Assembly (NCBI RefSeq): GCF_000301055.1
Contig: NZ_JH932300.1
Coordinates: 725,339 to 789,338 of the forward strand
Reading direction: 5' to 3'
DNA: 64,000 nucleotides
Source: Falseniella ignava CCUG 37419
GTDB lineage: Bacteria > Bacillota > Bacilli > Lactobacillales > Aerococcaceae
In this document: positions 1 to 64,000 of the stretch, one piece after another
Numbering within the stretch: position 1 is the first letter of the stretch
Layout of the letters: the number at the start of each line of letters is the position of its first letter
Program-made: the position numbers and the translations under genes
The notes under the pieces: generated by a model
Databases searched by the model: none
Seen by the model: the letters and a program-made list of their open reading frames with translations, nothing else
Told to the model about the DNA's origin: nothing

Positions 1-998
1 TGTAAACCGTCCTTTGGCTTTTTAAGTCGACAACATAAATGGATTAAGTGACTCGCAATTTGATAAGCTAAGCTATCTGAATTCGCAACTTGATAACTCT
101 TTAGTAAGATGGGAATAAAATCAGGATGGTCAAAAGAGATATATTCAAAATAAGTTGCCACCTCAATTATAAGTTTTGAATACTGATAATCATTAGGCTC
201 GATGGCTTCTAAAAGTAGTTCCGGGTTTGGTTTTAATGCTTTACCATTCAAGAGTTGATGCTTCAACAACTCTACCTCAAGTGAATGATCCTTAGTGATC
301 AATCGATTTAAAGTTAACAAACCATTATCATACTGATGTTGTAAGTAATAAATTTTTGCGAGATTTAAGATATCGGTCGGATGATTGACATTTTTTATTA
401 ATGGGTGATTTAATAACAACTCATTTAAAGAAAAGGATGAAGTAAGAGTATCTGCTGCAAAATTTAATAATTTTTGGTAAATAAATTTTTGTTTTGGCGA
501 ATTGATCAAAAGTTGAGTGTAACAAATCACTGATTGTTTGTAATCACCCATCCTGTCGTATAATTGTGCTAATTCTAATTTGATTGAAAAGTTATTGGGA
601 TAATCATTGATGCTTTTTATTAAAACTTGAATAGCTTTTTCGTATTGAAGCTGTTTAAGATATAACTCATATTCTACGAGTCGATATTTTAAAATGGGTG
701 GCTGATTGGCTGGGGCAAATAATTTTGAAAGCCAGTAATTTTCAATCTCTGCATAATTTTCAAGCGTCAATAAACATTGACAGATATTATAAATTATTTT
801 TTTTGATGGGTATGCTTGATAAGCAAGTTGTGCTAAATCTAAACATTTTTCTGGATTAAGATACTGATGTATTACAAGGTAATCCCGTACTTGTTTACGT
901 AACTGCGTATTCTGACGATAATACCTTATAAATTCATTGCGTTTTGATGATTCATCTAACGCATTCGACTCAATAATATCTTCCAACAGGGTTTTCAT
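1..998 (-). CDS. TPR-repeat protein, C-terminus cut by window edge
   Basis: An open frame of 332 codons reads leftward from an ATG at 998 with a strong upstream AGGAGGT-like ribosome site (GGAGGTGG) and runs off the window start without a stop. The protein is all-helical in character, Leu/Tyr/Gln/Asn-rich, and contains tandem 34-residue-like helix pairs, for example around residues 105-165 where the spacing of L, Y, G and P residues looks like tetratricopeptide repeats. No signal peptide or membrane segment is seen. TPR proteins are protein-interaction scaffolds; Firmicute relatives of this size are usually annotated only as TPR proteins. The specific role is unknown. It is divergent from the permease gene to its right. 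Confidence 0.75.
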   Translation of the reverse strand, partial: MKTLLEDIIESNALDESSKRNEFIRYYRQNTQLRKQVRDYLVIHQYLNPEKCLDLAQLAYQAYPSKKIIYNICQCLLTLENYAEIENYWLSKLFAPANQPPILKYRLVEYELYLKQLQYEKAIQVLIKSINDYPNNFSIKLELAQLYDRMGDYKQSVICYTQLLINSPKQKFIYQKLLNFAADTLTSSFSLNELLLNHPLIKNVNHPTDILNLAKIYYLQHQYDNGLLTLNRLITKDHSLEVELLKHQLLNGKALKPNPELLLEAIEPNDYQYSKLIIEVATYFEYISFDHPDFIPILLKSYQVANSDSLAYQIASHLIHLCCRLKKPKDGL

Positions 999-1049
999 AT
1001 TACCACCTCCATTTATATTATACTATATAGCCATTTACAAAAACACTCA

Positions 1050-1064
1050 AAAGACGAACATTCG
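1050..1064 (+). promoter_or_regulatory. candidate PurR box upstream of purine permease
   Basis: AAAGACGAACATT matches 11 of 13 positions of the Bacillus/Lactococcus PurBox AWWWCCGAACWWT, and it is extended to the palindrome CGAACATTCG (1055-1064). It lies about 95 bp upstream of the permease start, in the intergenic region shared with the divergent TPR gene. PurR control of a purine permease would make sense, but binding is inferred from the match only. Confidence 0.45.
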
Positions 1065-1158
1065 ATTAAATTTTTAAATATAAAAATAGAACTGGCTATA
1101 TTAATTGAAAAAAATAGGTTACCATGAAAATTGTAATTATAGATATTTGGAGGTCATT

Positions 1159-2487
1159 ATGGAAAAGCAAATTGAAGTGTCGTCAATGGGTCAAAAAAAT
1201 GAGTTGGTGTATGATATTGATTCGAATCCTCCATTTGGGTTATCATTAATACTAGCACTACAACACATTTTAGCCTCGTTTGCAGGGATTGTGGCTGTGC
1301 CACTTGTAGTAGGTACAGCGCTGAATTTCTCCGTTGAAGAAATGGCCATTATGGTCAGCGGGACCATCTTTGCGTCAGGTATTACTACCATTATCCAAGC
1401 TAGAAAGCTTGGTATCATCGGATCAGGATATCCTACAATGATGGGAACCGACTTTACTTTCGTTAATCCTCAAATTAGTGTTGGAGCACGATTTGGTATT
1501 CCAGGAATTGTCGGTGCAGCCATCTCAGGTGCCTTACTTGAAGTAATTTTAAGTCGCTTTATTAAACCATTGATGCGTTTCTTCCCGCCGTTAATTACCG
1601 GAATTGTAGTCTCATTAATCGGAATTACGATCTTACCTGTAAGTATTGATTGGGCTGCTGGAGGCGTTGGAGCCGCTGATTATGGTTCATTAAGAAATAT
1701 CGGGATAGCTTTTATTGTTATGATCTTTACCTTATTCCTAAATCATTATGGTAAAGGAATTTGGAGTACAGGAGCTGTTTTTTGGGGTATGATTTTTGGT
1801 TATTTAATCTGTATTCCACTTAATATGGTTGATTTAGAAGCTGTTGCAGCTGCTAAATGGATTGAAATCCCACATATTTTCCGTTACGGAGTCAAATTTG
1901 ATTTCGCTTCTACCTTATCATTTTTACCTGCTTTCTTAGTTTCAGCCATCGGAACGACGGGTGTTTTAATGGCTGTTGGGGAAGCTTCAAATAAAATTCC
2001 AACCGCAGATGAGATTGCGGGAGGGGTTTTAACAGACGGTGTTGGATCAATTATTTCTGGAATTTTTGGTGCAGGGCCTAACACTGCTTTCTCACAAAAC
2101 GTTGGACTAATCACTTTAACAAAAGTTGCAAGTCGTTCTGTGATGATTTTAGCGGGAATCATACTTATTATTTTAGGTATCTTCCCTAAAATTAGTGCGA
2201 TTATCTCAGTTATTCCAACTCCAGTATTAGGTGGTGTCGGTGTTATTATGTTCGGACTTGTAGCAGCTCAAGGTATTAAATCACTAACAAGCATTCACCT
2301 AGGTGACCGTGAATTACTTATTATTTCAGTGGCATTTGCAATGGGGATTGGGGTTACCGTTAATCCAGGAATCCTAGCAAACTTACCAGACTGGTTACAA
2401 ATGATGTTATCTTCAGGTATCTCAGCAGGTACAATTGCTGCGCTTATCTTAAATATCGTCATGAAAGACAAAAAAGTACAAGCTTAA
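1159..2487 (+). CDS. NCS2-family purine (xanthine-type) permease
   Basis: A 442-residue polytopic membrane protein of the nucleobase-ascorbate (NAT/NCS2) transporter family, which imports nucleobases with protons. The diagnostic NAT motif QNVGLITLTK starts at Gln313; a Gln at this site followed by NxG is typical of xanthine/urate carriers rather than uracil carriers, which have GENIG. About 12-14 hydrophobic segments are visible. The start was set at the ATG at 1159 because TTTGGAGG lies just upstream; an in-frame TTG at 1105 would add 18 polar residues unlike the family and has no ribosome site. A hairpin terminator follows. Substrate preference between xanthine, guanine and urate is not certain. 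Confidence 0.88.
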   Translation: MEKQIEVSSMGQKNELVYDIDSNPPFGLSLILALQHILASFAGIVAVPLVVGTALNFSVEEMAIMVSGTIFASGITTIIQARKLGIIGSGYPTMMGTDFTFVNPQISVGARFGIPGIVGAAISGALLEVILSRFIKPLMRFFPPLITGIVVSLIGITILPVSIDWAAGGVGAADYGSLRNIGIAFIVMIFTLFLNHYGKGIWSTGAVFWGMIFGYLICIPLNMVDLEAVAAAKWIEIPHIFRYGVKFDFASTLSFLPAFLVSAIGTTGVLMAVGEASNKIPTADEIAGGVLTDGVGSIISGIFGAGPNTAFSQNVGLITLTKVASRSVMILAGIILIILGIFPKISAIISVIPTPVLGGVGVIMFGLVAAQGIKSLTSIHLGDRELLIISVAFAMGIGVTVNPGILANLPDWLQMMLSSGISAGTIAALILNIVMKDKKVQA

Positions 2488-2511
2488 TCAATCGTTAATA
2501 CGCATAAAATT

Positions 2512-2541
2512 ATCCTATGGGAATCTCGTTTCCCATAGGAT
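2512..2541. terminator. bidirectional rho-independent terminator
   Basis: A perfect 12-bp stem (2512-2523 with 2530-2541, TCTCGT loop) is followed by a T-rich tract on the plus strand and by AATTTTA on the minus strand. It separates the convergent permease and phosphatase genes. Confidence 0.9.
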
Positions 2542-2572
2542 TTTTATTTACTATTTTTTAATTAATAATCCA

Positions 2573-3136
2573 TTAAATATCCCACTCTCGAACGGCGATG
2601 CAATGACCGGAATCATCGAAATTCAATTCAACCACCCATGGCATTTGATCTTTAATTCGTAAAGTGTCTTCGACACCAAAAGAAGTATCATAATAATTGG
2701 CAATCGCACTCATCGCAGTCCCATGACTCCCTATAACGATGGTCTGCATGGGATGTTGTCGTATAATATGTTCTAAAGCTCGAATATTGCGCTGTTGAAC
2801 TTGATTAATCGATTCGCCTCCGGACAAATGATAATCAAAATCAGCCCACTGTTTTGTTATATAATCCACTTCAGGTTTTTGCCAAACGTGGCCAATCGCT
2901 CTTTCACGGAAGTCTTCAACAATTTGAATCTGAATCCCTACTTTGGCAGCAAATGGCTTGATTGTATCATAGGATCTACGGTAGGGGCTTGAATAAGCAT
3001 AGTTAACGTGTTTATCTTTAAGAAAATCAGTTACACGCTCTCGATCTAATAAGCCTTTATCAGTTAACTCACGTTGGCGATCATCGAGATTAAGATAGTT
3101 GGGGTGGCAATGGCGAATAAAATAAACTGTTGTCAC
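2573..3136 (-). CDS. histidine phosphatase (phosphoglycerate mutase-like) family protein
   Basis: A 187-residue protein of the histidine phosphatase superfamily. The catalytic RHG-type motif is RHC (Arg8-His9-Cys10), and the second active-site His is in the SHGTA motif in the C-terminal half, with RRSYDT-like phosphate-binding residues between them. It probably dephosphorylates a small phosphorylated metabolite; the substrate is unknown. I chose the GTG at 3136, preceded by AGAGGA at good spacing, over a longer in-frame ATG at 3220 that would overlap the transporter gene upstream and adds residues foreign to the family. It is the last gene of the GNAT-pepX-AEC group. Confidence 0.8.
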   Translation of the reverse strand: MTTVYFIRHCHPNYLNLDDRQRELTDKGLLDRERVTDFLKDKHVNYAYSSPYRRSYDTIKPFAAKVGIQIQIVEDFRERAIGHVWQKPEVDYITKQWADFDYHLSGGESINQVQQRNIRALEHIIRQHPMQTIVIGSHGTAMSAIANYYDTSFGVEDTLRIKDQMPWVVELNFDDSGHCIAVREWDI

Positions 3137-3162
3137 AATATATTCCTCTCTACAAACAAATT

Positions 3163-4083
3163 CTAAATAAAACTTAATAATAGCGGTACAGTAATAATCG
3201 ATAAAATAATCGATACACAAGTTAATTTGGCAGCAAAGTCAACATCCAAATTATATTGGGCCGCTAAAACCGTTGTCGGCGTCCCTATCGGCATTCCTGC
3301 TAAAATCACTACTACACCAGTTAGGGTTGAATCCAGGGAGAATCCCTTCATAACCATTAACACAATGAGTGGGATAGCTAATAGACGGATAAAACAGTAA
3401 TATAATACCCCCGGTTCTAGAAGACTTTTTAAACAAACTTGTGAAATAATTGCCCCAATTAAAACCATTGCTAAAGGTGCAACAAGAGAAGCAATTCCCA
3501 TCGAAGCACGTTCGATAAATGGCGGTAAGTTAATTTGTAGTAGTCCACGCGCTAACCCGATAAAAACAGCAATAATCGAAGGATTTTTCAGTAATTTAAG
3601 CAGTGCATTTAGCGTACTTTGCCCTTCTTTTCGGCTGGCTCCTAACATTGTCAAACCTACCGTCCACATAAATAAGCGGTGCGGAGCTAAATAGACTGAA
3701 GCCATCATCGCCCCCGTTGATCCATAGATGGATTCTGCGATAGGTAAGCCTGAAAATCCAGCGTTATTAACTAAAGTTCCATATGCCATCACACGAGCTT
3801 TCTCTTCGGGATAACTTCGATATAATATTGGTGCTATCAAACTGTTGATTGAATAAATAATCACTGCTGCAATCATCGCTTGCAAACTTAAGAGTAATAA
3901 ATCAATAGTCACGGTCTTAAATGAATTAAAAACCATAATGGGTAAGAAAACATTAATTAATATTGACATCATACCATCTCTCCCCACATGGGTCAGTATT
4001 TGTTTGCGTCCTGCAAAAAATCCAAGTGCAATATATAGTAGTAAAGTTAACTGTAAATCAAGTAATTGAAGAAACTGTTGCAT
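3163..4083 (-). CDS. AEC-family (auxin efflux carrier-like) transporter
   Basis: A 306-residue protein with about ten hydrophobic helices and the AEC-family features: an N-terminal half with NAGFSGLPI and a C-terminal half with GMPIGTPTTVLA, the paired conserved loops of this transporter fold. Bacterial members include malate permeases and other organic-acid or small-metabolite carriers; the substrate cannot be read from the sequence. The start ATG at 4083 has AAGGAGGCGG upstream. It lies 18 bp downstream of pepX and 26 bp upstream of the phosphatase gene, so it is likely co-transcribed with both. Confidence 0.85.
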   Translation of the reverse strand: MQQFLQLLDLQLTLLLYIALGFFAGRKQILTHVGRDGMMSILINVFLPIMVFNSFKTVTIDLLLLSLQAMIAAVIIYSINSLIAPILYRSYPEEKARVMAYGTLVNNAGFSGLPIAESIYGSTGAMMASVYLAPHRLFMWTVGLTMLGASRKEGQSTLNALLKLLKNPSIIAVFIGLARGLLQINLPPFIERASMGIASLVAPLAMVLIGAIISQVCLKSLLEPGVLYYCFIRLLAIPLIVLMVMKGFSLDSTLTGVVVILAGMPIGTPTTVLAAQYNLDVDFAAKLTCVSIILSIITVPLLLSFI

Positions 4084-4101
4084 CTCCGCCTCCTTTATTG
4101 T

Positions 4102-6261
4102 TTATAAAAAATCTATAACTAATTGTATGCTTTCTGTTAGAACTTGATACTTTTGACATTCTGTTGGGTGTAATGTGTACAGGTAATCATTACCATAAAT
4201 AATTAGACCTAATCGGTGTCCTTCAGGTAACGTATAATCCATTGGAATCATATCTATTTCGTAAGTTTGAAATCCTTGATCATCCGAAGAATTGACAGGT
4301 GTTTTCAAGTTCACCCATCCTCGAGTGATAATATGTGAATCAGATGCATCGAGTTCATATGTAAAAGTAGTTTGTGGTAGTTTCGTTGAAAGACCGATAC
4401 TCCGTTTAGTTGATGTTGATTGTGTACGCTCATTAACAATTCGATGCGAACCATAATCGACTAGTAAGCACGACAAAGCACCTTCATTTCGATTGGATTT
4501 CACTTTTAATTGTATTCGCATTGTACCATGTAAATGTAGCTGATTTTCTAGCGAATCTGACTCATAACGTATCGCAAGTGTACTTTTAGGATCTAATAAC
4601 TGCTCTTGCCAATCCTTTGCGGAAAGAAAATCGAGCTGAGTCTCGAATGTATCTATCGTTGCTTCAACTGAATCATTCGTTGATATATCTGATTGAATGA
4701 GACGATCACCTTCAATTTTAAAACGGATCTGTTGCCGTTGGTCATAATTAACTTGGTCCCACTGATTTGGGTTGAGATTTGATTGAACGATACCTTGTCC
4801 GTTCGTTAACGGTTGAGCACCTAAATCAAGTAGATAATAATCCAACCACCGATCCATCAGATCCATTAAATCATAATTATCAATTGAATGAATTGAGATA
4901 TGTTTACCCCGATGAATTACAAAGTTTCGGCTAATCGAATTATTCTGTGTTGCTTCCATTAATTTGAATAGATGTGAAATCTTTACATTCCAATCATTGG
5001 TACCATGCATAATTAACATCGGTACTTGAATCTGATCCGCTTGATTCAAATAATTACGTTGGTCCCAAAATTCATTATAATATCCTGATTCACGGTCCAT
5101 ATCATGGCGCATTGCTTCAAATAATTCACGGAATCGTTGGCGTTTGGCTTGCGTCGCATTCGTCGGGTTCATTAAAAACGATTCACAAAACCAAGATAGA
5201 ATATCAATGTCTTCTCCAGGATATCCTTGAGGAGCGACTACTAAGTTATTATAGCGATAGTAATCGTACCAATTTGAGATACCTGCTTCAGGTAATATTG
5301 TTTTTAAAGAGCAACTCTTTGAATATGTTGCGGTACCAATAGCTAAGGTTCCTAAATAAGACTTACCCGTCATGGCCACCGTACCATTTGACCAAGTTGG
5401 GACGACGCGCTGTGTCGCTTCAAGATCATAATATCCCGCAGTATCGCCATCAATCCAACGCAAAGTAGCATCAACTGCATCCAACTCTTCAATCGATCCG
5501 GTTAGATTATAACCTTGCGAATAATAAGCACCCCGACCCGCATAATAAATTACGGCGTAGCCTTTAGCCAGATAGCGTTTCATTGCAGGATTCCGTCCAT
5601 AAAGTGGTGGTTCAACAATTTCTTCTAATGATGCAGTCAGTTCAGGGAGTAATCTTGTTTGCCCTGGCTTACTATAATCTGTTAATTGATAGGATTGAAT
5701 CGGGTCTTCGTGCGTTTCAGTAATCGAATGTAATGCCTCGGGTGCAAAGGCATCATTGTTCGTTCCCATTACATACGGATTCGCAATATAGAGGATTGGA
5801 ACAGTCCCCTCTTTTTGATACTCTCTTGGACGTTCGATGTAGATTTCCACTAAATCACTATAAGGGCTGTCCGTTGTTGTATAAGCAGTCTCGATAAAGA
5901 CCCGCTCTTTAATCGTCTGTGTCTCATCATAGGCCATGATTGTCACATCATGATACACAATCGGCCCATTCGGAGTATATTGTTGAACGAACTTCGGCAG
6001 ATAACCCGCTGCAATCAATACTTCAAGAACACTGCGTTGATCGGACAATTGAAGTTGTAAAAGATCATCGAAATAAGTCGTTAAACTTGAATGGACTTCA
6101 AGCGAAAGACGTTCAATCGCTTGGGCTATTGTTGTCGAATAGACTTCCAAACGTTGAAGTAATAATATCATTCGTTTAGTCAAATCATCGTGAGATTTAA
6201 TTGCCGTTCCAAACAACTCTTGCATTATTTCTTCTAAATGAGGGTTTTGAATATGTATCAT
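4102..6261 (-). CDS. pepX: Xaa-Pro dipeptidyl-peptidase PepX
   Basis: A 719-residue cytoplasmic serine peptidase that removes X-Pro dipeptides from the N-terminus of proline-rich peptides, a hallmark enzyme of casein and peptide use in lactic acid bacteria. The nucleophile motif GKSYLG places Ser301; the other triad members appear to be Asp423 (in HGTNDW) and His454 (in RGKHIS), keeping nearly the same spacing as the lactococcal triad. An N-terminal helical domain (about residues 1-140) precedes the alpha/beta-hydrolase core, and a beta-rich jelly-roll-like domain occupies the last 220 residues. It is slightly shorter than the roughly 760-residue lactococcal enzyme. Confidence 0.96.
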   Translation of the reverse strand: MIHIQNPHLEEIMQELFGTAIKSHDDLTKRMILLLQRLEVYSTTIAQAIERLSLEVHSSLTTYFDDLLQLQLSDQRSVLEVLIAAGYLPKFVQQYTPNGPIVYHDVTIMAYDETQTIKERVFIETAYTTTDSPYSDLVEIYIERPREYQKEGTVPILYIANPYVMGTNNDAFAPEALHSITETHEDPIQSYQLTDYSKPGQTRLLPELTASLEEIVEPPLYGRNPAMKRYLAKGYAVIYYAGRGAYYSQGYNLTGSIEELDAVDATLRWIDGDTAGYYDLEATQRVVPTWSNGTVAMTGKSYLGTLAIGTATYSKSCSLKTILPEAGISNWYDYYRYNNLVVAPQGYPGEDIDILSWFCESFLMNPTNATQAKRQRFRELFEAMRHDMDRESGYYNEFWDQRNYLNQADQIQVPMLIMHGTNDWNVKISHLFKLMEATQNNSISRNFVIHRGKHISIHSIDNYDLMDLMDRWLDYYLLDLGAQPLTNGQGIVQSNLNPNQWDQVNYDQRQQIRFKIEGDRLIQSDISTNDSVEATIDTFETQLDFLSAKDWQEQLLDPKSTLAIRYESDSLENQLHLHGTMRIQLKVKSNRNEGALSCLLVDYGSHRIVNERTQSTSTKRSIGLSTKLPQTTFTYELDASDSHIITRGWVNLKTPVNSSDDQGFQTYEIDMIPMDYTLPEGHRLGLIIYGNDYLYTLHPTECQKYQVLTESIQLVIDFL

Positions 6262-6289
6262 TAGAAATTCTCCTTAAATAACATTAATA

Positions 6290-6748
6290 CTACAAAACTT
6301 TTTTATTTACTTGATAAATCATATCTTGATGTTCTATCCCAGCATCCAAGTAGATGGCATCATTACAAGTATTAAAACCGACTGTTTGATAGAACCCTAT
6401 CGCTTGAATCTGAGATGACAAATGAATTTGTGATATTTTTTGTTGATGAGCCCATTCAATCACCTGCTCCATTAATGCTCGACCATACCCTTGACGACGA
6501 TATGAAGCAGAGGTCGCAATACGTTGTAATTTTAGACATAATTTATCGGATTGATTAAATATATAAAAACGTGCAGTTACAATTGGTAGCGCATCGAGAT
6601 AACCGACGACATGCCAACACTGTTCATCGTTTCCATCAATTTCTAAAGACTCGCTAACGTCTTGCTCGTCAATAAAAACGGCACGCCGAATTGATAGTGC
6701 ATCTTGGTAGATTTCTCCATCTGTACCAAGTTGATATTTAAAAATCAT
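6290..6748 (-). CDS. GNAT-family N-acetyltransferase
   Basis: A 152-residue acetyl-CoA-dependent acyltransferase. The acetyl-CoA binding motif A is QRIATSASYRRQGYGRAL (the RRxGxG pyrophosphate-binding loop), followed by the FYQTVGF motif typical of the C-terminal strand and helix. The N-terminal RRAVFIDEQ segment resembles the ElaA/YjcF branch, whose substrates are mostly unknown. It is the first gene of a leftward group with pepX and the AEC transporter, with a good promoter immediately upstream. Confidence 0.85.
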   Translation of the reverse strand: MIFKYQLGTDGEIYQDALSIRRAVFIDEQDVSESLEIDGNDEQCWHVVGYLDALPIVTARFYIFNQSDKLCLKLQRIATSASYRRQGYGRALMEQVIEWAHQQKISQIHLSSQIQAIGFYQTVGFNTCNDAIYLDAGIEHQDMIYQVNKKVL

Positions 6749-6779
6749 ATATTATCCTCCGTCAACTATGAATAAACCT

Positions 6780-6808
6780 ATTATAACGATAAACGCAAAT
6801 AAAACCAA
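6780..6808 (-). promoter_or_regulatory. SigA-type promoter for the GNAT-pepX group
   Basis: On the minus strand TTGGTT (6803-6808), a 17-bp spacer and a perfect TATAAT (6780-6785) sit about 30 bp upstream of the GNAT start codon. Confidence 0.75.
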
Positions 6809-6820
6809 TCTAAGGCAAAT

Positions 6821-6847
6821 AAAAAAACTAGGCACCTAAATGCCTAG
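6821..6847 (-). terminator. terminator of hup
   Basis: Stem CTAGGCA/TGCCTAG (6828-6834 with 6841-6847) is followed on the minus strand by seven U residues, 15 bp after the hup stop. Confidence 0.92.
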
Positions 6848-6861
6848 TCTAAAAGGTATAA

Positions 6862-7137
6862 TTATTTAACAATATCTTTTAAAGCTTTACCAGCTTTGAA
6901 TGCAGGAACTTTGCTAGCTGGGATTTGGATTTCTTCACCAGTTTGTGGGTTACGTCCTTTACGAGCTGCACGGTCACGAACTTCGAAAGTACCAAAACCA
7001 ATTACTTGAACTTTCTCACCATCTGCTAAAGCTTCCATAACTGTTTCAAATAATGCTTCAACGGTAGCTGTAACGTCTTTTTTAGTTAAGTTTGTTTTAG
7101 CTGCTACGCGTTCTACTAAATCTGCTTTATTTGCCAT
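6862..7137 (-). CDS. hup: HU-family histone-like DNA-binding protein
   Basis: A 91-residue nucleoid protein that bends DNA as a dimer without strong sequence preference. The family signature [20 protein letters not shown] is intact, including the tip of the DNA-binding arm (RNPQTGEEI), and the length is standard. It has its own promoter and terminator and so appears monocistronic, as expected for an abundant protein. GGAGGAAATTC precedes the ATG. Confidence 0.98.
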
Positions 7138-7219
7138 TGAATTTCCTCCTCAAATATCTCATCATATGAAAATACAATAAAATATGCTTAGTGACATATT
7201 GAATCGCATCTCAATTATT

Positions 7220-7248
7220 AGAATAGCATATTAACCTTGCTATTACAA
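7220..7248 (-). promoter_or_regulatory. SigA-type promoter of hup
   Basis: Minus strand: TTGTAA (7243-7248), a 17-bp spacer and TATTCT (7220-7225), about 80 bp upstream of the hup ATG. Confidence 0.7.
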
Positions 7249-7274
7249 CATTTTTAGTTAATCTTCCATGTTAT

Positions 7275-8591
7275 TTAATTTTTATTTTCACGAACTAAAA
7301 TACGAATTGGTGTTCCGATAAAACCAAAAGATTCTCGCAATTTATTTTCTAAATAACGTTGATAACTGAAGTGCATCAGATCAACATCATTGACAAAAAC
7401 AACAAAAGTAGGTGGATTTGTTGCCACTTGTGTCATATAGAAAATTTTAAGTCGACGTCCTTTATCGGTCGGAGTTGGATTCATCGCCACTGCATCAGAT
7501 ACTACCGTATTAAGCGTCGATGATTGAATCCTTTGATGGCGTACATCATGAATTTCTTTTAGTAGTTGAGGTAATCGATGGAGACGTTGTCCTGTCTTGG
7601 CACTCACAAATAAAACTGGTGCAAAACTTAAATATTGAAATTCCTGGCGGATTTTATCGGTGAATTCATCAAAAGATTTATTATCTTTGTCAACTAAATC
7701 CCATTTATTCACTATAATGACAATCCCTTTACCCGCTTCATACGCTAATCCTGCAACGCGCTTATCTTGCTCAATAATTCCTGTTTCTGCGTCAATAACA
7801 ATACATGCAATATCGCTTCGATCAATCGCCGCTTGAGCTCGCATTACCGAGTATTTTTCGGTAGATTCCCAAACCTTGCCACGCTTACGGATGCCAGCTG
7901 TGTCAATCATTAAATAATCTGTGCCATCTTCAGTAAAATGAGTATCTACCGCTTCACGGGTAGTTCCTTCGATATTTGAAACAATAACACGTTCTTCATT
8001 TAAAATACGGTTGACAAGACTTGATTTCCCCACATTTGGGCGTCCGATAAAACAAAATTTTACATATTCGTCTAGATCAAAACTTGCATCATGCTCTGGT
8101 AAAGCTTGAAAAAGCGCATCTAATAAATCTCCAAACCCAGTACCATGAGAACCCGAAACCGGATATGGTTCGCCTAGCCCTAAACTATAGAATTCATATA
8201 TCATTTGACGTTGCTCAGGGTTATCTGCTTTATTAATGGCTAGTAGAACAGGTTTGCCCGAACGTAATAACATTTGTGCAACGCGTTCATCTTCGTGTGT
8301 AATACCTTCCCGAACACTCGTCACCATAATAATTATATCCGCTTCTTCAATCGCCAATTCCGCTTGGTACTTCACTTGATCATTTAACGGTGTATTACCT
8401 AAATCAATTCCACCCGTATCAATCAACCGGAAAGGCTTGCCTAACCATTCTGCCGTCGCATAAATTCGATCACGAGTCACACCGGGCAAATCATTAACAA
8501 TTGAAATACGATCCCCAACTAATCGATTAAAAATTGTAGATTTTCCGACATTCGGTCTTCCAACCAGTGCTACTACAGGTATCTCGTCCAT
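7275..8591 (-). CDS. der: ribosome biogenesis GTPase Der (EngA)
   Basis: A 438-residue essential GTPase for 50S subunit maturation, with two tandem G domains and a C-terminal KH-like domain. G domain 1 starts near residue 7 with GRPNVGKST, then DTGG and NKAD; G domain 2 starts near residue 180 with GRPNVGKSS, then [10 protein letters not shown] and NKWD. The second of two adjacent ATGs (8591) gives a 6-nt spacing from AAGGTG, so I prefer it to the ATG at 8594 and to an in-frame TTG at 8609 that lies upstream of that ribosome site. A terminator hairpin separates it from rpsA. Confidence 0.97.
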
Positions 8592-8621
8592 CATTATCAC
8601 CTTCTTCAATAAAATAATAAA

Positions 8622-8649
8622 AGACTGACTTAATAATCTAAGCCAGTCT
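8622..8649 (-). terminator. terminator of rpsA
   Basis: An 11-bp stem with one mismatch (8622-8632 with 8639-8649) is followed on the minus strand by UUUUAUU, 18 bp after the rpsA stop and just before der. Confidence 0.85.
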
Positions 8650-8667
8650 GTGTCAAATTAGATCTTA

Positions 8668-9984
8668 TTACTCTTCGTCTTCACCAAAAGATAGACCTTC
8701 AAGAGCTCCACCGCTTATCATATCACCTAGAGTGAATCCTGATTCAATTTCCTCATTTGAGGTAGCTTGATTGGATTGACGACGCGGACGTTGTGATTTT
8801 TCACGACGTGGACGTTGACGACTTTCTTTTGCAGTCGATTCATGTTTTGTCTGTTCTTCTGCTTCCAGCTCAGCTGGTTTTTCTTCTAAAGCTTTAATTG
8901 ATAGAGATAAACGATGCTCTTCTGGGTTAACAGAAAGTACTTTAACTTTAATTTCTTCACCTTCAGTTAATTTTTCTGCAGGTGTTGCAATATGTTCGTG
9001 TGCAATTTGTGAAATATGAACAAGACCTTCTACACCTGGGAAAACTTCCACAAAAGCGCCAAAGCTTGTTAGTCGTTTTACAATACCATCTAAAACTGAT
9101 CCTTCTGGTGCTTTTTCTTCAATATTATCCCATGGACCTTCTAACGTGTCTTTAATCGACAACGATACGCGGCCTTCTTCTTCATTAATAGAAAGAATTT
9201 TTACATTGACAACTTCGCCTGGAGTTAGGTGATCACTTGGTTTATTAACATGTTCGTGAGCAATACGGCTGATATGAACTAATCCATCAACCCCGTCAAG
9301 ATCAATAAATGCGCCAAAGTTAACCAGACGAGCTACTGTACCTTCAATAATGTCGCCTTCTTTTAACTCTGCTAAGCGTTCTGCACGTTTTGCTGCTGCT
9401 TCTTCTTGCGCGATTTCTTTGTGAGATAAGATTAAGCGATTTTCGCTTGGTTCAATCTCAACAATTTTATATTTAAGTGTCTTTCCAACGTAAGGTGTGA
9501 AATCATCAACAAAATGTTCTTCTACCATTGATGCAGGAACAAATCCACGAACACCTGTATCAACAACTAGACCACCTTTGACAACACTCTTAACGGGAGC
9601 TTCAATAATCTCACCATTATCAAATTTAGCTTGTAATTCTTCCCAAATCTTTTTAGATTCGATTTTTTTCTTAGATAATAAGAAGTTTCCATTCTCTTTA
9701 TCTTTAATAGGCTTAATTACAACCAATTCGATTTCATCCCCAATATTTACAATATCAGTTACGTTCTCGAAAGGTGTTGCTGAAAGCTCGTTGCGTGGAA
9801 CTACTCCTTCGAGTCCGCCACTTTCTTGGATTGAAACACGTACTTGATCATTCTCATCGAAAGCAAGCACATCCCCTTTAACAATGTCGCCACTATGGAT
9901 TTCTCGGACGCTATCTAAAGCATCTTCCATTGTCACCATCGTTGGCTCTTCTACTACTTCTTCATTTTCTAAAAACTCTGTCAT
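8668..9984 (-). CDS. rpsA: 30S ribosomal protein S1-like, four S1 domains
   Basis: A 438-residue RNA-binding protein with four consecutive S1 (OB-fold) domains at about residues 30-105, 115-185, 195-270 and 285-355. Domains 3 and 4 carry the near-identical core FGAF(I/V)-GLVHIS-IAHEH. A low-complexity acidic and Arg-rich tail follows (about 360-438, with RPRREKSQRPRR). Firmicute S1 homologues have fewer domains than the six of E. coli and help mRNA loading. I set the start at ATG 9984 because the ATG at 9993 lies only 2 nt from AGGAGG; the first remains possible. It has its own promoter and terminator. Confidence 0.93.
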   Translation of the reverse strand: MTEFLENEEVVEEPTMVTMEDALDSVREIHSGDIVKGDVLAFDENDQVRVSIQESGGLEGVVPRNELSATPFENVTDIVNIGDEIELVVIKPIKDKENGNFLLSKKKIESKKIWEELQAKFDNGEIIEAPVKSVVKGGLVVDTGVRGFVPASMVEEHFVDDFTPYVGKTLKYKIVEIEPSENRLILSHKEIAQEEAAAKRAERLAELKEGDIIEGTVARLVNFGAFIDLDGVDGLVHISRIAHEHVNKPSDHLTPGEVVNVKILSINEEEGRVSLSIKDTLEGPWDNIEEKAPEGSVLDGIVKRLTSFGAFVEVFPGVEGLVHISQIAHEHIATPAEKLTEGEEIKVKVLSVNPEEHRLSLSIKALEEKPAELEAEEQTKHESTAKESRQRPRREKSQRPRRQSNQATSNEEIESGFTLGDMISGGALEGLSFGEDEE

Positions 9985-10047
9985 ATAAACCATTTCCTCC
10001 TAAGCGTTCCCAATATAAAAATCAGCCAGAGTTGACTAATCATATAA

Positions 10048-10076
10048 ATTTTACCAAATTTTAATCGTTAAGTCTA
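10048..10076 (-). promoter_or_regulatory. extended -10 promoter of rpsA
   Basis: Minus strand: TAGACT (10071-10076), a 17-bp spacer and TAAAAT (10048-10053) with an upstream TGG giving an extended -10. It lies in the gap between cmk and rpsA. Confidence 0.6.
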
Positions 10077-10100
10077 GTACAATATCATAAGTTATCCAAT

Positions 10101-10769
10101 CTATAGCTGGGGTTGGATCATCGAAATGACCTTATTCACGACTTCTTCAACCGTCAGGTTACTCGTGTCGACTTCAATCGCATCCTCAGCTTTTCGTAAA
10201 GGGGCAATTTTTCGATTAGAATCATACCTATCTCGTTCAATAATTGCTTGCAATATATCTTCATAGGACTGAGTTAATTGATTTCGTTGTTTATTTTCTT
10301 CGTATCGACGTTGTGCTCGAACTTCAGCGCTAGCAGTTAAAAAAATCTTAACTTCTGCTTCTGGTAAGACAACCGTTCCAATATCACGTCCATCCATAAT
10401 TACCGAATAATTTCGACTTAATTGTTGTAATTTATGATTTACATATTCCCTAACAAATGGATAAGCAGATACTTCCGAGACAGCTGCTGTTACCTGCTCA
10501 GAGCGAATTTCTAAACCAATCGGTTGCTGATTCAATCGCACCTCAAAATAATCTTGATCTGCCATTAGCTCAATATCAAATTGCTGAAGCTGTTCCTTGA
10601 TAGCTTCACTATCGTTTGGTTGAATATTATTTTCTAATAATGCATAGGTAATTGTACGATAAATAGCACCGCTGTCAACGTAGGCAATATTTAATTGACG
10701 AGCAATTTGTTTGGCAATCGTACTTTTCCCAGACGATGCGGGGCCATCAATGGCAATTTGAATAGTCAT
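10101..10769 (-). CDS. cmk: cytidylate kinase
   Basis: A 222-residue (d)CMP kinase of pyrimidine nucleotide metabolism. The P-loop DGPASSGKST lies near residue 9, followed by DSGAIYR (CMP binding) and MDGRDIGTVVLPEAE, all characteristic of bacterial Cmk. The start ATG at 10769 follows GTGAGGA; a longer in-frame ATG would run back into the preceding terminator and adds 14 non-family residues. The cmk-rpsA-der order is the classic Firmicute one. Confidence 0.97.
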   Translation of the reverse strand: MTIQIAIDGPASSGKSTIAKQIARQLNIAYVDSGAIYRTITYALLENNIQPNDSEAIKEQLQQFDIELMADQDYFEVRLNQQPIGLEIRSEQVTAAVSEVSAYPFVREYVNHKLQQLSRNYSVIMDGRDIGTVVLPEAEVKIFLTASAEVRAQRRYEENKQRNQLTQSYEDILQAIIERDRYDSNRKIAPLRKAEDAIEVDTSNLTVEEVVNKVISMIQPQL

Positions 10770-10801
10770 AATTAATTCCTCACTTTCGAATTCATATAAA
10801 A

Positions 10802-10828
10802 AAGATCCCAATCGATTCGTGGGATCTT
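10802..10828 (-). terminator. terminator of the LysM gene
   Basis: Perfect 9-bp stem AAGATCCCA/TGGGATCTT (10802-10810 with 10820-10828) with an A-rich 5' side and a U tract on the minus strand, 11 bp after the LysM gene stop. Confidence 0.9.
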
Positions 10829-10839
10829 ATCTTTTGATA

Positions 10840-11448
10840 TTATGGGATTTGAATGGTATCGCCAGGGAATAATGGTGAGTCGATTGAAGCTCCATTAAAC
10901 TGAGCAAGTTGATAAACATCAATGCCATAATTTCGTGCAATCGCAAACCATGAGTCTCCCGCTTGTACCGTATAAGTTCCACTTCCTTGACTTGGTGTTT
11001 GAGGTGCAGGTGTAGGCTCTGCCGGTGGAGCTTGAGTTGTTTGCGGTTGGGCTGTTGTCGATTCAATGGTTTCATTGGTGACTTCTCTTGTTGCTAAAGT
11101 GATCTCGTTCGCTGTTGTCTCTTTCGTCTCTTCTTTGGTTGTTGAGTTACGATCAATACGGACTTCTGTGGCTGGACGAGTAGCAATTTGATCATTTTTC
11201 TTGCCACCATTCACTATAATATATAATAAGAAAGGTGTAATAAATCCTACTATAATAATTAATAATAACACTTTCGATAAATTACGCGCTTCTTTTGCAG
11301 GTTGATTACGAACTGATCGCGAAAATTGGCGCTCTTTTAAATTATCTTCTTCGAATTTATTATCCCATGGTTCTTGAGCAGATTGTGAAGGTGAATCGTG
11401 GTTCATCCCTTCCGTTCCCCTATAATCATTTTCATTATCTTTTGGCAT
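10840..11448 (-). CDS. membrane-anchored LysM peptidoglycan-binding protein
   Basis: A 202-residue protein with an acidic cytoplasmic N-terminus (about 1-55), one transmembrane helix (VLLLIIIVGFITPFLLYIIV, about 60-79), a Thr/Glu/Pro-rich wall-spanning linker and a C-terminal LysM domain (about 155-202) beginning YTVQAGDSWFAIARNYG. LysM binds the glycan of peptidoglycan, so the protein should tether membrane to wall or sit at the division site. The start ATG at 11448 has CAGGAGG 6 nt upstream. The position just upstream of cmk is the same as that of LysM proteins in other Firmicutes. No catalytic domain is present. Confidence 0.88.
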   Translation of the reverse strand: MPKDNENDYRGTEGMNHDSPSQSAQEPWDNKFEEDNLKERQFSRSVRNQPAKEARNLSKVLLLIIIVGFITPFLLYIIVNGGKKNDQIATRPATEVRIDRNSTTKEETKETTANEITLATREVTNETIESTTAQPQTTQAPPAEPTPAPQTPSQGSGTYTVQAGDSWFAIARNYGIDVYQLAQFNGASIDSPLFPGDTIQIP

Positions 11449-11633
11449 AAGAAACCTCCTGATTGTAAGTATCATTCTAAGTATGTAAATTTTAATAGAT
11501 AATACTTATAAATATTAACATATCTTTTCTTTATTGTAGCCAATAATGCCCTAAAGTACTATCAAAAATACGATATTGACATCATAATGTAATCAATATG
11601 TAATATAGAGCGTTACAGATTGGTAGTTGGCAA

Positions 11634-12218
11634 TTACATCCTTGTATATTTGGGATTTAAATAGGGTTTGAACGAACGAATTGCTAATTGAATTACTCCC
11701 CATTGCATCACTGTCATAAGTAAACTCTTAATCAAATTAAAAGGAATGACTGCTGCTTTAATAAAGGTCATCTTCGATTCAATTTGGAAATTAAGAACTC
11801 GGATATAGATCGGTAATGCGATGAAATAATTAAATAATGACATCGTAACAACCAGTAAAACAGCAGAATAAATAGCTATTTTTAAATAATCAATCCACCC
11901 TAGCGCCGTAGTATGACGTCTTAAAACAAAATGTGTTGGAATAAATAATGAGAATGATGCAATAAAACTCATTGTTGCTCCAATCGGGATACCAGCTTCC
12001 CCTCCTTTAATTAAAAAGTTAAGTAGGTCTCGAACAAATGCCACACAAATCAACCCAAACGGTCCATTCGTTAGCATACCTATAAATACAGGTATTTCAC
12101 TTAAGTCCACTTTTAAAAAGGGAGCAACCGGTAAAATAGGGAAATCAAACATCCTTAAGACGACTCCCATCCCACCTAAAATTGACAACAAAACTAATCT
12201 TCTTGTTCTATGTTCCAT
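11634..12218 (-). CDS. ribU: riboflavin ECF transporter, substrate-binding S component RibU
   Basis: A 194-residue protein with about six hydrophobic helices, the S component that captures riboflavin for a shared ECF energizing module, which is not in this window. The segment FLKVDLSEIPVFIG with the following NGPFGLI matches the RibU family, and the FMN riboswitch directly upstream strongly supports riboflavin rather than another vitamin. GAGGAT precedes the ATG. It follows the rluB operon but is separated from it by the riboswitch and its terminator. Confidence 0.93.
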   Translation of the reverse strand: MEHRTRRLVLLSILGGMGVVLRMFDFPILPVAPFLKVDLSEIPVFIGMLTNGPFGLICVAFVRDLLNFLIKGGEAGIPIGATMSFIASFSLFIPTHFVLRRHTTALGWIDYLKIAIYSAVLLVVTMSLFNYFIALPIYIRVLNFQIESKMTFIKAAVIPFNLIKSLLMTVMQWGVIQLAIRSFKPYLNPKYTRM

Positions 12219-12253
12219 ATCCTCTAGCTCCTTCTTTTTTCGTCACAGGGAGC

Positions 12254-12284
12254 AAAAATTCCCATACCAAATAGGGCATGGGAA
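12254..12284 (-). terminator. riboswitch expression-platform terminator
   Basis: Minus strand stem TTCCCATGCC/GGTATGGGAA (12259-12284, one wobble) followed by UUUUU, between the FMN aptamer and ribU. It would stop transcription when FMN is bound. Confidence 0.85.
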
Positions 12285-12310
12285 ATAAAATTCATATCTT
12301 ATGAATTATC

Positions 12311-12420
12311 GCTTCTTCCATCCAGACTATACTGTCGGTCTTGGAATTGCACCAAGTCAACTTACATTTGTAAGCTCGTGGACTTTACCACCGGTCGGGA
12401 ATTACACCCTGCCCTGAAGA
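12311..12420 (-). ncRNA. FMN riboswitch (RFN element)
   Basis: The minus strand carries the conserved RFN blocks in order: TCAGGGCAGGGTG, ATTCCCGACCGGTGGT, AGTCCACGAGC, GACTTGGTGCAATTCC and AGTCTGGATGGAAGAAG. All five conserved helices of the aptamer can be traced. It lies between rluB and ribU, about 92 bp upstream of the ribU start, and feeds into a terminator. When FMN is plentiful, ribU transcription should be attenuated. Confidence 0.97.
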
Positions 12421-12432
12421 CATATATTATTT

Positions 12433-13173
12433 TTAATTCATTATATCATCTTGGGCACTAAATGCAATCTTCTTTAATTTATCAACTTCAAAAGCTGAGA
12501 GTTCTCGCCACATCCCTGGCTCAAGTTTACCAAGCTCTAGAAAAGAAATCTTGACTCGTTTTAAACGTTGTACAGGATGCCCTACCACTTCAAACATTCG
12601 TTTAACTTGATGATTCCAACCTTCGTGAATCTCTAGACGGACCCGAGAGGTTTGTTGTCGAGGTTTTTTATTTAAAAGGCGTGCTTTTGCTGGAGATGTC
12701 TTCACGCCGTCTAAATCGACTCCCCGTCGAAGAAGATTTAATTGATCATTTTCAATAATCCCCTCCACTAGGGCTTCATATTCTTTACTTATCTCATATT
12801 TTGGATGCATCATCAAATTAGCAAACTCACCGTCATTTGTTAATAAAATTAATCCGGTTGTATCATAATCGAGGCGACCTATTGGATAGATTCGCTCCTC
12901 AATTTCAGGTAACAGATCAGTAATAACTTGACGGTCTTTTTCATCGGCTGTTGATGTAATAACACCCGCTGGTTTATGTAATAGAATATATCGGTAATCT
13001 TCTTTAAAAATCACTTTCCCATCAACTTCAATAAAATCACTTGGTGAAACTTTCGTTCCTAATTCGGTGACAACTTGTCCATTTACTTTAACTCGCCCTT
13101 GTTCAATAAGGTTTTCACATTTACGCCGGCTTGCGACACCACTATGGGCCATGACTTTTTGTAATCTTTCCAT
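12433..13173 (-). CDS. rluB: 23S rRNA pseudouridine synthase RluB-type
   Basis: A 246-residue RsuA/RluB-family enzyme. An S4 RNA-binding domain at about residues 1-60 (VASRRKCENLIEQGRVKVNG) precedes the catalytic domain with GRLDYDTTGLILLTNDG, which holds the catalytic Asp. In Firmicutes the protein encoded beside scpB is RluB, which modifies 23S rRNA helix 89. The start lies 3 bp after the scpB stop, so the two are likely translationally coupled. Confidence 0.94.
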   Translation of the reverse strand: MERLQKVMAHSGVASRRKCENLIEQGRVKVNGQVVTELGTKVSPSDFIEVDGKVIFKEDYRYILLHKPAGVITSTADEKDRQVITDLLPEIEERIYPIGRLDYDTTGLILLTNDGEFANLMMHPKYEISKEYEALVEGIIENDQLNLLRRGVDLDGVKTSPAKARLLNKKPRQQTSRVRLEIHEGWNHQVKRMFEVVGHPVQRLKRVKISFLELGKLEPGMWRELSAFEVDKLKKIAFSAQDDIMN

Positions 13174-13176
13174 TTA

Positions 13177-13797
13177 TTACTCATTCCCTTCGATTTCATC
13201 GAATTGCTCGACCTCTTCAATTTCTTCCGAGTTTAATTGCCATGGATAAAGCTCAAATAATTCATCTGATACTAGTTGAGCATTTAACGCTAAAGGTTCA
13301 ATTTCTGGTAGGTCATCCAAACTTTCCAACCCAAAATAATCCATAAAATAATCTGTTACACTATAAAGCACAGGTCGCCCAGGTGCTTCAATGCGTCCAA
13401 CTTCTTGAACCAAATCCCGATTGATTAACCGCTGAATTAAACTGCTCGAATTTACCCCTCGAATCTCATCAACAGTCATCCGAGTTACAGGTTGGCGGTA
13501 AGCAATGATAGCGAGTGTTTCAATCGCTGCTTTCGATAACGCTTGATTAAATGGAGCTTTCGCAAAATTCTCAACATCTTCACTCAATTCACTCTTCGTC
13601 ACAAAACGTAAAGTCTGATTGTAATAAGTAAGTTTAATAGGAGAATAATCATTACAATCAAACCATTCCATCAGTAAGGTCACTTTATCTTGAATGATGT
13701 TTAAATCTTCAGCTAATGTTTGAGCCAACTCTTGATAAGTGACACCTTCATCCCCTGCAACAAAAATAATTCCTAATATCCTTTTTTCAATCTTCAT
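13177..13797 (-). CDS. scpB: segregation and condensation protein ScpB
   Basis: A 206-residue winged-helix kleisin-interacting subunit of the SMC-ScpAB condensin that compacts and segregates the chromosome. The family core LSKAAIETLAIIAYRQPVTR is clear near residues 88-107, followed by the second winged helix with GRIEAPGRPVLYSVTDYF. The C-terminus is acidic. It overlaps scpA by 11 nt and precedes rluB, the standard scpA-scpB-rluB order. Confidence 0.97.
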   Translation of the reverse strand: MKIEKRILGIIFVAGDEGVTYQELAQTLAEDLNIIQDKVTLLMEWFDCNDYSPIKLTYYNQTLRFVTKSELSEDVENFAKAPFNQALSKAAIETLAIIAYRQPVTRMTVDEIRGVNSSSLIQRLINRDLVQEVGRIEAPGRPVLYSVTDYFMDYFGLESLDDLPEIEPLALNAQLVSDELFELYPWQLNSEEIEEVEQFDEIEGNE

Positions 13798-14527
13798 GCG
13801 GCATTAGCTCCTTTAATTTAACCATTTCGATGGGTGAATGATTATTTGTTTGAATAAATGAAATATAACTCTTTTTGACGAGTTCTAACATTGCTAAAAA
13901 AGTCATAATAATTTCATGCGAGCTTCGACTTGTTAATACCTCATCAAATTGAATTGATTCATTAGGCTGAAGTGATTCAAAATGTTGTTGAATTCGACTA
14001 ATTTGATCATTAACGGTTAAGTTTTCATGATAAATTTGCCGTTCTAAAGGCTGACGCTCTTCGAATCTTTCCATCGCTTGTTGCATTGCACTCGCAATAT
14101 CATTCAAAGTATAGGCATCTACTTTAAGCGGAATAAATTCTTGATAGGCAGTGAGATCCGCTGGTGGACGACCAAAAGACATCGAACGTTGATCTCGATA
14201 GGACTGAAGTTCAAACGCAATATCTTGGAAATGTTGATATAAGAGAAGCTGTTGAACGAGTTCATCTCGTGGATCAAAATACTCTTCTTCCTCTTCATTG
14301 AGAGTTGGTTCAATCGGCAATAACATGCGACTTTTTATTTCCAATAAAGTAGCAGCCATCACCAAATAGTCGCCTACTCGGTCTAGTTTGACTTCTTCCA
14401 TCGCATGGATATAGGTTAAATACTGGTCTGTAATTTGAGCGATTGGAATATCAAAAATATCAACTTCTAGCGTTCGAATTAAATGCAGTAATAAGTCAAA
14501 AGGCCCTTGAAATGAATCAAGGGTCAC
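13787..14527 (-). CDS. scpA: segregation and condensation protein ScpA (kleisin)
   Basis: A kleisin subunit of the SMC condensin; the N-terminal SMC-neck binding segment SFQGPFDLLLHLI and the C-terminal winged helix (FLAMLELVKKSYISFIQ) are both present. The conventional start is a GTG at 14527 (246 aa), but no ribosome site precedes it. Six codons upstream, an AUU at 14545 lies 7 nt after AGGAAG, and starting there restores the conserved residues SNELNV that precede this segment in the family. I list the GTG but consider the AUU start at least as likely. ScpB follows with an 11-nt overlap. Confidence 0.93.
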   Translation of the reverse strand: MTLDSFQGPFDLLLHLIRTLEVDIFDIPIAQITDQYLTYIHAMEEVKLDRVGDYLVMAATLLEIKSRMLLPIEPTLNEEEEEYFDPRDELVQQLLLYQHFQDIAFELQSYRDQRSMSFGRPPADLTAYQEFIPLKVDAYTLNDIASAMQQAMERFEERQPLERQIYHENLTVNDQISRIQQHFESLQPNESIQFDEVLTSRSSHEIIMTFLAMLELVKKSYISFIQTNNHSPIEMVKLKELMPHED

Positions 14528-14556
14528 ATTGAGTTCGTTACTAATAAGATCACTTC

Positions 14557-14967
14557 CTATTCACCCAAAGCTTCTTGCTGAAATTTCTCACCCCATTGAG
14601 CAACTTTTTCCGATAAATCCATCGTTCCTATAATTGCATAATTAGGATATTTTTTTCGCAACTCACCATACATTCGATAATCAATGCCGTCATCAATAAA
14701 TGAAGGGACAATACCGTAACGTTGAATTACTATTGATGTTGAGTGGCGTTGATCGTTTGATTCAAGCGTATTAAACTCCACCACAAAGATACCAATAAAA
14801 TTATCAGTCTCTGGATCACGATAGAGAAATATTTCTTGTGAATCATCTTGGTAGATACTCTCTAGTAATTCTTTTACATTCGATAAATCTCGCTCATCCT
14901 CAGGAAATGTTAAACTAAGGAGACCTAATACTACTTTGTCATTGTTCGTTTTTGAGTTGACTAACAT
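14557..14967 (-). CDS. RibT-like GNAT-fold protein
   Basis: A 136-residue protein whose N-terminus (VVLGLLSLTFPEDERDL) and position immediately upstream of scpA both match B. subtilis RibT, a GNAT-like protein at the end of the riboflavin operon. Unlike RibT the acetyl-CoA loop is not recognisable: where RxxGxG would be expected the sequence reads YGIVPSFIDDGIDYRMYGEL. No ribDEAH genes are in this window, so the protein has outlived or never had the biosynthetic context, though riboflavin import lies downstream. The function is unknown. Confidence 0.6.
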   Translation of the reverse strand: MLVNSKTNNDKVVLGLLSLTFPEDERDLSNVKELLESIYQDDSQEIFLYRDPETDNFIGIFVVEFNTLESNDQRHSTSIVIQRYGIVPSFIDDGIDYRMYGELRKKYPNYAIIGTMDLSEKVAQWGEKFQQEALGE

Positions 14968-15006
14968 GTATAATCACCTTTTATAGTATATTCATTGCTA
15001 CTTATT

Positions 15007-15810
15007 TTAGGCATATTCACCAATAAATTCAAGCAATGTTTTTTTGAAGTTCGGTTTTGCTTTTTGAGAAACTTCAATCACTTCCTCATGATTTAAAGTT
15101 GCTTGCATTCCGGCTGCTAAATTCGTGATACATGAAATGCCAATTACTTCCATTCCACAATGTTGTGCAACGATAACTTCGGGAACAGTAGACATTCCTA
15201 CAGCATCTCCACCTACTGTTCGGACCATACGAATTTCAGCAGGCGTCTCGTATGTAGGACCTGTTAACCAAGTATAGACTCCGCGTTTCATAGGTTGATA
15301 TTTTTCACCAATTTGAGCTAGGAATTCAATGGCTTTTGCACTATAAGCATGTGACATATCTACAAATCTCGGCCCATGTTCTTGAATATTCTTGCCGATG
15401 AGTGGATTCGCTCCGGTTAAATTAATATGATCCGTAATAATCATTAAATCACCAGGCACAAAATCCGTATTAACTCCTCCCGCCGCATTCGTGACAACCA
15501 ATTTGCTGACACCTAATTCATGGAAGATTCTTACAGGATAAGTGACGGTTTCTAAATCATAGCCTTCATAATAATGGAATCGACCTTTTAGCGCAATCAC
15601 CCAACGCCCAGCAAGTTGACCATATACTAATTCTCCCGCATGTCCTTCTACGGTTGATACTGGAAAGTTAGGTATCTCTGAATAATCAAGACAAATTGGT
15701 TGTTCGATTTCATCTGCTAAATCACCGAGCCCAGAACCTAAGATTAATCCGAATTCTGGTTGGGTAATTCCTTTTTGCTTCAAATATTCAACAGTTTGAG
15801 TAAATGACAT
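15007..15810 (-). CDS. punA: purine nucleoside phosphorylase (trimeric, PNP-I)
   Basis: A 267-residue enzyme that splits inosine and guanosine with phosphate to give free base and (deoxy)ribose 1-phosphate. The phosphate-site motif GSGLGDLADEI, the central VVTNAAGGVN and GPTYETPAEIRM, and GMSTVPEVIVAQH with the base-binding Asn in TNLAAGM are all present. It lies 10 bp after deoB, whose product converts the released pentose 1-phosphate, giving a nucleoside salvage pair. Confidence 0.95.
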   Translation of the reverse strand: MSFTQTVEYLKQKGITQPEFGLILGSGLGDLADEIEQPICLDYSEIPNFPVSTVEGHAGELVYGQLAGRWVIALKGRFHYYEGYDLETVTYPVRIFHELGVSKLVVTNAAGGVNTDFVPGDLMIITDHINLTGANPLIGKNIQEHGPRFVDMSHAYSAKAIEFLAQIGEKYQPMKRGVYTWLTGPTYETPAEIRMVRTVGGDAVGMSTVPEVIVAQHCGMEVIGISCITNLAAGMQATLNHEEVIEVSQKAKPNFKKTLLEFIGEYA

Positions 15811-15820
15811 CGTGTCCCTC

Positions 15821-16990
15821 CTAGATTAATTGATTTAAAAATGATTGACCGTTTGAAGTTGATTCAACTTTAAAATTATCACTGATCGTTGCTCCAATAT
15901 CACTAAAATGCTTAGCTTCTAGTTCTTTAGGCTGCTTTATTGAAGGACTATATACTAAAATTGGAACATATTCTCTTGTATGGTCAGTACCTGTAAAGGT
16001 TGGGTCATTCCCGTGATCTGCAGTAATTATTAATAAATCATCTTCATGCAATTTTTCTAAAATTTCAGGAATACGTGCATCAAATTCTTCTAGAGCTTGT
16101 CCATAACCCGCCACATTTCGGCGGTGACCATAGACTGAGTCAAAATCGACTAAGTTCGTAAAACTCAATCCATTAAAGTCCTCGTCTAAAACACGTAATA
16201 ATTTGTCGACACCATCCATATTATTTGCCGTACGATTACCCTTTGTAATGCCACTTCCATTGAAAATATCTTCGATTTTCCCGACTGATATCACATCGTA
16301 GCCACCATTTTGAACATAGTTTAATGTTGTATCTTCAAACGGGCTCAATGCATAATCATGTCGATTTGAGGTACGTTCAAAATGACCCGGTGTTCCGACA
16401 TACGGTCTAGCAATAATACGTCCAATCATATATGGATCTTCTAAAGTTATTTCACGAGCATATTCACAAATTCGATACAATTCTTCAAGTGGAATCACTT
16501 CTTCGTGAGCAGCAATCTGCAAAACGGAATCAGCAGAAGTGTAAATAATTAAATCACCTGTTTCAAGTTGATGAGCACCATATTCATCAAGTATTGCCGT
16601 ACCCGAAGCCGGTTTATTTGCTACCACCTTGCGACCAGAGAACGTTTCAATTTTTTCAATCAATTCATCGGGAAATCCATCTGGAAATACGCGAAAAGGT
16701 GTCTGGATATTTAACCCCATAATTTCCCAATGTCCTGTCATGGTATCTTTGCCTGCTGAAATTTCTTCTAATTTTGTATAATAACTTGTTGGGTTAGTAA
16801 CAGGTTCCATCCCTTCAATTGGTGCAATATTAGCTAATCCCATCGCACGTAAATTCGGCATTTTTAATCCTACTGTTCGAGCAATATTACCTAAAGTATT
16901 CGCTCCAACATCACCAAAATCAGAAGCATCTGGGGCTTCACCAATACCAACAGAGTCCATTACAATAACATGAATTCGTTTAAATTTCAT
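15821..16990 (-). CDS. deoB: phosphopentomutase
   Basis: A 389-residue alkaline-phosphatase-superfamily metalloenzyme that interconverts (deoxy)ribose 1- and 5-phosphates. The N-terminal metal motif [12 protein letters not shown], the phosphorylated Thr region [11 protein letters not shown] and the C-terminal [10 protein letters not shown] metal ligands are intact. Two adjacent ATGs follow AAGGAGG; the second (16990) has the better spacing. It sits between xerD and punA, as in Bacillus (ripX-drm-pupG). Confidence 0.96.
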
Positions 16991-17017
16991 CATATCCTCC
17001 TTATTATCTAACCCCCA

Positions 17018-17905
17018 CTATGCTCGAGGGAATGTTTGCCGATAGACTTTTTGTAAGCGTTGTTTAGAAATATGTGTGTAAATTTCTGTCGTAGATATAT
17101 CTGCATGACCTAAAAGTTCTTGTACCATCCTTAAATCAGCACCATTCTCCAATAAATGTGTTGCAAATGAATGGCGCAACATGTGAGGAGATACATTTCG
17201 ATCAAGACCTATTTCTAGACAATATTCTTTTAATGCTTTCCAAATACCTTGTCGTGTAAATCCACTTCCTCGTTGGGTTAAAAAAATTATTTTTGTTGGT
17301 TTTTTATTATTATATAGAGGATACACCTCGTTTAAATACCTGTCCAGCCAGTAAATGGCTTCTTCACCTAAAGGAATAATTCGTTCTTTATTCCCTTTTC
17401 CGAGTGTTTGAATAAAACCGAGATCAAGATGCAAATCATCGCGAGTTAAATGAATTAATTCACTGACACGCAGTCCTGTTGCATACATTAATTCCAAAAT
17501 GGCACGATCTCGTATCCCTTTATTGGTCGATGTATTTGGCGCATTCATGAGCTGATCTACTTGTTTTGAACTAATCACTTTAGGTAACCGTTTAGATGAT
17601 TTAGCACCTTGAATTAATTCGGTAGGATTATACTCAACTTCACCTTGTAATTGCAAATATTTGAAAAATAAACGGAGTGTAGACATCACACGATTAACTG
17701 TCGAAGTTGCATAATGATTGGCATTCAAGTAAGTCATAAAGTTCGACATAATTCGATAATCGACTTGTTTTATATCTTTCACTTGGTTCTCTTCAAGATA
17801 GCAATAAAATTTTGATAAGTCTCGCATATAATTTTCAATTGTATTCGTAGATTTACCTTCATCAATCAACAAAAAACGTTTAAAATCTAGCTGATAATCT
17901 TTCAT
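17018..17905 (-). CDS. xerD: site-specific tyrosine recombinase XerD
   Basis: A 295-residue recombinase that resolves chromosome dimers at dif together with XerC. The SAM-like N-terminal core-binding domain spans about 1-85. The catalytic set is complete: Arg146, Lys170, His241, Arg244, His267 and the nucleophile Tyr276 (in ISTTEIYTH). The length is standard. It overlaps the upstream cvfB by 4 nt. No dif site was looked for beyond this window. Confidence 0.95.
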   Translation of the reverse strand: MKDYQLDFKRFLLIDEGKSTNTIENYMRDLSKFYCYLEENQVKDIKQVDYRIMSNFMTYLNANHYATSTVNRVMSTLRLFFKYLQLQGEVEYNPTELIQGAKSSKRLPKVISSKQVDQLMNAPNTSTNKGIRDRAILELMYATGLRVSELIHLTRDDLHLDLGFIQTLGKGNKERIIPLGEEAIYWLDRYLNEVYPLYNNKKPTKIIFLTQRGSGFTRQGIWKALKEYCLEIGLDRNVSPHMLRHSFATHLLENGADLRMVQELLGHADISTTEIYTHISKQRLQKVYRQTFPRA

Positions 17906-18774
17906 TGATTATCACCCGATGTTTTTAAATAAATACCTTCCTGGCGAACTTGGGTAACTATATCCGCTTTCATTAAACGTCCAACCGCTCTTTTGAATTG
18001 AGATTTACTTAGACCTAATTGCCTTTGTATTTCATCACTTGGTGATTTATCATGTAACGGCAAGAATTGATTGGGTTGCTTCTCAAGCACAGCTTGAATC
18101 ATCTGAGCATCGTCTTCAAGTGCTTCAAAAGCTCTAGGACGTGTGGACGCATTCAACTTACCATTTGGATGAACTTTTATAACTCTAGCCTCGACCACTT
18201 GACCAAGTTTCAGTGGATCTAATTGTTCTGATTCATGGATAAATACCTCAAAGTTTTCTTGAGATAACCCCACCATCCCGACCCCTTTATCTTCAAATAA
18301 GGTTACTTGAAGGGATTGATTCATCAGTCTGTTAGGAGCAGATTTTCGGTATTGTTCAATATCATTCGCTTTAAGCAAGTGTGCCCAATAACGTTGACGC
18401 TCATCGATACTCATCTGGACTAATAATTTTGCGTCAAGTTCCGGCCATTTAGCAATATCATCCGATAACTCATCTAAAGAAATCACGATATCTTTATTCG
18501 GTAAGCCCACATCAATAAATAATCCGAGATTTGGACGTCGTCCGACGACCCGACCCCAACCAAAGCCTTCCGTTATAATTGGAGGTAAATCGATGATAAA
18601 TTTTGCTCGATTATCACGATCGATATACCCAAATCCTAAAATAGAATCTCCAACTTCTATAGGAGACACTACTAAATCTTTTACTAATTCATAAGTTGTA
18701 TTTGCTTCATCTTGGATATAATATGCATATTTATTTTCGTCGCTCACTTTACCCATGATTTGAAATGTATTCAT
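17902..18774 (-). CDS. cvfB: CvfB-family S1-like RNA-binding protein
   Basis: A 290-residue protein with several S1-like OB folds (for example GWGRVVGRRPNLGLFIDVGLPNKDIVIS near 85-112, and a further S1-type segment near 190-215) and a C-terminal winged helix (about 225-285, IQRQLGLSKSQFKRAVGRLMK). This is the architecture of CvfB (YitL), an RNA-binding regulator of virulence and translation in staphylococci and streptococci. It is the first gene of the cvfB-xerD-deoB-punA-ribT-scpA-scpB-rluB run and follows the pyk terminator. Confidence 0.88.
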   Translation of the reverse strand: MNTFQIMGKVSDENKYAYYIQDEANTTYELVKDLVVSPIEVGDSILGFGYIDRDNRAKFIIDLPPIITEGFGWGRVVGRRPNLGLFIDVGLPNKDIVISLDELSDDIAKWPELDAKLLVQMSIDERQRYWAHLLKANDIEQYRKSAPNRLMNQSLQVTLFEDKGVGMVGLSQENFEVFIHESEQLDPLKLGQVVEARVIKVHPNGKLNASTRPRAFEALEDDAQMIQAVLEKQPNQFLPLHDKSPSDEIQRQLGLSKSQFKRAVGRLMKADIVTQVRQEGIYLKTSGDNQ

Positions 18775-18820
18775 TCAATCCCACCTCACTCTTTAAGTAT
18801 TTTTGATTAATAATGATAAA

Positions 18821-18860
18821 AAGCATATTAAATAGTGGTAAACCGCTAGATAATATGCTT
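18821..18860 (-). terminator. terminator of pfkA-pyk
   Basis: A 10-bp stem AAGCATATTA/TAATATGCTT (18821-18830 with 18851-18860), a long loop with a possible inner hairpin, and a U-rich tail on the minus strand just after the pyk stop. Confidence 0.8.
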
Positions 18861-18867
18861 GAAGTCG

Positions 18868-20625
18868 TTAAATGCTTACTGTTGCTCCGCGATAAATCCG
18901 TCCTCGACGTGCATCAACAGTAATCATTTCATTTGATTTTATAGCTTCTAGGGCTCCTTTAGCGGCTACGACTACTGGAATGCCGCATTCCAGTCCCATA
19001 ATGGCAGCATGAGATGTGATACCACCTTCTTCAACAACTAAAGCACCTGCTTGCATAATCGCTTCATTGTATGAAGAGTCTGTATGCTGAGTAACTAAAA
19101 TAGAGCCTGAACTCATTTGTTTAATGGCTTCTTCAGCAGTTTTAGCAATGACAGCTTTGCCAATATGATTGCCGATACCGACACCTTCCCCTTCTGCAAG
19201 TAAAGTACCAATTAATTGAATCTTCATTAAGTTCGTTGTTCCAGATTCATAGACCGGAACACCCGCTGTAATTAAGATTAAATCTCCTTCGCGAGCAAAT
19301 CCTACTTGTTGAGCAAGTTCACTCGCAGAATCTAACATATCGTCTGTTGATTGTGGTGGTCTTACTTTACGAGCTTCAACCCCCCAAGCCAAACTAAGTG
19401 AACGCTTTGTTTCCTCACTAAATGTTGCGGCTAAAATATTTGCATTCGGGCGATATTTAGCAATCATCATTGCAGTATGACCAGAACTTGTAGCCGCTAC
19501 AATTGTATTAATATTAAGATTCTTAGCAGTATGTCCTACCGCTTGACCAATTGCTTCTGATAAATCACGTTTATCATAAGCTTTTAAACTTAATGAATCT
19601 AAGCCTAATGTATTTGCTTCAGTATTCAAGCAAATATTTGCCATTGTATTCACAGCTTCAACAGGATATTCACCTGAAGCAGTTTCTCCAGATAACATCA
19701 CAGCATCTGTTCCGTCAATAATGGCGTTAGCCACGTCACTCGCTTCTGCTCGTGTTGGGCGAGGGTTTTTTTGCATGGAATCTAACATTTGCGTTGCGGT
19801 AATAACATATTTACCAGCTTGATTACATTTTTTAATAATTTGCTTTTGTTCAATTGGTACTACTTCAGGTGGGATTTCAACACCTAAGTCACCACGAGCT
19901 ACCATAATTCCGTCAGAAACACTTAAAATCTCATCTAAATTATCTAATCCTTCTTGGTTTTCAATTTTTGAGATGATTTTAACATGAGGTTGTCCTGCGT
20001 CTTCTAAGACTTGACGGATTTCCATCACATCCGATGAGCGACGAACAAAACTAGCAGCAATAAAATCAATGCCCTGTTCTAGCCCAAATTTAATATCACT
20101 TTCATCTTTTTCGGTAATTCCTGGTAATTTAAGCGATACATTAGGTACATTGACACCTTTACGTGATTTTAAAATACCATCGTTTAAAATTTCTGCCGTG
20201 ATAATACCCGCTTCGTAGTCTAAATCAGTAATTAAAAGATCAATCAAACCGTCATCTAATAGGATATGACCTCCGACACTCACGTCGTGAATTAGATTCT
20301 CATAAGTCACTGAGAACATATCGTCCGTACCTTCAACTTCCTGCATTGATATTTTAATTGAATTCCCTTTATGCAATTCCACAATCGGTGTTGCCATTAA
20401 ATGCGTACGGATCTCTGGACCTTTAGTATCGAGCAAAATCCCGATATTTTGACCCGTTAATTCACGTGCTTCTTTTAATAAATTCATACGCTCTAATTGC
20501 TCTTCATGATTCCCATGTGAAAAGTTAAAGCGAGCTACGTTCATCCCCGCATTAATTAAAGCGACGAGCTTGTCTAAACTATCTACAGCAGGGCCTAAAG
20601 TACATACAATTTTGGTTTTTTTCAT
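18868..20625 (-). CDS. pyk: pyruvate kinase with C-terminal PEP-utilizer domain
   Basis: A 585-residue glycolytic enzyme converting PEP and ADP to pyruvate and ATP. The catalytic barrel has the signature ISKIENQEG and MVARGDLGVEIP. After the allosteric domain, an extra domain (about 475-585) carries GGITSHAAIMGLECGIPVVV, the swivelling PEP-utilizer domain with its TSH motif that is found in Bacillus-type but not in E. coli pyruvate kinases. It lies 23 bp after pfkA in a two-gene glycolytic operon. Confidence 0.98.
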   Translation of the reverse strand: MKKTKIVCTLGPAVDSLDKLVALINAGMNVARFNFSHGNHEEQLERMNLLKEARELTGQNIGILLDTKGPEIRTHLMATPIVELHKGNSIKISMQEVEGTDDMFSVTYENLIHDVSVGGHILLDDGLIDLLITDLDYEAGIITAEILNDGILKSRKGVNVPNVSLKLPGITEKDESDIKFGLEQGIDFIAASFVRRSSDVMEIRQVLEDAGQPHVKIISKIENQEGLDNLDEILSVSDGIMVARGDLGVEIPPEVVPIEQKQIIKKCNQAGKYVITATQMLDSMQKNPRPTRAEASDVANAIIDGTDAVMLSGETASGEYPVEAVNTMANICLNTEANTLGLDSLSLKAYDKRDLSEAIGQAVGHTAKNLNINTIVAATSSGHTAMMIAKYRPNANILAATFSEETKRSLSLAWGVEARKVRPPQSTDDMLDSASELAQQVGFAREGDLILITAGVPVYESGTTNLMKIQLIGTLLAEGEGVGIGNHIGKAVIAKTAEEAIKQMSSGSILVTQHTDSSYNEAIMQAGALVVEEGGITSHAAIMGLECGIPVVVAAKGALEAIKSNEMITVDARRGRIYRGATVSI

Positions 20626-20648
20626 GATTGTCTCCTTTTAATAACTTC

Positions 20649-21629
20649 CTATATACCGCGATCGGTTAAATTAATATTCAATTGGAATAAGTCTTGTCTT
20701 ACAGCGTGCTCTGTTTTCTTCAAAGTTTTAACAATATCAAAGACAGCAAGACGTTCTTGTTTAATCCCTAAGTAGATAGCGGATTGACCTTGAATAATCA
20801 AATCAACGGCGCGGGCCCCCATAAGCGTTGCGAAAACACGGTCACGAGCAGATGGCGTTCCTCCACGTTGAATATGTGATAACGTCACCCCGCGAATACT
20901 TTCATCAGGTGAGTATTGTTTATATTCTTCTACAAAACTATTTACATCTGAGACACCTTCAGCTAGAACGATTAAAGAATAGTCTTTCCCTCGATTCCTA
21001 CCTGCTGCAATACGACGTACAATACTTTGCATTCTAAATGATTCTTCAGGAATTAGGATCGCATCTGCCCCAGCTGCAACCCCTGCCCAAATCGCAATAT
21101 CTCCTGCATGACGTCCCATAACTTCAACCACAAAGGTTCGGTTATGACTTGCTGCGGTATCAGAAATTTTATCAATTGCATCTAACGCCACACTCACTGC
21201 AGAGTCAAATCCAATGGTATATTCAGTACCAGGAATATCATTGTCAATTGTAGCTGGAATTCCAATGGCAGGAAAACCTAACTTAGTCAAAGCTAATGCC
21301 CCTTGAAAAGATCCATCTCCCCCAATAACGATTAATGCATCAATATTATGATTATTTAACTGTTCGACTGCTCTTCGTTGATATTCTTCCTTTGAAAACT
21401 CTGGAAAGCGAGCAGAATAAAGAAAAGTTCCGCCACGACGAATATTATGATGCACATCAGAAGTTGTTAGTAGGCGAAAATCGCCTTCAACTAATCCTTT
21501 AAATCCGTTATAAACTCCATACACATCGATGCCATGATGAATTCCTTGTTCAACTGTAGCACGGATGGCTGCATTCATGCCAGGTGCATCGCCTCCACTA
21601 GTTACGACTGCTATACGTTTAATATCCAT
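20649..21629 (-). CDS. pfkA: ATP-dependent 6-phosphofructokinase
   Basis: A 326-residue glycolytic enzyme. The ATP-binding GGDAPGMNAAIR at the N-terminus, GGDGSFQGAL, the catalytic PATIDNDIPGTEYTIGFDSA and EVMGRHAGDIA are all present. Gly at the GGDG(S) site fits the ATP-dependent group. It has its own promoter downstream of dnaE and leads directly into pyk. Confidence 0.98.
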   Translation of the reverse strand: MDIKRIAVVTSGGDAPGMNAAIRATVEQGIHHGIDVYGVYNGFKGLVEGDFRLLTTSDVHHNIRRGGTFLYSARFPEFSKEEYQRRAVEQLNNHNIDALIVIGGDGSFQGALALTKLGFPAIGIPATIDNDIPGTEYTIGFDSAVSVALDAIDKISDTAASHNRTFVVEVMGRHAGDIAIWAGVAAGADAILIPEESFRMQSIVRRIAAGRNRGKDYSLIVLAEGVSDVNSFVEEYKQYSPDESIRGVTLSHIQRGGTPSARDRVFATLMGARAVDLIIQGQSAIYLGIKQERLAVFDIVKTLKKTEHAVRQDLFQLNINLTDRGI

Positions 21630-21663
21630 AAGTCACCTCTAATGATCCACATAGTTAATCTTT

Positions 21664-21692
21664 ATTTTAACATTAAAATAAACTATTGTCAT
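21664..21692 (-). promoter_or_regulatory. promoter of pfkA-pyk
   Basis: Minus strand: ATGACA (21687-21692), a 17-bp spacer and TAAAAT (21664-21669) in the 97-bp gap between dnaE and pfkA. Confidence 0.65.
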
Positions 21693-21726
21693 AAAGTTTT
21701 TAAAAGTATTTCATTTGTTTTCATTA

Positions 21727-24700
21727 TTATTTGAAAACGACACATTCATTTCCAAAAAAACCTTTAAGCTTCTGCTCTAATTGGATTGAATAGTTTAATC
21801 GATAACTCGAATCAAGTTGGAAAGCCTTTCGTTCACTATTGACGATAATAACATCGATTGGATAAGTCGGGTCGCTAAATTGACCTATGTAATTTGCTGC
21901 TTGATCTAATGCTTCGAAAGAATGAATTTGTATAAAACATTGTGTATATGTATTTTCATTATGAGTATGCTGCGAATCGGGAGTTGCATCTAAGATTGAT
22001 TGAATAATTAATTGTTTACGTTGGTTACGCCACTCAATCTTTCCACGCACTCGCAAAACAGCATTCTCCGATAATAAACGTCGATACTTTAAATAATCAC
22101 TTGGAAATAAGACTGCTGATAGTTCACTTTGCATATCAGTAAGGGTAACAAAGGCCATCTCATCCCCTTTTTTTGTCCGATGAATTTTAACCTGCTTGAT
22201 GATAGCAAGTGTTTCGGCATAACCACTCGAAGAATCTGCTAAAATGGATTGTAATGATCGCACCGTTCCATTCTGAAAATAACTTTGATAAGCTTCGAGA
22301 GGATGCCCACTTAGTGTAAATCCTAAATAATCATTTTCATATCGGATGCGCTCTAACCGAGAAAATTCAGAAACATAGTTGATTTTTGGATTTAACGCTT
22401 CAAAGAGTGACATATTATAACGAGTATATTGGATACTTTGTAATAAACTATCTAAGTTAGTGACTAAAGTTCGTCGATTCGATTCTAAAGTATCGAAACA
22501 CCCTGTTAAAATCAAAGCTTGTAAAGATTCTTTATGTAGTTCACGTTCAGGAAGACGCTGTAGAAAGTTAATAAAACTAGTAAATTTTCCAGCTTGAGAA
22601 CGCGCCTCAAGCATTGCATCGATCATGCTCTTTCGAACACCACGGATTGCATTAAAACCAACACGTAACTGAGGTCGAGCTGTAAAGTTTGCTTCGCTTA
22701 AATTAATATCTAAAGGTAAAGTTTTACCTAAAGCACGTTGCGCTTCTTGAATATAATTCACTTGGCTTTGGCGACTTGATGAGCCACTATTTATTAATGC
22801 CGCATAAAATTCTGCGGGATAGTGGGCTTTGCAATACGCCATTTGGAATGCCAAATATGAGTAAACTACCGAGTGAGATCGGTTAAATCCATAATTTGCG
22901 AACGCTAAAATATATTGAAAAACTTGTTCAGAAATTTCTTGTGAATGGTTACGTTGGATAGCGCCTTCTACAAAAGACTGATGAAATGAATCGAGCAAGT
23001 TTAAATTCTTTGAAGCAATAGCTCGACGGAATGAGTCAGCTTGACCATAAGTGAACCCCGCCATTTGCACCGCAATTTGCATGACTTGCTCTTGGTATAC
23101 AATGACACCATAAGTTGCTTTTAATATTTGATCCGTCGAAGGATCGATGGTAGGAATCGGTTCTTGTCCACGTTTACGTCGATTAAATGTTTCAATTTGC
23201 TTCATAGGCCCTGGACGATACAAAGCATTCACAGCCACAATATCTTCAAAAGAGGTCGGGTAGATTGTTTTTAAAACTTTTTTTATGCCGGCTGATTCAA
23301 ACTGAAATATCCCATTTGTATCACCTTGTTGAAAGAGTTTTAATGTTGCTGGATCATCTAAGGGAATGCCTCCCCAATCAACAGTACTTTGTGTATTCTT
23401 TTGAATTTGCTGCTTCATTTGATCTAATAGCGTTAAATTTTTTAAACCAAGAATATCAATCTTTAATAATCCCATCTGTTCAACTTGATCCATAGGTAAT
23501 TGAGTGAGTAAAACTTCTCCTGGACGATTTCGAACTGGAATAAGTTGATCGATTGGTTGTTGGCTAATAACAACTGCCCCAGCATGCGTTGAAGATTGAC
23601 GTGGTAATCCATCTAAAGTCGTACCCATCCGATAAATTTGTTCATTTATCTTTGAAGCATGCACATAATCTCGAAAAGCTTCAGATTGGTCATAAGCTGA
23701 TTTAAGTGAAAGAGTCGTGTTAGTTGAACTAGGTAATAATTGTAACCATTGTTTGGTTGTTTTTTCATCGACTTCTAAAGCCTTCAGTATATCTCGTAGC
23801 ACGGATTTAGCTCCAAAGCGACTAAACGTGATAATTTGAGCCACTTGATTTTCACCATATACTTGCGCTAAAAAGTGAATCACTCGACTTCGTGATTCAT
23901 CCGATATATCGATATCAATATCTGGCAAACTGAGTCTTTCTGGATTTAAGAAACGTTCAAAAATTAAATTATATTCGAGTGGATCGACTTGAGTAATTTC
24001 AAGTAGATACGCAATCAAAGAGCCTGCTGCCGACCCCCGTCCCGGTCCAACCGGTATTTTTTGTTGATGACAATACTGAATAATTTCCCAGACAATTAAA
24101 AAATAATCATCAAATCCCATTTGATGAATAATTTGCAATTCATGTTCAATTCGTTGAATGTAAGAATTTTTTTGGCTTAAGCCGAGAACAGTAAGTCGTT
24201 GCATGACCAAATGCTTTAAATAGCTTGCTGAATGGTCAAAGGTTTCTGGAATATGAAATTGCGGTAAAACCTCTTTATTGGGCTCAATTTGAATGGCGAT
24301 ATTTGCTTCGAGTTTGCTAGTGTTCGTTAACCATTCTGTGTACCCTAAGCAAGCACACTGTTCCTTAACGATATGATACGGGCGCATATAATATTCGGTC
24401 TGATGGTCTAATAAATCTTTCGTCATAGGTTGATTTGCTTTAATAGACTGGAGCATTTGAATACTCGAACCATCTTCTGAGTTTAAGGCATGAATATACT
24501 GACTAATAATAACCGGAATGTCCAATTTTTTCGACCACTTATCCACTTGTTTCAATTCATATTCATTGCTTGGGAATAAATTAACTCCGATATAGATTTT
24601 GTCTTGACCAAAAATTTGCACTAAAAAGTTATGTAATTGTTGAATTTGATCCGTTTGATCACGAACCATTGCATAAAGCAGTTCGTTTTGATTGGATGAA

Positions 24701-25068
24701 CTTATATAAACTAAATCTTGCGCTTGGTATTGGAGATATTGCCAGATTACTGATGTATCCACTGAGTCAGTTAACAATTGACGAGATAGTTGTCCTAAAT
24801 GGTAATAACCTATTTTGGAAGTAGCATATAAAAGAAATTCATAAGGTACTTCTGAATCCACTATTCCAGGCAAAATAACCCGCAGTCCGATGAGTGGACG
24901 CAGGTGATGTTTTTTGGCTAATTGATACAGCTCAAGGGACCCATAGAGTACATGCGTATCCGCAATTCCGATGGATTGATAACCGTATTCTTTAGCTTTG
25001 ATCGCATATTTGTTCAGTCGGAGTGTACTTTCGAGAAATGAATACTCACTTTGAATATTAAAAAGCAT
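21727..25068 (-). CDS. dnaE: DNA polymerase III subunit alpha, DnaE-type
   Basis: A 1113-residue replicative polymerase, the size of the Firmicute DnaE that extends RNA primers before PolC takes over. The N-terminal PHP domain spans about 1-200, the palm with PDIDIDISDESR near 385, and the finger region with QFESAGIKKVL and YRPGPM; a helix-hairpin-helix and an OB fold (TKKGDEMAFVTLTDM) lie in the C-terminal third. AGGAGGGGGATCG precedes the ATG. It follows queA by 18 bp. Confidence 0.97.
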   Translation of the reverse strand: MLFNIQSEYSFLESTLRLNKYAIKAKEYGYQSIGIADTHVLYGSLELYQLAKKHHLRPLIGLRVILPGIVDSEVPYEFLLYATSKIGYYHLGQLSRQLLTDSVDTSVIWQYLQYQAQDLVYISSSNQNELLYAMVRDQTDQIQQLHNFLVQIFGQDKIYIGVNLFPSNEYELKQVDKWSKKLDIPVIISQYIHALNSEDGSSIQMLQSIKANQPMTKDLLDHQTEYYMRPYHIVKEQCACLGYTEWLTNTSKLEANIAIQIEPNKEVLPQFHIPETFDHSASYLKHLVMQRLTVLGLSQKNSYIQRIEHELQIIHQMGFDDYFLIVWEIIQYCHQQKIPVGPGRGSAAGSLIAYLLEITQVDPLEYNLIFERFLNPERLSLPDIDIDISDESRSRVIHFLAQVYGENQVAQIITFSRFGAKSVLRDILKALEVDEKTTKQWLQLLPSSTNTTLSLKSAYDQSEAFRDYVHASKINEQIYRMGTTLDGLPRQSSTHAGAVVISQQPIDQLIPVRNRPGEVLLTQLPMDQVEQMGLLKIDILGLKNLTLLDQMKQQIQKNTQSTVDWGGIPLDDPATLKLFQQGDTNGIFQFESAGIKKVLKTIYPTSFEDIVAVNALYRPGPMKQIETFNRRKRGQEPIPTIDPSTDQILKATYGVIVYQEQVMQIAVQMAGFTYGQADSFRRAIASKNLNLLDSFHQSFVEGAIQRNHSQEISEQVFQYILAFANYGFNRSHSVVYSYLAFQMAYCKAHYPAEFYAALINSGSSSRQSQVNYIQEAQRALGKTLPLDINLSEANFTARPQLRVGFNAIRGVRKSMIDAMLEARSQAGKFTSFINFLQRLPERELHKESLQALILTGCFDTLESNRRTLVTNLDSLLQSIQYTRYNMSLFEALNPKINYVSEFSRLERIRYENDYLGFTLSGHPLEAYQSYFQNGTVRSLQSILADSSSGYAETLAIIKQVKIHRTKKGDEMAFVTLTDMQSELSAVLFPSDYLKYRRLLSENAVLRVRGKIEWRNQRKQLIIQSILDATPDSQHTHNENTYTQCFIQIHSFEALDQAANYIGQFSDPTYPIDVIIVNSERKAFQLDSSYRLNYSIQLEQKLKGFFGNECVVFK

Positions 25069-25086
25069 CGATCCCCCTCCTCTTAA

Positions 25087-26121
25087 TTATAAAATCAACA
25101 TGGCATCTCCAAAACTAAAGAAACGATATTCTTGGTCAACAGCGTGTTGATAGGCTTCCATAATAGCATCTCGTGAATAAAAAGCACTGACTAACATCAT
25201 TAAAGTTGACTGTGGCAAATGGAAATTTGTAATTAAATGATCTACCGCTTTAAATTCAAAACCTGGTGTAATAAAAATATCCGTCCAACCAGATTCTGAA
25301 ACAATTTTACCTTGGTTACGATGCGCAATCGTCTCCAATGTTCGTACACTTGTCGTTCCGACGGCAATAATATTTCCGCCGTCCGCTTGGACTTTGTTAA
25401 TTTGCTGGGCACTCATTTCAGATAATGAGTAAAATTCTGCATGCATCTGATGGTCTTCGATATTATCAACCGACACAGGTCGAAATGTTCCAAGTCCAAC
25501 GTGCAAAGTCAATGGAATAATTTGAATTCCTTTGGCTTTAATTTGGTCCATTAAGTCTTTCGTAAAATGTAACCCTGCAGTTGGGGCTGCAGCAGAACCA
25601 TTTTCTTTCGCATAAACTGTTTGATAGCGTTCTGGATTATCTAATCGCTCTTTAATATACGGGGGCAAAGGCATTTGGCCTAATTCTTCCAGTCTTTCAA
25701 TAAAGATACCTTCATACTCAAACTCGACGATACGTCCCCCATGTTCCAATTCCTCAATGACAATCCCTGTTATTTGTTGTTGATCTCCAAATTCGATGCG
25801 TGTTCCTATTTTTGCGCGGCGGGCAGGTTTAACCAATGTTTCCCATCTGTTTCCTTCAATATTTGTAAGCAATAAAACTTCAAGGTGACCACCTGTATCA
25901 GGCTTCACGCCCATTAGTCGCGCTGGCAAAACACGGGTCTCATTAATAACTAACGCATCTCCAGGATTCAAATAATCGATAACATGTTTAAAATCTGTAT
26001 CTTCAATGGTGTGTTGTGTTCGATTTAAAACCATCAAACGTGATGCACTGCGATCAATTAGGGGTGTCTGAGCAATGAGTTCTTCTGGCAAATGGTAATC
26101 AAAGTCTTTCGTCGTAATCAT
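25087..26121 (-). CDS. queA: S-adenosylmethionine:tRNA ribosyltransferase-isomerase
   Basis: A 344-residue enzyme that transfers and isomerises the ribosyl group of SAM onto preQ1-modified tRNA to make epoxyqueuosine. Characteristic motifs are [12 protein letters not shown] at the N-terminus, [13 protein letters not shown] in the centre and [17 protein letters not shown] near the C-terminus. The start overlaps the end of ruvB by 23 nt, so translation is probably coupled. The ruvA-ruvB-queA order is common in Firmicutes. Confidence 0.97.
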
Positions 26122-27136
26122 TCGTTTCCTCTTTCATTTCGGGTAATTCATAGCCTAAATGTTGATAAGCTAATCGTGTTGCAATACGCCCTCTTGGGGT
26201 TCGGCGTATTAAACCTTGTTGAATTAAGTATGGTTCGTACATATCTTCAACCGTCTCAATATCTTCACTAATATAAACAGCAATCGTGCCTAACCCAACC
26301 GGTCCTCCAGCATATTCTTCAATCATTGTTTTAAGAAGCTTTCGATCCAGAGGGTCAAGTCCGATCGGATCAATTTTCAGCATATCCAACGCTTGTTGGG
26401 TTATTGACTGATTAATTTTCCCTTCGGCATAGACTTGTGCATAATCGCGCACCCGTCTTAATAGTCGATTCGCAATTCGAGGCGTCCCCCGGCTCCTTCG
26501 TGCTATTTCCTTAGAGGCTGTTTGGTCAATCGGTGCTTGAAATACATTAGCACTGCGCTCGACAATTTCTTGCAATTCATCGTTATTGTAATATTGCATA
26601 TGAGAAATAATTCCAAAACGATCCCTGAGAGGTTGGCTTAGCATTCCTGCACGAGTGGTAGCCCCAATTAAAGTAAATGGTGGCAATTCAAAATGGATAG
26701 GTTGACTAGAAGCCCCTTGACCAATCACAATATCAACATAATAATCTTCCATTGCTGAATACAGCACTTCTTCAACCACTTTAGGCAAGCGATGAATTTC
26801 ATCAATAAACAAAATATCTCCCGGATTTAATTCATTTAATAGCGCTAATAAATCTCCCGAACGCTCAATCGCAGGACCATTTGAGGTAATAATATTGACG
26901 TCTAACTCGTTCGCAATCACCATTGCCATAGTTGTTTTCCCAAGACCTGGAGGGCCGTAAATAAGACAATGATCTAACGCTTCTTCTCTTAACTTCGCTG
27001 CTTGAATATAAATCGATAGTTCTTGCTTCATTTTAGTTTGACCGATATACTCAGCTAAACGTTGGGGACGGATATGCATCGGCTCCATCAAATCTCCGGT
27101 AATTTCATCCGCTGATAAGATATGCTCGTTATCCAA
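26099..27136 (-). CDS. ruvB: Holliday junction branch migration DNA helicase RuvB
   Basis: A 345-residue AAA+ motor that drives Holliday junction migration with RuvA. The Walker A is GPPGLGKTT, the Walker B is [10 protein letters not shown], and sensor residues are in GATTRAG; the C-terminal winged helix carries RTPRGRIAT. The start is a TTG at 27136 six nt after GGAGGG; no ATG gives the conserved N-terminus. It follows ruvA by 14 bp. Confidence 0.97.
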
Positions 27137-27150
27137 TTATATCCCTCCTT

Positions 27151-27738
27151 TTATTTTTTTAACAATAATTTAAAGGCATAGCTTAAACCAGTTTGGACAG
27201 AATCAAATGATTCTGATTTAAGTTGCTTTTCAACCCGTGTCACTTCACGTTTCGAATAGCCTAAACCGCTTAATGCTTCCAAGATTTCTTCGTGAATTTG
27301 TATTTGTTGTGAATCAGGTACAGCTGTTTCATCAGTAATCGGTTGTAGCTCTCCTTTTAGATCCAAAATAATTTGATTCGCTGTTTTTTTCCCGACACCA
27401 GGAAATTTCGTTAAATAAGTACTATCAGCTGATTCAATCGCTTGAACCAGTCCCTCATTATCGTCTGCTGCTAAAATCGATAAAGCACTTTTAGGACCGA
27501 TACCGGAGACTTTATTTAAAGTTTGAAATAATTTTTTCTCACTTTCGGACTTAAATCCGTATAAAGTCATCGCATCTTCTCTAACTACCAATTCGCAATA
27601 CACTTCAATTTCTTGACCAATTTGATCAGACCAATGATACGGTGTTGAAGCAATAACGATATAGCCAATTTTATTTGTTTCAATAACTAAGTGGGTTGGA
27701 TGGATAGAGATTAAGGTTCCTTTAAGATACTCGAGCAT
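27151..27738 (-). CDS. ruvA: Holliday junction DNA helicase subunit RuvA
   Basis: A 195-residue junction-binding protein that loads RuvB. The N-terminal OB fold (LKGTLISIHPTHLVIETN), two helix-hairpin-helix motifs (LNKVSGIGPKSAL and LTKFPGVGKKTANQIILDLK) and the C-terminal domain III with ALSGLGYSKREV are all recognisable. It lies 18 bp after mutL. Confidence 0.97.
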   Translation of the reverse strand: MLEYLKGTLISIHPTHLVIETNKIGYIVIASTPYHWSDQIGQEIEVYCELVVREDAMTLYGFKSESEKKLFQTLNKVSGIGPKSALSILAADDNEGLVQAIESADSTYLTKFPGVGKKTANQIILDLKGELQPITDETAVPDSQQIQIHEEILEALSGLGYSKREVTRVEKQLKSESFDSVQTGLSYAFKLLLKK

Positions 27739-27756
27739 AATATTTCCTCTCTTTAA

Positions 27757-29658
27757 TTATATTATTCGTTGATCAAACGGATCGGTTGTATGACTATCTT
27801 GAATTCGTTTGAACAACTTTTCTATGGTTGCATTGACAAATTCAATTAAAACAGGACGCCCATGAGGACAATGGAATGGATCTTTTAACGTTCCCAATTG
27901 TTCAATAAGAAATTGTGCTTGTTTTGAATCCAAGTAATGATTCGCCTTAATTGCCCCTTTACAACTTTGCATAATAATACTTCGCTCTTTTAATTCATTC
28001 ACAGTTAAGTTTGGTTCATTCATTAATAAATCAATTAAATTTGGTATAAATTGATCCAACTGTGTATCTTTCAGCCAAACAGGGTAACTATCAAGTTTAT
28101 AAGTTTGTTCACCAAACGGTTCAATTGAAATGCCTAGTCGTTCTAAATCGGATTGAATTTCTAATAACTGAGAAATCTGTGCACTCGATAAATGAATTAA
28201 TTCTGGCATTAACAACGTCTGTTGTTCTTGAATCGGATAATCTTCAGCCATAAAGTGCTCATAATTAATTTTTTCTTGAGCCGCATGTTGATCAATCAAA
28301 TAAAACCCACGTTCATTTTCTGCAATTAAATAAGTACCATGAATCTGTCCGACATACCTTAAGGCATTAAAATCAATGAAATGATTGGTTTCTGTTGATT
28401 CCAATGATAACTGATTTGAAACTTGCCCCGCTTCACTTGTTTCCTCTTTGACAAATTCTACCGATTCAGCTTGTTCATTGGATAACTCTGAATCAAGTAG
28501 ACTAGCTGGTGAATCCGTTCTTTGAAAATAATTTGCGATTTTGTTAGATTGTAGTGTGTTTTCGGAAGGTTCAGATAAATCACGGGAAAGATTTGATTGA
28601 TAGGGTGAATATTTTTCATTAACTTCTGTCCTTTCTTTAACTGATTCTACTTCTATTTGGGGTATATTTTGATGTTTTTCTAATTGTTCATGAATCGCTT
28701 CTGTAAATAAATCGACTAATTCCTCTTCTTGACTTAGCCGAACGGTATACTTGGTTGGATGGACATTCACATCAACGAGTCGAGGATCTACTTGAACATT
28801 CATTACAGTTATTGGATAGCGTCCAATCATCAATTGGCGCCCATACGCTGCAATCACCCCACGATCGAGTACATGACTATGAACAGGACGACCATTGATC
28901 ATCCAGTGCATATAGTAGCGATTTGTTCGCGTTAGATTTGTAGGAGAAATATAGCCATCCACTTTAAAAGTTGAATTACTTGCTTGAATTGAAATTAACT
29001 GACGGGCAATCGATGGATGATAGACGTTTGCAATAGCCTGTAGTAAATCTGACCAGCCACTTGTCCGGTAGATTAACTTATCATTATGAAACAATTCAAA
29101 ACGAATATTAGGATGCGCCATTGAGATATTTTGAATAAAGCGAGTTGTATGTGATAACTCCGTTTGAAGTCGTTTTAGATGCTTCAAACGAGCGGGTGTA
29201 TTATAAAATAACCGTTCAACCGTAATTCTCGTTCCTAATCGTGCATTCGTAACGGATTCACTGATGATTTCTCCACCTTTTAACTCGATTTGATATCCTT
29301 TATCTTGTTCTGGTTGAGTTGATTCCATTAAAACGTGGCTGACTGAGGCAATACTAGCGAGTGCCTCACCCCGAAATCCCAGAGTACGAATCGCAAATAA
29401 GTCATTCGTATCGTACAATTTACTGGTTGCATGAGGCAAAAAAGCGTGACGTAGATCATTTTGACTCAGACCTATCCCATTATCACTAACTTTTATGCCT
29501 TCGATACCAGCTTCTGTTAGTTCAACAATAATTTCTGTTGCTTGCGCATCAATCGAATTTTCCACCAATTCTTTAACGACGGATGAAGGCCGTTCGATCA
29601 CTTCACCTGCCGCAATTTGATTCGCTAAAGTATCTGACATCTGTTTAACAATATCCAT
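27757..29658 (-). CDS. mutL: DNA mismatch repair endonuclease MutL
   Basis: A 633-residue mismatch repair protein. The N-terminal GHKL ATPase has AGEVIERPSSVVKELVENS, DNGIG and the GFRGEALASI loop. The C-terminal domain contains DQHAAQEKINYE (the metal-binding endonuclease motif), SCKGAIKANH and CPHGRP, so the nicking activity found in bacteria without MutH should be intact. The central linker (about 330-430) is low-complexity and acidic. It lies 9 bp after mutS. Confidence 0.97.
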   Translation of the reverse strand: MDIVKQMSDTLANQIAAGEVIERPSSVVKELVENSIDAQATEIIVELTEAGIEGIKVSDNGIGLSQNDLRHAFLPHATSKLYDTNDLFAIRTLGFRGEALASIASVSHVLMESTQPEQDKGYQIELKGGEIISESVTNARLGTRITVERLFYNTPARLKHLKRLQTELSHTTRFIQNISMAHPNIRFELFHNDKLIYRTSGWSDLLQAIANVYHPSIARQLISIQASNSTFKVDGYISPTNLTRTNRYYMHWMINGRPVHSHVLDRGVIAAYGRQLMIGRYPITVMNVQVDPRLVDVNVHPTKYTVRLSQEEELVDLFTEAIHEQLEKHQNIPQIEVESVKERTEVNEKYSPYQSNLSRDLSEPSENTLQSNKIANYFQRTDSPASLLDSELSNEQAESVEFVKEETSEAGQVSNQLSLESTETNHFIDFNALRYVGQIHGTYLIAENERGFYLIDQHAAQEKINYEHFMAEDYPIQEQQTLLMPELIHLSSAQISQLLEIQSDLERLGISIEPFGEQTYKLDSYPVWLKDTQLDQFIPNLIDLLMNEPNLTVNELKERSIIMQSCKGAIKANHYLDSKQAQFLIEQLGTLKDPFHCPHGRPVLIEFVNATIEKLFKRIQDSHTTDPFDQRII

Positions 29659-29667
29659 CTCTTACCT

Positions 29668-32223
29668 CTAACTTTCGTTAACATCTCTTTGAAGCTCTAC
29701 CAAAAGATTTAGCGCATCAACCGGCGTTAATTGATTAACATCCAACGCTTTAATTTTATTTATTATCTCAGAACTTAATGCTGTTGTTTGTATCTCTTTC
29801 TTTTCTTGTATTGTTTCTCTAACATTCGGCAAATACTTGGCTTGAGACTCTAACGCTTCTAAAATTTCTGCACTCTGCCGAATTACTTGCTTTGGTAGAC
29901 CAGCAATTTGTGCTACATGAATACCATAGCTACGGTCAGAAGGTCCTTCCAATACTTTATGCAGGAAAACCAGTTCGCCATTTAGTTCCTCGCTACCTAC
30001 ATGAATATTACGAACAGCTGGAAGATCCGAATCGAGTCGTGTTAATTCATGATAATGTGTAGAAAAAATTGTTAAACATTGAATTTCTTGAGCTATGTAT
30101 CGAATAATCCCTTCGGCTAATGCCATTCCATCATATGTTGCTGTTCCACGCCCTAATTCATCAAATAGCAGCAAACTATTTGCCGTAGCTTCTTTCAACG
30201 CTACTTGAGTTTCCATCATTTCGACCATAAAGGTACTTTGACCTAAAGTCGTATCATCTGCGCTACCAATTCGGGTGAATATTTTATCTATTATTGGCAA
30301 TTTAGCACTTGTCGCAGGAACAAAACTTCCTATTTGACATAGAATAAAGCAATAAGCAATTTGACGCATATAAGTACTTTTACCTGACATATTGGGCCCC
30401 GTTAAAATATGTAAATAATTCTCTGAGGTGCTTGAAAAATCATTAGGCACAAAATTTGTTTTTTTAATTAATTTCTCAACAACCGGATGGCGTGACTGAA
30501 TAATTTCAACATCTTTCGGCTGAGAAACAATTTGAGGCTGGACATAATCCTCTTGATCTGCCAACGAGGCAAAAGCAGATAAGACATCTAATTCAGCAAC
30601 TTGCATCGCTAATTGTTGAAGTGGCTCAATATAGTTCAAAATTTGTTCACGAAGCTCAACGAACAATTGATATTCTAAAGCGGTTGATTTTTCTTTGGCA
30701 TTTAAAATCGTTTGTTCAATCTCTTTTAATTCATCTGTAAAGAAACGTTCAGAATTCGCTAACGTTTGTTTTCGGATATAGCGGGGATCATCTAATTCTG
30801 CTGCTTGAACTCGACTAATCTCAATATAGTATCCGAAAACTTTATTAAAGCCAACCTTTAATGTTTTAAGCCCAGTTCGTTCACGTTCATCAACTTGCAA
30901 TTGAGCTAGCCAATCTTCTCCGTGTTCTAAAGCATCCCGGTATTGGTCCAATGTTTCATGGACTCCTGATCGAATCAAATTTCCTTCACTTGAGGATAAA
31001 GGAGGATTATCAATCAATACGGATGAAATAAGGTTAATTAATTCACTAAAATCATTCAACAATTGAAATGATACTGAAGAATCGAATTGATTCATCGAAT
31101 CTAAAATTTGATTTATGGTTCGAACTTCGCAAAGCGATTGATAGAGATGGTCAATATCTTTGGGATTAGCATAACCTAGACTAATTTTAGATATTAATCT
31201 TTCTAAATCATAAATATTTTTGAGCGAATTGACTAAATCCATTCGCTCAAAGTAAGCAGATAAGAAGGCGGCTACTTTCTTATGTCGCGCTTCAATCTTT
31301 TGCTGATTAATTAAGGGTTTATCTAACCAACGCGCTAACAATCTACCTCCCATTGCTGTTTGTGTTTGGTCGATATAGGATAAAAGAGATCCTTTGCGTT
31401 TATGTGTACGTAACGAGCGAGTGAGCTCAAGCTGAATATTAGTGTAATGATTTAGTTGCATCGCTTGATCTATGGCATAACGCTGGACAGGTTTAAGATG
31501 TGCAAATGATTCCATTTGCAAACGATTCAAATAACTTAATAAATATTCATAAATCGGAGCTTCATTACTTGTAAGTTCTTCAATGAGTGAGGTTGGATAA
31601 ACTATTTTTGATTCAGGTAACGCATGTTCAGTAAACGTAATTGATTCAACTGTTTTAAATTGATAAATCATTTCTTTTAAAAATGTTGGAATAATTATTT
31701 CACTGGGATGAACACTTTGAATTTCATTCCATAGCATTTCTGTATCGCCGCAGCACGTTAAATAACTTTCACCTGTGGCTATATCGATATAACAAAGACC
31801 AAAATCGTTATCTGTTAACGGGTAGATTGCTGCTAAGAAATTATTTTCTTTGCGATCTCCTACTTGGTCATCAACGTAAGTGCCCGGCGTAATCGTTCGA
31901 ACAATTCCACGTTTAACCATACCCTTTACGCTCTTCGGATCTTCTAACTGCTCGCAGATGGCAATTTTATAACCAGCATCAATTAATTTTTTAATATAGT
32001 CATTGGCTGCGTGATATGGGACGCCACACATTGGAATCGGATTATCATCATTTTTATTTCGCGAAGTTAAAGTGATTTCTAATACTTTAGCTGCTGTAAG
32101 CGCATCCTCATAAAACATTTCATAAAAATCACCCAATCGATAGAAAAGAATAGCATCTGGACAGGTTCTTTTTATTTCAAAATATTGTTCCATCATTGGC
32201 GTTAACTTCGCTGGTTTACTCAT
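29668..32223 (-). CDS. mutS: DNA mismatch repair protein MutS
   Basis: An 851-residue mismatch sensor. The N-terminal mismatch-reading FYEMF motif (RLGDFYEMFYEDA, near residue 27), the clamp and lever domains and the C-terminal ABC ATPase with GPNMSGKSTYMRQ, TFMVEM and LFDELGRGTATYDG are complete. It begins the mutS-mutL-ruvA-ruvB-queA-dnaE run, 23 bp after the flavin oxidoreductase gene. Confidence 0.98.
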   Translation of the reverse strand: MSKPAKLTPMMEQYFEIKRTCPDAILFYRLGDFYEMFYEDALTAAKVLEITLTSRNKNDDNPIPMCGVPYHAANDYIKKLIDAGYKIAICEQLEDPKSVKGMVKRGIVRTITPGTYVDDQVGDRKENNFLAAIYPLTDNDFGLCYIDIATGESYLTCCGDTEMLWNEIQSVHPSEIIIPTFLKEMIYQFKTVESITFTEHALPESKIVYPTSLIEELTSNEAPIYEYLLSYLNRLQMESFAHLKPVQRYAIDQAMQLNHYTNIQLELTRSLRTHKRKGSLLSYIDQTQTAMGGRLLARWLDKPLINQQKIEARHKKVAAFLSAYFERMDLVNSLKNIYDLERLISKISLGYANPKDIDHLYQSLCEVRTINQILDSMNQFDSSVSFQLLNDFSELINLISSVLIDNPPLSSSEGNLIRSGVHETLDQYRDALEHGEDWLAQLQVDERERTGLKTLKVGFNKVFGYYIEISRVQAAELDDPRYIRKQTLANSERFFTDELKEIEQTILNAKEKSTALEYQLFVELREQILNYIEPLQQLAMQVAELDVLSAFASLADQEDYVQPQIVSQPKDVEIIQSRHPVVEKLIKKTNFVPNDFSSTSENYLHILTGPNMSGKSTYMRQIAYCFILCQIGSFVPATSAKLPIIDKIFTRIGSADDTTLGQSTFMVEMMETQVALKEATANSLLLFDELGRGTATYDGMALAEGIIRYIAQEIQCLTIFSTHYHELTRLDSDLPAVRNIHVGSEELNGELVFLHKVLEGPSDRSYGIHVAQIAGLPKQVIRQSAEILEALESQAKYLPNVRETIQEKKEIQTTALSSEIINKIKALDVNQLTPVDALNLLVELQRDVNES

Positions 32224-32246
32224 GATATCATCCTTCTCTGTTATTA

Positions 32247-33236
32247 CTATGAATGGGTCGTAATCACTTCTTTAATGATACGATAACTTTCTTCGAGCTG
32301 TTCAATTTCAGGTGAATAGGAAACAATCATGACTTCATCGGGATGATATTTTGTATTAATATCTTTCCAAACATTGGCTACTTCCTCTGGATTACCGTAT
32401 AGGTTAATCCCACCTCTTGTTTTCAAGAAGAATTTCTCGACCGTTGTTAAATGATTATAAAAACTTATATCTGGAGTTTGAATTTGGCCAGATTCACCTC
32501 GAGCAATTTGAATCGAATGAAAATCCCAAATGCTCTTCATTTCTTCTGCTTTTTCAGTTGTCTCTTGCGCCGTACCGATCATCGCTAAAATTAAATAAGG
32601 TTCTTGCAAATATTCAGAAGGGACAAATTGTTCGCGATATATTTCAATTGCTTTATCTAAAAAATTGGGTGAGAAATGTCCCGCAAAAGCGTATGGCAGT
32701 CCTAAATCTGCTGCAATCTGGGCTGACGTGGTGGTACTCCCGAGTATATATAATGGAACTTGGCGATCAATTGCTGGAACTGCAATGACGCTTTCTTGTG
32801 ATTCTGCTGGACCAAAATATCTTTGTAGTGCACGGATGCCGTCTTTGAAGCCTTCTTCTGAAGTTTCTCCATGATAAATCAATTGAGCTGTTTCTGTATC
32901 CGTCCCAGGTGCTCTACCTAATGATAAATCGACTCTGCCAGGATGCAAAACGTCTAACATGCCATAAGTTTCTGCGACTTGAAGGGGCGTATGATTTGGT
33001 AACATCACTCCACCAGCACCAACACGAATGTTTTCTGTTGCATCCAAAACATATTGGATTAGAACAGACGTTGCTGTTGAAATGACCCCCGGTGAATTAT
33101 GGTGTTCTGCAATCCAATAACGATCATAACCTAATTTTTCTACAATTTGAGCAAGTTCTCTTCCGCGGCGGATTGCATCAATTGGCTGATCCTGTAAAAA
33201 AACTGGGAACAAATTGAGTGCTGATAGTTTAACCAT
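32247..33236 (-). CDS. LLM-class (luciferase-like) flavin-dependent oxidoreductase
   Basis: A 329-residue TIM-barrel protein of the bacterial luciferase-like family. Typical features are LSALNLFPVF at the start, YDRYWIAEHHNSPGV, GAGGVMLPNHTPLQVAE, RVDLSLGRAPGTD and the C-terminal YGNPEEVANVWKDI. Close family members of this type (MsnO8/YtmO-like) are poorly defined; FMN-dependent monooxygenation is assumed from the fold. The ATG at 33236 follows GGGAGGAAT. It has its own extended -10 promoter. Confidence 0.85.
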   Translation of the reverse strand: MVKLSALNLFPVFLQDQPIDAIRRGRELAQIVEKLGYDRYWIAEHHNSPGVISTATSVLIQYVLDATENIRVGAGGVMLPNHTPLQVAETYGMLDVLHPGRVDLSLGRAPGTDTETAQLIYHGETSEEGFKDGIRALQRYFGPAESQESVIAVPAIDRQVPLYILGSTTTSAQIAADLGLPYAFAGHFSPNFLDKAIEIYREQFVPSEYLQEPYLILAMIGTAQETTEKAEEMKSIWDFHSIQIARGESGQIQTPDISFYNHLTTVEKFFLKTRGGINLYGNPEEVANVWKDINTKYHPDEVMIVSYSPEIEQLEESYRIIKEVITTHS

Positions 33237-33268
33237 AATAATTCCTCCCAACAAAGTTCTTTATAATA

Positions 33269-33297
33269 ATTATACCAAAATCCTTCATTAGACTAAA
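33269..33297 (-). promoter_or_regulatory. extended -10 promoter before the oxidoreductase-mutS run
   Basis: Minus strand: TTTAGT (33292-33297), a 17-bp spacer and perfect TATAAT (33269-33274) with an upstream TGG. It probably serves the oxidoreductase gene and the mutS-dnaE run. Confidence 0.72.
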
Positions 33298-33308
33298 GTT
33301 AAGCGAAT

Positions 33309-33338
33309 GAAAAAAGATTAGGCATTATCGCCTAATCT
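33309..33338 (-). terminator. terminator of rny
   Basis: Perfect 9-bp stem AGATTAGGC/GCCTAATCT (33315-33323 with 33330-33338) followed by six U on the minus strand, just after the rny stop. Confidence 0.92.
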
Positions 33339-33350
33339 CAATATCAAAAA

Positions 33351-34910
33351 TTATTTTGCATAGTCAATAGCTCGCGTTTCGCGAATAACTGTTACCTTAA
33401 TATTGCCTGGATAAGTCATTTCTCGTTCAATTTGAAGTTTAATATCACGAGCTAATTTAACAGCTTGCGCATCATTAATTTGATCTGGTTCAACCATCAC
33501 ACGGATTTCGCGTCCTGCTTGAATCGCAAAAGCGTTTGAAACCCCTTGGTAGCTGTTAGATATTTCTTCAAGTTGTTCAAGTCGTCGAATATAATTTTCT
33601 AATGATTCATTACGAGCACCTGGTCTAGAAGCGGAGAAAGCATCTGCTACAGCCACAATAACTGATATTAATGAAGTTGGTTGTGTATCACCATGATGAG
33701 CAGCAATCGCATTGATAACCACTTTCGGTTCTTGGTAACGACGTGCAATTTCAGCACCAATTTCAACGTGAGTCCCCTCAACCTCATGGTCTAACGCTTT
33801 CCCAATATCGTGTAGTAGTCCAGCACGACGTGCTAACATTTCATCTTGACCAATCTCAACCGCTATAAAACCAGCCAGTTTTGCCACTTCCATCGAGTGC
33901 TTTAAGACATTCTGTCCATAACTCGTACGATAAGCTAAACGTCCAATAATCTTAATCAAATCGGGATGCATTGAGTGAAGCCCCAATTCAAAGATTGCTT
34001 CTTCCCCAGCTTCACGAATTTTCTCATCGATTTCTTTGCGTGATCTTTCAACCATTTCTTCGATTCGTGCAGGATGAATTCGTCCATCTTGAATTAATTT
34101 ATCAAGTGCTGTGCTAGCAATTTTACGACGAATTGGATCAAAACCACTTAAGACGACCGTATCGGGCGTATCATCGATAATTAAATCAATTCCTGTCAGG
34201 CTTTCAAACGTTCGAATATTCCGTCCTTCTCTACCGATAATTCGACCTTTCATATCATCATTTGGTAAATGGACTACGGTTAAGGTATTGTCCGTGACGA
34301 TATCCGTAGACGTCCGTTGAATTGCCTGTAAAATAATATTTTTTGCTGTTCGATCTGCTGTATTACGAGCTTCTTGTTCAGCATCACGAATCATCGTAGC
34401 AATTTCATTTGTCAGTGATTCTTCGGTATCTTTCAAAACAATTGCTTTAGCTTCATCGGGTGACATCGCAGCCACACGGTAAAGTTCTTCTTCCTGTTGT
34501 TGAATCAATTGACCAATTTCTTGCTCTTTATCGACTAGCTGTTGTTGTTTTACTTCAAACTCAGCTAGTTTCGCTTCAAGCTGACTATCGCGTTGATCTA
34601 ATAAATTACTGCGATTATCTAGGTTTTCTTCACGATGAATCATTCGTGCTTCAGACCGACTTACTTCATTCCGACGTTCTTTTAATTCCTCTTCGACCTC
34701 ATTACGGTACTTAAGATTTTCTTCCTTCGCCTCGAAAAGCGCTTCACGCTTAAGTATTTGTGCTTGTTTGATAGCGTCATCTACAATAACATCCGCATTG
34801 AGTCTTGCTTTTTCAATATTTCGTTCATCAGAAGCTTTTTTAAATAAAAAGCCCATTACTAATCCTACAATTAAGGCAACAATCACAAAGGCGATTAACT
34901 TTAAGTCCAT
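33351..34910 (-). CDS. rny: ribonuclease Y
   Basis: A 519-residue membrane-anchored endoribonuclease that starts mRNA decay in Firmicutes. An N-terminal transmembrane helix (about 5-24) precedes a long charged coiled coil (about 30-200), a KH domain ([20 protein letters not shown]) and an HD metal-dependent domain with [12 protein letters not shown]. The ATG at 34910 lies 8 nt after AAGGAGG; an upstream GTG at 34919 is within the ribosome site. It follows recA and has its own promoter. Confidence 0.96.
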
Positions 34911-34980
34911 AAGAGTCACCTCCTTGATTGTTTATTTTTATTCAATTATATTTAATAATTAATTGTGTTTCCACTTCTTA

Positions 34981-35009
34981 ATCTTATGCTTAATTGCAAG
35001 AATAGTCAA
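34981..35009 (-). promoter_or_regulatory. SigA-type promoter of rny
   Basis: Minus strand: TTGACT (35004-35009), a 17-bp spacer and TAAGAT (34981-34986), in the gap after recA. Confidence 0.72.
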
Positions 35010-35039
35010 ATATCTTTTGCCCTTTAAATGAGATAATCA

Positions 35040-36101
35040 TTATTCATCGAAAAGTAAGTCAGTAGATATTTCTTCACTACCTTGTTCTGCAGATTCTTCA
35101 GCAGGTGCGTCCGTTTTAAAATAATGTTGGCGGACTCTTTCTTCAATTTCGGCTAAAATTTCAGGATTTTGTTCTAAGAAATCTTTAGCATTTTCCCGGC
35201 CTTGGCCAATGCGTTCATCTTCATATGAATACCATGACCCTGCTTTATGCATAATATCTGCTTCTGATGCGAGGTCGACAATCTCTCCAGTTTTTGAAAT
35301 ACCCTTACCATAAATAATATCAACGACAGCTTCTTTAAATGGCGGGGCCACTTTATTTTTAACAATTTTAATTCGCGTACGATTTCCAATAAAATCTGAT
35401 TTATCTTTAATTGTTTCAGTACGACGTACTTCTAAGCGAATCGTTGAATAGAATTTTAAAGCACGGCCTCCGGGTGTTGTTTCCGGGTTACCAAACATAA
35501 CGCCAACTTTTTCACGAATTTGGTTAATAAAGAAACAAATCGTTTTGGTTTTATTAATTGAACCTGATAATTTACGTAGAGCTTGAGACATCAGTCGGGC
35601 TTGAAGTCCAATGTGAGAATCACCCATCTCCCCTTCAATTTCTGCCCGAGGAACTAAGGCTGCTACAGAGTCCACAACGATAATATCAATAGCTCCTGAA
35701 GAGACAAGCGCATCTGCAATTTCTAAAGCTTGTTCCCCGGTGTCTGGTTGAGATAATAATAACTCTTCAATATTGACGCCTAAATTTTGAGCATATACTG
35801 GATCTAAGGCATGTTCCGCATCAATAAAAGCTGCGATGCCACCTTGACGTTGTACCTCAGCAATAGCATGTAAAGCGACGGTTGTTTTACCTGAAGACTC
35901 TGGACCGTAACATTCAATAATTCTTCCACGAGGATAACCACCCACTCCTAATGCCATATCGAGTAGGATTGATCCCGATGAGACCGTTGATATTTTCATA
36001 CTCGTTTGTTCTCCAAGACGCATTACTGCCCCTTTTCCAAAATCTTTTTCGATATTTTTTAAGGCCATCTCTAAGGCTTTTTTACGATCATTTGTTGTCA
36101 T
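35040..36101 (-). CDS. recA: recombinase RecA
   Basis: A 353-residue recombinase and SOS co-protease. Walker A is GPESSGKTT; the DNA-binding loop region with [25 protein letters not shown] and the MAW-type segment [16 protein letters not shown] are conserved, and the C-terminal tail is acidic as usual. A LexA-type box and a strong promoter lie upstream, overlapping the end of cinA, so recA can be induced on its own by DNA damage. Confidence 0.99.
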
Positions 36102-36130
36102 GATGTTCCTCCATTTTCTTATCTGATACT

Positions 36131-36159
36131 ATTCTACTTTGTTTATACATGATAATCAA
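36131..36159 (-). promoter_or_regulatory. SigA-type promoter of recA
   Basis: Minus strand: TTGATT (36154-36159), a 17-bp spacer and TAGAAT (36131-36136), about 30 bp upstream of the recA start. Confidence 0.72.
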
Positions 36160-36166
36160 GAAAATA

Positions 36167-36180
36167 AGAACATTTGTTCT
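36167..36180 (-). promoter_or_regulatory. LexA (DinR) SOS box of recA
   Basis: The perfect palindrome AGAACAWWTGTTCT type (GAAC-N4-GTTC; 36168-36179) matches the Firmicute SOS consensus CGAACATATGTTCG except at its outer bases. It lies 7 bp upstream of the recA -35 box, a repressing position. Confidence 0.85.
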
Positions 36181-36182
36181 TA

Positions 36183-37442
36183 TTATTTGATTAAATTATA
36201 CAATAATCGCATAACTTCATTAACGGAGCGATTACGCACAGCATTACGATTAGGGGCTGGAAAATGATAAACCTTTGAAATAACCGGCTGATCTTTAAAG
36301 GCTATTCCAATATAGACCGTCCCAGGTGATTGGTCTGCAAGCCGGTTTGGTCCAGCTACACCCGTTAAAGATATAGCAATCGTGCTATGAGTTCGTTCTC
36401 TTAATTTTTCTGCCATTGATTGTGCCACTTCATGACTTACGACACTATATTGTTGGATAGTCTGTTCAGGTACTCCTAATAGCTGTGTTTTCATTGGGGT
36501 CTGGTAAGTAACATATCCTCCTCGGACTACTTGTGAAGCTCCAGGAATGGACGTTAATTTAGCTTGAACTAACCCTCCAGTCAGGCTTTCAGCAGCTGAA
36601 AGCGTATAACCTAAACTTTGGCACCGATGAATAATGTATTGTTCAATCGTAAAGTCTTCCCCTTCGCCAATCCAAGGAGAATATAGGGTCTCCTGCAAGC
36701 GCTGTTCCATCCTTGATAAAATTATATCGCATTCTTTATCATTACAAGCATTCGCCGTCACCCGTATCGTAACCATATTATTTTTTGCATAAAGAGCGAT
36801 GGTCGGATTCGTTTGGGCAGTAATTAACGTTTCGATTTGTTTTGCAATGGCTGATTCCCCAATATCGTACAAATGATAATAGCGGGACTGGATAACCATT
36901 GATTCACTTTTAAGTATTTCATTTTTAATAAAAGGAACCACTTGATTCAAAAACATCGCTTCAAGTTCAGCAGGCGGCCCCGGTAAAACGACATAATCAG
37001 TTCTTCCTTGAGTTCTTTCAGAGGTGTAAATTAAACCACAAGCTAATCCTACCTGGTTAATCAAAGTCGTACCGTTAGATATTGTGTAAGCTTGACGAAT
37101 ATTATTCGGAGCCATTTCGCGACCTTTATTCTCAAAATACTGAATATTTTTCTCATGTTGTATATCGCAAACTTCTAACGTCTCGCCTAAAAAATCAGCA
37201 AAGACCTCTTTGGTTAAATCATCCTCAGTCGGTCCTAAACCTCCCGTTATAATAATTAAATCACTTCGTTGCGAAGCCAATTGAAATGCGTTGTAAATTC
37301 GCTCATAGTTATCTCCGATAGTAGTTTGATAAAAAACACCCAAACCTAATTGCAAACATTGTCGACTTAAGAATTGTGCATTTGTATTTAGAATATCACC
37401 CATCAGGATTTCCGTTCCAATTGTGATTAATTCTACTTTCAT
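36183..37442 (-). CDS. cinA: competence/damage-inducible protein CinA
   Basis: A 419-residue two-domain protein. The N-terminal MoCF-like domain (about 1-170) starts with VELITIGTEILMGDILNTNA and contains TGGLGPTEDDLTKE; the C-terminal domain (about 255-419) has the nicotinamide-nucleotide amidase features SAAESLTGGLVQAKLTSIPGAS and SLTGVAGP. It recycles NMN and is associated with competence. ATG 37442 follows TAGGAGGAAA. The cinA-recA pair is conserved in streptococci and relatives. Confidence 0.96.
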   Translation of the reverse strand: MKVELITIGTEILMGDILNTNAQFLSRQCLQLGLGVFYQTTIGDNYERIYNAFQLASQRSDLIIITGGLGPTEDDLTKEVFADFLGETLEVCDIQHEKNIQYFENKGREMAPNNIRQAYTISNGTTLINQVGLACGLIYTSERTQGRTDYVVLPGPPAELEAMFLNQVVPFIKNEILKSESMVIQSRYYHLYDIGESAIAKQIETLITAQTNPTIALYAKNNMVTIRVTANACNDKECDIILSRMEQRLQETLYSPWIGEGEDFTIEQYIIHRCQSLGYTLSAAESLTGGLVQAKLTSIPGASQVVRGGYVTYQTPMKTQLLGVPEQTIQQYSVVSHEVAQSMAEKLRERTHSTIAISLTGVAGPNRLADQSPGTVYIGIAFKDQPVISKVYHFPAPNRNAVRNRSVNEVMRLLYNLIK

Positions 37443-37493
37443 TTTTCCTCCTAATAATAGATACATAAAATAATTTAAAATTTTTGATTAATT

Positions 37494-37529
37494 TAAAAAA
37501 ACTTCTAAAAATATTTCATTTTAGAAGTT
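37494..37529 (-). terminator. terminator of pgsA
   Basis: Perfect 11-bp stem AACTTCTAAAA/TTTTAGAAGTT (37500-37510 with 37519-37529) followed by a U run on the minus strand, 10 bp after the pgsA stop. Confidence 0.9.
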
Positions 37530-37538
37530 AAGTAAAAC

Positions 37539-38129
37539 TTATAAAGAATCTGAAAAGACAAATCGACCTTGGTAAAAGTATTCAATCCCGGAATAAACTG
37601 TGAAAATCAAACAAAGAATTAATAAGATATAGGCAATGTCGACTGAGATTAAGGCAAATCCTATATTATTCAATAAGTAAAAAACAATTGAAAACATCTG
37701 AGTAAAGGTTTTAATCTTTCCTGGTAAAGCAGCCGCCATAACTTTTCCATTGGAACGAGCTAATAATACGCGTAGTCCTGTGACTAATAATTCACGAGAA
37801 ATAATGATTAAAACAATCCAAGCTGGAACTCGTTGTTGTTCTACTAGAACAATAAATGCGGCAATGACTAACAACTTATCGGCCATCGGATCAAAAAACT
37901 CTCCAAAAGCAGTCACAAGATTAAGTTTACGAGCGAGATAGCCATCAAGAAAATCAGTCAAACTTGCAATAATAAATACTATAGCTGCAAGAAGTTGATT
38001 CACTGGAATAACCGCTCCAAGCACCGTCACATCGCCATGAGATGCCGGTAAGTACATCAAAATGATAAATACAGGAATTAAACACATCCTTAAAATTGTC
38101 AATTTATTCGCTATGTTCATTTTAGCCAT
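37539..38129 (-). CDS. pgsA: CDP-diacylglycerol-glycerol-3-phosphate 3-phosphatidyltransferase
   Basis: A 196-residue membrane enzyme making phosphatidylglycerophosphate, the committed step to phosphatidylglycerol. The CDP-alcohol phosphatidyltransferase signature is complete: Asp62, Gly63, Ala66, Arg67, Gly76, Asp80 and Asp84 (LDGYLARK, GEFFDPMADK). About five or six transmembrane segments are visible. Its start lies 1 bp after the rodZ-like stop and uses a ribosome site inside that gene. Confidence 0.97.
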   Translation of the reverse strand: MAKMNIANKLTILRMCLIPVFIILMYLPASHGDVTVLGAVIPVNQLLAAIVFIIASLTDFLDGYLARKLNLVTAFGEFFDPMADKLLVIAAFIVLVEQQRVPAWIVLIIISRELLVTGLRVLLARSNGKVMAAALPGKIKTFTQMFSIVFYLLNNIGFALISVDIAYILLILCLIFTVYSGIEYFYQGRFVFSDSL

Positions 38130-38130
38130 A

Positions 38131-39072
38131 TCATTGACCTTCTTCCTCAGACGGAATCGTTAACTCTTCTGTTTCAGGAGTACTTTCAGTTTCTGGAACA
38201 CCTAGTTCAAAAACAATCGTTTCTTTCATATATTCATTTTTCGATTCTACTTTAGTACCGTTAACTAAAATATCTGCTCCCTCTGGATAACCTAATTGTA
38301 GACGTAATCGTCGGGTTCCTTCTGACACTTTATACTCAAAAGTTTCACCTTCTGTGACAGTTGAATCTAACGTAATTTCTCCATCCTCAAAGGCACCAAT
38401 CCACACGAAATTATGTCCTTTAAACTCAAATTTATATTGATCAAATGGTGCATTGAGTCGATACGTCGTTTCTTCATCAGAATTAGAAATTAACGTAATT
38501 GTTTGTGCTCCTACACGAATATCATTCTCACTTGTTGCGATGGTTGTCTCCTCAACACGTTGAGTTGTGAGTGATTCCGTTGCTTCGTCAGGTTCAATGA
38601 CACTTACAATTTCATTCGTCTCTTCAACTTGAGGTGCAGGTTGATTCATCCGATTAATATTATTAATCGCTATAATTAGTGAGATGATAATGGCGAAGAT
38701 AATCGCTATAAGTAATACTAACGGAACATACGAAAGTAAGATATCTAAGTTATTTCGTTCTTTTTGTAAGTAGCGTTCAGTCCTTGAAGGCAAAGTATCG
38801 GTTGTACTTTGAACCATCGCTTCTGGTAATTCACTATTTAAATCGATTTCTTCTTCCAATTCAATTAATAATTCTTCACTATCTAATCCTACCATATCCG
38901 CATATTGTTTAATAAACGCGCGAGTGTAAAATGCGCCAGGCATTTGATCAAATTGCCCTTCTTCAATGGCTTGTAAATATTTTTTTTGGATTTTAGTCAT
39001 TTGTTGTAAGGTGTTTAAGGTATAACCTTTTTCAATTCTTGCATCTCTTAATTTATTTCCTAATTCACTCAT
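38131..39072 (-). CDS. RodZ-like HTH membrane protein
   Basis: A 313-residue protein with an N-terminal helix-turn-helix domain (about 1-75; GNKLRDARIEKGYTLNTLQQ), one transmembrane helix (about 111-136) and an extracellular C-terminal DUF4115-type beta domain (about 190-290). This is the layout of RodZ/YmfM, which links MreB to the cell-wall machinery, and the position before pgsA is the same as in Bacillus. Whether an MreB partner exists in this organism cannot be seen here. Confidence 0.88.
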   Translation of the reverse strand: MSELGNKLRDARIEKGYTLNTLQQMTKIQKKYLQAIEEGQFDQMPGAFYTRAFIKQYADMVGLDSEELLIELEEEIDLNSELPEAMVQSTTDTLPSRTERYLQKERNNLDILLSYVPLVLLIAIIFAIIISLIIAINNINRMNQPAPQVEETNEIVSVIEPDEATESLTTQRVEETTIATSENDIRVGAQTITLISNSDEETTYRLNAPFDQYKFEFKGHNFVWIGAFEDGEITLDSTVTEGETFEYKVSEGTRRLRLQLGYPEGADILVNGTKVESKNEYMKETIVFELGVPETESTPETEELTIPSEEEGQ

Positions 39073-39108
39073 GAAACATGGCTCCCTTATCTTTCATTCA
39101 CTCTAGTG

Positions 39109-39114
39109 ATTATA
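39109..39114 (-). promoter_or_regulatory. extended -10 element of the rodZ-like gene
   Basis: Minus strand TGG followed by a perfect TATAAT (39109-39114), 37 bp upstream of the gene. The -35 region is weak, as is usual with an extended -10. Confidence 0.6.
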
Positions 39115-39190
39115 CCATATTTTATCGTGAAACATACATGAATTCGTGTTTCGATTGAAAAACTTTGTAGAGAATTTGATTCAATAAAAA

Positions 39191-39260
39191 GAAGCGTTTG
39201 ACTGAAATGCACATTCTTCCGATAAAATAGGAAGAAATTCACCTGTTCAAACGCTGCTTT
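39191..39260 (-). terminator. large branched terminator after the nucleoside ABC operon
   Basis: An outer 9-bp stem AGCGTTTGA/TCAAACGCT (39193-39201 with 39247-39255) encloses an inner stem TCTTCC/GGAAGA (39215-39220 with 39230-39235). U runs follow the outer stem on both strands, so it may act bidirectionally. Confidence 0.65.
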
Positions 39261-39271
39261 TTAATTGAGCA

Positions 39272-40225
39272 TTATTTAGATTTAATATATGTTTTACCAA
39301 TCGCTTTAGGACCAAATGATTGGCCAACGAATAGGACTAACGCCACAATCGTAATGACATATGGTGCAATTTGAAGTAAAACAGGTGGCACCGATTTGAT
39401 TACTGGAATTTGTGACCCTACAACTGATAGTGATTGAGCAAACCCAAAGAACAAGGCAGCTAGCATCGCTCCAATTGGATTCCACTGACCAAAAATCATC
39501 GCTGCCATCGACATAAATCCTTGACCTGTAATGGTTGAAACAGAGAAGTTTAAAGAAATCGATTGGGCTAATACTGCGCCGCCCATTCCACCAAAGAATC
39601 CTGAAAGTAAAACTCCCGCATATTTCATACCGTATACATTAATCCCCAGTGTATCGGCTGCTTGAGGATGTTCGCCCACTGAACGCAATCTCAAACCAAA
39701 ACGTGTTTTATTCAAAAGCCACCATGCGATAAATGTCATCACAATCGCAAAATAAGCTGGTAACGAGGTACTTTGGAAAAAAATTCGACCGATAACTGGA
39801 ATCTCTTTCAAAACTGGAAAGTTAAAATAACCAAATGATTCTTTAATAAAATCTGTTTGACCTCTACCATCGAAAATAACACGTGTTAAAAAGACTCCTA
39901 GAGAAGGTGCAATAAGGTTTAGAACCGTACCAGAGATAATGTGATCTGCTCGTAAGTTAACGGTTGCTACCGCATGAATCGAAGCAAATAGAACACCCGC
40001 TAATCCACCGACTAATAAACCAATCCATGGAGTCCAATCTCCAAACATACCCCCAAATGTTAAGTTAAATACAATCGAAGTAAAGGAGCCTATGACCATA
40101 ATCCCCTCAAGACCGACGTTAACAACCCCACTACTTTCTGAAAATACCCCTCCAATTGCTGTCAATATTAATGGCGCTGAGTACACAAGTGTGGAAGATA
40201 TAATGGATGCAATTCGATTAATCAT
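39272..40225 (-). CDS. nucleoside ABC transporter permease (NupQ/BmpB-like)
   Basis: A 317-residue membrane protein with about eight to ten helices and the BPD_transp_2 family core SGVVNVGLEGIMVIGSF and GEHPQAADTLGINV. It pairs with the neighbouring permease to form the channel of a BMP-type importer. The ATG at 40225 follows GGAGGTGA, and its ATGATTAA overlaps the stop of the preceding permease by 8 nt, indicating translational coupling. A longer frame back to 40291 adds residues outside the family. Confidence 0.9.
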   Translation of the reverse strand: MINRIASIISSTLVYSAPLILTAIGGVFSESSGVVNVGLEGIMVIGSFTSIVFNLTFGGMFGDWTPWIGLLVGGLAGVLFASIHAVATVNLRADHIISGTVLNLIAPSLGVFLTRVIFDGRGQTDFIKESFGYFNFPVLKEIPVIGRIFFQSTSLPAYFAIVMTFIAWWLLNKTRFGLRLRSVGEHPQAADTLGINVYGMKYAGVLLSGFFGGMGGAVLAQSISLNFSVSTITGQGFMSMAAMIFGQWNPIGAMLAALFFGFAQSLSVVGSQIPVIKSVPPVLLQIAPYVITIVALVLFVGQSFGPKAIGKTYIKSK

Positions 40226-41315
40226 GAGCTTCACCTCCATTTTGGCTAGTTTTTGAGGCGGTACCTCTTGGAACCGATTGTTTCTTTTCAAAGAAGTATG
40301 TGATTACATAATTTGCTCCGACAAAGAAAATAATCGATGCAATCACAATATCTACGATTTCACTTGGGATTTGTGCCATCAGAGGCATACTAGTTCCTCC
40401 AGTTTTTAGTCCACCAAATAATAAACTAGAAAATACAATACCTATCGGATTTAATACTCCCAATAGTGCAACCGCCATACCATCAAATCCAATCGCAGGT
40501 GCTACACCATTCGTAAGGAAAATATTACGGAATTCACCTAGGCCGTTCATTACGCCTCCTAGGCCGGCTAACGCACCGCTGAGGAACATTGCAATAATAA
40601 TATTACGTTTAGCGTCCATACCTGCATAGGTTGCTGCAAACCGATTCATCCCAACCGTCTTGAGCTCAAAGCCTAAAGTTGTATAGTGTAATAAAATATA
40701 TACAAGCAACGCGAAAATTAAAGCTAAGAAAATCCCACCGTGAATGGTTGATCCTTTTGTTAAATCAGTCAGAGACTGAATTTTTAAACTTGCATTGGGA
40801 CCGATATAAGGTGTCGCATCCATTCGGTCGGTAATAATATTTCGAATTGTATAGTCAGTAATATAGACTGCTACATAGTTCAACATGATGGTGACAATGA
40901 CTTCACTGGTATTAAAGAAAGCTTTTAGAACGCCAGCAATCGCAGCCCATAAAGCACCTGCCAGACTACCTAAAATAATGGCACATGGTAACAAAATCAC
41001 TTTAGGCGCATCTGGAAATGATATTCCAATCCAGACAGAAATTAACCATCCCCATAATGCCTGACCTGCAAGACCAATATTGAAGAATCCCGCTGTATAA
41101 GCAATTGAAAAGCCAAGTCCTGTAAAAATTAGTGGTGTGGCTGCTCGAATCGTTTGCCCAATATTAAATGGACTTCCAATCGCACCGTCCACTAAGGCAC
41201 GGTAACCTTGAATCGGATCATAACCGAATAATAGCATGATTAGTGCACCAAATAACATTCCTATCGTTACTGATAAAATCGGAATTAATAATTTCAATGA
41301 TTTCTTTTGATTCAT
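40218..41315 (-). CDS. nucleoside ABC transporter permease (NupP-like)
   Basis: A 365-residue polytopic permease of the same family: FNIGLAGQALWG, the EAA-like loop MNRFAATYAGMDAKRN and NGVAPAIGFDGMAVALLG are typical of the BMP/Nup transporter permeases, as is NTSEVIVTIMLNYVAV. Its start overlaps the ATPase gene by 4 nt and its end overlaps the second permease by 8 nt, so the three are one translational unit. Confidence 0.9.
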   Translation of the reverse strand: MNQKKSLKLLIPILSVTIGMLFGALIMLLFGYDPIQGYRALVDGAIGSPFNIGQTIRAATPLIFTGLGFSIAYTAGFFNIGLAGQALWGWLISVWIGISFPDAPKVILLPCAIILGSLAGALWAAIAGVLKAFFNTSEVIVTIMLNYVAVYITDYTIRNIITDRMDATPYIGPNASLKIQSLTDLTKGSTIHGGIFLALIFALLVYILLHYTTLGFELKTVGMNRFAATYAGMDAKRNIIIAMFLSGALAGLGGVMNGLGEFRNIFLTNGVAPAIGFDGMAVALLGVLNPIGIVFSSLLFGGLKTGGTSMPLMAQIPSEIVDIVIASIIFFVGANYVITYFFEKKQSVPRGTASKTSQNGGEAHD

Positions 41316-42877
41316 TCAGCTTCAACCTCGCTTTCATTTCGCAAAGCTAAGACGTCTTCATAAGTCGTACCTGCCATCATCAATCCAATTTCATCCTCAT
41401 TCGTTTCATGAGTTGGAATATTCGCAACAATCTGACCATTATACATTACTAAAATACGGTCCGTAATATTTAAGATTTCTTCTAATTCAAAACTCATCAG
41501 TAAAACCGCGTTATTTGCATTACGTTGCGCGATAATTTCTTGATGAATAAATTCAATCGCACCCACATCTAAACCACGAGTTGGATTCGCTGTAATCAAT
41601 AGACGTGGCGCACTAGTTAATTCCCGAGCAATAATTGCTTTTTGCTGGTTTCCACCTGAAAGTGAGCCTGCACGAGCCTGATTAGAAGTCGTACGAACAT
41701 CAAAATTACGAATTAATGTATCGGCATGATCGTTAATTTGTCGATAATTTAAAATACCTTGTTTAGAAAATGGTGATTTAAAATAATTTTTTAAGACTAA
41801 GTTTTGATCCAAAGGCATATCCAACACTAAACCAAATTTATGGCGGTCCTCCGGAACATGCGAAACATGCATTTCATTTATCTGTTTTGGTGTCGCGTTC
41901 GCCATATCCTTACCTTGAACCATAATTTGACCGGACTCTACTGGCATTAAGCCGGTGATAGCTTGGATTAATTCAGATTGCCCGTTCCCATCGATTCCTG
42001 CAATTCCGACTACTTCACCTTCTCGTACTTCAAAAGAAATATTCTCAACCGCTGGGAGACCATTCTCTTTCATAATGCAAACATCTTTAACTTCTAATAC
42101 ATTCGCCCCAGGATTACTCTGTCCTTGGATACGGGTCGTTTTCACATTTCTTCCAACCATCATCGTCGCCAATTCTCGTGATGTTGTGGTCGCAACATCA
42201 ACCGTATCAATTGATTCACCACGGCGGATGACGGTACAACGATTGGCTACGGCTTTAATCTCATCCAATTTATGGGTAATGATAATTATCGCTTTACCTT
42301 CTTTTGCCAAAGATTTTAAAGTAACCATTAATTCTTGAATTTCTTGGGGTGTAAGGGAAGCTGTCGGTTCATCAAAAATAAGAATATCTGCTCCACGATA
42401 CAAGACTTTTAGAATCTCAACCCGTTGTTGCATCCCGACACTAATTGAAGAAACTTTAGCATCTGGGTCAATACTTAAACCATATTGTTTAGATAATTCT
42501 ATAATTCTTTGACGAGCTAATTTACGGTCAAGTTGCACTCCTTTCAGGGGTTCTTCACCTAACATAATATTTTCGACGACGGTAAAAGCGTCAATTAGCA
42601 TAAAATGTTGGTGCACCATTCCAATTCCGAGTTGATTCGCTTTTGTCGGTGTATCTATGATTACTTTCTCGCCTCGAACAAAGATATCCCCCGAGGTTTC
42701 CATCAACAATCCGGAAAGAATATTCATTAATGTGGACTTTCCTGCCCCATTTTCACCTAATAGAGCATGAACCTCACCCGCATTGACAGAAAAATTAATA
42801 TTTTTATTTGCATAAAAATCGCCAAATTGCTTAGAAATATTACGCATTTCTATTACGGGCACTATTGAGTTGTCCAT
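41312..42877 (-). CDS. nucleoside ABC transporter ATP-binding protein (NupO-like)
   Basis: A 521-residue protein with two ABC domains. Domain 1 (about 8-240) has a normal Walker A, GENGAGKST at residues 41-49, and Walker B LIFDEPTASLTP. Domain 2 (about 260-510) has a divergent P-loop, GIDGNGQSE, and the signature LSGGNQQK, the RbsA-like asymmetric arrangement used for sugar and nucleoside import. GAAAGGAGG precedes the ATG. The gene has its own promoter, which an insertion sequence now abuts. Confidence 0.92.
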   Translation of the reverse strand: MDNSIVPVIEMRNISKQFGDFYANKNINFSVNAGEVHALLGENGAGKSTLMNILSGLLMETSGDIFVRGEKVIIDTPTKANQLGIGMVHQHFMLIDAFTVVENIMLGEEPLKGVQLDRKLARQRIIELSKQYGLSIDPDAKVSSISVGMQQRVEILKVLYRGADILIFDEPTASLTPQEIQELMVTLKSLAKEGKAIIIITHKLDEIKAVANRCTVIRRGESIDTVDVATTTSRELATMMVGRNVKTTRIQGQSNPGANVLEVKDVCIMKENGLPAVENISFEVREGEVVGIAGIDGNGQSELIQAITGLMPVESGQIMVQGKDMANATPKQINEMHVSHVPEDRHKFGLVLDMPLDQNLVLKNYFKSPFSKQGILNYRQINDHADTLIRNFDVRTTSNQARAGSLSGGNQQKAIIARELTSAPRLLITANPTRGLDVGAIEFIHQEIIAQRNANNAVLLMSFELEEILNITDRILVMYNGQIVANIPTHETNEDEIGLMMAGTTYEDVLALRNESEVEAE

Positions 42878-42918
42878 ATAATTCCTCCTTTCAACCTCAA
42901 AAATATATACATAATTTC

Positions 42919-42947
42919 ATTATAACTGAAATCGTTAAAAATGATAA
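42919..42947 (-). promoter_or_regulatory. promoter of the nucleoside ABC operon
   Basis: Minus strand: TTATCA (42942-42947), a 17-bp spacer and perfect TATAAT (42919-42924), 42 bp upstream of the ATPase gene. The -35 box touches the left copy of the IS target duplication. Confidence 0.7.
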
Positions 42948-42976
42948 CCCTATCATAAAATATTTTTTCTATTCAT
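42947..42976 (+). repeat. left copy of the 30-bp target duplication
   Basis: These 30 bases are identical to 44621-44650 on the other side of the IS1202-like element. One or two outer bases may match by chance. Confidence 0.9.
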
Positions 42977-43060
42977 CTCATCTACAAATGATAATGTCTC
43001 AAGTAACCGTAAATGAAAATGTCCCACTTTAGTGTATATTAAATCTAAGGAGGGATCTCA

Positions 43061-44473
43061 ATGGAGGATTATCTTAACATGAATGAGACACATAAATATA
43101 ATATCATCAAGGCTGTCGTCAATGGACGGAAATCCAAAGCTCGTGCTGAAGTGGAATTAAACTTATCCAGACGACAGATCAATCGATTGATTCTTAAATA
43201 CAAACAAGAGGGGCGAAAAGGCTTCAGACATAAGAATGCCAATCGCAAACCTTCTAAAACCATTGACCGTCATACTCGAAAGCGAATCGTTCAGCTCTAT
43301 CGCTCGAAATACTATGACTTTAACTTCACACACTTCCATGAAAAACTTCAAGAAGTTGAGGAAATCCTTCTCTCTGAAAGCTCGCTAAGAAATATCTTGA
43401 AGGAAGCACACATTGTCTCGCCTCTAGCTACCCGTCGAACTAAACGGCGTGTCGCTAAAGAGCTCGAAGACAAAGCAGACAAGAAAGGCCTGACCCCTCA
43501 CGAAAAAGAAACCTTACAGGAGGTTCAAGTCGTTGAAGCCTCAAAAGCACACCCGAGTCGCCCACGATGCAAATATGCTGGGGAACTGCTTCAGATGGAT
43601 GCTTCAGAACATCAATGGTTCGAGGCTGACGAGAACTATTACTATCTCCATGCCGCGATTGATGATGCCACTGGTACAGTCGTTGGTGCTTATTTCGCAG
43701 CACAGGAGACACTTGAAGGCTATTATCAAGTCTCACATCAATTCCTGACCCACTACGGTATTCCTCATCGCATTTTGACAGATTATCGATCCATTTTCTC
43801 AGGCGTCAACACCCCAAAAAAGGGCGCTGCTCTTGAAGAACAGGCCCTCACTCAATACGGATATGCTTGCCAGACACTTGGAATTGAACTGGAAGCGACC
43901 TCAGTACCCCAAGCTAAAGGACGTATTGAACGTCTTTTCGGTACGTTTCAAAACCGCTTACTTCAAGAAATGCGGTTAAATGGTATCCGTAATATGGATG
44001 AAGCGAATCAGTTTCTAAGGGACTACCTCCCACAGTTTAATCAAAAATTCGCCCATCCCATTAAAGATAGCATAAATGCCTTTGAAAAACTATCAGCAGA
44101 CACAAATCTCGATTACATCCTCGCTAGATTTGCCCTGCGTGTCATTCACTCTGGTCATACTGTTCGATACAACAACCATGTCTATCATCTTTACGACCAG
44201 CATGGGAGGCAAGTCCATTTGCCAAGAAAAACTAAAGTTATGGTCATTAGTACGCGTGATTTACAACTCTTTGTCTCTCATAAAAATCAACTCTTTAAAC
44301 TAATTGAAATGCCGTCACACCAAGCCATATCTAAAATACTAGATATTCAAGAAGCTAAGTCTAAACCGAAACCACACATTCCACCGATGTCGCATCCGTG
44401 GAAAGGACAATCTTATCAACGTTACCTAAAGAAGCAAGAATACATAAAGAAAAAAGAGCTAATTGAAGTGTAG
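43061..44473 (+). CDS. IS1202-like (ISNCY) transposase
   Basis: A 470-residue DDE transposase. An N-terminal helix-turn-helix region (about 15-60, with LSRRQINRLILKYKQEGRKGF) is followed by an rve-like catalytic core. Candidate catalytic residues are the Asp in LLQMDASEHQ, the Asp in ILTDYRSIF and the Glu in QAKGRIERLFGTF. A basic tail ends the protein. AAGGAGGGA lies 6 nt upstream of the ATG. No frameshift or stop interrupts it, so it may be active. Confidence 0.9.
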   Translation: MEDYLNMNETHKYNIIKAVVNGRKSKARAEVELNLSRRQINRLILKYKQEGRKGFRHKNANRKPSKTIDRHTRKRIVQLYRSKYYDFNFTHFHEKLQEVEEILLSESSLRNILKEAHIVSPLATRRTKRRVAKELEDKADKKGLTPHEKETLQEVQVVEASKAHPSRPRCKYAGELLQMDASEHQWFEADENYYYLHAAIDDATGTVVGAYFAAQETLEGYYQVSHQFLTHYGIPHRILTDYRSIFSGVNTPKKGAALEEQALTQYGYACQTLGIELEATSVPQAKGRIERLFGTFQNRLLQEMRLNGIRNMDEANQFLRDYLPQFNQKFAHPIKDSINAFEKLSADTNLDYILARFALRVIHSGHTVRYNNHVYHLYDQHGRQVHLPRKTKVMVISTRDLQLFVSHKNQLFKLIEMPSHQAISKILDIQEAKSKPKPHIPPMSHPWKGQSYQRYLKKQEYIKKKELIEV

Positions 44474-44481
44474 TGATAATC

Positions 44482-44530
44482 CCTCGTGATGAAGGACGAT
44501 GCGCTTTTTGTATCGTCCTTCATCACGAGG
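44482..44530 (+). other. 19-bp perfect hairpin at the transposase 3' end
   Basis: A perfect inverted repeat (44482-44500 with 44512-44530, 11-nt loop) lies 8 bp after the transposase stop. It lacks a U tract on the plus strand. It would fold strongly in transposase mRNA or in read-through RNA. Confidence 0.85.
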
Positions 44531-44620
44531 CAACCAAGCGAGCGAAGCGCGGTAGTTTTTAACCCTCTTTCGTTACACGCTAAAAACCCAAAAATCGGGA
44601 CATATTCATTTGTGCTTGAC

Positions 44621-44650
44621 ACCCTATCATAAAATATTTTTTCTATTCAT
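44621..44650 (+). repeat. right copy of the 30-bp target duplication
   Basis: Identical to 42947-42976; marks the right boundary of the IS1202-like element. Confidence 0.9.
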
Positions 44651-44670
44651 GACTATCATTATTTAGATAC

Positions 44671-44710
44671 AAAAAAACGAGACATTAATCAAGAGAAAGA
44701 TTAATGTCTC
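44671..44710 (-). terminator. terminator after the BMP binding-protein gene
   Basis: Perfect 12-bp stem GAGACATTAATC/GATTAATGTCTC (44679-44690 with 44699-44710) followed on the minus strand by G and seven U. It lies between the binding-protein gene and the rest of the importer, a common way to make the binding protein in excess. Confidence 0.92.
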
Positions 44711-44736
44711 ATTAATCACTAGGTGAGGTCTATTAA

Positions 44737-45759
44737 TTATTCTGGTTTTTCAGGAACTTCAATTTCACCATCAATTATTTGTTGACGGTATTCAGCGATT
44801 TTTTCTAGAGTTTCATCTGATAATTGACCTTCAGTTAACTCTACACCGCCGTCAGCTAAACCATAAATATAATGGCCGCCTTCGAATCCTTCTTCTTGTG
44901 TTTGGATTGTAAATTGTTTCACCGCTTCACCAACAGCTTTAAGTGTTGAAGTTAATGTTAAATGACGTTCCTCGCCATCAACTTCTACAATACCTTCTTC
45001 TTCTTGGTCACGGTCAACACCAATCACCCAGATGTTGCGTGATGGGTCATTTGCAACAATATCTTTCGCTTCTGAGAAGACACCGTTTCCTGTGTCACCT
45101 GAAGCATGGAAAATTACGTCAACATCGTTAGCGTACATTGCTGCAGCAATTTGACGTCCGCGAGGTGCATCCCCGAAACTTCCCGCATATTCAACAGTGA
45201 TGTTGATATCTGGATTAACTGCTTTAGCTCCAGCAACAAATCCAGCTTCAAAACGGTCGATAACGAATCCTTCAACGCCCCCAACAAATCCAATATGGTC
45301 TGTCTCAGTTGTTAAAGCCGCTGCGACACCTGCTAAGAATGATGCTTCATGGTCTTTAAATGTAAGTGAAGCAACGTTAGGTTGATCTACTACAGAGTCA
45401 ACAATCGCGAAGTGGCGATCTGGATATTGTTGTGCAAAATCATCAATTGCAGCTTCAAGTTTAAAACCGATTCCGAAAATTAAGTCAAAATCTGCCGAAA
45501 TTGCAGTATTTAAGTTTGTTACGAAGTCTGAGTCGCTATTAGATTGAATATAGTCATATCCATCTTTACCGCGTTCTTTACCTTCAGCTTCGCCCCACTC
45601 TTGAATACCTTCCCAAGCACTTTGGTTGAATGACTTATCGTCTACTCCCCCGATATCCGTAATGATAACCGCTGAGAAATCTTCAGCTGCTTGAACTGTA
45701 GGAGCTACAGCAGCTACCGCCATTAATGCAACAGATGATGCTTTCAATAATTTTTTCAT
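44737..45759 (-). CDS. BMP-family nucleoside-binding protein, no lipobox
   Basis: A 340-residue substrate-binding protein of the BMP/PnrA family, which captures purine nucleosides for the ABC importer encoded downstream. The mature part has VIITDIGGVDDKSFNQSAWEG (quoted here as the family start), GVEGFVIDRFEAGF and HASGDTGNGVF. Such proteins in Gram-positives are lipoproteins, but this one has a classical signal peptide (residues 1-24, ending VQA before AED) and no cysteine at all near the cleavage site. GGGAGGTATTT precedes the ATG. It was probably once contiguous with the transporter operon and is now separated by an IS. Confidence 0.92.
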   Translation of the reverse strand: MKKLLKASSVALMAVAAVAPTVQAAEDFSAVIITDIGGVDDKSFNQSAWEGIQEWGEAEGKERGKDGYDYIQSNSDSDFVTNLNTAISADFDLIFGIGFKLEAAIDDFAQQYPDRHFAIVDSVVDQPNVASLTFKDHEASFLAGVAAALTTETDHIGFVGGVEGFVIDRFEAGFVAGAKAVNPDINITVEYAGSFGDAPRGRQIAAAMYANDVDVIFHASGDTGNGVFSEAKDIVANDPSRNIWVIGVDRDQEEEGIVEVDGEERHLTLTSTLKAVGEAVKQFTIQTQEEGFEGGHYIYGLADGGVELTEGQLSDETLEKIAEYRQQIIDGEIEVPEKPE

Positions 45760-45786
45760 AAATACCTCCCAAGTATTGATAAATTA

Positions 45787-45815
45787 ATTATAAACAATTC
45801 ATTTTTAAAAAGCAA
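45787..45815 (-). promoter_or_regulatory. promoter of the BMP gene
   Basis: Minus strand: TTGCTT (45810-45815), a 17-bp spacer and perfect TATAAT (45787-45792), about 27 bp upstream of the start codon. Confidence 0.78.
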
Positions 45816-45854
45816 TTCGAAAAAATCTATGATGGATGGACCATATGACGCAAA

Positions 45855-48656
45855 TTAATTGATTAGAACTTGACGCGGTTTACTACCATCTTGGGCACTT
45901 ACGTATCCCAAACTTTCTAAATCATCGATCAGTCGTGCAGCTCGATTATAGCCAATTCGGAAACGTCGTTGTAATTGAGAAATACTAACGGTTTCCAACT
46001 CTTGAATTAATTCTACAACCTCGTCGAATAATTCATCACTCGACGCCTCTGCTAGTTCCATACTTTCCTTCGTCACAATAATATTTTCATCATACTCAGG
46101 TTCACTTTGAGCTTTAATATAGTCTGTTATTCGCTCGACTTCCTCATCAGAAATATAGGCCCCTTGAACACGCAATGGTTTTGAACGTCCCATCGGTTGG
46201 AATAACATATCACCCCGGCCCAATAACTTCTCTGCACCATTGGCATCTAATATTGTCCGTGAGTCTGTTCCACTTGAAACTGCAAATGCTAAACGACTCG
46301 GTATATTGGCCTTAATAATTCCAGTAATAACGTCCACGGATGGTCGCTGTGTTGCAATAATCATATGAATTCCAGCCGCACGAGCCATTTGAGCCAACCG
46401 TATAATGGCTGTTTCGACCTCGTTACTTGCGACTAACATTAAATCTGCTAATTCATCAATAAAGACAACAATTTTGGGAAGTGGCTGATACCCTGTCCCC
46501 TCTGTTTGATTGAGCTCAGCAATTGTTTCATTATAACCTTCAATATTACGAACCCCGGTTGATGCAAATAATTCATAACGATGCTCCATCTCTTGAACAA
46601 CATTATTTAGAGCTTGAGCCGCTTTACGCGGATTCGTAACAACCGGCGCCAATAGATGGGGTAATTCATTATAAAGTGTCAATTCAACTTTTTTCGGATC
46701 AACCATTAAGAATTTCACTTCATCCGGTTTGGCTTTCATTAAAAGAGAAGTAATAATCACGTTCATTCCAACTGATTTACCACTTCCTGTCGCTCCCGCA
46801 ATTAATAAGTGCGGCATTTTACTTAAATCCGCTAAGCAGACCGAGCCCGAAATATCTCGTCCTAATGGAACTTCTAATATCTTGTTTGATTTTAGGGCCG
46901 GATCAATAATTTCCCAAAAAGAGACCGGACTCACTTGGATATTTGGCACTTCAATACCAATCAGTGACTTGCCTGGAATCGGTGCTTCGATTCGTACATC
47001 ACGTGCTGCTAATGCCAAAGCAATATCGTCCGCTAAAGAGACAATCTTGCTTACTTTTACCCCAATTGCAGGTTCAATCTCATATTTTGTGACAGAAGGA
47101 CCCAAATTTGCTTTAACGACTTTAGCATCCACTCCAAAACTTTCAAAAGTAATTTCTAGTTTTTTGATATTTTCATTGATGCGTTTATATTCATCAGATT
47201 GATCCACAGGTGGGATTTTATTTAGTAACGACTTCGTTGGTAATTGATAACTTTGAGGTTGTTTCGTAGATTTTGGTTTAGAAACTGTCGATTTACTGGT
47301 GCAATTCTCTTCAATTAAATTATCCAGTTCATCCGATGTTGTATTTTGTACAGTTGTAGATTTATTTTGCCAATGTTCTGCAGATTGTTCTGAGTGGTCC
47401 TTAACTGGATTAACCCCAGACTGCTCTTCAACTAAATCAGAAGACAAGATCGCTTTCGATGAAGTTAAAGAGGTCCTATCAGCGGGTATATCTTGTTCTG
47501 AAACTGTTGTACTATCTTGCACGACCGGTTGTTTGCTCTGATTTTCCGCTCCTGTACTGCCATCATTTGGTGAGATTTCAGAAATGGTTTCTCTACCATG
47601 CGTAGTAATCATCGGTGAAGTCCCAGTGAGATTACGCGCCGATTCAGATTGATTAATTTGATCAAAATAATCTAAATCTAGCTCTTTTTGGATTTTTAGC
47701 TGACGTTCTTCTCGCTCACGCTTCGCCGTCGATGCTAACGGGTCTTTTGACGTGTATCGTTCAAATTCAGTAGGTCGATCGATAGCCATTGGTAAGTCGT
47801 ATTGATAACTATAATCTATCGTTTGTTCTTGAGAATCATTTGATTTAAATAATTGCTCTAACTTATCTTTTAACTTAAATGAATTCTTCGGTCTGGCTGG
47901 TGGCTGTGATCTATATTCTGAATTCACCTCATGACTTTTTACAGGATTCGCGGTGGTAGTGTCAAGTGAAGTTTGTACTGTTGAATTACTTTCTTCAACT
48001 TCTTCAGAACGATCAAAAGATTCGCGGTAATCATTTCTAGCTTGCTGAATCGATTGATTTGCTGATTGAAATAATTTCCCAATTTGACTGCCTAAGTGTT
48101 GAATTGATTTTTTGATCATAGATATTTCAATCCCAACTACCAAGAACAATCCAATCCAAAATAAAAAAAATGAAAAAACTATACTACCTTGAATACCTAA
48201 AAGATAGTTAATCGTTTGATATAAAAAAGCACCCATCATGCCGCCACCTAATGATAATTGTGACTGACCCATAACAAATTCATTTTTAAAAATAGTATAG
48301 GTTAACTGATAGATACCTTCAGATAACGGTTCTTGTGCACTAAATTCTTTCAAATGAAATAATAAAGTTAAAGATATTAATAACAATGTTCCACCAATAA
48401 ATTTTTTAATGGGAATATTGACCATTTGACTGCGCCATACCATCATCACTCCCCAAGCACCAATTGCAAATAATCCAAGTGGGTAGACTTCCCCGATAAA
48501 TAATCGAAATGAATTAACAATTAGCATCCCCATAAAACCTGTATGTATTAGTGCAATTGCAGACATAAAGACTAAAATTAATCCAATCACAATGTAGAGA
48601 TACGAGCGGTGAGGTTGGTTTACTTTAGATTTTGATGTTGATTTCTTTGAACTCAA
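45855..48656 (-). CDS. ftsK: DNA translocase FtsK/SpoIIIE
   Basis: A 933-residue septal DNA pump. Four transmembrane helices lie in the first 185 residues, a long low-complexity Ser/Thr/Gln linker spans about 200-430, and the motor follows with Walker [13 protein letters not shown] and Walker [12 protein letters not shown]. The C-terminal gamma winged helix (about 870-933, [22 protein letters not shown]) reads KOPS-type sequences. The predicted start is a TTG at 48656 with a weak ribosome site; the N-terminal extension before the first helix is basic, as in the family. Confidence 0.96.
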
Positions 48657-48690
48657 TCCAATCCCTCAATTCTAAATATTATGCTTTCTT

Positions 48691-48696
48691 ATTATA
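48691..48696 (-). promoter_or_regulatory. extended -10 element of ftsK
   Basis: Minus strand TGT followed by perfect TATAAT (48691-48696), 35 bp upstream of the ftsK start; the -35 is poor. Confidence 0.55.
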
Positions 48697-48765
48697 ACAA
48701 AAGCTTTCTTCGATTGCATTCTTCGTATAAAATAGATTAACTCGTCGTTTCATTTGTTCTAAAGA

Positions 48766-48794
48766 TTGAAATATGCTTTAAAATTCTATATGAT
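48766..48794 (+). promoter_or_regulatory. SigA-type promoter of yidC
   Basis: TTGAAA (48766-48771), a 17-bp spacer and TATGAT (48789-48794), 32 bp upstream of the yidC ATG; divergent from ftsK. Confidence 0.7.
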
Positions 48795-48826
48795 AATCAA
48801 TGTGAATAAAATGGAGAGAGTGACAT

Positions 48827-49789
48827 ATGGAAAAGATTAAAAAGAATTATAAAAAATGGATTGCTTTAGTCGTTGTATCTTTTGTATTAGTAGGATGTAT
48901 TAAATACGATGCATCAGGTCAGCCTACCGGTTGGGTATTCGAATATATTGGCCGCCCAACAATTCAATTATTAGATTGGATTGCCGGATTATTTACTAAT
49001 GCAAGTGGCGAAAAAAATTATGGGCTTGCCATAATTATCGTAACAATTTTAACTCGTATTTTTATGCTACCATCAAGTATTAAAATGACGAAAAGTTCCA
49101 TGATGAGCGCTGCAAAAATGGAATTAGCACAACCTGAAATAAAAGAAATTCAAGCTGAAATGGATGCAACACAAGATCCATCCGTAAAAGCACAGCTACA
49201 ACAAGAACTTTTAGCTGTTCATAAAAAATACGACATTAATATGTTTGGCGATACTTTAGGTGGCTGTTTACCACTATTAATTCAAATGCCGTTTATTACA
49301 GCCGTTTATGCTGCTATTCGCTCTTCCCAAGAAATTGCAAATAGTTCCTTCTTAGGCATTCACTTAGGTAAACGCAGCATCCTAATTGTAGCACTGGTTG
49401 TCTTAGCATATTTCCTGCAAGGTTGGTTAATGCAAAAACAAAGTACCGTCAGCTCATCCAACCCGCAAGCCCAACAAACAACGAAAATGATGATGTTAAT
49501 GAATCCATTGATGTTAGGGTGGATTTCTTGGGCTTCAGCAGCTGGGCTAGGATTGTATTTCTTAACCGGTGGGATCTTTATGATTGTACAACAACTATAT
49601 ATCAACCACCAAGTTCGTCCTAGAATTGAAGCCATGGTTGAAGAAAAACGTGAATACTATGAGTCTCTACCTCGTACCAAACGTAAACGTAAAGTAAATG
49701 TTCAACAAGAAACATCTTCAAGAAATCAGCGATTAGTCCCAACTAAAAATACTTCGACACGCCGTAATGAAGGTAAACAAAGGCGCTAA
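48827..49789 (+). CDS. yidC: membrane protein insertase YidC/OxaA
   Basis: A 320-residue lipoprotein insertase that helps membrane proteins enter the lipid bilayer alone or with Sec. The signal peptide ends in the lipobox LVGC (Cys about 23). Five transmembrane segments follow, with the family features YGLAIIIVTILTRIFMLP, the conserved Arg in the hydrophilic groove (R of LTRIF) and GCLPLLIQMPFITAVY. The C-terminal 55 residues are strongly basic (RTKRKRK, KQRR), the type of tail of YidC2 that contacts the ribosome. A bidirectional terminator follows. Confidence 0.96.
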   Translation: MEKIKKNYKKWIALVVVSFVLVGCIKYDASGQPTGWVFEYIGRPTIQLLDWIAGLFTNASGEKNYGLAIIIVTILTRIFMLPSSIKMTKSSMMSAAKMELAQPEIKEIQAEMDATQDPSVKAQLQQELLAVHKKYDINMFGDTLGGCLPLLIQMPFITAVYAAIRSSQEIANSSFLGIHLGKRSILIVALVVLAYFLQGWLMQKQSTVSSSNPQAQQTTKMMMLMNPLMLGWISWASAAGLGLYFLTGGIFMIVQQLYINHQVRPRIEAMVEEKREYYESLPRTKRKRKVNVQQETSSRNQRLVPTKNTSTRRNEGKQRR

Positions 49790-49811
49790 ATCAACGACGA
49801 TTAGTCAAAGA

Positions 49812-49840
49812 AAATCCCACTTCGAGATGAAGTGGGATTT
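49812..49840. terminator. bidirectional terminator between yidC and gloB
   Basis: Perfect 12-bp stem AAATCCCACTTC/GAAGTGGGATTT (49812-49823 with 49829-49840) with T-rich tails on both strands, separating two convergent genes. Confidence 0.92.
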
Positions 49841-49847
49841 TTGTAAT

Positions 49848-50552
49848 TTAGAATTGGTCTCGTTGTTTTCTTAATTGAATAAAACGATCTAATGTCGGCG
49901 CCATCATTAACAAATTTATTGTCCGTTCATGTTGAATGGAGCTCGGATAGGAAGGAATGTTTTTCTTCTCATATTTGCATGCTTGTTTTAATTCACGCTC
50001 TAAAACCGGATTATTTGGGAAAATTGACTGATTAAATAACAAATTGGTAATAGTATACTCATGTCCCGCGTAAATATGCACATCGTTCGATAGTTGTTTA
50101 AACCACTGCATACTACGATAAGCTGCTTCATAATCTCCGGTAAATACGCGACCACAACCTGCCGAAAATAGCGCATCTCCACAAAACAGATGTTGACCTA
50201 ATAAATAACTAATGTGCTCCATCGTATGCCCTGGTGTGTGCATCACATATCCTGGTTGATTACATATTTCAAGCGTATCACCTTGACGTAATGTTCGAGT
50301 ATTAAATTCATCCGTCTCGACAGGTCCTAATACTTCTACTTGAGGATATTTGGCAAAAATTTCATTCACTCCACCTGTATGGTCCTCATGATTATGCGTG
50401 AGGAGAATATGTGTAAGATCTAAAGAGTGGCTACTCAAATAGTCCAATACTAGCATCGCTTCACCTGGATCTACTACAACAGCAGTGCCGTCATGTATCA
50501 TCACCCATATATAGTTATCTTTAAGCGCCCTCAATGGAACAATCCGCATCAT
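49848..50552 (-). CDS. hydroxyacylglutathione hydrolase-like MBL-fold protein (glyoxalase II)
   Basis: A 234-residue metallo-beta-lactamase-fold hydrolase. The metal motif LTHNHEDHTGG gives His53, His55, Asp57 and His58; later ligands are in TPGHTMEHISY, FCGDALFSAGCGR and AGHEYT. The last 65 residues form the glyoxalase II-specific helical domain, and the N-terminal LKDNYIWVM is typical of GloB. It should hydrolyse S-lactoylglutathione or a related thioester. Two adjacent ATGs (50552, 50549) are possible; the second has better spacing. It lies 6 bp after the sensor kinase gene and looks co-transcribed. Confidence 0.85.
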   Translation of the reverse strand: MMRIVPLRALKDNYIWVMIHDGTAVVVDPGEAMLVLDYLSSHSLDLTHILLTHNHEDHTGGVNEIFAKYPQVEVLGPVETDEFNTRTLRQGDTLEICNQPGYVMHTPGHTMEHISYLLGQHLFCGDALFSAGCGRVFTGDYEAAYRSMQWFKQLSNDVHIYAGHEYTITNLLFNQSIFPNNPVLERELKQACKYEKKNIPSYPSSIQHERTINLLMMAPTLDRFIQLRKQRDQF

Positions 50553-50558
50553 ATCACC

Positions 50559-52061
50559 CTATTTTATATTTCTTCTTTCTGCAATTTGCTTACGACGGTA
50601 AATCTGGCGAGAATCTGTCATAATTGGCAACGTAATGTAAAAAATTGAACCATTTCCAAAGACACTCTCAACACGAATATCTCCTTTATATCCTCGAATC
50701 AATTGCTGTGCAATGCTTAATCCTAAACCGTTTCCGCCCTTTTCTCGAACACGAGACTTATCAACACGGTAAAAACGACTGAAAACACGTTCTTTATCCT
50801 TCTCAGTCATACCTTCTCCGAAGTCTTGAACCGTTATTTCAACTTGTGTCACACTCTTGCTGACCGATACATGAATTTCTTTTCGATCTTTACTATATTT
50901 AACTGCGTTGTCTAACAATATAATCAACACTTGCTCAATATGATTGCGGAAAGCTTGAACATAAACATCCTGCCCTTCCATATCTGAATCCATATAAAAA
51001 TCAAAATCTTCATGGATCAACTTAAAATTATTAAATACTTGTTCGGTTGTACTATATATTTCAGTGATTTCGTCTTTATAGTCAATATTGACATTATCGG
51101 CACGTGATAAGTCAAGCATTTCTTGAACAAGGTGTTGCATCCGTGAAATTTCTTGCAGCGCTGAAGCAATGGACTCCTCTAGAATCTCAGGGTCTTCCTT
51201 GCCCCATCGATCTAGCAATTTAAGATGTCCTTGAACAATCGCTACCGGCGTTCGCAATTCATGTGATACATCTTCCACAAATTGTTTCTGTCCCGTTACA
51301 TATTTATCGAGTTTATCTAATAATGAATTAACATGAATATTTAATTCACTCCACTCGTCTTTTGAAGACAATCGCATCATACGAATTTGAGATAAATTTT
51401 CTTCCTCAATCGTATCCAACTCACTATTAAGAGAAGTTAATGGCTTTAAGAATCGATGGCTCAAAATTATTGCCATTAGAATAAAAGCAACACAAGTAAT
51501 ACCTAAAATTAAATAGTAATAACGTTGTAATGCCATTAAAAATTGAATCATTCCTTGTGGTTTTACAATCATCTGTAATGATCCAATTTTTATATCACTT
51601 TCTTTATGATAAATCGGTTGGAATGCAACAAAATAATCTTCTCCTTTGACATGTGTATTCGTTAAAATACCCGAGTGATTAATCGAAGGAATTGTATTAT
51701 TACGTGTCATATAAATAAGTTGATTCAAATCATTAAATAATCGCAAATTGATCGATTCACTATCTATGGCTTGCAAGTACTGAATCGCAAGTTCATTATT
51801 CGGATGTTTAGGTTGATTGCCTGGAGACAAAATTGTCTTTTCTTTTACAAACGGATGATCAAATTCACTTAGAAAATTACAAGCTTCATCGTAGATGACT
51901 TGGAAATGACTTTCAACCGCTTGATGTGCGGCACGATCAATAACTACTTTGAACCGAGATAAACTAATAAATGCAATAAGAATCGTTACAACACTAATAA
52001 CAAAGCTCCATTTCCATTTTAAAGAAATGGGCCGATGGCTTTTTTGATTTGTCGTATTCAT
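50559..52061 (-). CDS. sensor histidine kinase (CovS/LisK-like)
   Basis: A 500-residue membrane kinase. Transmembrane helices at about 18-36 and 182-201 bracket an extracellular sensor of about 145 residues; a HAMP domain (about 203-255) leads to the dimerization domain with the phospho-acceptor His267 (EDVSHELRTP) and the ATPase with N box LDNAVKYS, DFGEGM and GGNGLGLS. Its signal is unknown. The start codon overlaps the response regulator stop by one base (TAATG), indicating coupling. Confidence 0.93.
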   Translation of the reverse strand: MNTTNQKSHRPISLKWKWSFVISVVTILIAFISLSRFKVVIDRAAHQAVESHFQVIYDEACNFLSEFDHPFVKEKTILSPGNQPKHPNNELAIQYLQAIDSESINLRLFNDLNQLIYMTRNNTIPSINHSGILTNTHVKGEDYFVAFQPIYHKESDIKIGSLQMIVKPQGMIQFLMALQRYYYLILGITCVAFILMAIILSHRFLKPLTSLNSELDTIEEENLSQIRMMRLSSKDEWSELNIHVNSLLDKLDKYVTGQKQFVEDVSHELRTPVAIVQGHLKLLDRWGKEDPEILEESIASALQEISRMQHLVQEMLDLSRADNVNIDYKDEITEIYSTTEQVFNNFKLIHEDFDFYMDSDMEGQDVYVQAFRNHIEQVLIILLDNAVKYSKDRKEIHVSVSKSVTQVEITVQDFGEGMTEKDKERVFSRFYRVDKSRVREKGGNGLGLSIAQQLIRGYKGDIRVESVFGNGSIFYITLPIMTDSRQIYRRKQIAERRNIK

Positions 52062-52765
52062 TAGTCACGCATTACATAACCCGTGCCACGAACTGTTTGG
52101 ATATAACTATCTTGTCCTGGAACATCCAGTTTATTACGAATATAACGAATATAGACATCTACCACGTTAGTTTCGACTTCTGAAGTATAACCCCACACTT
52201 TATCTAATAATACTTCACGTGACATAACTGTATTGATATTCTCCATTAAGAAGAGTAATAGTTCATATTCTCGTTTCGTTAAATCAACAACTTCATCGCC
52301 TCTTTTAACAATTCGATTTGCTTTTTCAATGGTTAGATTGCGGTAATGAACCGTTGGTTGTTCTTGATTGCGTTTTTCTTCATCACTTTGAATACGACGG
52401 AATAAAGCTCTTAGTCTAGCTAATAATTCTTCAATAGCGAAAGGTTTGACGATATAATCATCTGCACCTTGATCGAGACCAGCAACCCGGTCCATCACTG
52501 AATCACGTGCTGTCATAATAATAATTGGGGTATCTTTTAACGGGCGAATTCGACGACATACTTCAAGACCGTTCAATTCCGGTAGCATTAGGTCTAATAG
52601 AATCACATCCCAATCTTCATCAAGGGCCGCTTCAAGGCCACTCCGACCGTCATAACGAATATCCGTTTCATACCCTTCATGTTTAAGTTCTAAATCTACA
52701 AAGCGAGCTAAATTCTTTTCATCTTCAATAATTAGAATACGTGGTTTTTTTGTATCTTCAGACAT
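52061..52765 (-). CDS. OmpR-family response regulator (CovR/LisR-like)
   Basis: A 234-residue regulator. The receiver domain (about 8-123) has the acidic pair EDE, phospho-acceptor Asp58 (ILLDLM) and Lys in DDYIVKPF; the DNA-binding winged helix (about 140-232) ends with [15 protein letters not shown] and TVRGTGYVM. Sequence type is closest to CovR/ArlR/LisR, regulators of envelope and virulence in Firmicutes, but targets are unknown. An ISLre2-like element sits about 105 bp upstream of the start, in or just beyond its promoter. Confidence 0.94.
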
Positions 52766-52857
52766 TTGGCTCTCCCTCCAATAGTTTTCATATCAATATA
52801 ATATTACATAATTTGAATGAATTTTTCCATAGTAAAGTATTAAAACTCTCATTTTAT

Positions 52858-52868
52858 TCATATTTTAC
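52858..52868 (+). repeat. left target duplication of the ISLre2-like element
   Basis: TCATATTTTAC here is repeated at 54526-54536. ISLre2 elements usually make 9-bp duplications, so one or two bases may belong to the ends or match by chance. Confidence 0.75.
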
Positions 52869-54525
52869 CTTAGTGTAAAATAACTGTTGGTAAGCTAAAA
52901 GCAAAAAAGATAACCCTCTGCTATACTGTTAGTAGCCAACACACACAGAAAGTTAGAGGATTATCCATGAATATTGTAACACAAGTTATGCAAGAAATTA
53001 GTAAAATGATGACAGATTTATATCATCAAGCGATTCAAGGGGAAGTAGACTTTTCAACGTGTATCAAAACCATCAGCGATACGATGCGTCAACTCTCAGT
53101 CGATTTAGGAGAAGATCTCTGTGCAACGATTGAGGAATCACTTTTTGAAAGCCCTGGAAGAAAAGCAAGATATCGCGTTCATCGTAGTCATGATGAAAAA
53201 ACAATCTCCACACTGATCGGTGATATTAAACTTTCAAGGCGTTATTACAAAGATAAGCAAACGGATGAGTTCTGCTACTTATTGGATGATTACTTATCGC
53301 TCACACCTCACCAGCGCGTGGATCTAGATTTAGAAGCAGCCATTTATGAGGAGGCCAGTAAGCATTCTTATCAAGCGACTCTGGATAGTTTCGAACATAT
53401 CGGGATTCATAGTCGTCAGACCGTCAAGAATATTGTGCATAAGTATTGCCCGGATTCTGTTACGTTGCCGGTGGGAGAAAAACGTCAGGTAGACTGCCTA
53501 TACATTGAAGCTGATGAAGACCATGTAGCCTATCAAGATGGGAAGAATCGGGAAATGCGCTTGGCGTATGTTCATGAAGGATACAAAGAAAATTTAGGAT
53601 CAAGTGATCGAAAAGCATTAAATGTTCGTCGAATATTCACAGGCTTATACGAAGATAGCGAAGAATTGTGGGAAGACGTCTATTACTATCTCGACCAACA
53701 ATACGATTTAGCGGCCTGTCCGGCTCTTTATTTAAGTGGTGACGGGGCTCACTGGATTAAGAAAGGGTTGGACTATCTCCCGACTCAGACGCACTTTGTT
53801 CTTGACCCTTATCATACGGTGAAATATCTTCGTCAGGCATGTGTTGGTATCAGTACTGAACATTTATACGCCACGTTACATCGCTGGCTTCATACAGGTG
53901 AAAAAGACTATCTACAGGACTACTTCAAAGTGCGACTCAGCGATCCGTCGCTACCCGAGTCCTCGAAACAAACGCTTCAAAAGGTTCGCCGCTATCTAAT
54001 AGGCAATTGGGATGCGATCCAAAGACAAAGAGAGTCGCAATATATCGGTTGTAGTGCCGAGGGTCACGTTAGCCATTGGTTAAGTGCTCGTTTAAGTTCG
54101 AGACCTCTGGGATGGAGTACAACAGGCGCAGAAAACATCGCTAAAGCGCGTGCTTATGACCTAAATGGTGGTGATTTAAAAGCTTGGGTAAGAAATCAAA
54201 CAAAAACAGAAGAAAGAGAACGAAGAGTCAATAAATTAGATGGCCGTGTGGGGCGAAAATACGCCCGCCAGTATGAATGGAGTGGTAAAGTAGCGATCTT
54301 ACACTATTCTAATAACACACGGAGTCGACAGATTTTTGAGACCATCGCTGGTTATTGAAATCCAAAAGAGTGACCCCCGTCTTCATAACGAAAGCGAGCG
54401 GCGACGAACTGAATGCCGATGGAGGCACGGTGCCAAAGGCGCCGGTTAAAATATGGAATCCATGAAACTGGGTTCAGGGAAATATAAAAGTATGGTAGAG
54501 GAAAACCAACAATAATTTGACACTA
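52869..54525 (+). mobile_element. ISLre2-like insertion sequence, intact
   Basis: An element of about 1657 bp. The left end TAGTGTAAAATAACTGTTGG (from 52871) and the inward-read right end TAGTGTCAAATTATTGTTGG (to 54525) are inverted repeats matching at 17 of 20 positions. An 11-bp direct repeat flanks it. It contains one complete transposase gene and about 165 bp of non-coding DNA after it, including a GC-rich stretch (54380-54455) unlike the host DNA. Confidence 0.85.
52967..54358 (+). CDS. ISLre2-family (UPF0236) transposase
   Basis: A 463-residue transposase of the ISLre2/UPF0236 group: an N-terminal helical region, a central core with DCLYIEADEDHVAYQ, LYLSGDGAHWIKKG and the DPYHTVKYLRQ segment, and the C-terminal HVSHWLSARLSSRPLGWS followed by a Lys/Arg-rich tail. 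Candidate catalytic acids are the Asp in IEADED and the Asp in SGDGA. No stop or frameshift is present. AGAGGATTATCC precedes the ATG. Confidence 0.9.
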   Translation: MNIVTQVMQEISKMMTDLYHQAIQGEVDFSTCIKTISDTMRQLSVDLGEDLCATIEESLFESPGRKARYRVHRSHDEKTISTLIGDIKLSRRYYKDKQTDEFCYLLDDYLSLTPHQRVDLDLEAAIYEEASKHSYQATLDSFEHIGIHSRQTVKNIVHKYCPDSVTLPVGEKRQVDCLYIEADEDHVAYQDGKNREMRLAYVHEGYKENLGSSDRKALNVRRIFTGLYEDSEELWEDVYYYLDQQYDLAACPALYLSGDGAHWIKKGLDYLPTQTHFVLDPYHTVKYLRQACVGISTEHLYATLHRWLHTGEKDYLQDYFKVRLSDPSLPESSKQTLQKVRRYLIGNWDAIQRQRESQYIGCSAEGHVSHWLSARLSSRPLGWSTTGAENIAKARAYDLNGGDLKAWVRNQTKTEERERRVNKLDGRVGRKYARQYEWSGKVAILHYSNNTRSRQIFETIAGY

Positions 54526-54536
54526 TCATATTTTAC
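54526..54536 (+). repeat. right target duplication of the ISLre2-like element
   Basis: TCATATTTTAC, identical to 52858-52868, marks the right boundary. Confidence 0.75.
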
Positions 54537-54617
54537 TCATTATCTTGTTAATTACAAAAATAAATGTTAATTTATTACATAGATGATAAACCTTATTAAA
54601 AGTTAGGAGATTATTAG

Positions 54618-54761
54618 TTGAAATTTAATAAATCAAACAAACGAAAAAAATTAAGTAAAATGGATTATATTGTTAGATTGATTGCGATTGTAATGGTAAC
54701 GATTATGCTAGGCACGATGTTATTTAGCCTCGTAATGAACGCAATTCCAATGTTTAAATAA
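54618..54761 (+). CDS. small single-pass membrane protein (Prli42/DUF4044-like)
   Basis: A 47-residue frame starts at TTG (54618) seven nt after TAGGAGA and ends at a strong terminator. The protein has a basic N-terminus (KFNKSNKRKKLSK) and one hydrophobic helix (IVRLIAIVMVTIMLGTMLF onward). Very small basic-plus-one-helix proteins of this kind in Firmicutes include Prli42, the membrane anchor of the stressosome, and DUF4044 proteins; the resemblance is in layout and I cannot choose between them. The clean ribosome site and terminator argue that the gene is real. Confidence 0.65.
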   Translation: MKFNKSNKRKKLSKMDYIVRLIAIVMVTIMLGTMLFSLVMNAIPMFK

Positions 54762-54770
54762 TTTATCGCA

Positions 54771-54802
54771 TACAAAAAGGCTGCATCATGCAGCCTTTTG
54801 TA
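54771..54802. terminator. bidirectional terminator
   Basis: An 11-bp stem AAAAGGCTGCA/TGCAGCCTTTT (54775-54785 with 54789-54799) with a 3-nt loop, extended by flanking TAC/GTA pairs; serves the small gene on the plus strand and the rhodanese gene on the minus strand. Confidence 0.92.
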
Positions 54803-54827
54803 CTTTTCATTTTTAAAATGTTATCGA

Positions 54828-55223
54828 TTATAAATCAGATTTTGTTTTCCCATTCCAACCTTCCATGCCACCTTGAAGGATATAGACGTCAGAATAATTT
54901 GCTTTACGCAAAAGATTGGCACAACGAGAAGCACTATTAATTCCGAAGTCATAAAGAACCACTGGTTGGTCTGAACGTATCTCATTCAATCGCATTTTAA
55001 ATTGGGTACTGGGAATATTTCGCGCACCTAAAATATGATTTGCTTTATAATCAGCATGTTCTCGTACATCAATTAACTGAACTTTGCGAATAATTTTTGA
55101 AAGTTCAACTTCGTTAATCATTTTTGCTGAGCGTTGACGCATTACCCATAAAACAAACCAATAAATAGCATAAGCGATTAATAATATTCCAATAAATGTT
55201 AATAATATATTTAATAATGTCAT
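54828..55223 (-). CDS. membrane-anchored rhodanese-like protein lacking the catalytic Cys
   Basis: A 131-residue protein with an N-terminal transmembrane helix (about 5-28) and a rhodanese domain (about 40-131: LIDVREHADYKANHILGARNIP, ILQGGMEGW). At the active-site loop, where a Cys normally starts CxxGxR, the sequence is YDFGINSASR with Asp92, so sulfurtransferase activity is unlikely. It corresponds to Bacillus YqhL by size, layout and neighbourhood (glcK, gluP, yqgN). Confidence 0.85.
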   Translation of the reverse strand: MTLLNILLTFIGILLIAYAIYWFVLWVMRQRSAKMINEVELSKIIRKVQLIDVREHADYKANHILGARNIPSTQFKMRLNEIRSDQPVVLYDFGINSASRCANLLRKANYSDVYILQGGMEGWNGKTKSDL

Positions 55224-55238
55224 CCTTCTCTACCTCTC

Positions 55239-56210
55239 CTAGTCATTGATATAATTATGAACTAATCTTGCTGCTCCATATATCCCTGCATCATTTCCTA
55301 GAGTCGCTAATACCAATTTAGCGTGGTTACGGATGGCTGGGAATGTATACTGCAGCATATAAGATTCTACTTTTGCCCGCATCATTTCTCCCGATTGCGC
55401 AACGCCACCACCGAGAATAATACGCGAAGGATTGAGTATACAACTTAGGTGACCACATGCAAGCCCTAAATAACGACAAAATTGATCAACAATTTGTTGA
55501 CTTAAAGTATCTCCAGATTGGGCACAGTCAAATATTAGTCGAGCATCCAAAGGTAGACCCACTTCAACAGCTTCTTTTAATTGACTCTCGATATCTGTTT
55601 CTTCCATATACTTTTTAGCGAGATTTACGATTCCCGTAGCAGAAGCAAGCGCTTCAAGACAACCGTGATTGCCACAAGTACATTGAATATCTGTATCAGG
55701 ATCCACAATAATATGACCAATTTCACCAGCAGATCCGTAAGTACCGTGTAGCAAATCTCCTTGAACTACAATACCTCCTCCGACGCCAGTTCCTAAGGTG
55801 ACCATTACTACGTTTTGATGTCCTTTTCCGGCTCCCATCCACTGCTCTCCTAAAGCTGCAATATTTGCGTCGTTATCGATACAAAATGGAGCATCGAAAG
55901 CATTCTTAAATTGTTCACCTACATTTTGTTCAGTTTCCCAGTTTAAGTTATATGCTCCAATAACAGTTTGAGCTTTGTGATTAACTGCTCCCGGGCTACC
56001 CATCCCTATTCCAATGAGCTCCTCGACGGATAAATCTAACTCATATATTTTCTCTTTAATTGACTGAATAATATTTGGGACAATATTTTGCCCTTGTTGT
56101 TCAATATCAGTAGGAATTGACCACTTTGATAAAATCTCACCCTCTGGTGTAAGGACCGCCATTTTCGAAGTGGTTCCCCCTAAATCAATTCCAATAACAA
56201 ATTGCGACAT
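55239..56210 (-). CDS. glcK: ROK-family glucokinase
   Basis: A 323-residue kinase that phosphorylates free glucose. The ATP-phosphate motif GIDLGGTTSKMAV opens the protein; the ROK zinc motif CTCGNHGCLEALAS (three Cys and an upstream His in GEIGHI) and the catalytic Asp in DNDANIAALGE are intact. It lies 10 bp after the rhomboid gene and 15 bp before the rhodanese gene. Confidence 0.96.
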   Translation of the reverse strand: MSQFVIGIDLGGTTSKMAVLTPEGEILSKWSIPTDIEQQGQNIVPNIIQSIKEKIYELDLSVEELIGIGMGSPGAVNHKAQTVIGAYNLNWETEQNVGEQFKNAFDAPFCIDNDANIAALGEQWMGAGKGHQNVVMVTLGTGVGGGIVVQGDLLHGTYGSAGEIGHIIVDPDTDIQCTCGNHGCLEALASATGIVNLAKKYMEETDIESQLKEAVEVGLPLDARLIFDCAQSGDTLSQQIVDQFCRYLGLACGHLSCILNPSRIILGGGVAQSGEMMRAKVESYMLQYTFPAIRNHAKLVLATLGNDAGIYGAARLVHNYIND

Positions 56211-56220
56211 AACGATCTCC

Positions 56221-56928
56221 TTATCTGACAGTATTCATATATCCGAAATAATACAAAGCGCATTTTAATATAATTAGCACGAACACCGCAAATATTCGAT
56301 GCCGTTGGCTAAAGAATTCTTTTGAAGAAGGTCCAATGACTAGCGTAATTAATGCACCATATACCGCCCCTCCTAAATGCCCCCAAGTATCAATCCCTAC
56401 CGAGAATAATCCCGTCACAAATTGTAAAATAAGTAAAGTCATAAAAGTGATTGAGCGAGATTTTAAGGTGTAGGAATCAGGGTTCAAATAACTCAAAATA
56501 ATATAGCAAGCAAACAGACCAAAGATACCTGTACTTGCCCCTGCAGAAACATTCAGATTTGCTAAACTTGAAAATAAATTGCCGCCAACACAGGCGAATA
56601 AATAAATACAGCTAAAGTTAAAATGTCCTAATAACGCTTCAATATCTTTACCTAGAAAATAAAGGGTAATCATGTTAAAAATAAAATGTTCAAACCCAAT
56701 GTGAATAAATGATGCCGTTATAAAACGCCACCACTCATTTTGAAGATAGACGAGTGGACTGTACATTGCGCCAGTTTGAATTAACGCATCAATCGACTCA
56801 GTGGTCCGGTAATGGTACAACATCCAGCCATAGACGGCAATATTTAAAGTGATTAAGCCATAGGTTACAAGCGGTACATTAAAGTACTTAGAGATTCGTT
56901 TATTCACTGATAGTCTCCCGTTGATCAA
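56221..56928 (-). CDS. gluP: rhomboid family intramembrane serine protease
   Basis: A 235-residue membrane protein with about seven helices. The catalytic dyad is visible: Ser132 in GASTGIFGL and His184 in DTWGHLGGAVYG, and the HIGFEHFIFNM loop supplies the conserved His and Asn of the oxyanion region. The Bacillus homologue GluP (YqgP) lies in the same gene neighbourhood and cleaves membrane transporters; the extra N- and C-terminal domains of GluP are missing here. It overlaps yqgN by 29 nt. Confidence 0.9.
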   Translation of the reverse strand: MINGRLSVNKRISKYFNVPLVTYGLITLNIAVYGWMLYHYRTTESIDALIQTGAMYSPLVYLQNEWWRFITASFIHIGFEHFIFNMITLYFLGKDIEALLGHFNFSCIYLFACVGGNLFSSLANLNVSAGASTGIFGLFACYIILSYLNPDSYTLKSRSITFMTLLILQFVTGLFSVGIDTWGHLGGAVYGALITLVIGPSSKEFFSQRHRIFAVFVLIILKCALYYFGYMNTVR

Positions 56929-57454
56929 TTATTACTTGTTGAACTGGCAAATCGAATTCATTTAATTCCCAAACTCGTTGTTGATTCCATTGTTCTTTGA
57001 ATATCAAAGATACCGTAGGTGTCTTGAGGTCTTTTAATACACGATCATAATAACCTCCACCAAACCCAACTCGATACCCTGCAGGCTCAAATGCTACTCC
57101 TGGAACAATTAATAAATCTAACTCATTCACATCTAAATCTGGAGCTGATTCAATTGGTTGAGGAATTCCCCATTCTTCTTCGAGGGAATCGCCAACTTTA
57201 TAAAGGTGAAAGCGCAGCTGACGTTTCGGCATAATTCTTGGTAAGTAAAAATCAATTTCTGGAAATTTTTCAAAGAATTTTGTAGTCGTTAATTCCGGAA
57301 ATTTACCATAGTAGAATCCAATTTTTCGGTATCCTCGTTGCTTAATTAATGTTTCAAATTGGTTCATTAAGTTCAATTCTGCTGCTTCGCGTTCACTCCC
57401 TGTGAGATTAGCTAGTTGTGTTAAAGTATTTTGTCTTAGTTCTGCTTTATCCAT
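56900..57454 (-). CDS. 5-formyltetrahydrofolate cyclo-ligase
   Basis: A 184-residue enzyme that uses ATP to convert 5-formyl-THF to 5,10-methenyl-THF, returning it to one-carbon metabolism. The nucleotide-binding LLIVPGVAFEPAGYRVGFGGGYYDR segment is the family hallmark, and the N-terminal basic helix (KAELRQNTLTQL) is typical. It corresponds to Bacillus yqgN and precedes the rhomboid gene, as there. Confidence 0.93.
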   Translation of the reverse strand: MDKAELRQNTLTQLANLTGSEREAAELNLMNQFETLIKQRGYRKIGFYYGKFPELTTTKFFEKFPEIDFYLPRIMPKRQLRFHLYKVGDSLEEEWGIPQPIESAPDLDVNELDLLIVPGVAFEPAGYRVGFGGGYYDRVLKDLKTPTVSLIFKEQWNQQRVWELNEFDLPVQQVIIDQRETISE

Positions 57455-57510
57455 ACAGCTCTTCCTTTCTCATCATATATATCCCTAGTATAGCAAAAAA
57501 AGGTATAACA

Positions 57511-57535
57511 AAAAACCGTTACAAGAGTAACGGTT
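57511..57535 (-). terminator. terminator of rpmG
   Basis: Perfect stem AACCGTTAC/GTAACGGTT (57514-57522 with 57527-57535) and a U tract on the minus strand, 8 bp after the rpmG stop. Confidence 0.9.
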
Positions 57536-57542
57536 TGACAAA

Positions 57543-57695
57543 TTATTTCTTAACTTCTCTATGAAGCGTTACTTTACGAAGACGTGGACAATATTTCATA
57601 ACTTCTAAACGTTCTGGATTGTTACGACGGTTTTTTGAAGTTAGATAATTGCGGTCTCCACATTCAGTACATTCTAAATTAATATTTACTCGCAT
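57543..57695 (-). CDS. rpmG: 50S ribosomal protein L33
   Basis: A 50-residue ribosomal protein: [20 protein letters not shown] start, the [11 protein letters not shown] core and the [14 protein letters not shown] end are those of bacterial L33. Two N-terminal zinc-ribbon cysteines (Cys9, Cys12) and Cys36 are present, but the fourth, expected in CPxC, is a Leu. AAGGAGGTCC lies 6 nt upstream of the ATG. It has its own promoter and terminator and precedes yqgN, as in Bacillus. Confidence 0.95.
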
Positions 57696-57738
57696 TTATG
57701 GACCTCCTTTTTGCTGCCTTAAGCATAAGTACTGAAAT

Positions 57739-57744
57739 ATTGTA
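57739..57744 (-). promoter_or_regulatory. extended -10 element of rpmG
   Basis: Minus strand TGA followed by TACAAT (57739-57744), 43 bp upstream of the rpmG start. Confidence 0.55.
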
Positions 57745-57789
57745 TCATAGGTCTTCAAATAAATAAATACTTTTTTATCATTTATTGGA

Positions 57790-57802
57790 ATTTTCACCTT
57801 AC
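57790..57802 (+). repeat. left 13-bp direct repeat flanking the IS30 element
   Basis: ATTTTCACCTTAC is repeated exactly at 59053-59065 on the other side of the element. Confidence 0.8.
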
Positions 57803-59052
57803 CTTGAGTTGTAAAGTTAAATGCAACACTTTCTGTTACATGATTCGATGAACTTAAAATCTCTTTACTTCTTCCCCTAGGAGAAGAAAAAATTTAAATA
57901 CGACATTGTTGAAAATACTCTTCTGATGAACGTAGCCCTATCACTTCTCTAATCCTTTTATTGATTGCCTGAGTGGCTTGATCGATATCCATTTCTGAAA
58001 AAAGATGGATGGATTTTCCTTTAGGGATGAATTCCCTCAACAGTTTATTGAAGTTTTCGTTTGAGCCCCGTTCCCAGGATGCGTAGGCATGACAAAAATA
58101 TACGTCTGTATTGAGTTCAGACATTAAGGAGAATTCAGAACCATTATCAAAAGTTATTGAAGCAAATAGGTTAGGGTTATCTGCTAGAATCTCTTCAAAG
58201 GCATTTTTAACCGTTTGACTTTTATAGTCGCTGATTTTCTTAGTAATGGCATAGCGTGTTTTTCTCTCTACCAAGGTAATGATTGCCGGTTCATTTTTCG
58301 TTTTCTTCCCTTTAACCAGATCAGCTTCCCAGTGTCCAAATGTTTCTCTTGATAAGACGTCCTCTGGACGATCGGTGATACTGGTACCTAAGATTCTTTT
58401 GTTTTTACCCTTAGGGTTACTATGCTGGTTTTTTCTTGGTTTCAGACGATACATGACAGGTAAGTCATGTGGTTTGATAGACAAAAGACCTTGACGTATA
58501 TATGAATAGACGGTTTTAAACGTTGGTATATTCTCTACAGGATGCTTTTTTCTATAAAGAGCTATAAATGTCTTTATGTTGTAGAGCCGCTGTTTACCTT
58601 TAAACAATCCTTTAGTGAAGGCATCCTCCAGCGCAGAGAAGAAAGCGCTCGAGAAAGAAACAATCTTTTTGCGGACACACTTTAAACGTCTATTTTCATA
58701 AACAGATTGACCAGAATCTGAGTAGTACACAGTGACTTTCTTATTATAGCCATTAATCTGCTTGATCTGTTCTACAGTGCCCCGATTAATTTCTCTATGG
58801 ATTGTGGAGCGGTTACGTCCAAGGCGTCTGCCTATCTCTGCTTTACTAATATCTTCATTTAACCATTTTTCTATTAGCTGTCTTTCTTTAAAGTCTAAAT
58901 GAGTAAATGATTGGTTCTGATTTGTGTTATAATTATTTGTGGACATGAAGATTCTCCTTTGCTTATTTTGTGGTGATTTAAGTATAACGAATCTTCATGT
59001 CTTTTTGTATTTCAGAAATTACTGAGTGTTGCAATTCATTTTACAACACACC
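57803..59052 (-). mobile_element. IS30-family insertion sequence, intact
   Basis: An element of about 1250 bp between 13-bp direct repeats. The ends are inverted repeats of GTTGTAAAGTTAAATGCAAC (from 57808) and the inward-read GTTGTAAAATGAATTGCAAC, 17 of 20 identical, extending to CACT. It carries one complete transposase. It lies in the intergenic region between the divergent rpmG and the small membrane-protein genes. Confidence 0.85.
57894..58946 (-). CDS. IS30-family transposase
   Basis: A 350-residue transposase. The N-terminal helix-turn-helix (about 18-55: FKERQLIEKWLNEDISKAEIG, RNRSTIHREINRG) binds the ends; the DDE core has Asp in FGHWEADLVKG, Asp in TFDNGSEF and Glu in ERGSNENFNKLLREFIPKG, a strong IS30 signature. 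The frame is uninterrupted. It is transcribed leftward, toward rpmG. Confidence 0.95.
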   Translation of the reverse strand: MSTNNYNTNQNQSFTHLDFKERQLIEKWLNEDISKAEIGRRLGRNRSTIHREINRGTVEQIKQINGYNKKVTVYYSDSGQSVYENRRLKCVRKKIVSFSSAFFSALEDAFTKGLFKGKQRLYNIKTFIALYRKKHPVENIPTFKTVYSYIRQGLLSIKPHDLPVMYRLKPRKNQHSNPKGKNKRILGTSITDRPEDVLSRETFGHWEADLVKGKKTKNEPAIITLVERKTRYAITKKISDYKSQTVKNAFEEILADNPNLFASITFDNGSEFSLMSELNTDVYFCHAYASWERGSNENFNKLLREFIPKGKSIHLFSEMDIDQATQAINKRIREVIGLRSSEEYFQQCRI

Positions 59053-59065
59053 ATTTTCACCTTAC
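59053..59065 (+). repeat. right 13-bp direct repeat flanking the IS30 element
   Basis: Identical to 57790-57802. It also forms the left half of an imperfect palindrome with the following TGTAAAGT. Confidence 0.8.
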
Positions 59066-59081
59066 TGTAAAGTAAAAACAA

Positions 59082-59109
59082 TTGATTCTTTCGTGACATT
59101 TGATAATAT
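59082..59109 (+). promoter_or_regulatory. promoter of the small membrane-protein pair
   Basis: TTGATT (59082-59087), a 16-bp spacer and TAATAT (59104-59109), about 40 bp upstream of the ATG at 59151 and just right of the IS30 element, so it survived the insertion. Confidence 0.6.
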
Positions 59110-59150
59110 ATTTAATTGAGGTACTATTAATTTATGAGAGAGGTGTTACT

Positions 59151-59591
59151 ATGGAAATTTGGATTTTAATTATTGTATTACTTGCGATTGCCATCATTCT
59201 ACTTATTGCTTCATTCTTTACTCAAGATACGAATGATATTGATCGTGAATTAAGTGAATTTACGGTACAACAATCAGAAGAGATGTATCAACTGAAACAA
59301 CGTATTGCTCATTTAGAGCAACATCAAGGAATTACCCCGCCTTCTTTCTCTTTAGAAACTGAGCCAGACGAGTTAATTGTTGGGCAAGAAGAGGCAGTTT
59401 TAGTTACCGATAATCATGGCAATGAAGAATTGATCGAACATATTACAATTGATGATATTGATGATAATACGTACGAAGAAATCATCCGTCTTTATTCACA
59501 AGGTTATACAATGAGTGAAATTAGTCAACAAATTGACCTATCCACTCAACTCGTCCAATCGGTCATTGATAATTACATCGAGAATAAATAA
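59151..59591 (+). CDS. membrane protein with C-terminal HTH-like segment
   Basis: A 146-residue protein with an N-terminal transmembrane helix (about 2-24), a short coiled-coil-like region (about 35-62), an acidic middle and a C-terminal segment YSQGYTMSEISQQIDLSTQLV that looks like a helix-turn-helix of the sigma-70 region 4 type. This layout resembles DUF6115-type proteins of Firmicutes. The start at 59151 follows GAGAGGTG; the frame extends further upstream but without a ribosome site. It lies 14 bp before the next gene and probably shares its mRNA. The function is unknown. Confidence 0.75.
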   Translation: MEIWILIIVLLAIAIILLIASFFTQDTNDIDRELSEFTVQQSEEMYQLKQRIAHLEQHQGITPPSFSLETEPDELIVGQEEAVLVTDNHGNEELIEHITIDDIDDNTYEEIIRLYSQGYTMSEISQQIDLSTQLVQSVIDNYIENK

Positions 59592-59605
59592 AGAAGGTGA
59601 AATTA

Positions 59606-60172
59606 ATGAAGAAGCAAACATTGCGTATGATGGGCGCTGGCTTTTTAGCTGCTGCAATCATCACCATGGTCTTCGCTTTATTACAAGGACATGTTCCTGT
59701 TTCAGGAAATACCGTCGGATCTATTTTCAATTCGGTCGATCAAGAAGAATTTAATCAATTAAAACAACAAAACGATAAATTGACAAAAGAAATTGAAAAA
59801 CTAGAAAAAAATCGTAATGACTTAAATGCTGAAATTGTCGCACTTCGAGAAAAAAATAAAAATGCACAAAATCAGCCAACACAAAATGAAAACAATACCT
59901 CACAGACGACTTCTACTCAAGAAGAAGCCTCTGAGAATATACAGTATGAAAATACTCATGCGTTTACGATCGACCCTGGTGAAACGGCAGATGAAATTGC
60001 ACAACAACTTGAATCAAATGGAATTATTGACTCAGCCGATGAATTATATCAACTCATCGAAGAGTGGCAACTTGAATCTGTAATGCAAAGCGGAACATTC
60101 GAATTAAGTCCAGATATGTCCTTAGATGAGATTGCGAATATTATTACAGGCGGCGCGTATTATTACAACTAA
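59606..60172 (+). CDS. membrane protein with stand-alone MltG-type LysM-like domain
   Basis: A 188-residue protein: N-terminal transmembrane helix (about 8-28), a charged coiled coil (about 45-85), a Gln/Asn/Thr-rich linker, and a C-terminal domain (about 120-182) with FTIDPGETADEIAQQLESNG, SGTFELSPDMSLDEIANII. That domain matches the LysM-like substrate-binding part of the endolytic transglycosylase MltG (YceG), but the catalytic domain that normally follows is absent and the frame ends cleanly. The ATG at 59606 follows GAAGGTGA. It may bind or position wall-synthesis enzymes; this is inference. Confidence 0.78.
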   Translation: MKKQTLRMMGAGFLAAAIITMVFALLQGHVPVSGNTVGSIFNSVDQEEFNQLKQQNDKLTKEIEKLEKNRNDLNAEIVALREKNKNAQNQPTQNENNTSQTTSTQEEASENIQYENTHAFTIDPGETADEIAQQLESNGIIDSADELYQLIEEWQLESVMQSGTFELSPDMSLDEIANIITGGAYYYN

Positions 60173-60205
60173 TAAGAACGTTTTATAAAGCCTTAAACGA
60201 AAACA

Positions 60206-60233
60206 AACCCCAGAAGTTTATTCTAAAAACTTC
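60206..60233. terminator. left part of a terminator split by an IS
   Basis: The arm AACCCCAGAAGTTT (60206-60219) pairs with AAAACTTCTGGGGTT at 61821-61835 across the ISL3 insertion. Without the IS they would form a 14-bp stem with a short loop. The local copy AAAACTTC (60226-60233), created by the target duplication, still lets a shorter hairpin form here. Confidence 0.8.
60226..60233 (+). repeat. left 8-bp target duplication of the ISL3 element
   Basis: AAAACTTC, repeated at 61821-61828; 8 bp is the usual ISL3 duplication length. Confidence 0.92.
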
Positions 60234-60357
60234 GGTTCTATAATAAATGATGTTGGTGAGTGAAAACTCATTGGCATCATTTTTTATTTTATATTGAAAA
60301 AGAGCCATAGAATTCCTAAAATGTAAGTGCTAATCAAACATTAGAAAGGAAGTTCCT

Positions 60358-61728
60358 ATGACTCAGAACCATTGTATCGCAAAATTGTTAAAAATTGAAG
60401 ACCCACATATCAAATTAGAAGACCAAGTGGAAACCGTTCGCCATAAGAATCGTAATGAAATCCATTTAATTGGCACTTTAACCTACCGGCCTACAGCTTG
60501 TCAGCACTGTGGTGCTACCAATCATTCAAGTGCAGATATCATCAACCACGGATTTGTAAAGTCCAAGCTTCTTCTAGGTCAACTAGACTTTCAAGCGATT
60601 CGTTTAGTTTTGAAGAAGCAACGATTCTATTGTAAGCATTGTCAGCATACCTTTACTGCTCAGACAGATCTGGTGGATGCACATTCCTTTATTAGTAAGC
60701 GAATCAAGCACATGATCCTTTTTGAACTGGCTCAAACACAGTCCATGTCCTTGATTGCTCAACACTTCAACGTATCCGTGACCACGGTGATTCGTATACT
60801 TGAAGAGAGTTTAGAAGCAGAGAAGAGCTACCGTCCACATCTACCTCAACATCTAGCTATTGATGAATTTAAATCTGTTAAATCAGCTGTTGGAGCCATG
60901 TCCTGCGTGCTTGTTAATAATCATAAGCATACTCTTTTTGATGTCTTAGAAGATCGCACGCAAAAGACCCTCGAAGCTTATTTTATGCGCTATTCTCTAC
61001 AAGAGCGTCGAAAAGTGAAGACGATTACTATTGATATGTACAGTCCTTACTATAAATTCTTCCAAGAGCTCTTTCCTGATGCCAAAATGATTATTGATCG
61101 CTTCCATGTCATCCAACTACTGAATCGGACCTTAAATCAAATACGAGTGAAGGTGATGAATCACCTCAAGACAAAACGCCCACGTGATTATCGAAAGCTC
61201 AAGCAAGAGTGGAAGTTAATCCTCAAAAATAGCGAAACGTTAGACTTTACCAACTATTACGCTCATCGTCTTTATGAGGGAGTTATGACTGAGAAAATGC
61301 GAGTGGACTATTTGATTCAGTTAGATCCTCGCTTGAGGCAAGCTTATGACTGGGTCAATCGAATGAAGTTTGCCGTCAATCACCATCATGACTCGGAAAT
61401 TGAATACTTGTTAGAAGAAAGCCGAAAATATACCTTCTCTCGTCCACTTCGTAAGAGCTTTAATACCATTAAGCGCTATCTCGAAGGAATCAAGAAAGCT
61501 TGTCATTACACCTTATCTAATGGCTATATTGAAGGAGTTAACAATAAAATCAAGCTCGTTAAACGAACCGGTTACGGTTACCGTCGCTTTGACCATCTCA
61601 AGGCTCGCATTATCCTGACTCAAAAACTAACATCCGAAGGCAAACTAATCCTACGCCCCTTAACATTTAAAGAAGAAAAGCAACAAGAAAAAGAAAAGGA
61701 AGAAGCTAATATACATTCTGCTGCTTAG
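60358..61728 (+). CDS. ISL3-family transposase
   Basis: A 456-residue transposase. An N-terminal zinc ribbon (CQHCG near residue 43 and CKHC near 95) and a helix-turn-helix (SLIAQHFNVSVTTVIRILEES, here about 140-160) precede the DDE core with LAIDEFKSVK, TIDMYSPYYK and the C-terminal NGYIEGVNNKIKLVKRTGYG, which holds the catalytic Glu. The frame is intact. GAAAGGAAGTTCC precedes the ATG. Confidence 0.95.
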   Translation: MTQNHCIAKLLKIEDPHIKLEDQVETVRHKNRNEIHLIGTLTYRPTACQHCGATNHSSADIINHGFVKSKLLLGQLDFQAIRLVLKKQRFYCKHCQHTFTAQTDLVDAHSFISKRIKHMILFELAQTQSMSLIAQHFNVSVTTVIRILEESLEAEKSYRPHLPQHLAIDEFKSVKSAVGAMSCVLVNNHKHTLFDVLEDRTQKTLEAYFMRYSLQERRKVKTITIDMYSPYYKFFQELFPDAKMIIDRFHVIQLLNRTLNQIRVKVMNHLKTKRPRDYRKLKQEWKLILKNSETLDFTNYYAHRLYEGVMTEKMRVDYLIQLDPRLRQAYDWVNRMKFAVNHHHDSEIEYLLEESRKYTFSRPLRKSFNTIKRYLEGIKKACHYTLSNGYIEGVNNKIKLVKRTGYGYRRFDHLKARIILTQKLTSEGKLILRPLTFKEEKQQEKEKEEANIHSAA

Positions 61729-61755
61729 TTAGCTGCTTAGTTAATAGATAGCACA

Positions 61756-61783
61756 ATAAAAACCCAGAGAAAAATTCTCTGGG
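61756..61783 (-). terminator. IS-borne terminator facing in from the right
   Basis: Perfect stem CCCAGAGAA/TTCTCTGGG (61763-61771 with 61775-61783) followed by UUUUUAUU on the minus strand. It would stop leftward transcription arriving from the penicillin-binding protein gene before it crosses the transposase. Confidence 0.88.
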
Positions 61784-61820
61784 CAGGAAATTCTCCACCA
61801 ACATCATTTGACAGAGAACC

Positions 61821-61835
61821 AAAACTTCTGGGGTT
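61821..61835. terminator. right arm of the split terminator
   Basis: AAAACTTCTGGGGTT, seven bases after the penicillin-binding protein stop. Its first eight bases are the right ISL3 target duplication; its original partner arm is now at 60206-60219. Confidence 0.8.
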
Positions 61836-61841
61836 ATTTGT

Positions 61842-63968
61842 TTAATCAACCGTGGAAGAGGCTGGTGAGTTCATATAGTCCTCTATCAATTGTTTTGTTT
61901 CTGCCTTTAATTCAAAATATGCATTCATTACTTCTCGAGCAATCTGGGTACTAATCCGTCCCCAGTTCTCTTCTTCTAGAAATGGAACTACCACACTGAT
62001 TGCAATTTCAGGGTCATCATAAGGTGCAAAACCAATAAATGTAGCATTCGTTACAGGTTGATTTTGTGCATATTGAATTGGACCTGAATAGAAAGCTTCT
62101 GTTGTACCCGTTTTAGACCCGACTGTAATCGGATAGTTTTTGAATAAATAACGTGCTGTACCCTCATCAGTATGAGAAACTTGTCGCATCCCCTCGTGGA
62201 TTCGCGCCATTTGCTCTGGACTGACTGGGATAATATTCATCACTTTAGGCTCGATGGTTGATTTGACATCACCTAAATTACCATCTGCATCTGTTCCGCG
62301 AATTTCTTTAACTAATCGAGGTGCATATCGAATTCCACCATTTGCAATCGTTGAGACATACTGAGCCATTTGTAGTGGCGTATATAAGTCAAACTGCCCG
62401 TATGATAAGTCTAACGCGCTAACGAGTTGATCGCTTTCAGGAAGAAAACCAGCAGATTCATTCGGTAAATCAATTCCTGTCTCGACACCTAGCCCAAATA
62501 AAGCAAAATATTGACGTATTTTTTCTAATGTTTCAGGCACAATGCTTAAGCGCCCTTCTTCTTCATAAGTATACTGACCACCAATACGCATTGCCAATTT
62601 AATCATATAAATGTTCGATGATTTTTGTAGCGCGGTAATATCATCAAGTTCAATTTTCTCATTCTGTTCAACCCGGTTAAATACCGAACTCTTCCATTGG
62701 GAAGCTTGAAATTTTAATGGTTCATCAATGATTTGATTATTGTCGATTGAAATTACATTTTCCATATAACCAATCAGGACCATCGCTGGCTTGACACTCG
62801 ATCCCATACCAAAGCTCGAATTAATTGCACCCAGCGTATCATCGATAATTTCATCTTTATTATAATTGTCTGCATTGGCATCATATTCATACCGCTTGCC
62901 TGAAATACCTAGAATATCACCATTTTTGGGATTCATTGCAACAACATAAGCTCGGTCGTTCAGCCCTTGTTGCGGCATATCACGTAGAGCATTTTCTAGA
63001 ATGTCATCAATTCGCTTTTGAAAATCAGAATTAATAGTCATCACGATGTTGTCGCCCTTCGTTCCTTCGAATAGCTGTTCTGATTTAATAATACTATCCG
63101 AAGAATCCGTCACAAAATTATAAAGTGATTTTGTTCCTCGTAATGAATCTTCATATTGTTGTTCTAAATAACTAATTCCGACTCGGTCATTCATTGCATA
63201 ACCTCTAAGTAAGTATTCTCCGGCCACTTCACTTGGAATACCTCGTCGTTCAGAAGAAACTTGTCCTAAAATCGACGTTAACATATCTTCTTGTGGATAG
63301 ATTCGTTGCCAATCTGTTCCGATACTAATTCCTGGCAGATTTCCTAACTGCTCGGAAACACGGGCAATCTCTTCCGGAGTCACATTTTGGTTTTTAACTG
63401 GTACAGTGGAGAAAGCATACGCTGCATTCATTTGTCTGAATAAAGCAGCAATTTTTTCTTCAGCATTTGAAAACTGAATGTCTTCGGAGGTAACTTTATC
63501 TAACTGTGCTTGGTAAAGATCTGTTCCTTTTAGTTGTTTTTCTTCTTTAGATAACCGATCATTGACAGTCTTTGTATTTTTAACAATAAAATAATCCTTT
63601 AAATCTCGCTCGGTTAAATGAGTATTTGGCACCTCGATCAATGAGGCAAGTTGGGTTGCAATATCTACTAAGTCATTTGGGGAGACCACCGAGTCGCTAT
63701 TTCTCGTATAAAGTATTGCTTGTTCTGGTCGATTACCGACTAATACTTTACCAAAGCTATCATAAATCATTCCACGTGGCACCGTTCCGGTAGAAAGTGT
63801 GGATTCTGTTCGTTGAACCATATTTGAGAATCGTTCACCACTATAGAGTTGGATATATGCTAAACGAACAAACAGTGCTGCAAAACAAAGAAAGGTGACA
63901 AAAAATAAAAAATTGAGTCGCCCTGGAATATGAGATTTATTCTGTTTTTTAGAGATGGATTGATTCAA
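61842..63968 (-). CDS. class B penicillin-binding protein (transpeptidase, PBP2b-type)
   Basis: A 708-residue wall cross-linking enzyme. A basic cytoplasmic tail and one transmembrane helix (about 18-38) precede the non-catalytic dimerization domain with VPRGMIYDSFGKVL, then the transpeptidase: catalytic Ser390 in SSVK (390-393), the SSN motif near residue 445, and KTG at 619-621. The long N-terminal module with extra inserts resembles streptococcal PBP2b of the elongation machinery. The start is a TTG at 63968 after GAGGGG; the window ends 32 bp later, so the upstream region is not seen. Confidence 0.93.
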   Translation of the reverse strand: MNQSISKKQNKSHIPGRLNFLFFVTFLCFAALFVRLAYIQLYSGERFSNMVQRTESTLSTGTVPRGMIYDSFGKVLVGNRPEQAILYTRNSDSVVSPNDLVDIATQLASLIEVPNTHLTERDLKDYFIVKNTKTVNDRLSKEEKQLKGTDLYQAQLDKVTSEDIQFSNAEEKIAALFRQMNAAYAFSTVPVKNQNVTPEEIARVSEQLGNLPGISIGTDWQRIYPQEDMLTSILGQVSSERRGIPSEVAGEYLLRGYAMNDRVGISYLEQQYEDSLRGTKSLYNFVTDSSDSIIKSEQLFEGTKGDNIVMTINSDFQKRIDDILENALRDMPQQGLNDRAYVVAMNPKNGDILGISGKRYEYDANADNYNKDEIIDDTLGAINSSFGMGSSVKPAMVLIGYMENVISIDNNQIIDEPLKFQASQWKSSVFNRVEQNEKIELDDITALQKSSNIYMIKLAMRIGGQYTYEEEGRLSIVPETLEKIRQYFALFGLGVETGIDLPNESAGFLPESDQLVSALDLSYGQFDLYTPLQMAQYVSTIANGGIRYAPRLVKEIRGTDADGNLGDVKSTIEPKVMNIIPVSPEQMARIHEGMRQVSHTDEGTARYLFKNYPITVGSKTGTTEAFYSGPIQYAQNQPVTNATFIGFAPYDDPEIAISVVVPFLEEENWGRISTQIAREVMNAYFELKAETKQLIEDYMNSPASSTVD

Positions 63969-64000
63969 TGCTTGACCCCTCTTTACTATAAAAATTAAGC

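Follow-up and report, generated by a model that had tools for sequence, protein, structure and literature searches.

Results

A predicted terminator split by an ISL3 element

The window analysed here is a stretch of 64,000 nucleotides from Falseniella ignava CCUG 37419 in which two convergent genes are separated by an insertion sequence. The left gene (59597..60172, plus strand) is YceG-like, its open reading frame matching PF02618 (E 2e-8), and the right gene (61842..63968, minus strand) encodes a penicillin-binding protein (PBP) with matches to PF00905 (E 8.6e-61) and PF03717 (E 1.4e-39). Their stop positions are 60172 and 61842. A reading made earlier from the DNA letters (the sequence-only reading) had correctly recognised the convergence and the PBP gene; its LysM label for the left gene was rejected in favour of the YceG-like match. 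Upstream of the pair lies an IS30-type element with an HTH_38 domain (57894-58946), three further copies of which occur in the genome at about 100% identity.

Members of the ISL3 family typically have terminal inverted repeats starting with GG and generate an 8-bp target duplication. The element between the two genes spans 1587 bp (60234..61820, plus strand), as delimited by its terminal repeats and duplication and by a second copy of identical length. Its left (60234..60258, plus strand) and right (61796..61820, minus strand) terminal repeats are of the GGTTCT type and match at 21 of the 25 bp compared, and the 8-bp duplication AAAACTTC is present on the plus strand at 60226..60233 and again at 61821..61828. 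The 456-residue transposase (60358..61728, plus strand) is assigned to DDE_Tnp_ISL3 by its match to PF01610 (E 4.7e-53) and also matches PF13542 (E 2e-9).

Outside the element, the sequence AACCCCAGAAGTTT (60206..60219, plus strand) is the exact reverse complement of 61822..61835. Removal of the element and one duplication joins these 14-bp arms into a perfect stem, as the sequence-only reading had proposed in placing an ISL3 element within a terminator hairpin. With a folding energy of -23.5 kcal/mol, the joined empty site (68 nt) is more stable than any of 500 dinucleotide-shuffled versions, whose mean is -10.2 and whose minimum is -21.9 kcal/mol (z -4.9). The stem is followed by the tract TTTGTTTT on the minus strand and TTATTTGTTT on the plus strand, and because tracts are present on both strands it reads as a predicted two-way terminator serving the YceG-like and PBP genes. 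The same reading held that the duplication rebuilds a shorter hairpin on the left. This hairpin is real and weak, folding at -4.1 kcal/mol from the flank alone and at -7.9/-8.8 kcal/mol with the element edge included, compared with -29.8/-31.0 kcal/mol for an 85-nt empty site.

Relatives in which a YceG-like gene converges on the PBP gene were sought among 30 loci of the 75 genomes with a match, and eight were found, all from other genera. A hairpin with a T-run stands just past the PBP stop in 8/8 of them as judged by eye, so that no empty site lacking a hairpin was encountered among these eight. The hairpins differ in sequence between relatives, and in one (L278) the YceG-like gene lies at some distance.

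Other copies of the element

The F. ignava genome holds a second intact copy (G000:C2:369172-370758) flanked by the duplication AGAATTTA. Its empty site folds (shuffle z -7.0) into a 16-position stem with a single mismatch, and the loop corresponds exactly to the 8 duplicated bases. Folding of other copies' empty sites had been suggested as a check of the terminator reading, and this copy sits in a predicted terminator loop. The site was scored as tandem on open reading frames of at least 80 residues; a 60-residue frame would make it convergent. A third, different ISL3-type transposase is encoded in the same genome (L302, G000:C2:719409-720113), and a search for the ends of its element found none.

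The Globicatella sanguinis copy (L004 5001-6368) has no target duplication. Its right flank reproduces, without a mismatch, 36 bases of the left end of a different ISL3 type (L134), the break lying at the loop of the hairpin that this end forms. ISL3 end hairpins can therefore themselves serve as targets, as this copy illustrates. The nearest relative (G047, transposase 67% identical) also lacks a duplication, and its right flank starts with a hairpin and T-run as judged by eye.

Close copies are rare, occurring in 3/395 Lactobacillales genomes at E 1e-60. A contig search returned two loci, one of which, from Ignavigranum ruoffiae (L005, 49%), was left out of the analysis, and a plasmid search returned one weak match. 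This exact element is represented by two copies with duplications and one without, and the statistics below rest on related ISL3 elements with transposases approximately 32-67% identical.

ISL3 insertions are concentrated in predicted terminators

To the 140 stretches with ISL3 transposases from 24 Aerococcaceae genomes were added the window copy, the second copy and the G. sanguinis copy. Ends were searched in these 143 loci, and 106 were kept on the basis of repeats matching at 14 or more of 25 positions, a duplication matching at 7 or more of 8 bases and enough flank. The 106 are copies chosen for having a duplication, those without one being among the 37 excluded. Terminators were predicted by fold energy and T-tail alone, as local hairpins of -12 kcal/mol or lower with a T-tail score of at least 2.5 over an 8-nt tail, and a site was assigned to a terminator when at least half of its 8 duplicated bp fell inside the predicted footprint. 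Background positions were matched for gene-orientation class and for the A/T count and longest run of the 8-mer. Genes in these counts are open reading frames of at least 80 residues, a definition that misses small genes.

Predicted terminators hold 53/106 Aerococcaceae insertions against 12.3 expected at matched positions; the largest value in 200,000 simulations was 29, and matching within the same genome gave an expectation of 12.8. The other 53/106 sites lie outside any predicted terminator, and the preference is statistical, not absolute. It is seen at convergent (17/26 against 16.7% of background positions), tandem (32/64 against 8.1%), genic (3/11 against 3.6%) and divergent sites (1/5 against 3.1%). 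Other Lactobacillales families were sampled through 70 loci, of which 45 had recognisable ends and 40 were used after removal of 4 from Aerococcaceae and 1 duplicate; here 25/40 insertions lie in predicted terminators against 5.7 expected, the largest simulation reaching 17. Insertion above a matched background, a feature of terminator-targeting elements, is present in both sets and, together with the second copy, supports a preference that the sequence-only reading had posed as a question.

All four remaining threshold pairs with a tail requirement also show the excess, and the contrast is smaller where the thresholds are laxer. A logistic model of the 95 intergenic sites, with a 24-bp sequence score, A/T content, flank GC, orientation and stop distance as covariates, gives an odds ratio of 7.9 for a terminator (bootstrap 5.8-15.0). 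Close to a terminator centre, within 32 nt, insertions are 3.7-5.3 times as dense as in the background; at 48-72 nt the ratio has dropped to 0.91, and farther out it is lower still. For hairpins lacking a T-tail the preference is weak (odds ratio 2.1, 1.3-4.0). When the tail requirement is dropped and the energy threshold set at -8 kcal/mol, the raw excess nearly disappears (convergent 21/26 against 71%, tandem 48/64 against 63%), which speaks against any hairpin sufficing.

A and T predominate in the core of the duplicated 8-mers. Within the terminator there is no fixed position, and insertion tracks A/T content, falling in the flanking A- or T-tract or in the loop. A preference of ISL3 for the loop as such was rejected, with 9/53 sites near the apex against 10.5 expected from composition. 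Polarity relative to transcription was not found among 31 tandem sites, where 17 lie downstream, 10 upstream and 4 at the apex against 15.8, 11.3 and 3.9 expected. Given that neither an apex preference nor polarity is detected, there is no direct sign of the hairpin tip or a paused polymerase acting as the cue.

Other insertion sequence families in the same genomes

Control copies were taken by family from 12 of these genomes, 30 loci each, and yielded 13 IS256 (15 had a duplication and 2 were dropped for poor repeats), 25 IS30 and 20 IS3 copies, the ends of the IS30 and IS3 copies being approximate because they rest on matches of 2-5 bp. IS256 and IS30 occupy predicted terminators in 0/13 and 3/25 cases, a contrast with ISL3 (53/106 against 3/38 combined; Fisher p 1.8e-6) that comes from small samples with rough IS30 ends. 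These two families indicate that surviving insertions do not, as a rule, end up in terminators. The excess is not peculiar to ISL3 either, since 13/20 IS3-type (HTH_21) copies also lie in predicted terminators. The IS3-type copies centre on the loop, the insertion point in 9/20 being no more than 4 nt from the middle of the loop of a hairpin that folds at -12 kcal/mol or below. IS3-type loci in hairpins, with repeats containing GACCCCCAAAAGTT, are L244, L248, L251, L252, L253, L259, L261, L265, L266 and L268.

The element carries terminator-like hairpins of its own

Both ends of the window copy contain inward-facing terminator-like hairpins. The left (60245..60282, plus strand) folds into a 17-pair stem with a T-rich tail and is formed partly by the terminal repeat; the right (61762..61784, minus strand) has a 10-pair stem and T-run and falls below the strength of the -12 kcal/mol screen, which it failed. 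Across 39 ISL3 element types, an inward predicted terminator is found at the left end in 23/39 (9/312 among internal 90-nt windows) and at the right end in 30/39 (28/234 among internal 190-nt windows). At least one end is so equipped in 36/39 types and both ends in 17. In ISL3 elements, the left-end hairpin has the terminal repeat as one of its arms and a T-run pointing towards the transposase gene.

Inward-facing predicted terminators lie near one or both ends of most of these elements, which suggests that an insertion brings in a substitute for the terminator it disrupts. Neighbouring genes would thereby stay insulated, and the transposase would be shielded from outside transcription. The transposase gene runs against its neighbours in 46/64 tandem sites (two-sided p 0.0006), an orientation that may reflect selection against being read from outside.

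Discussion

Our results support a model in which this element and its Lactobacillales ISL3 relatives insert preferentially into intrinsic (rho-independent) terminators, as predicted from fold and tail; we assign this reading a probability of roughly 0.78. Terminator targeting as such is already known. IS1272/TnSha1 (IS1182 family) of Staphylococcus inserts into hairpins and shows little specificity for primary sequence, and several of its targets are transcriptional terminators by RNA-seq (PMC4923244). The ISL3 copies likewise enter terminator hairpins. However, IS1272 as described there inserts bluntly, with deletion of part of the stem-loop and no duplication (PMC4923244), whereas the ISL3 copies counted here have an 8-bp duplication and no deletion and use tracts besides loops. 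At the F. ignava site itself both arms are kept. Class C (IIC) group II introns enter downstream of rho-independent terminators according to the available part of PMC3522654, which cites Robart et al. 2007, and they too use the intrinsic terminator as the address of a mobile element. Such an intron is a retroelement that relies on RNA base pairing to enter immediately downstream from the hairpin (PMC3522654). ISL3, by contrast, is a DNA transposon with a DDE-domain transposase that enters tracts, stems and loops and, in F. ignava, the inside of the hairpin.

ISPpu9 also has palindromic intergenic targets, which are a specific repeat, the repetitive extragenic palindrome (PMC8450116), rather than terminators in general as found here for ISL3. 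Within the ISL3 family, the part consulted of one report on Streptococcus mitis B6 describes an element without apparent target duplication (PMC2828477). Laboratory revertants of Enterococcus faecium provide one case in which a plasmid segment that ends in an ISL3-family element inserted halfway through the rho-independent terminator of an rRNA operon (PMC11702846). This event shares the 8-bp duplication, the terminal ISL3 element and the terminator site with our copies; it is a single rearrangement, for which the portion of the report at hand claims no preference (PMC11702846). Terminators upstream of Firmicutes ISL3 transposase genes were already known and, in the accessible text, read as shields against outside transcription (PMC2965389); the window copy similarly has a predicted terminator before its transposase gene. 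A report of an ISL3-wide terminator preference was not found in the open literature, a search that left subscription journals mostly uncovered, and the preference may be known elsewhere.

We propose that the transposase complex would be drawn to the DNA structure of the terminator, an A/T tract beside a perfect palindrome, a combination that may readily extrude a cruciform or become single-stranded. The complex would then cut the two strands of the most A/T-rich patch with an 8-bp stagger. Alternatively, the transposase might be attracted by transcription and not by the DNA palindrome, through RNA polymerase pausing at the U-tract or through an R-loop or supercoiling there. The far stronger preference for T-tailed hairpins (odds ratio 7.9 against 2.1 without a tail) is what such a link to transcription would predict, yet insertions occur in loops and on the A-tract side, and polarity is absent among the 31 tandem sites, although this last is a weak test. 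We consider this explanation unlikely, at around one chance in four.

Recognition of terminator structure would also have to be distinguished from survival. ISL3 might insert at random in A/T-rich DNA, with insertions at gene ends, where terminators lie, being those that persist. In favour of such a history, 95/106 sites fall outside open reading frames of at least 80 residues, insertions are over-represented within 120 bp of a stop codon (odds ratio 1.9) and the excess is common to IS3-type copies. Set against this, the terminator effect is still about 8-fold when stop distance and orientation are modelled, IS256 (0/13) and IS30 (3/25) show no comparable result under the same filter, the density peak around terminator centres has levelled off to background by 48-72 nt, and a broken terminator is a cost in itself. 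Survivor bias is accordingly improbable as the main cause. Slightly more doubtful still is a requirement for sequence only, an A/T-rich 8-mer between less A/T-rich flanks that terminators incidentally offer, which would account for the A/T-rich core of the duplications and for positions that follow composition (apex 9 against 10.5 expected), but leaves 53 against 12.3 after matching for A/T count and run, and an odds ratio of 7.9 once flank GC and a 24-bp score derived from these very sites are included.

Structure-guided insertion into terminators, combined with the end hairpins, leads to a wider and more tentative proposal, to which we give somewhat less than even odds. ISL3 elements may be terminator-swapping transposons, which recognise the structure, break it and restore insulation through the inward-facing terminators near their ends. 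As one of these is formed from the terminal repeat, the element's end hairpin would in turn be a target for further copies. The IS3-type group would have converged on the same address with entry at the loop centre.

If the terminator preference is true, an abundant insertion sequence family has a predictable address, which would allow many copies with few broken genes, and in Lactobacillales terminators would be hot spots of mutation. Read-through where genes converge would become a testable cost of insertion. The family would also provide a system for asking what a transposase sees, whether a DNA palindrome, an A/T tract or paused transcription. By targeting terminators while bringing stop hairpins of their own, ISL3 elements may spread with little harm to the host.
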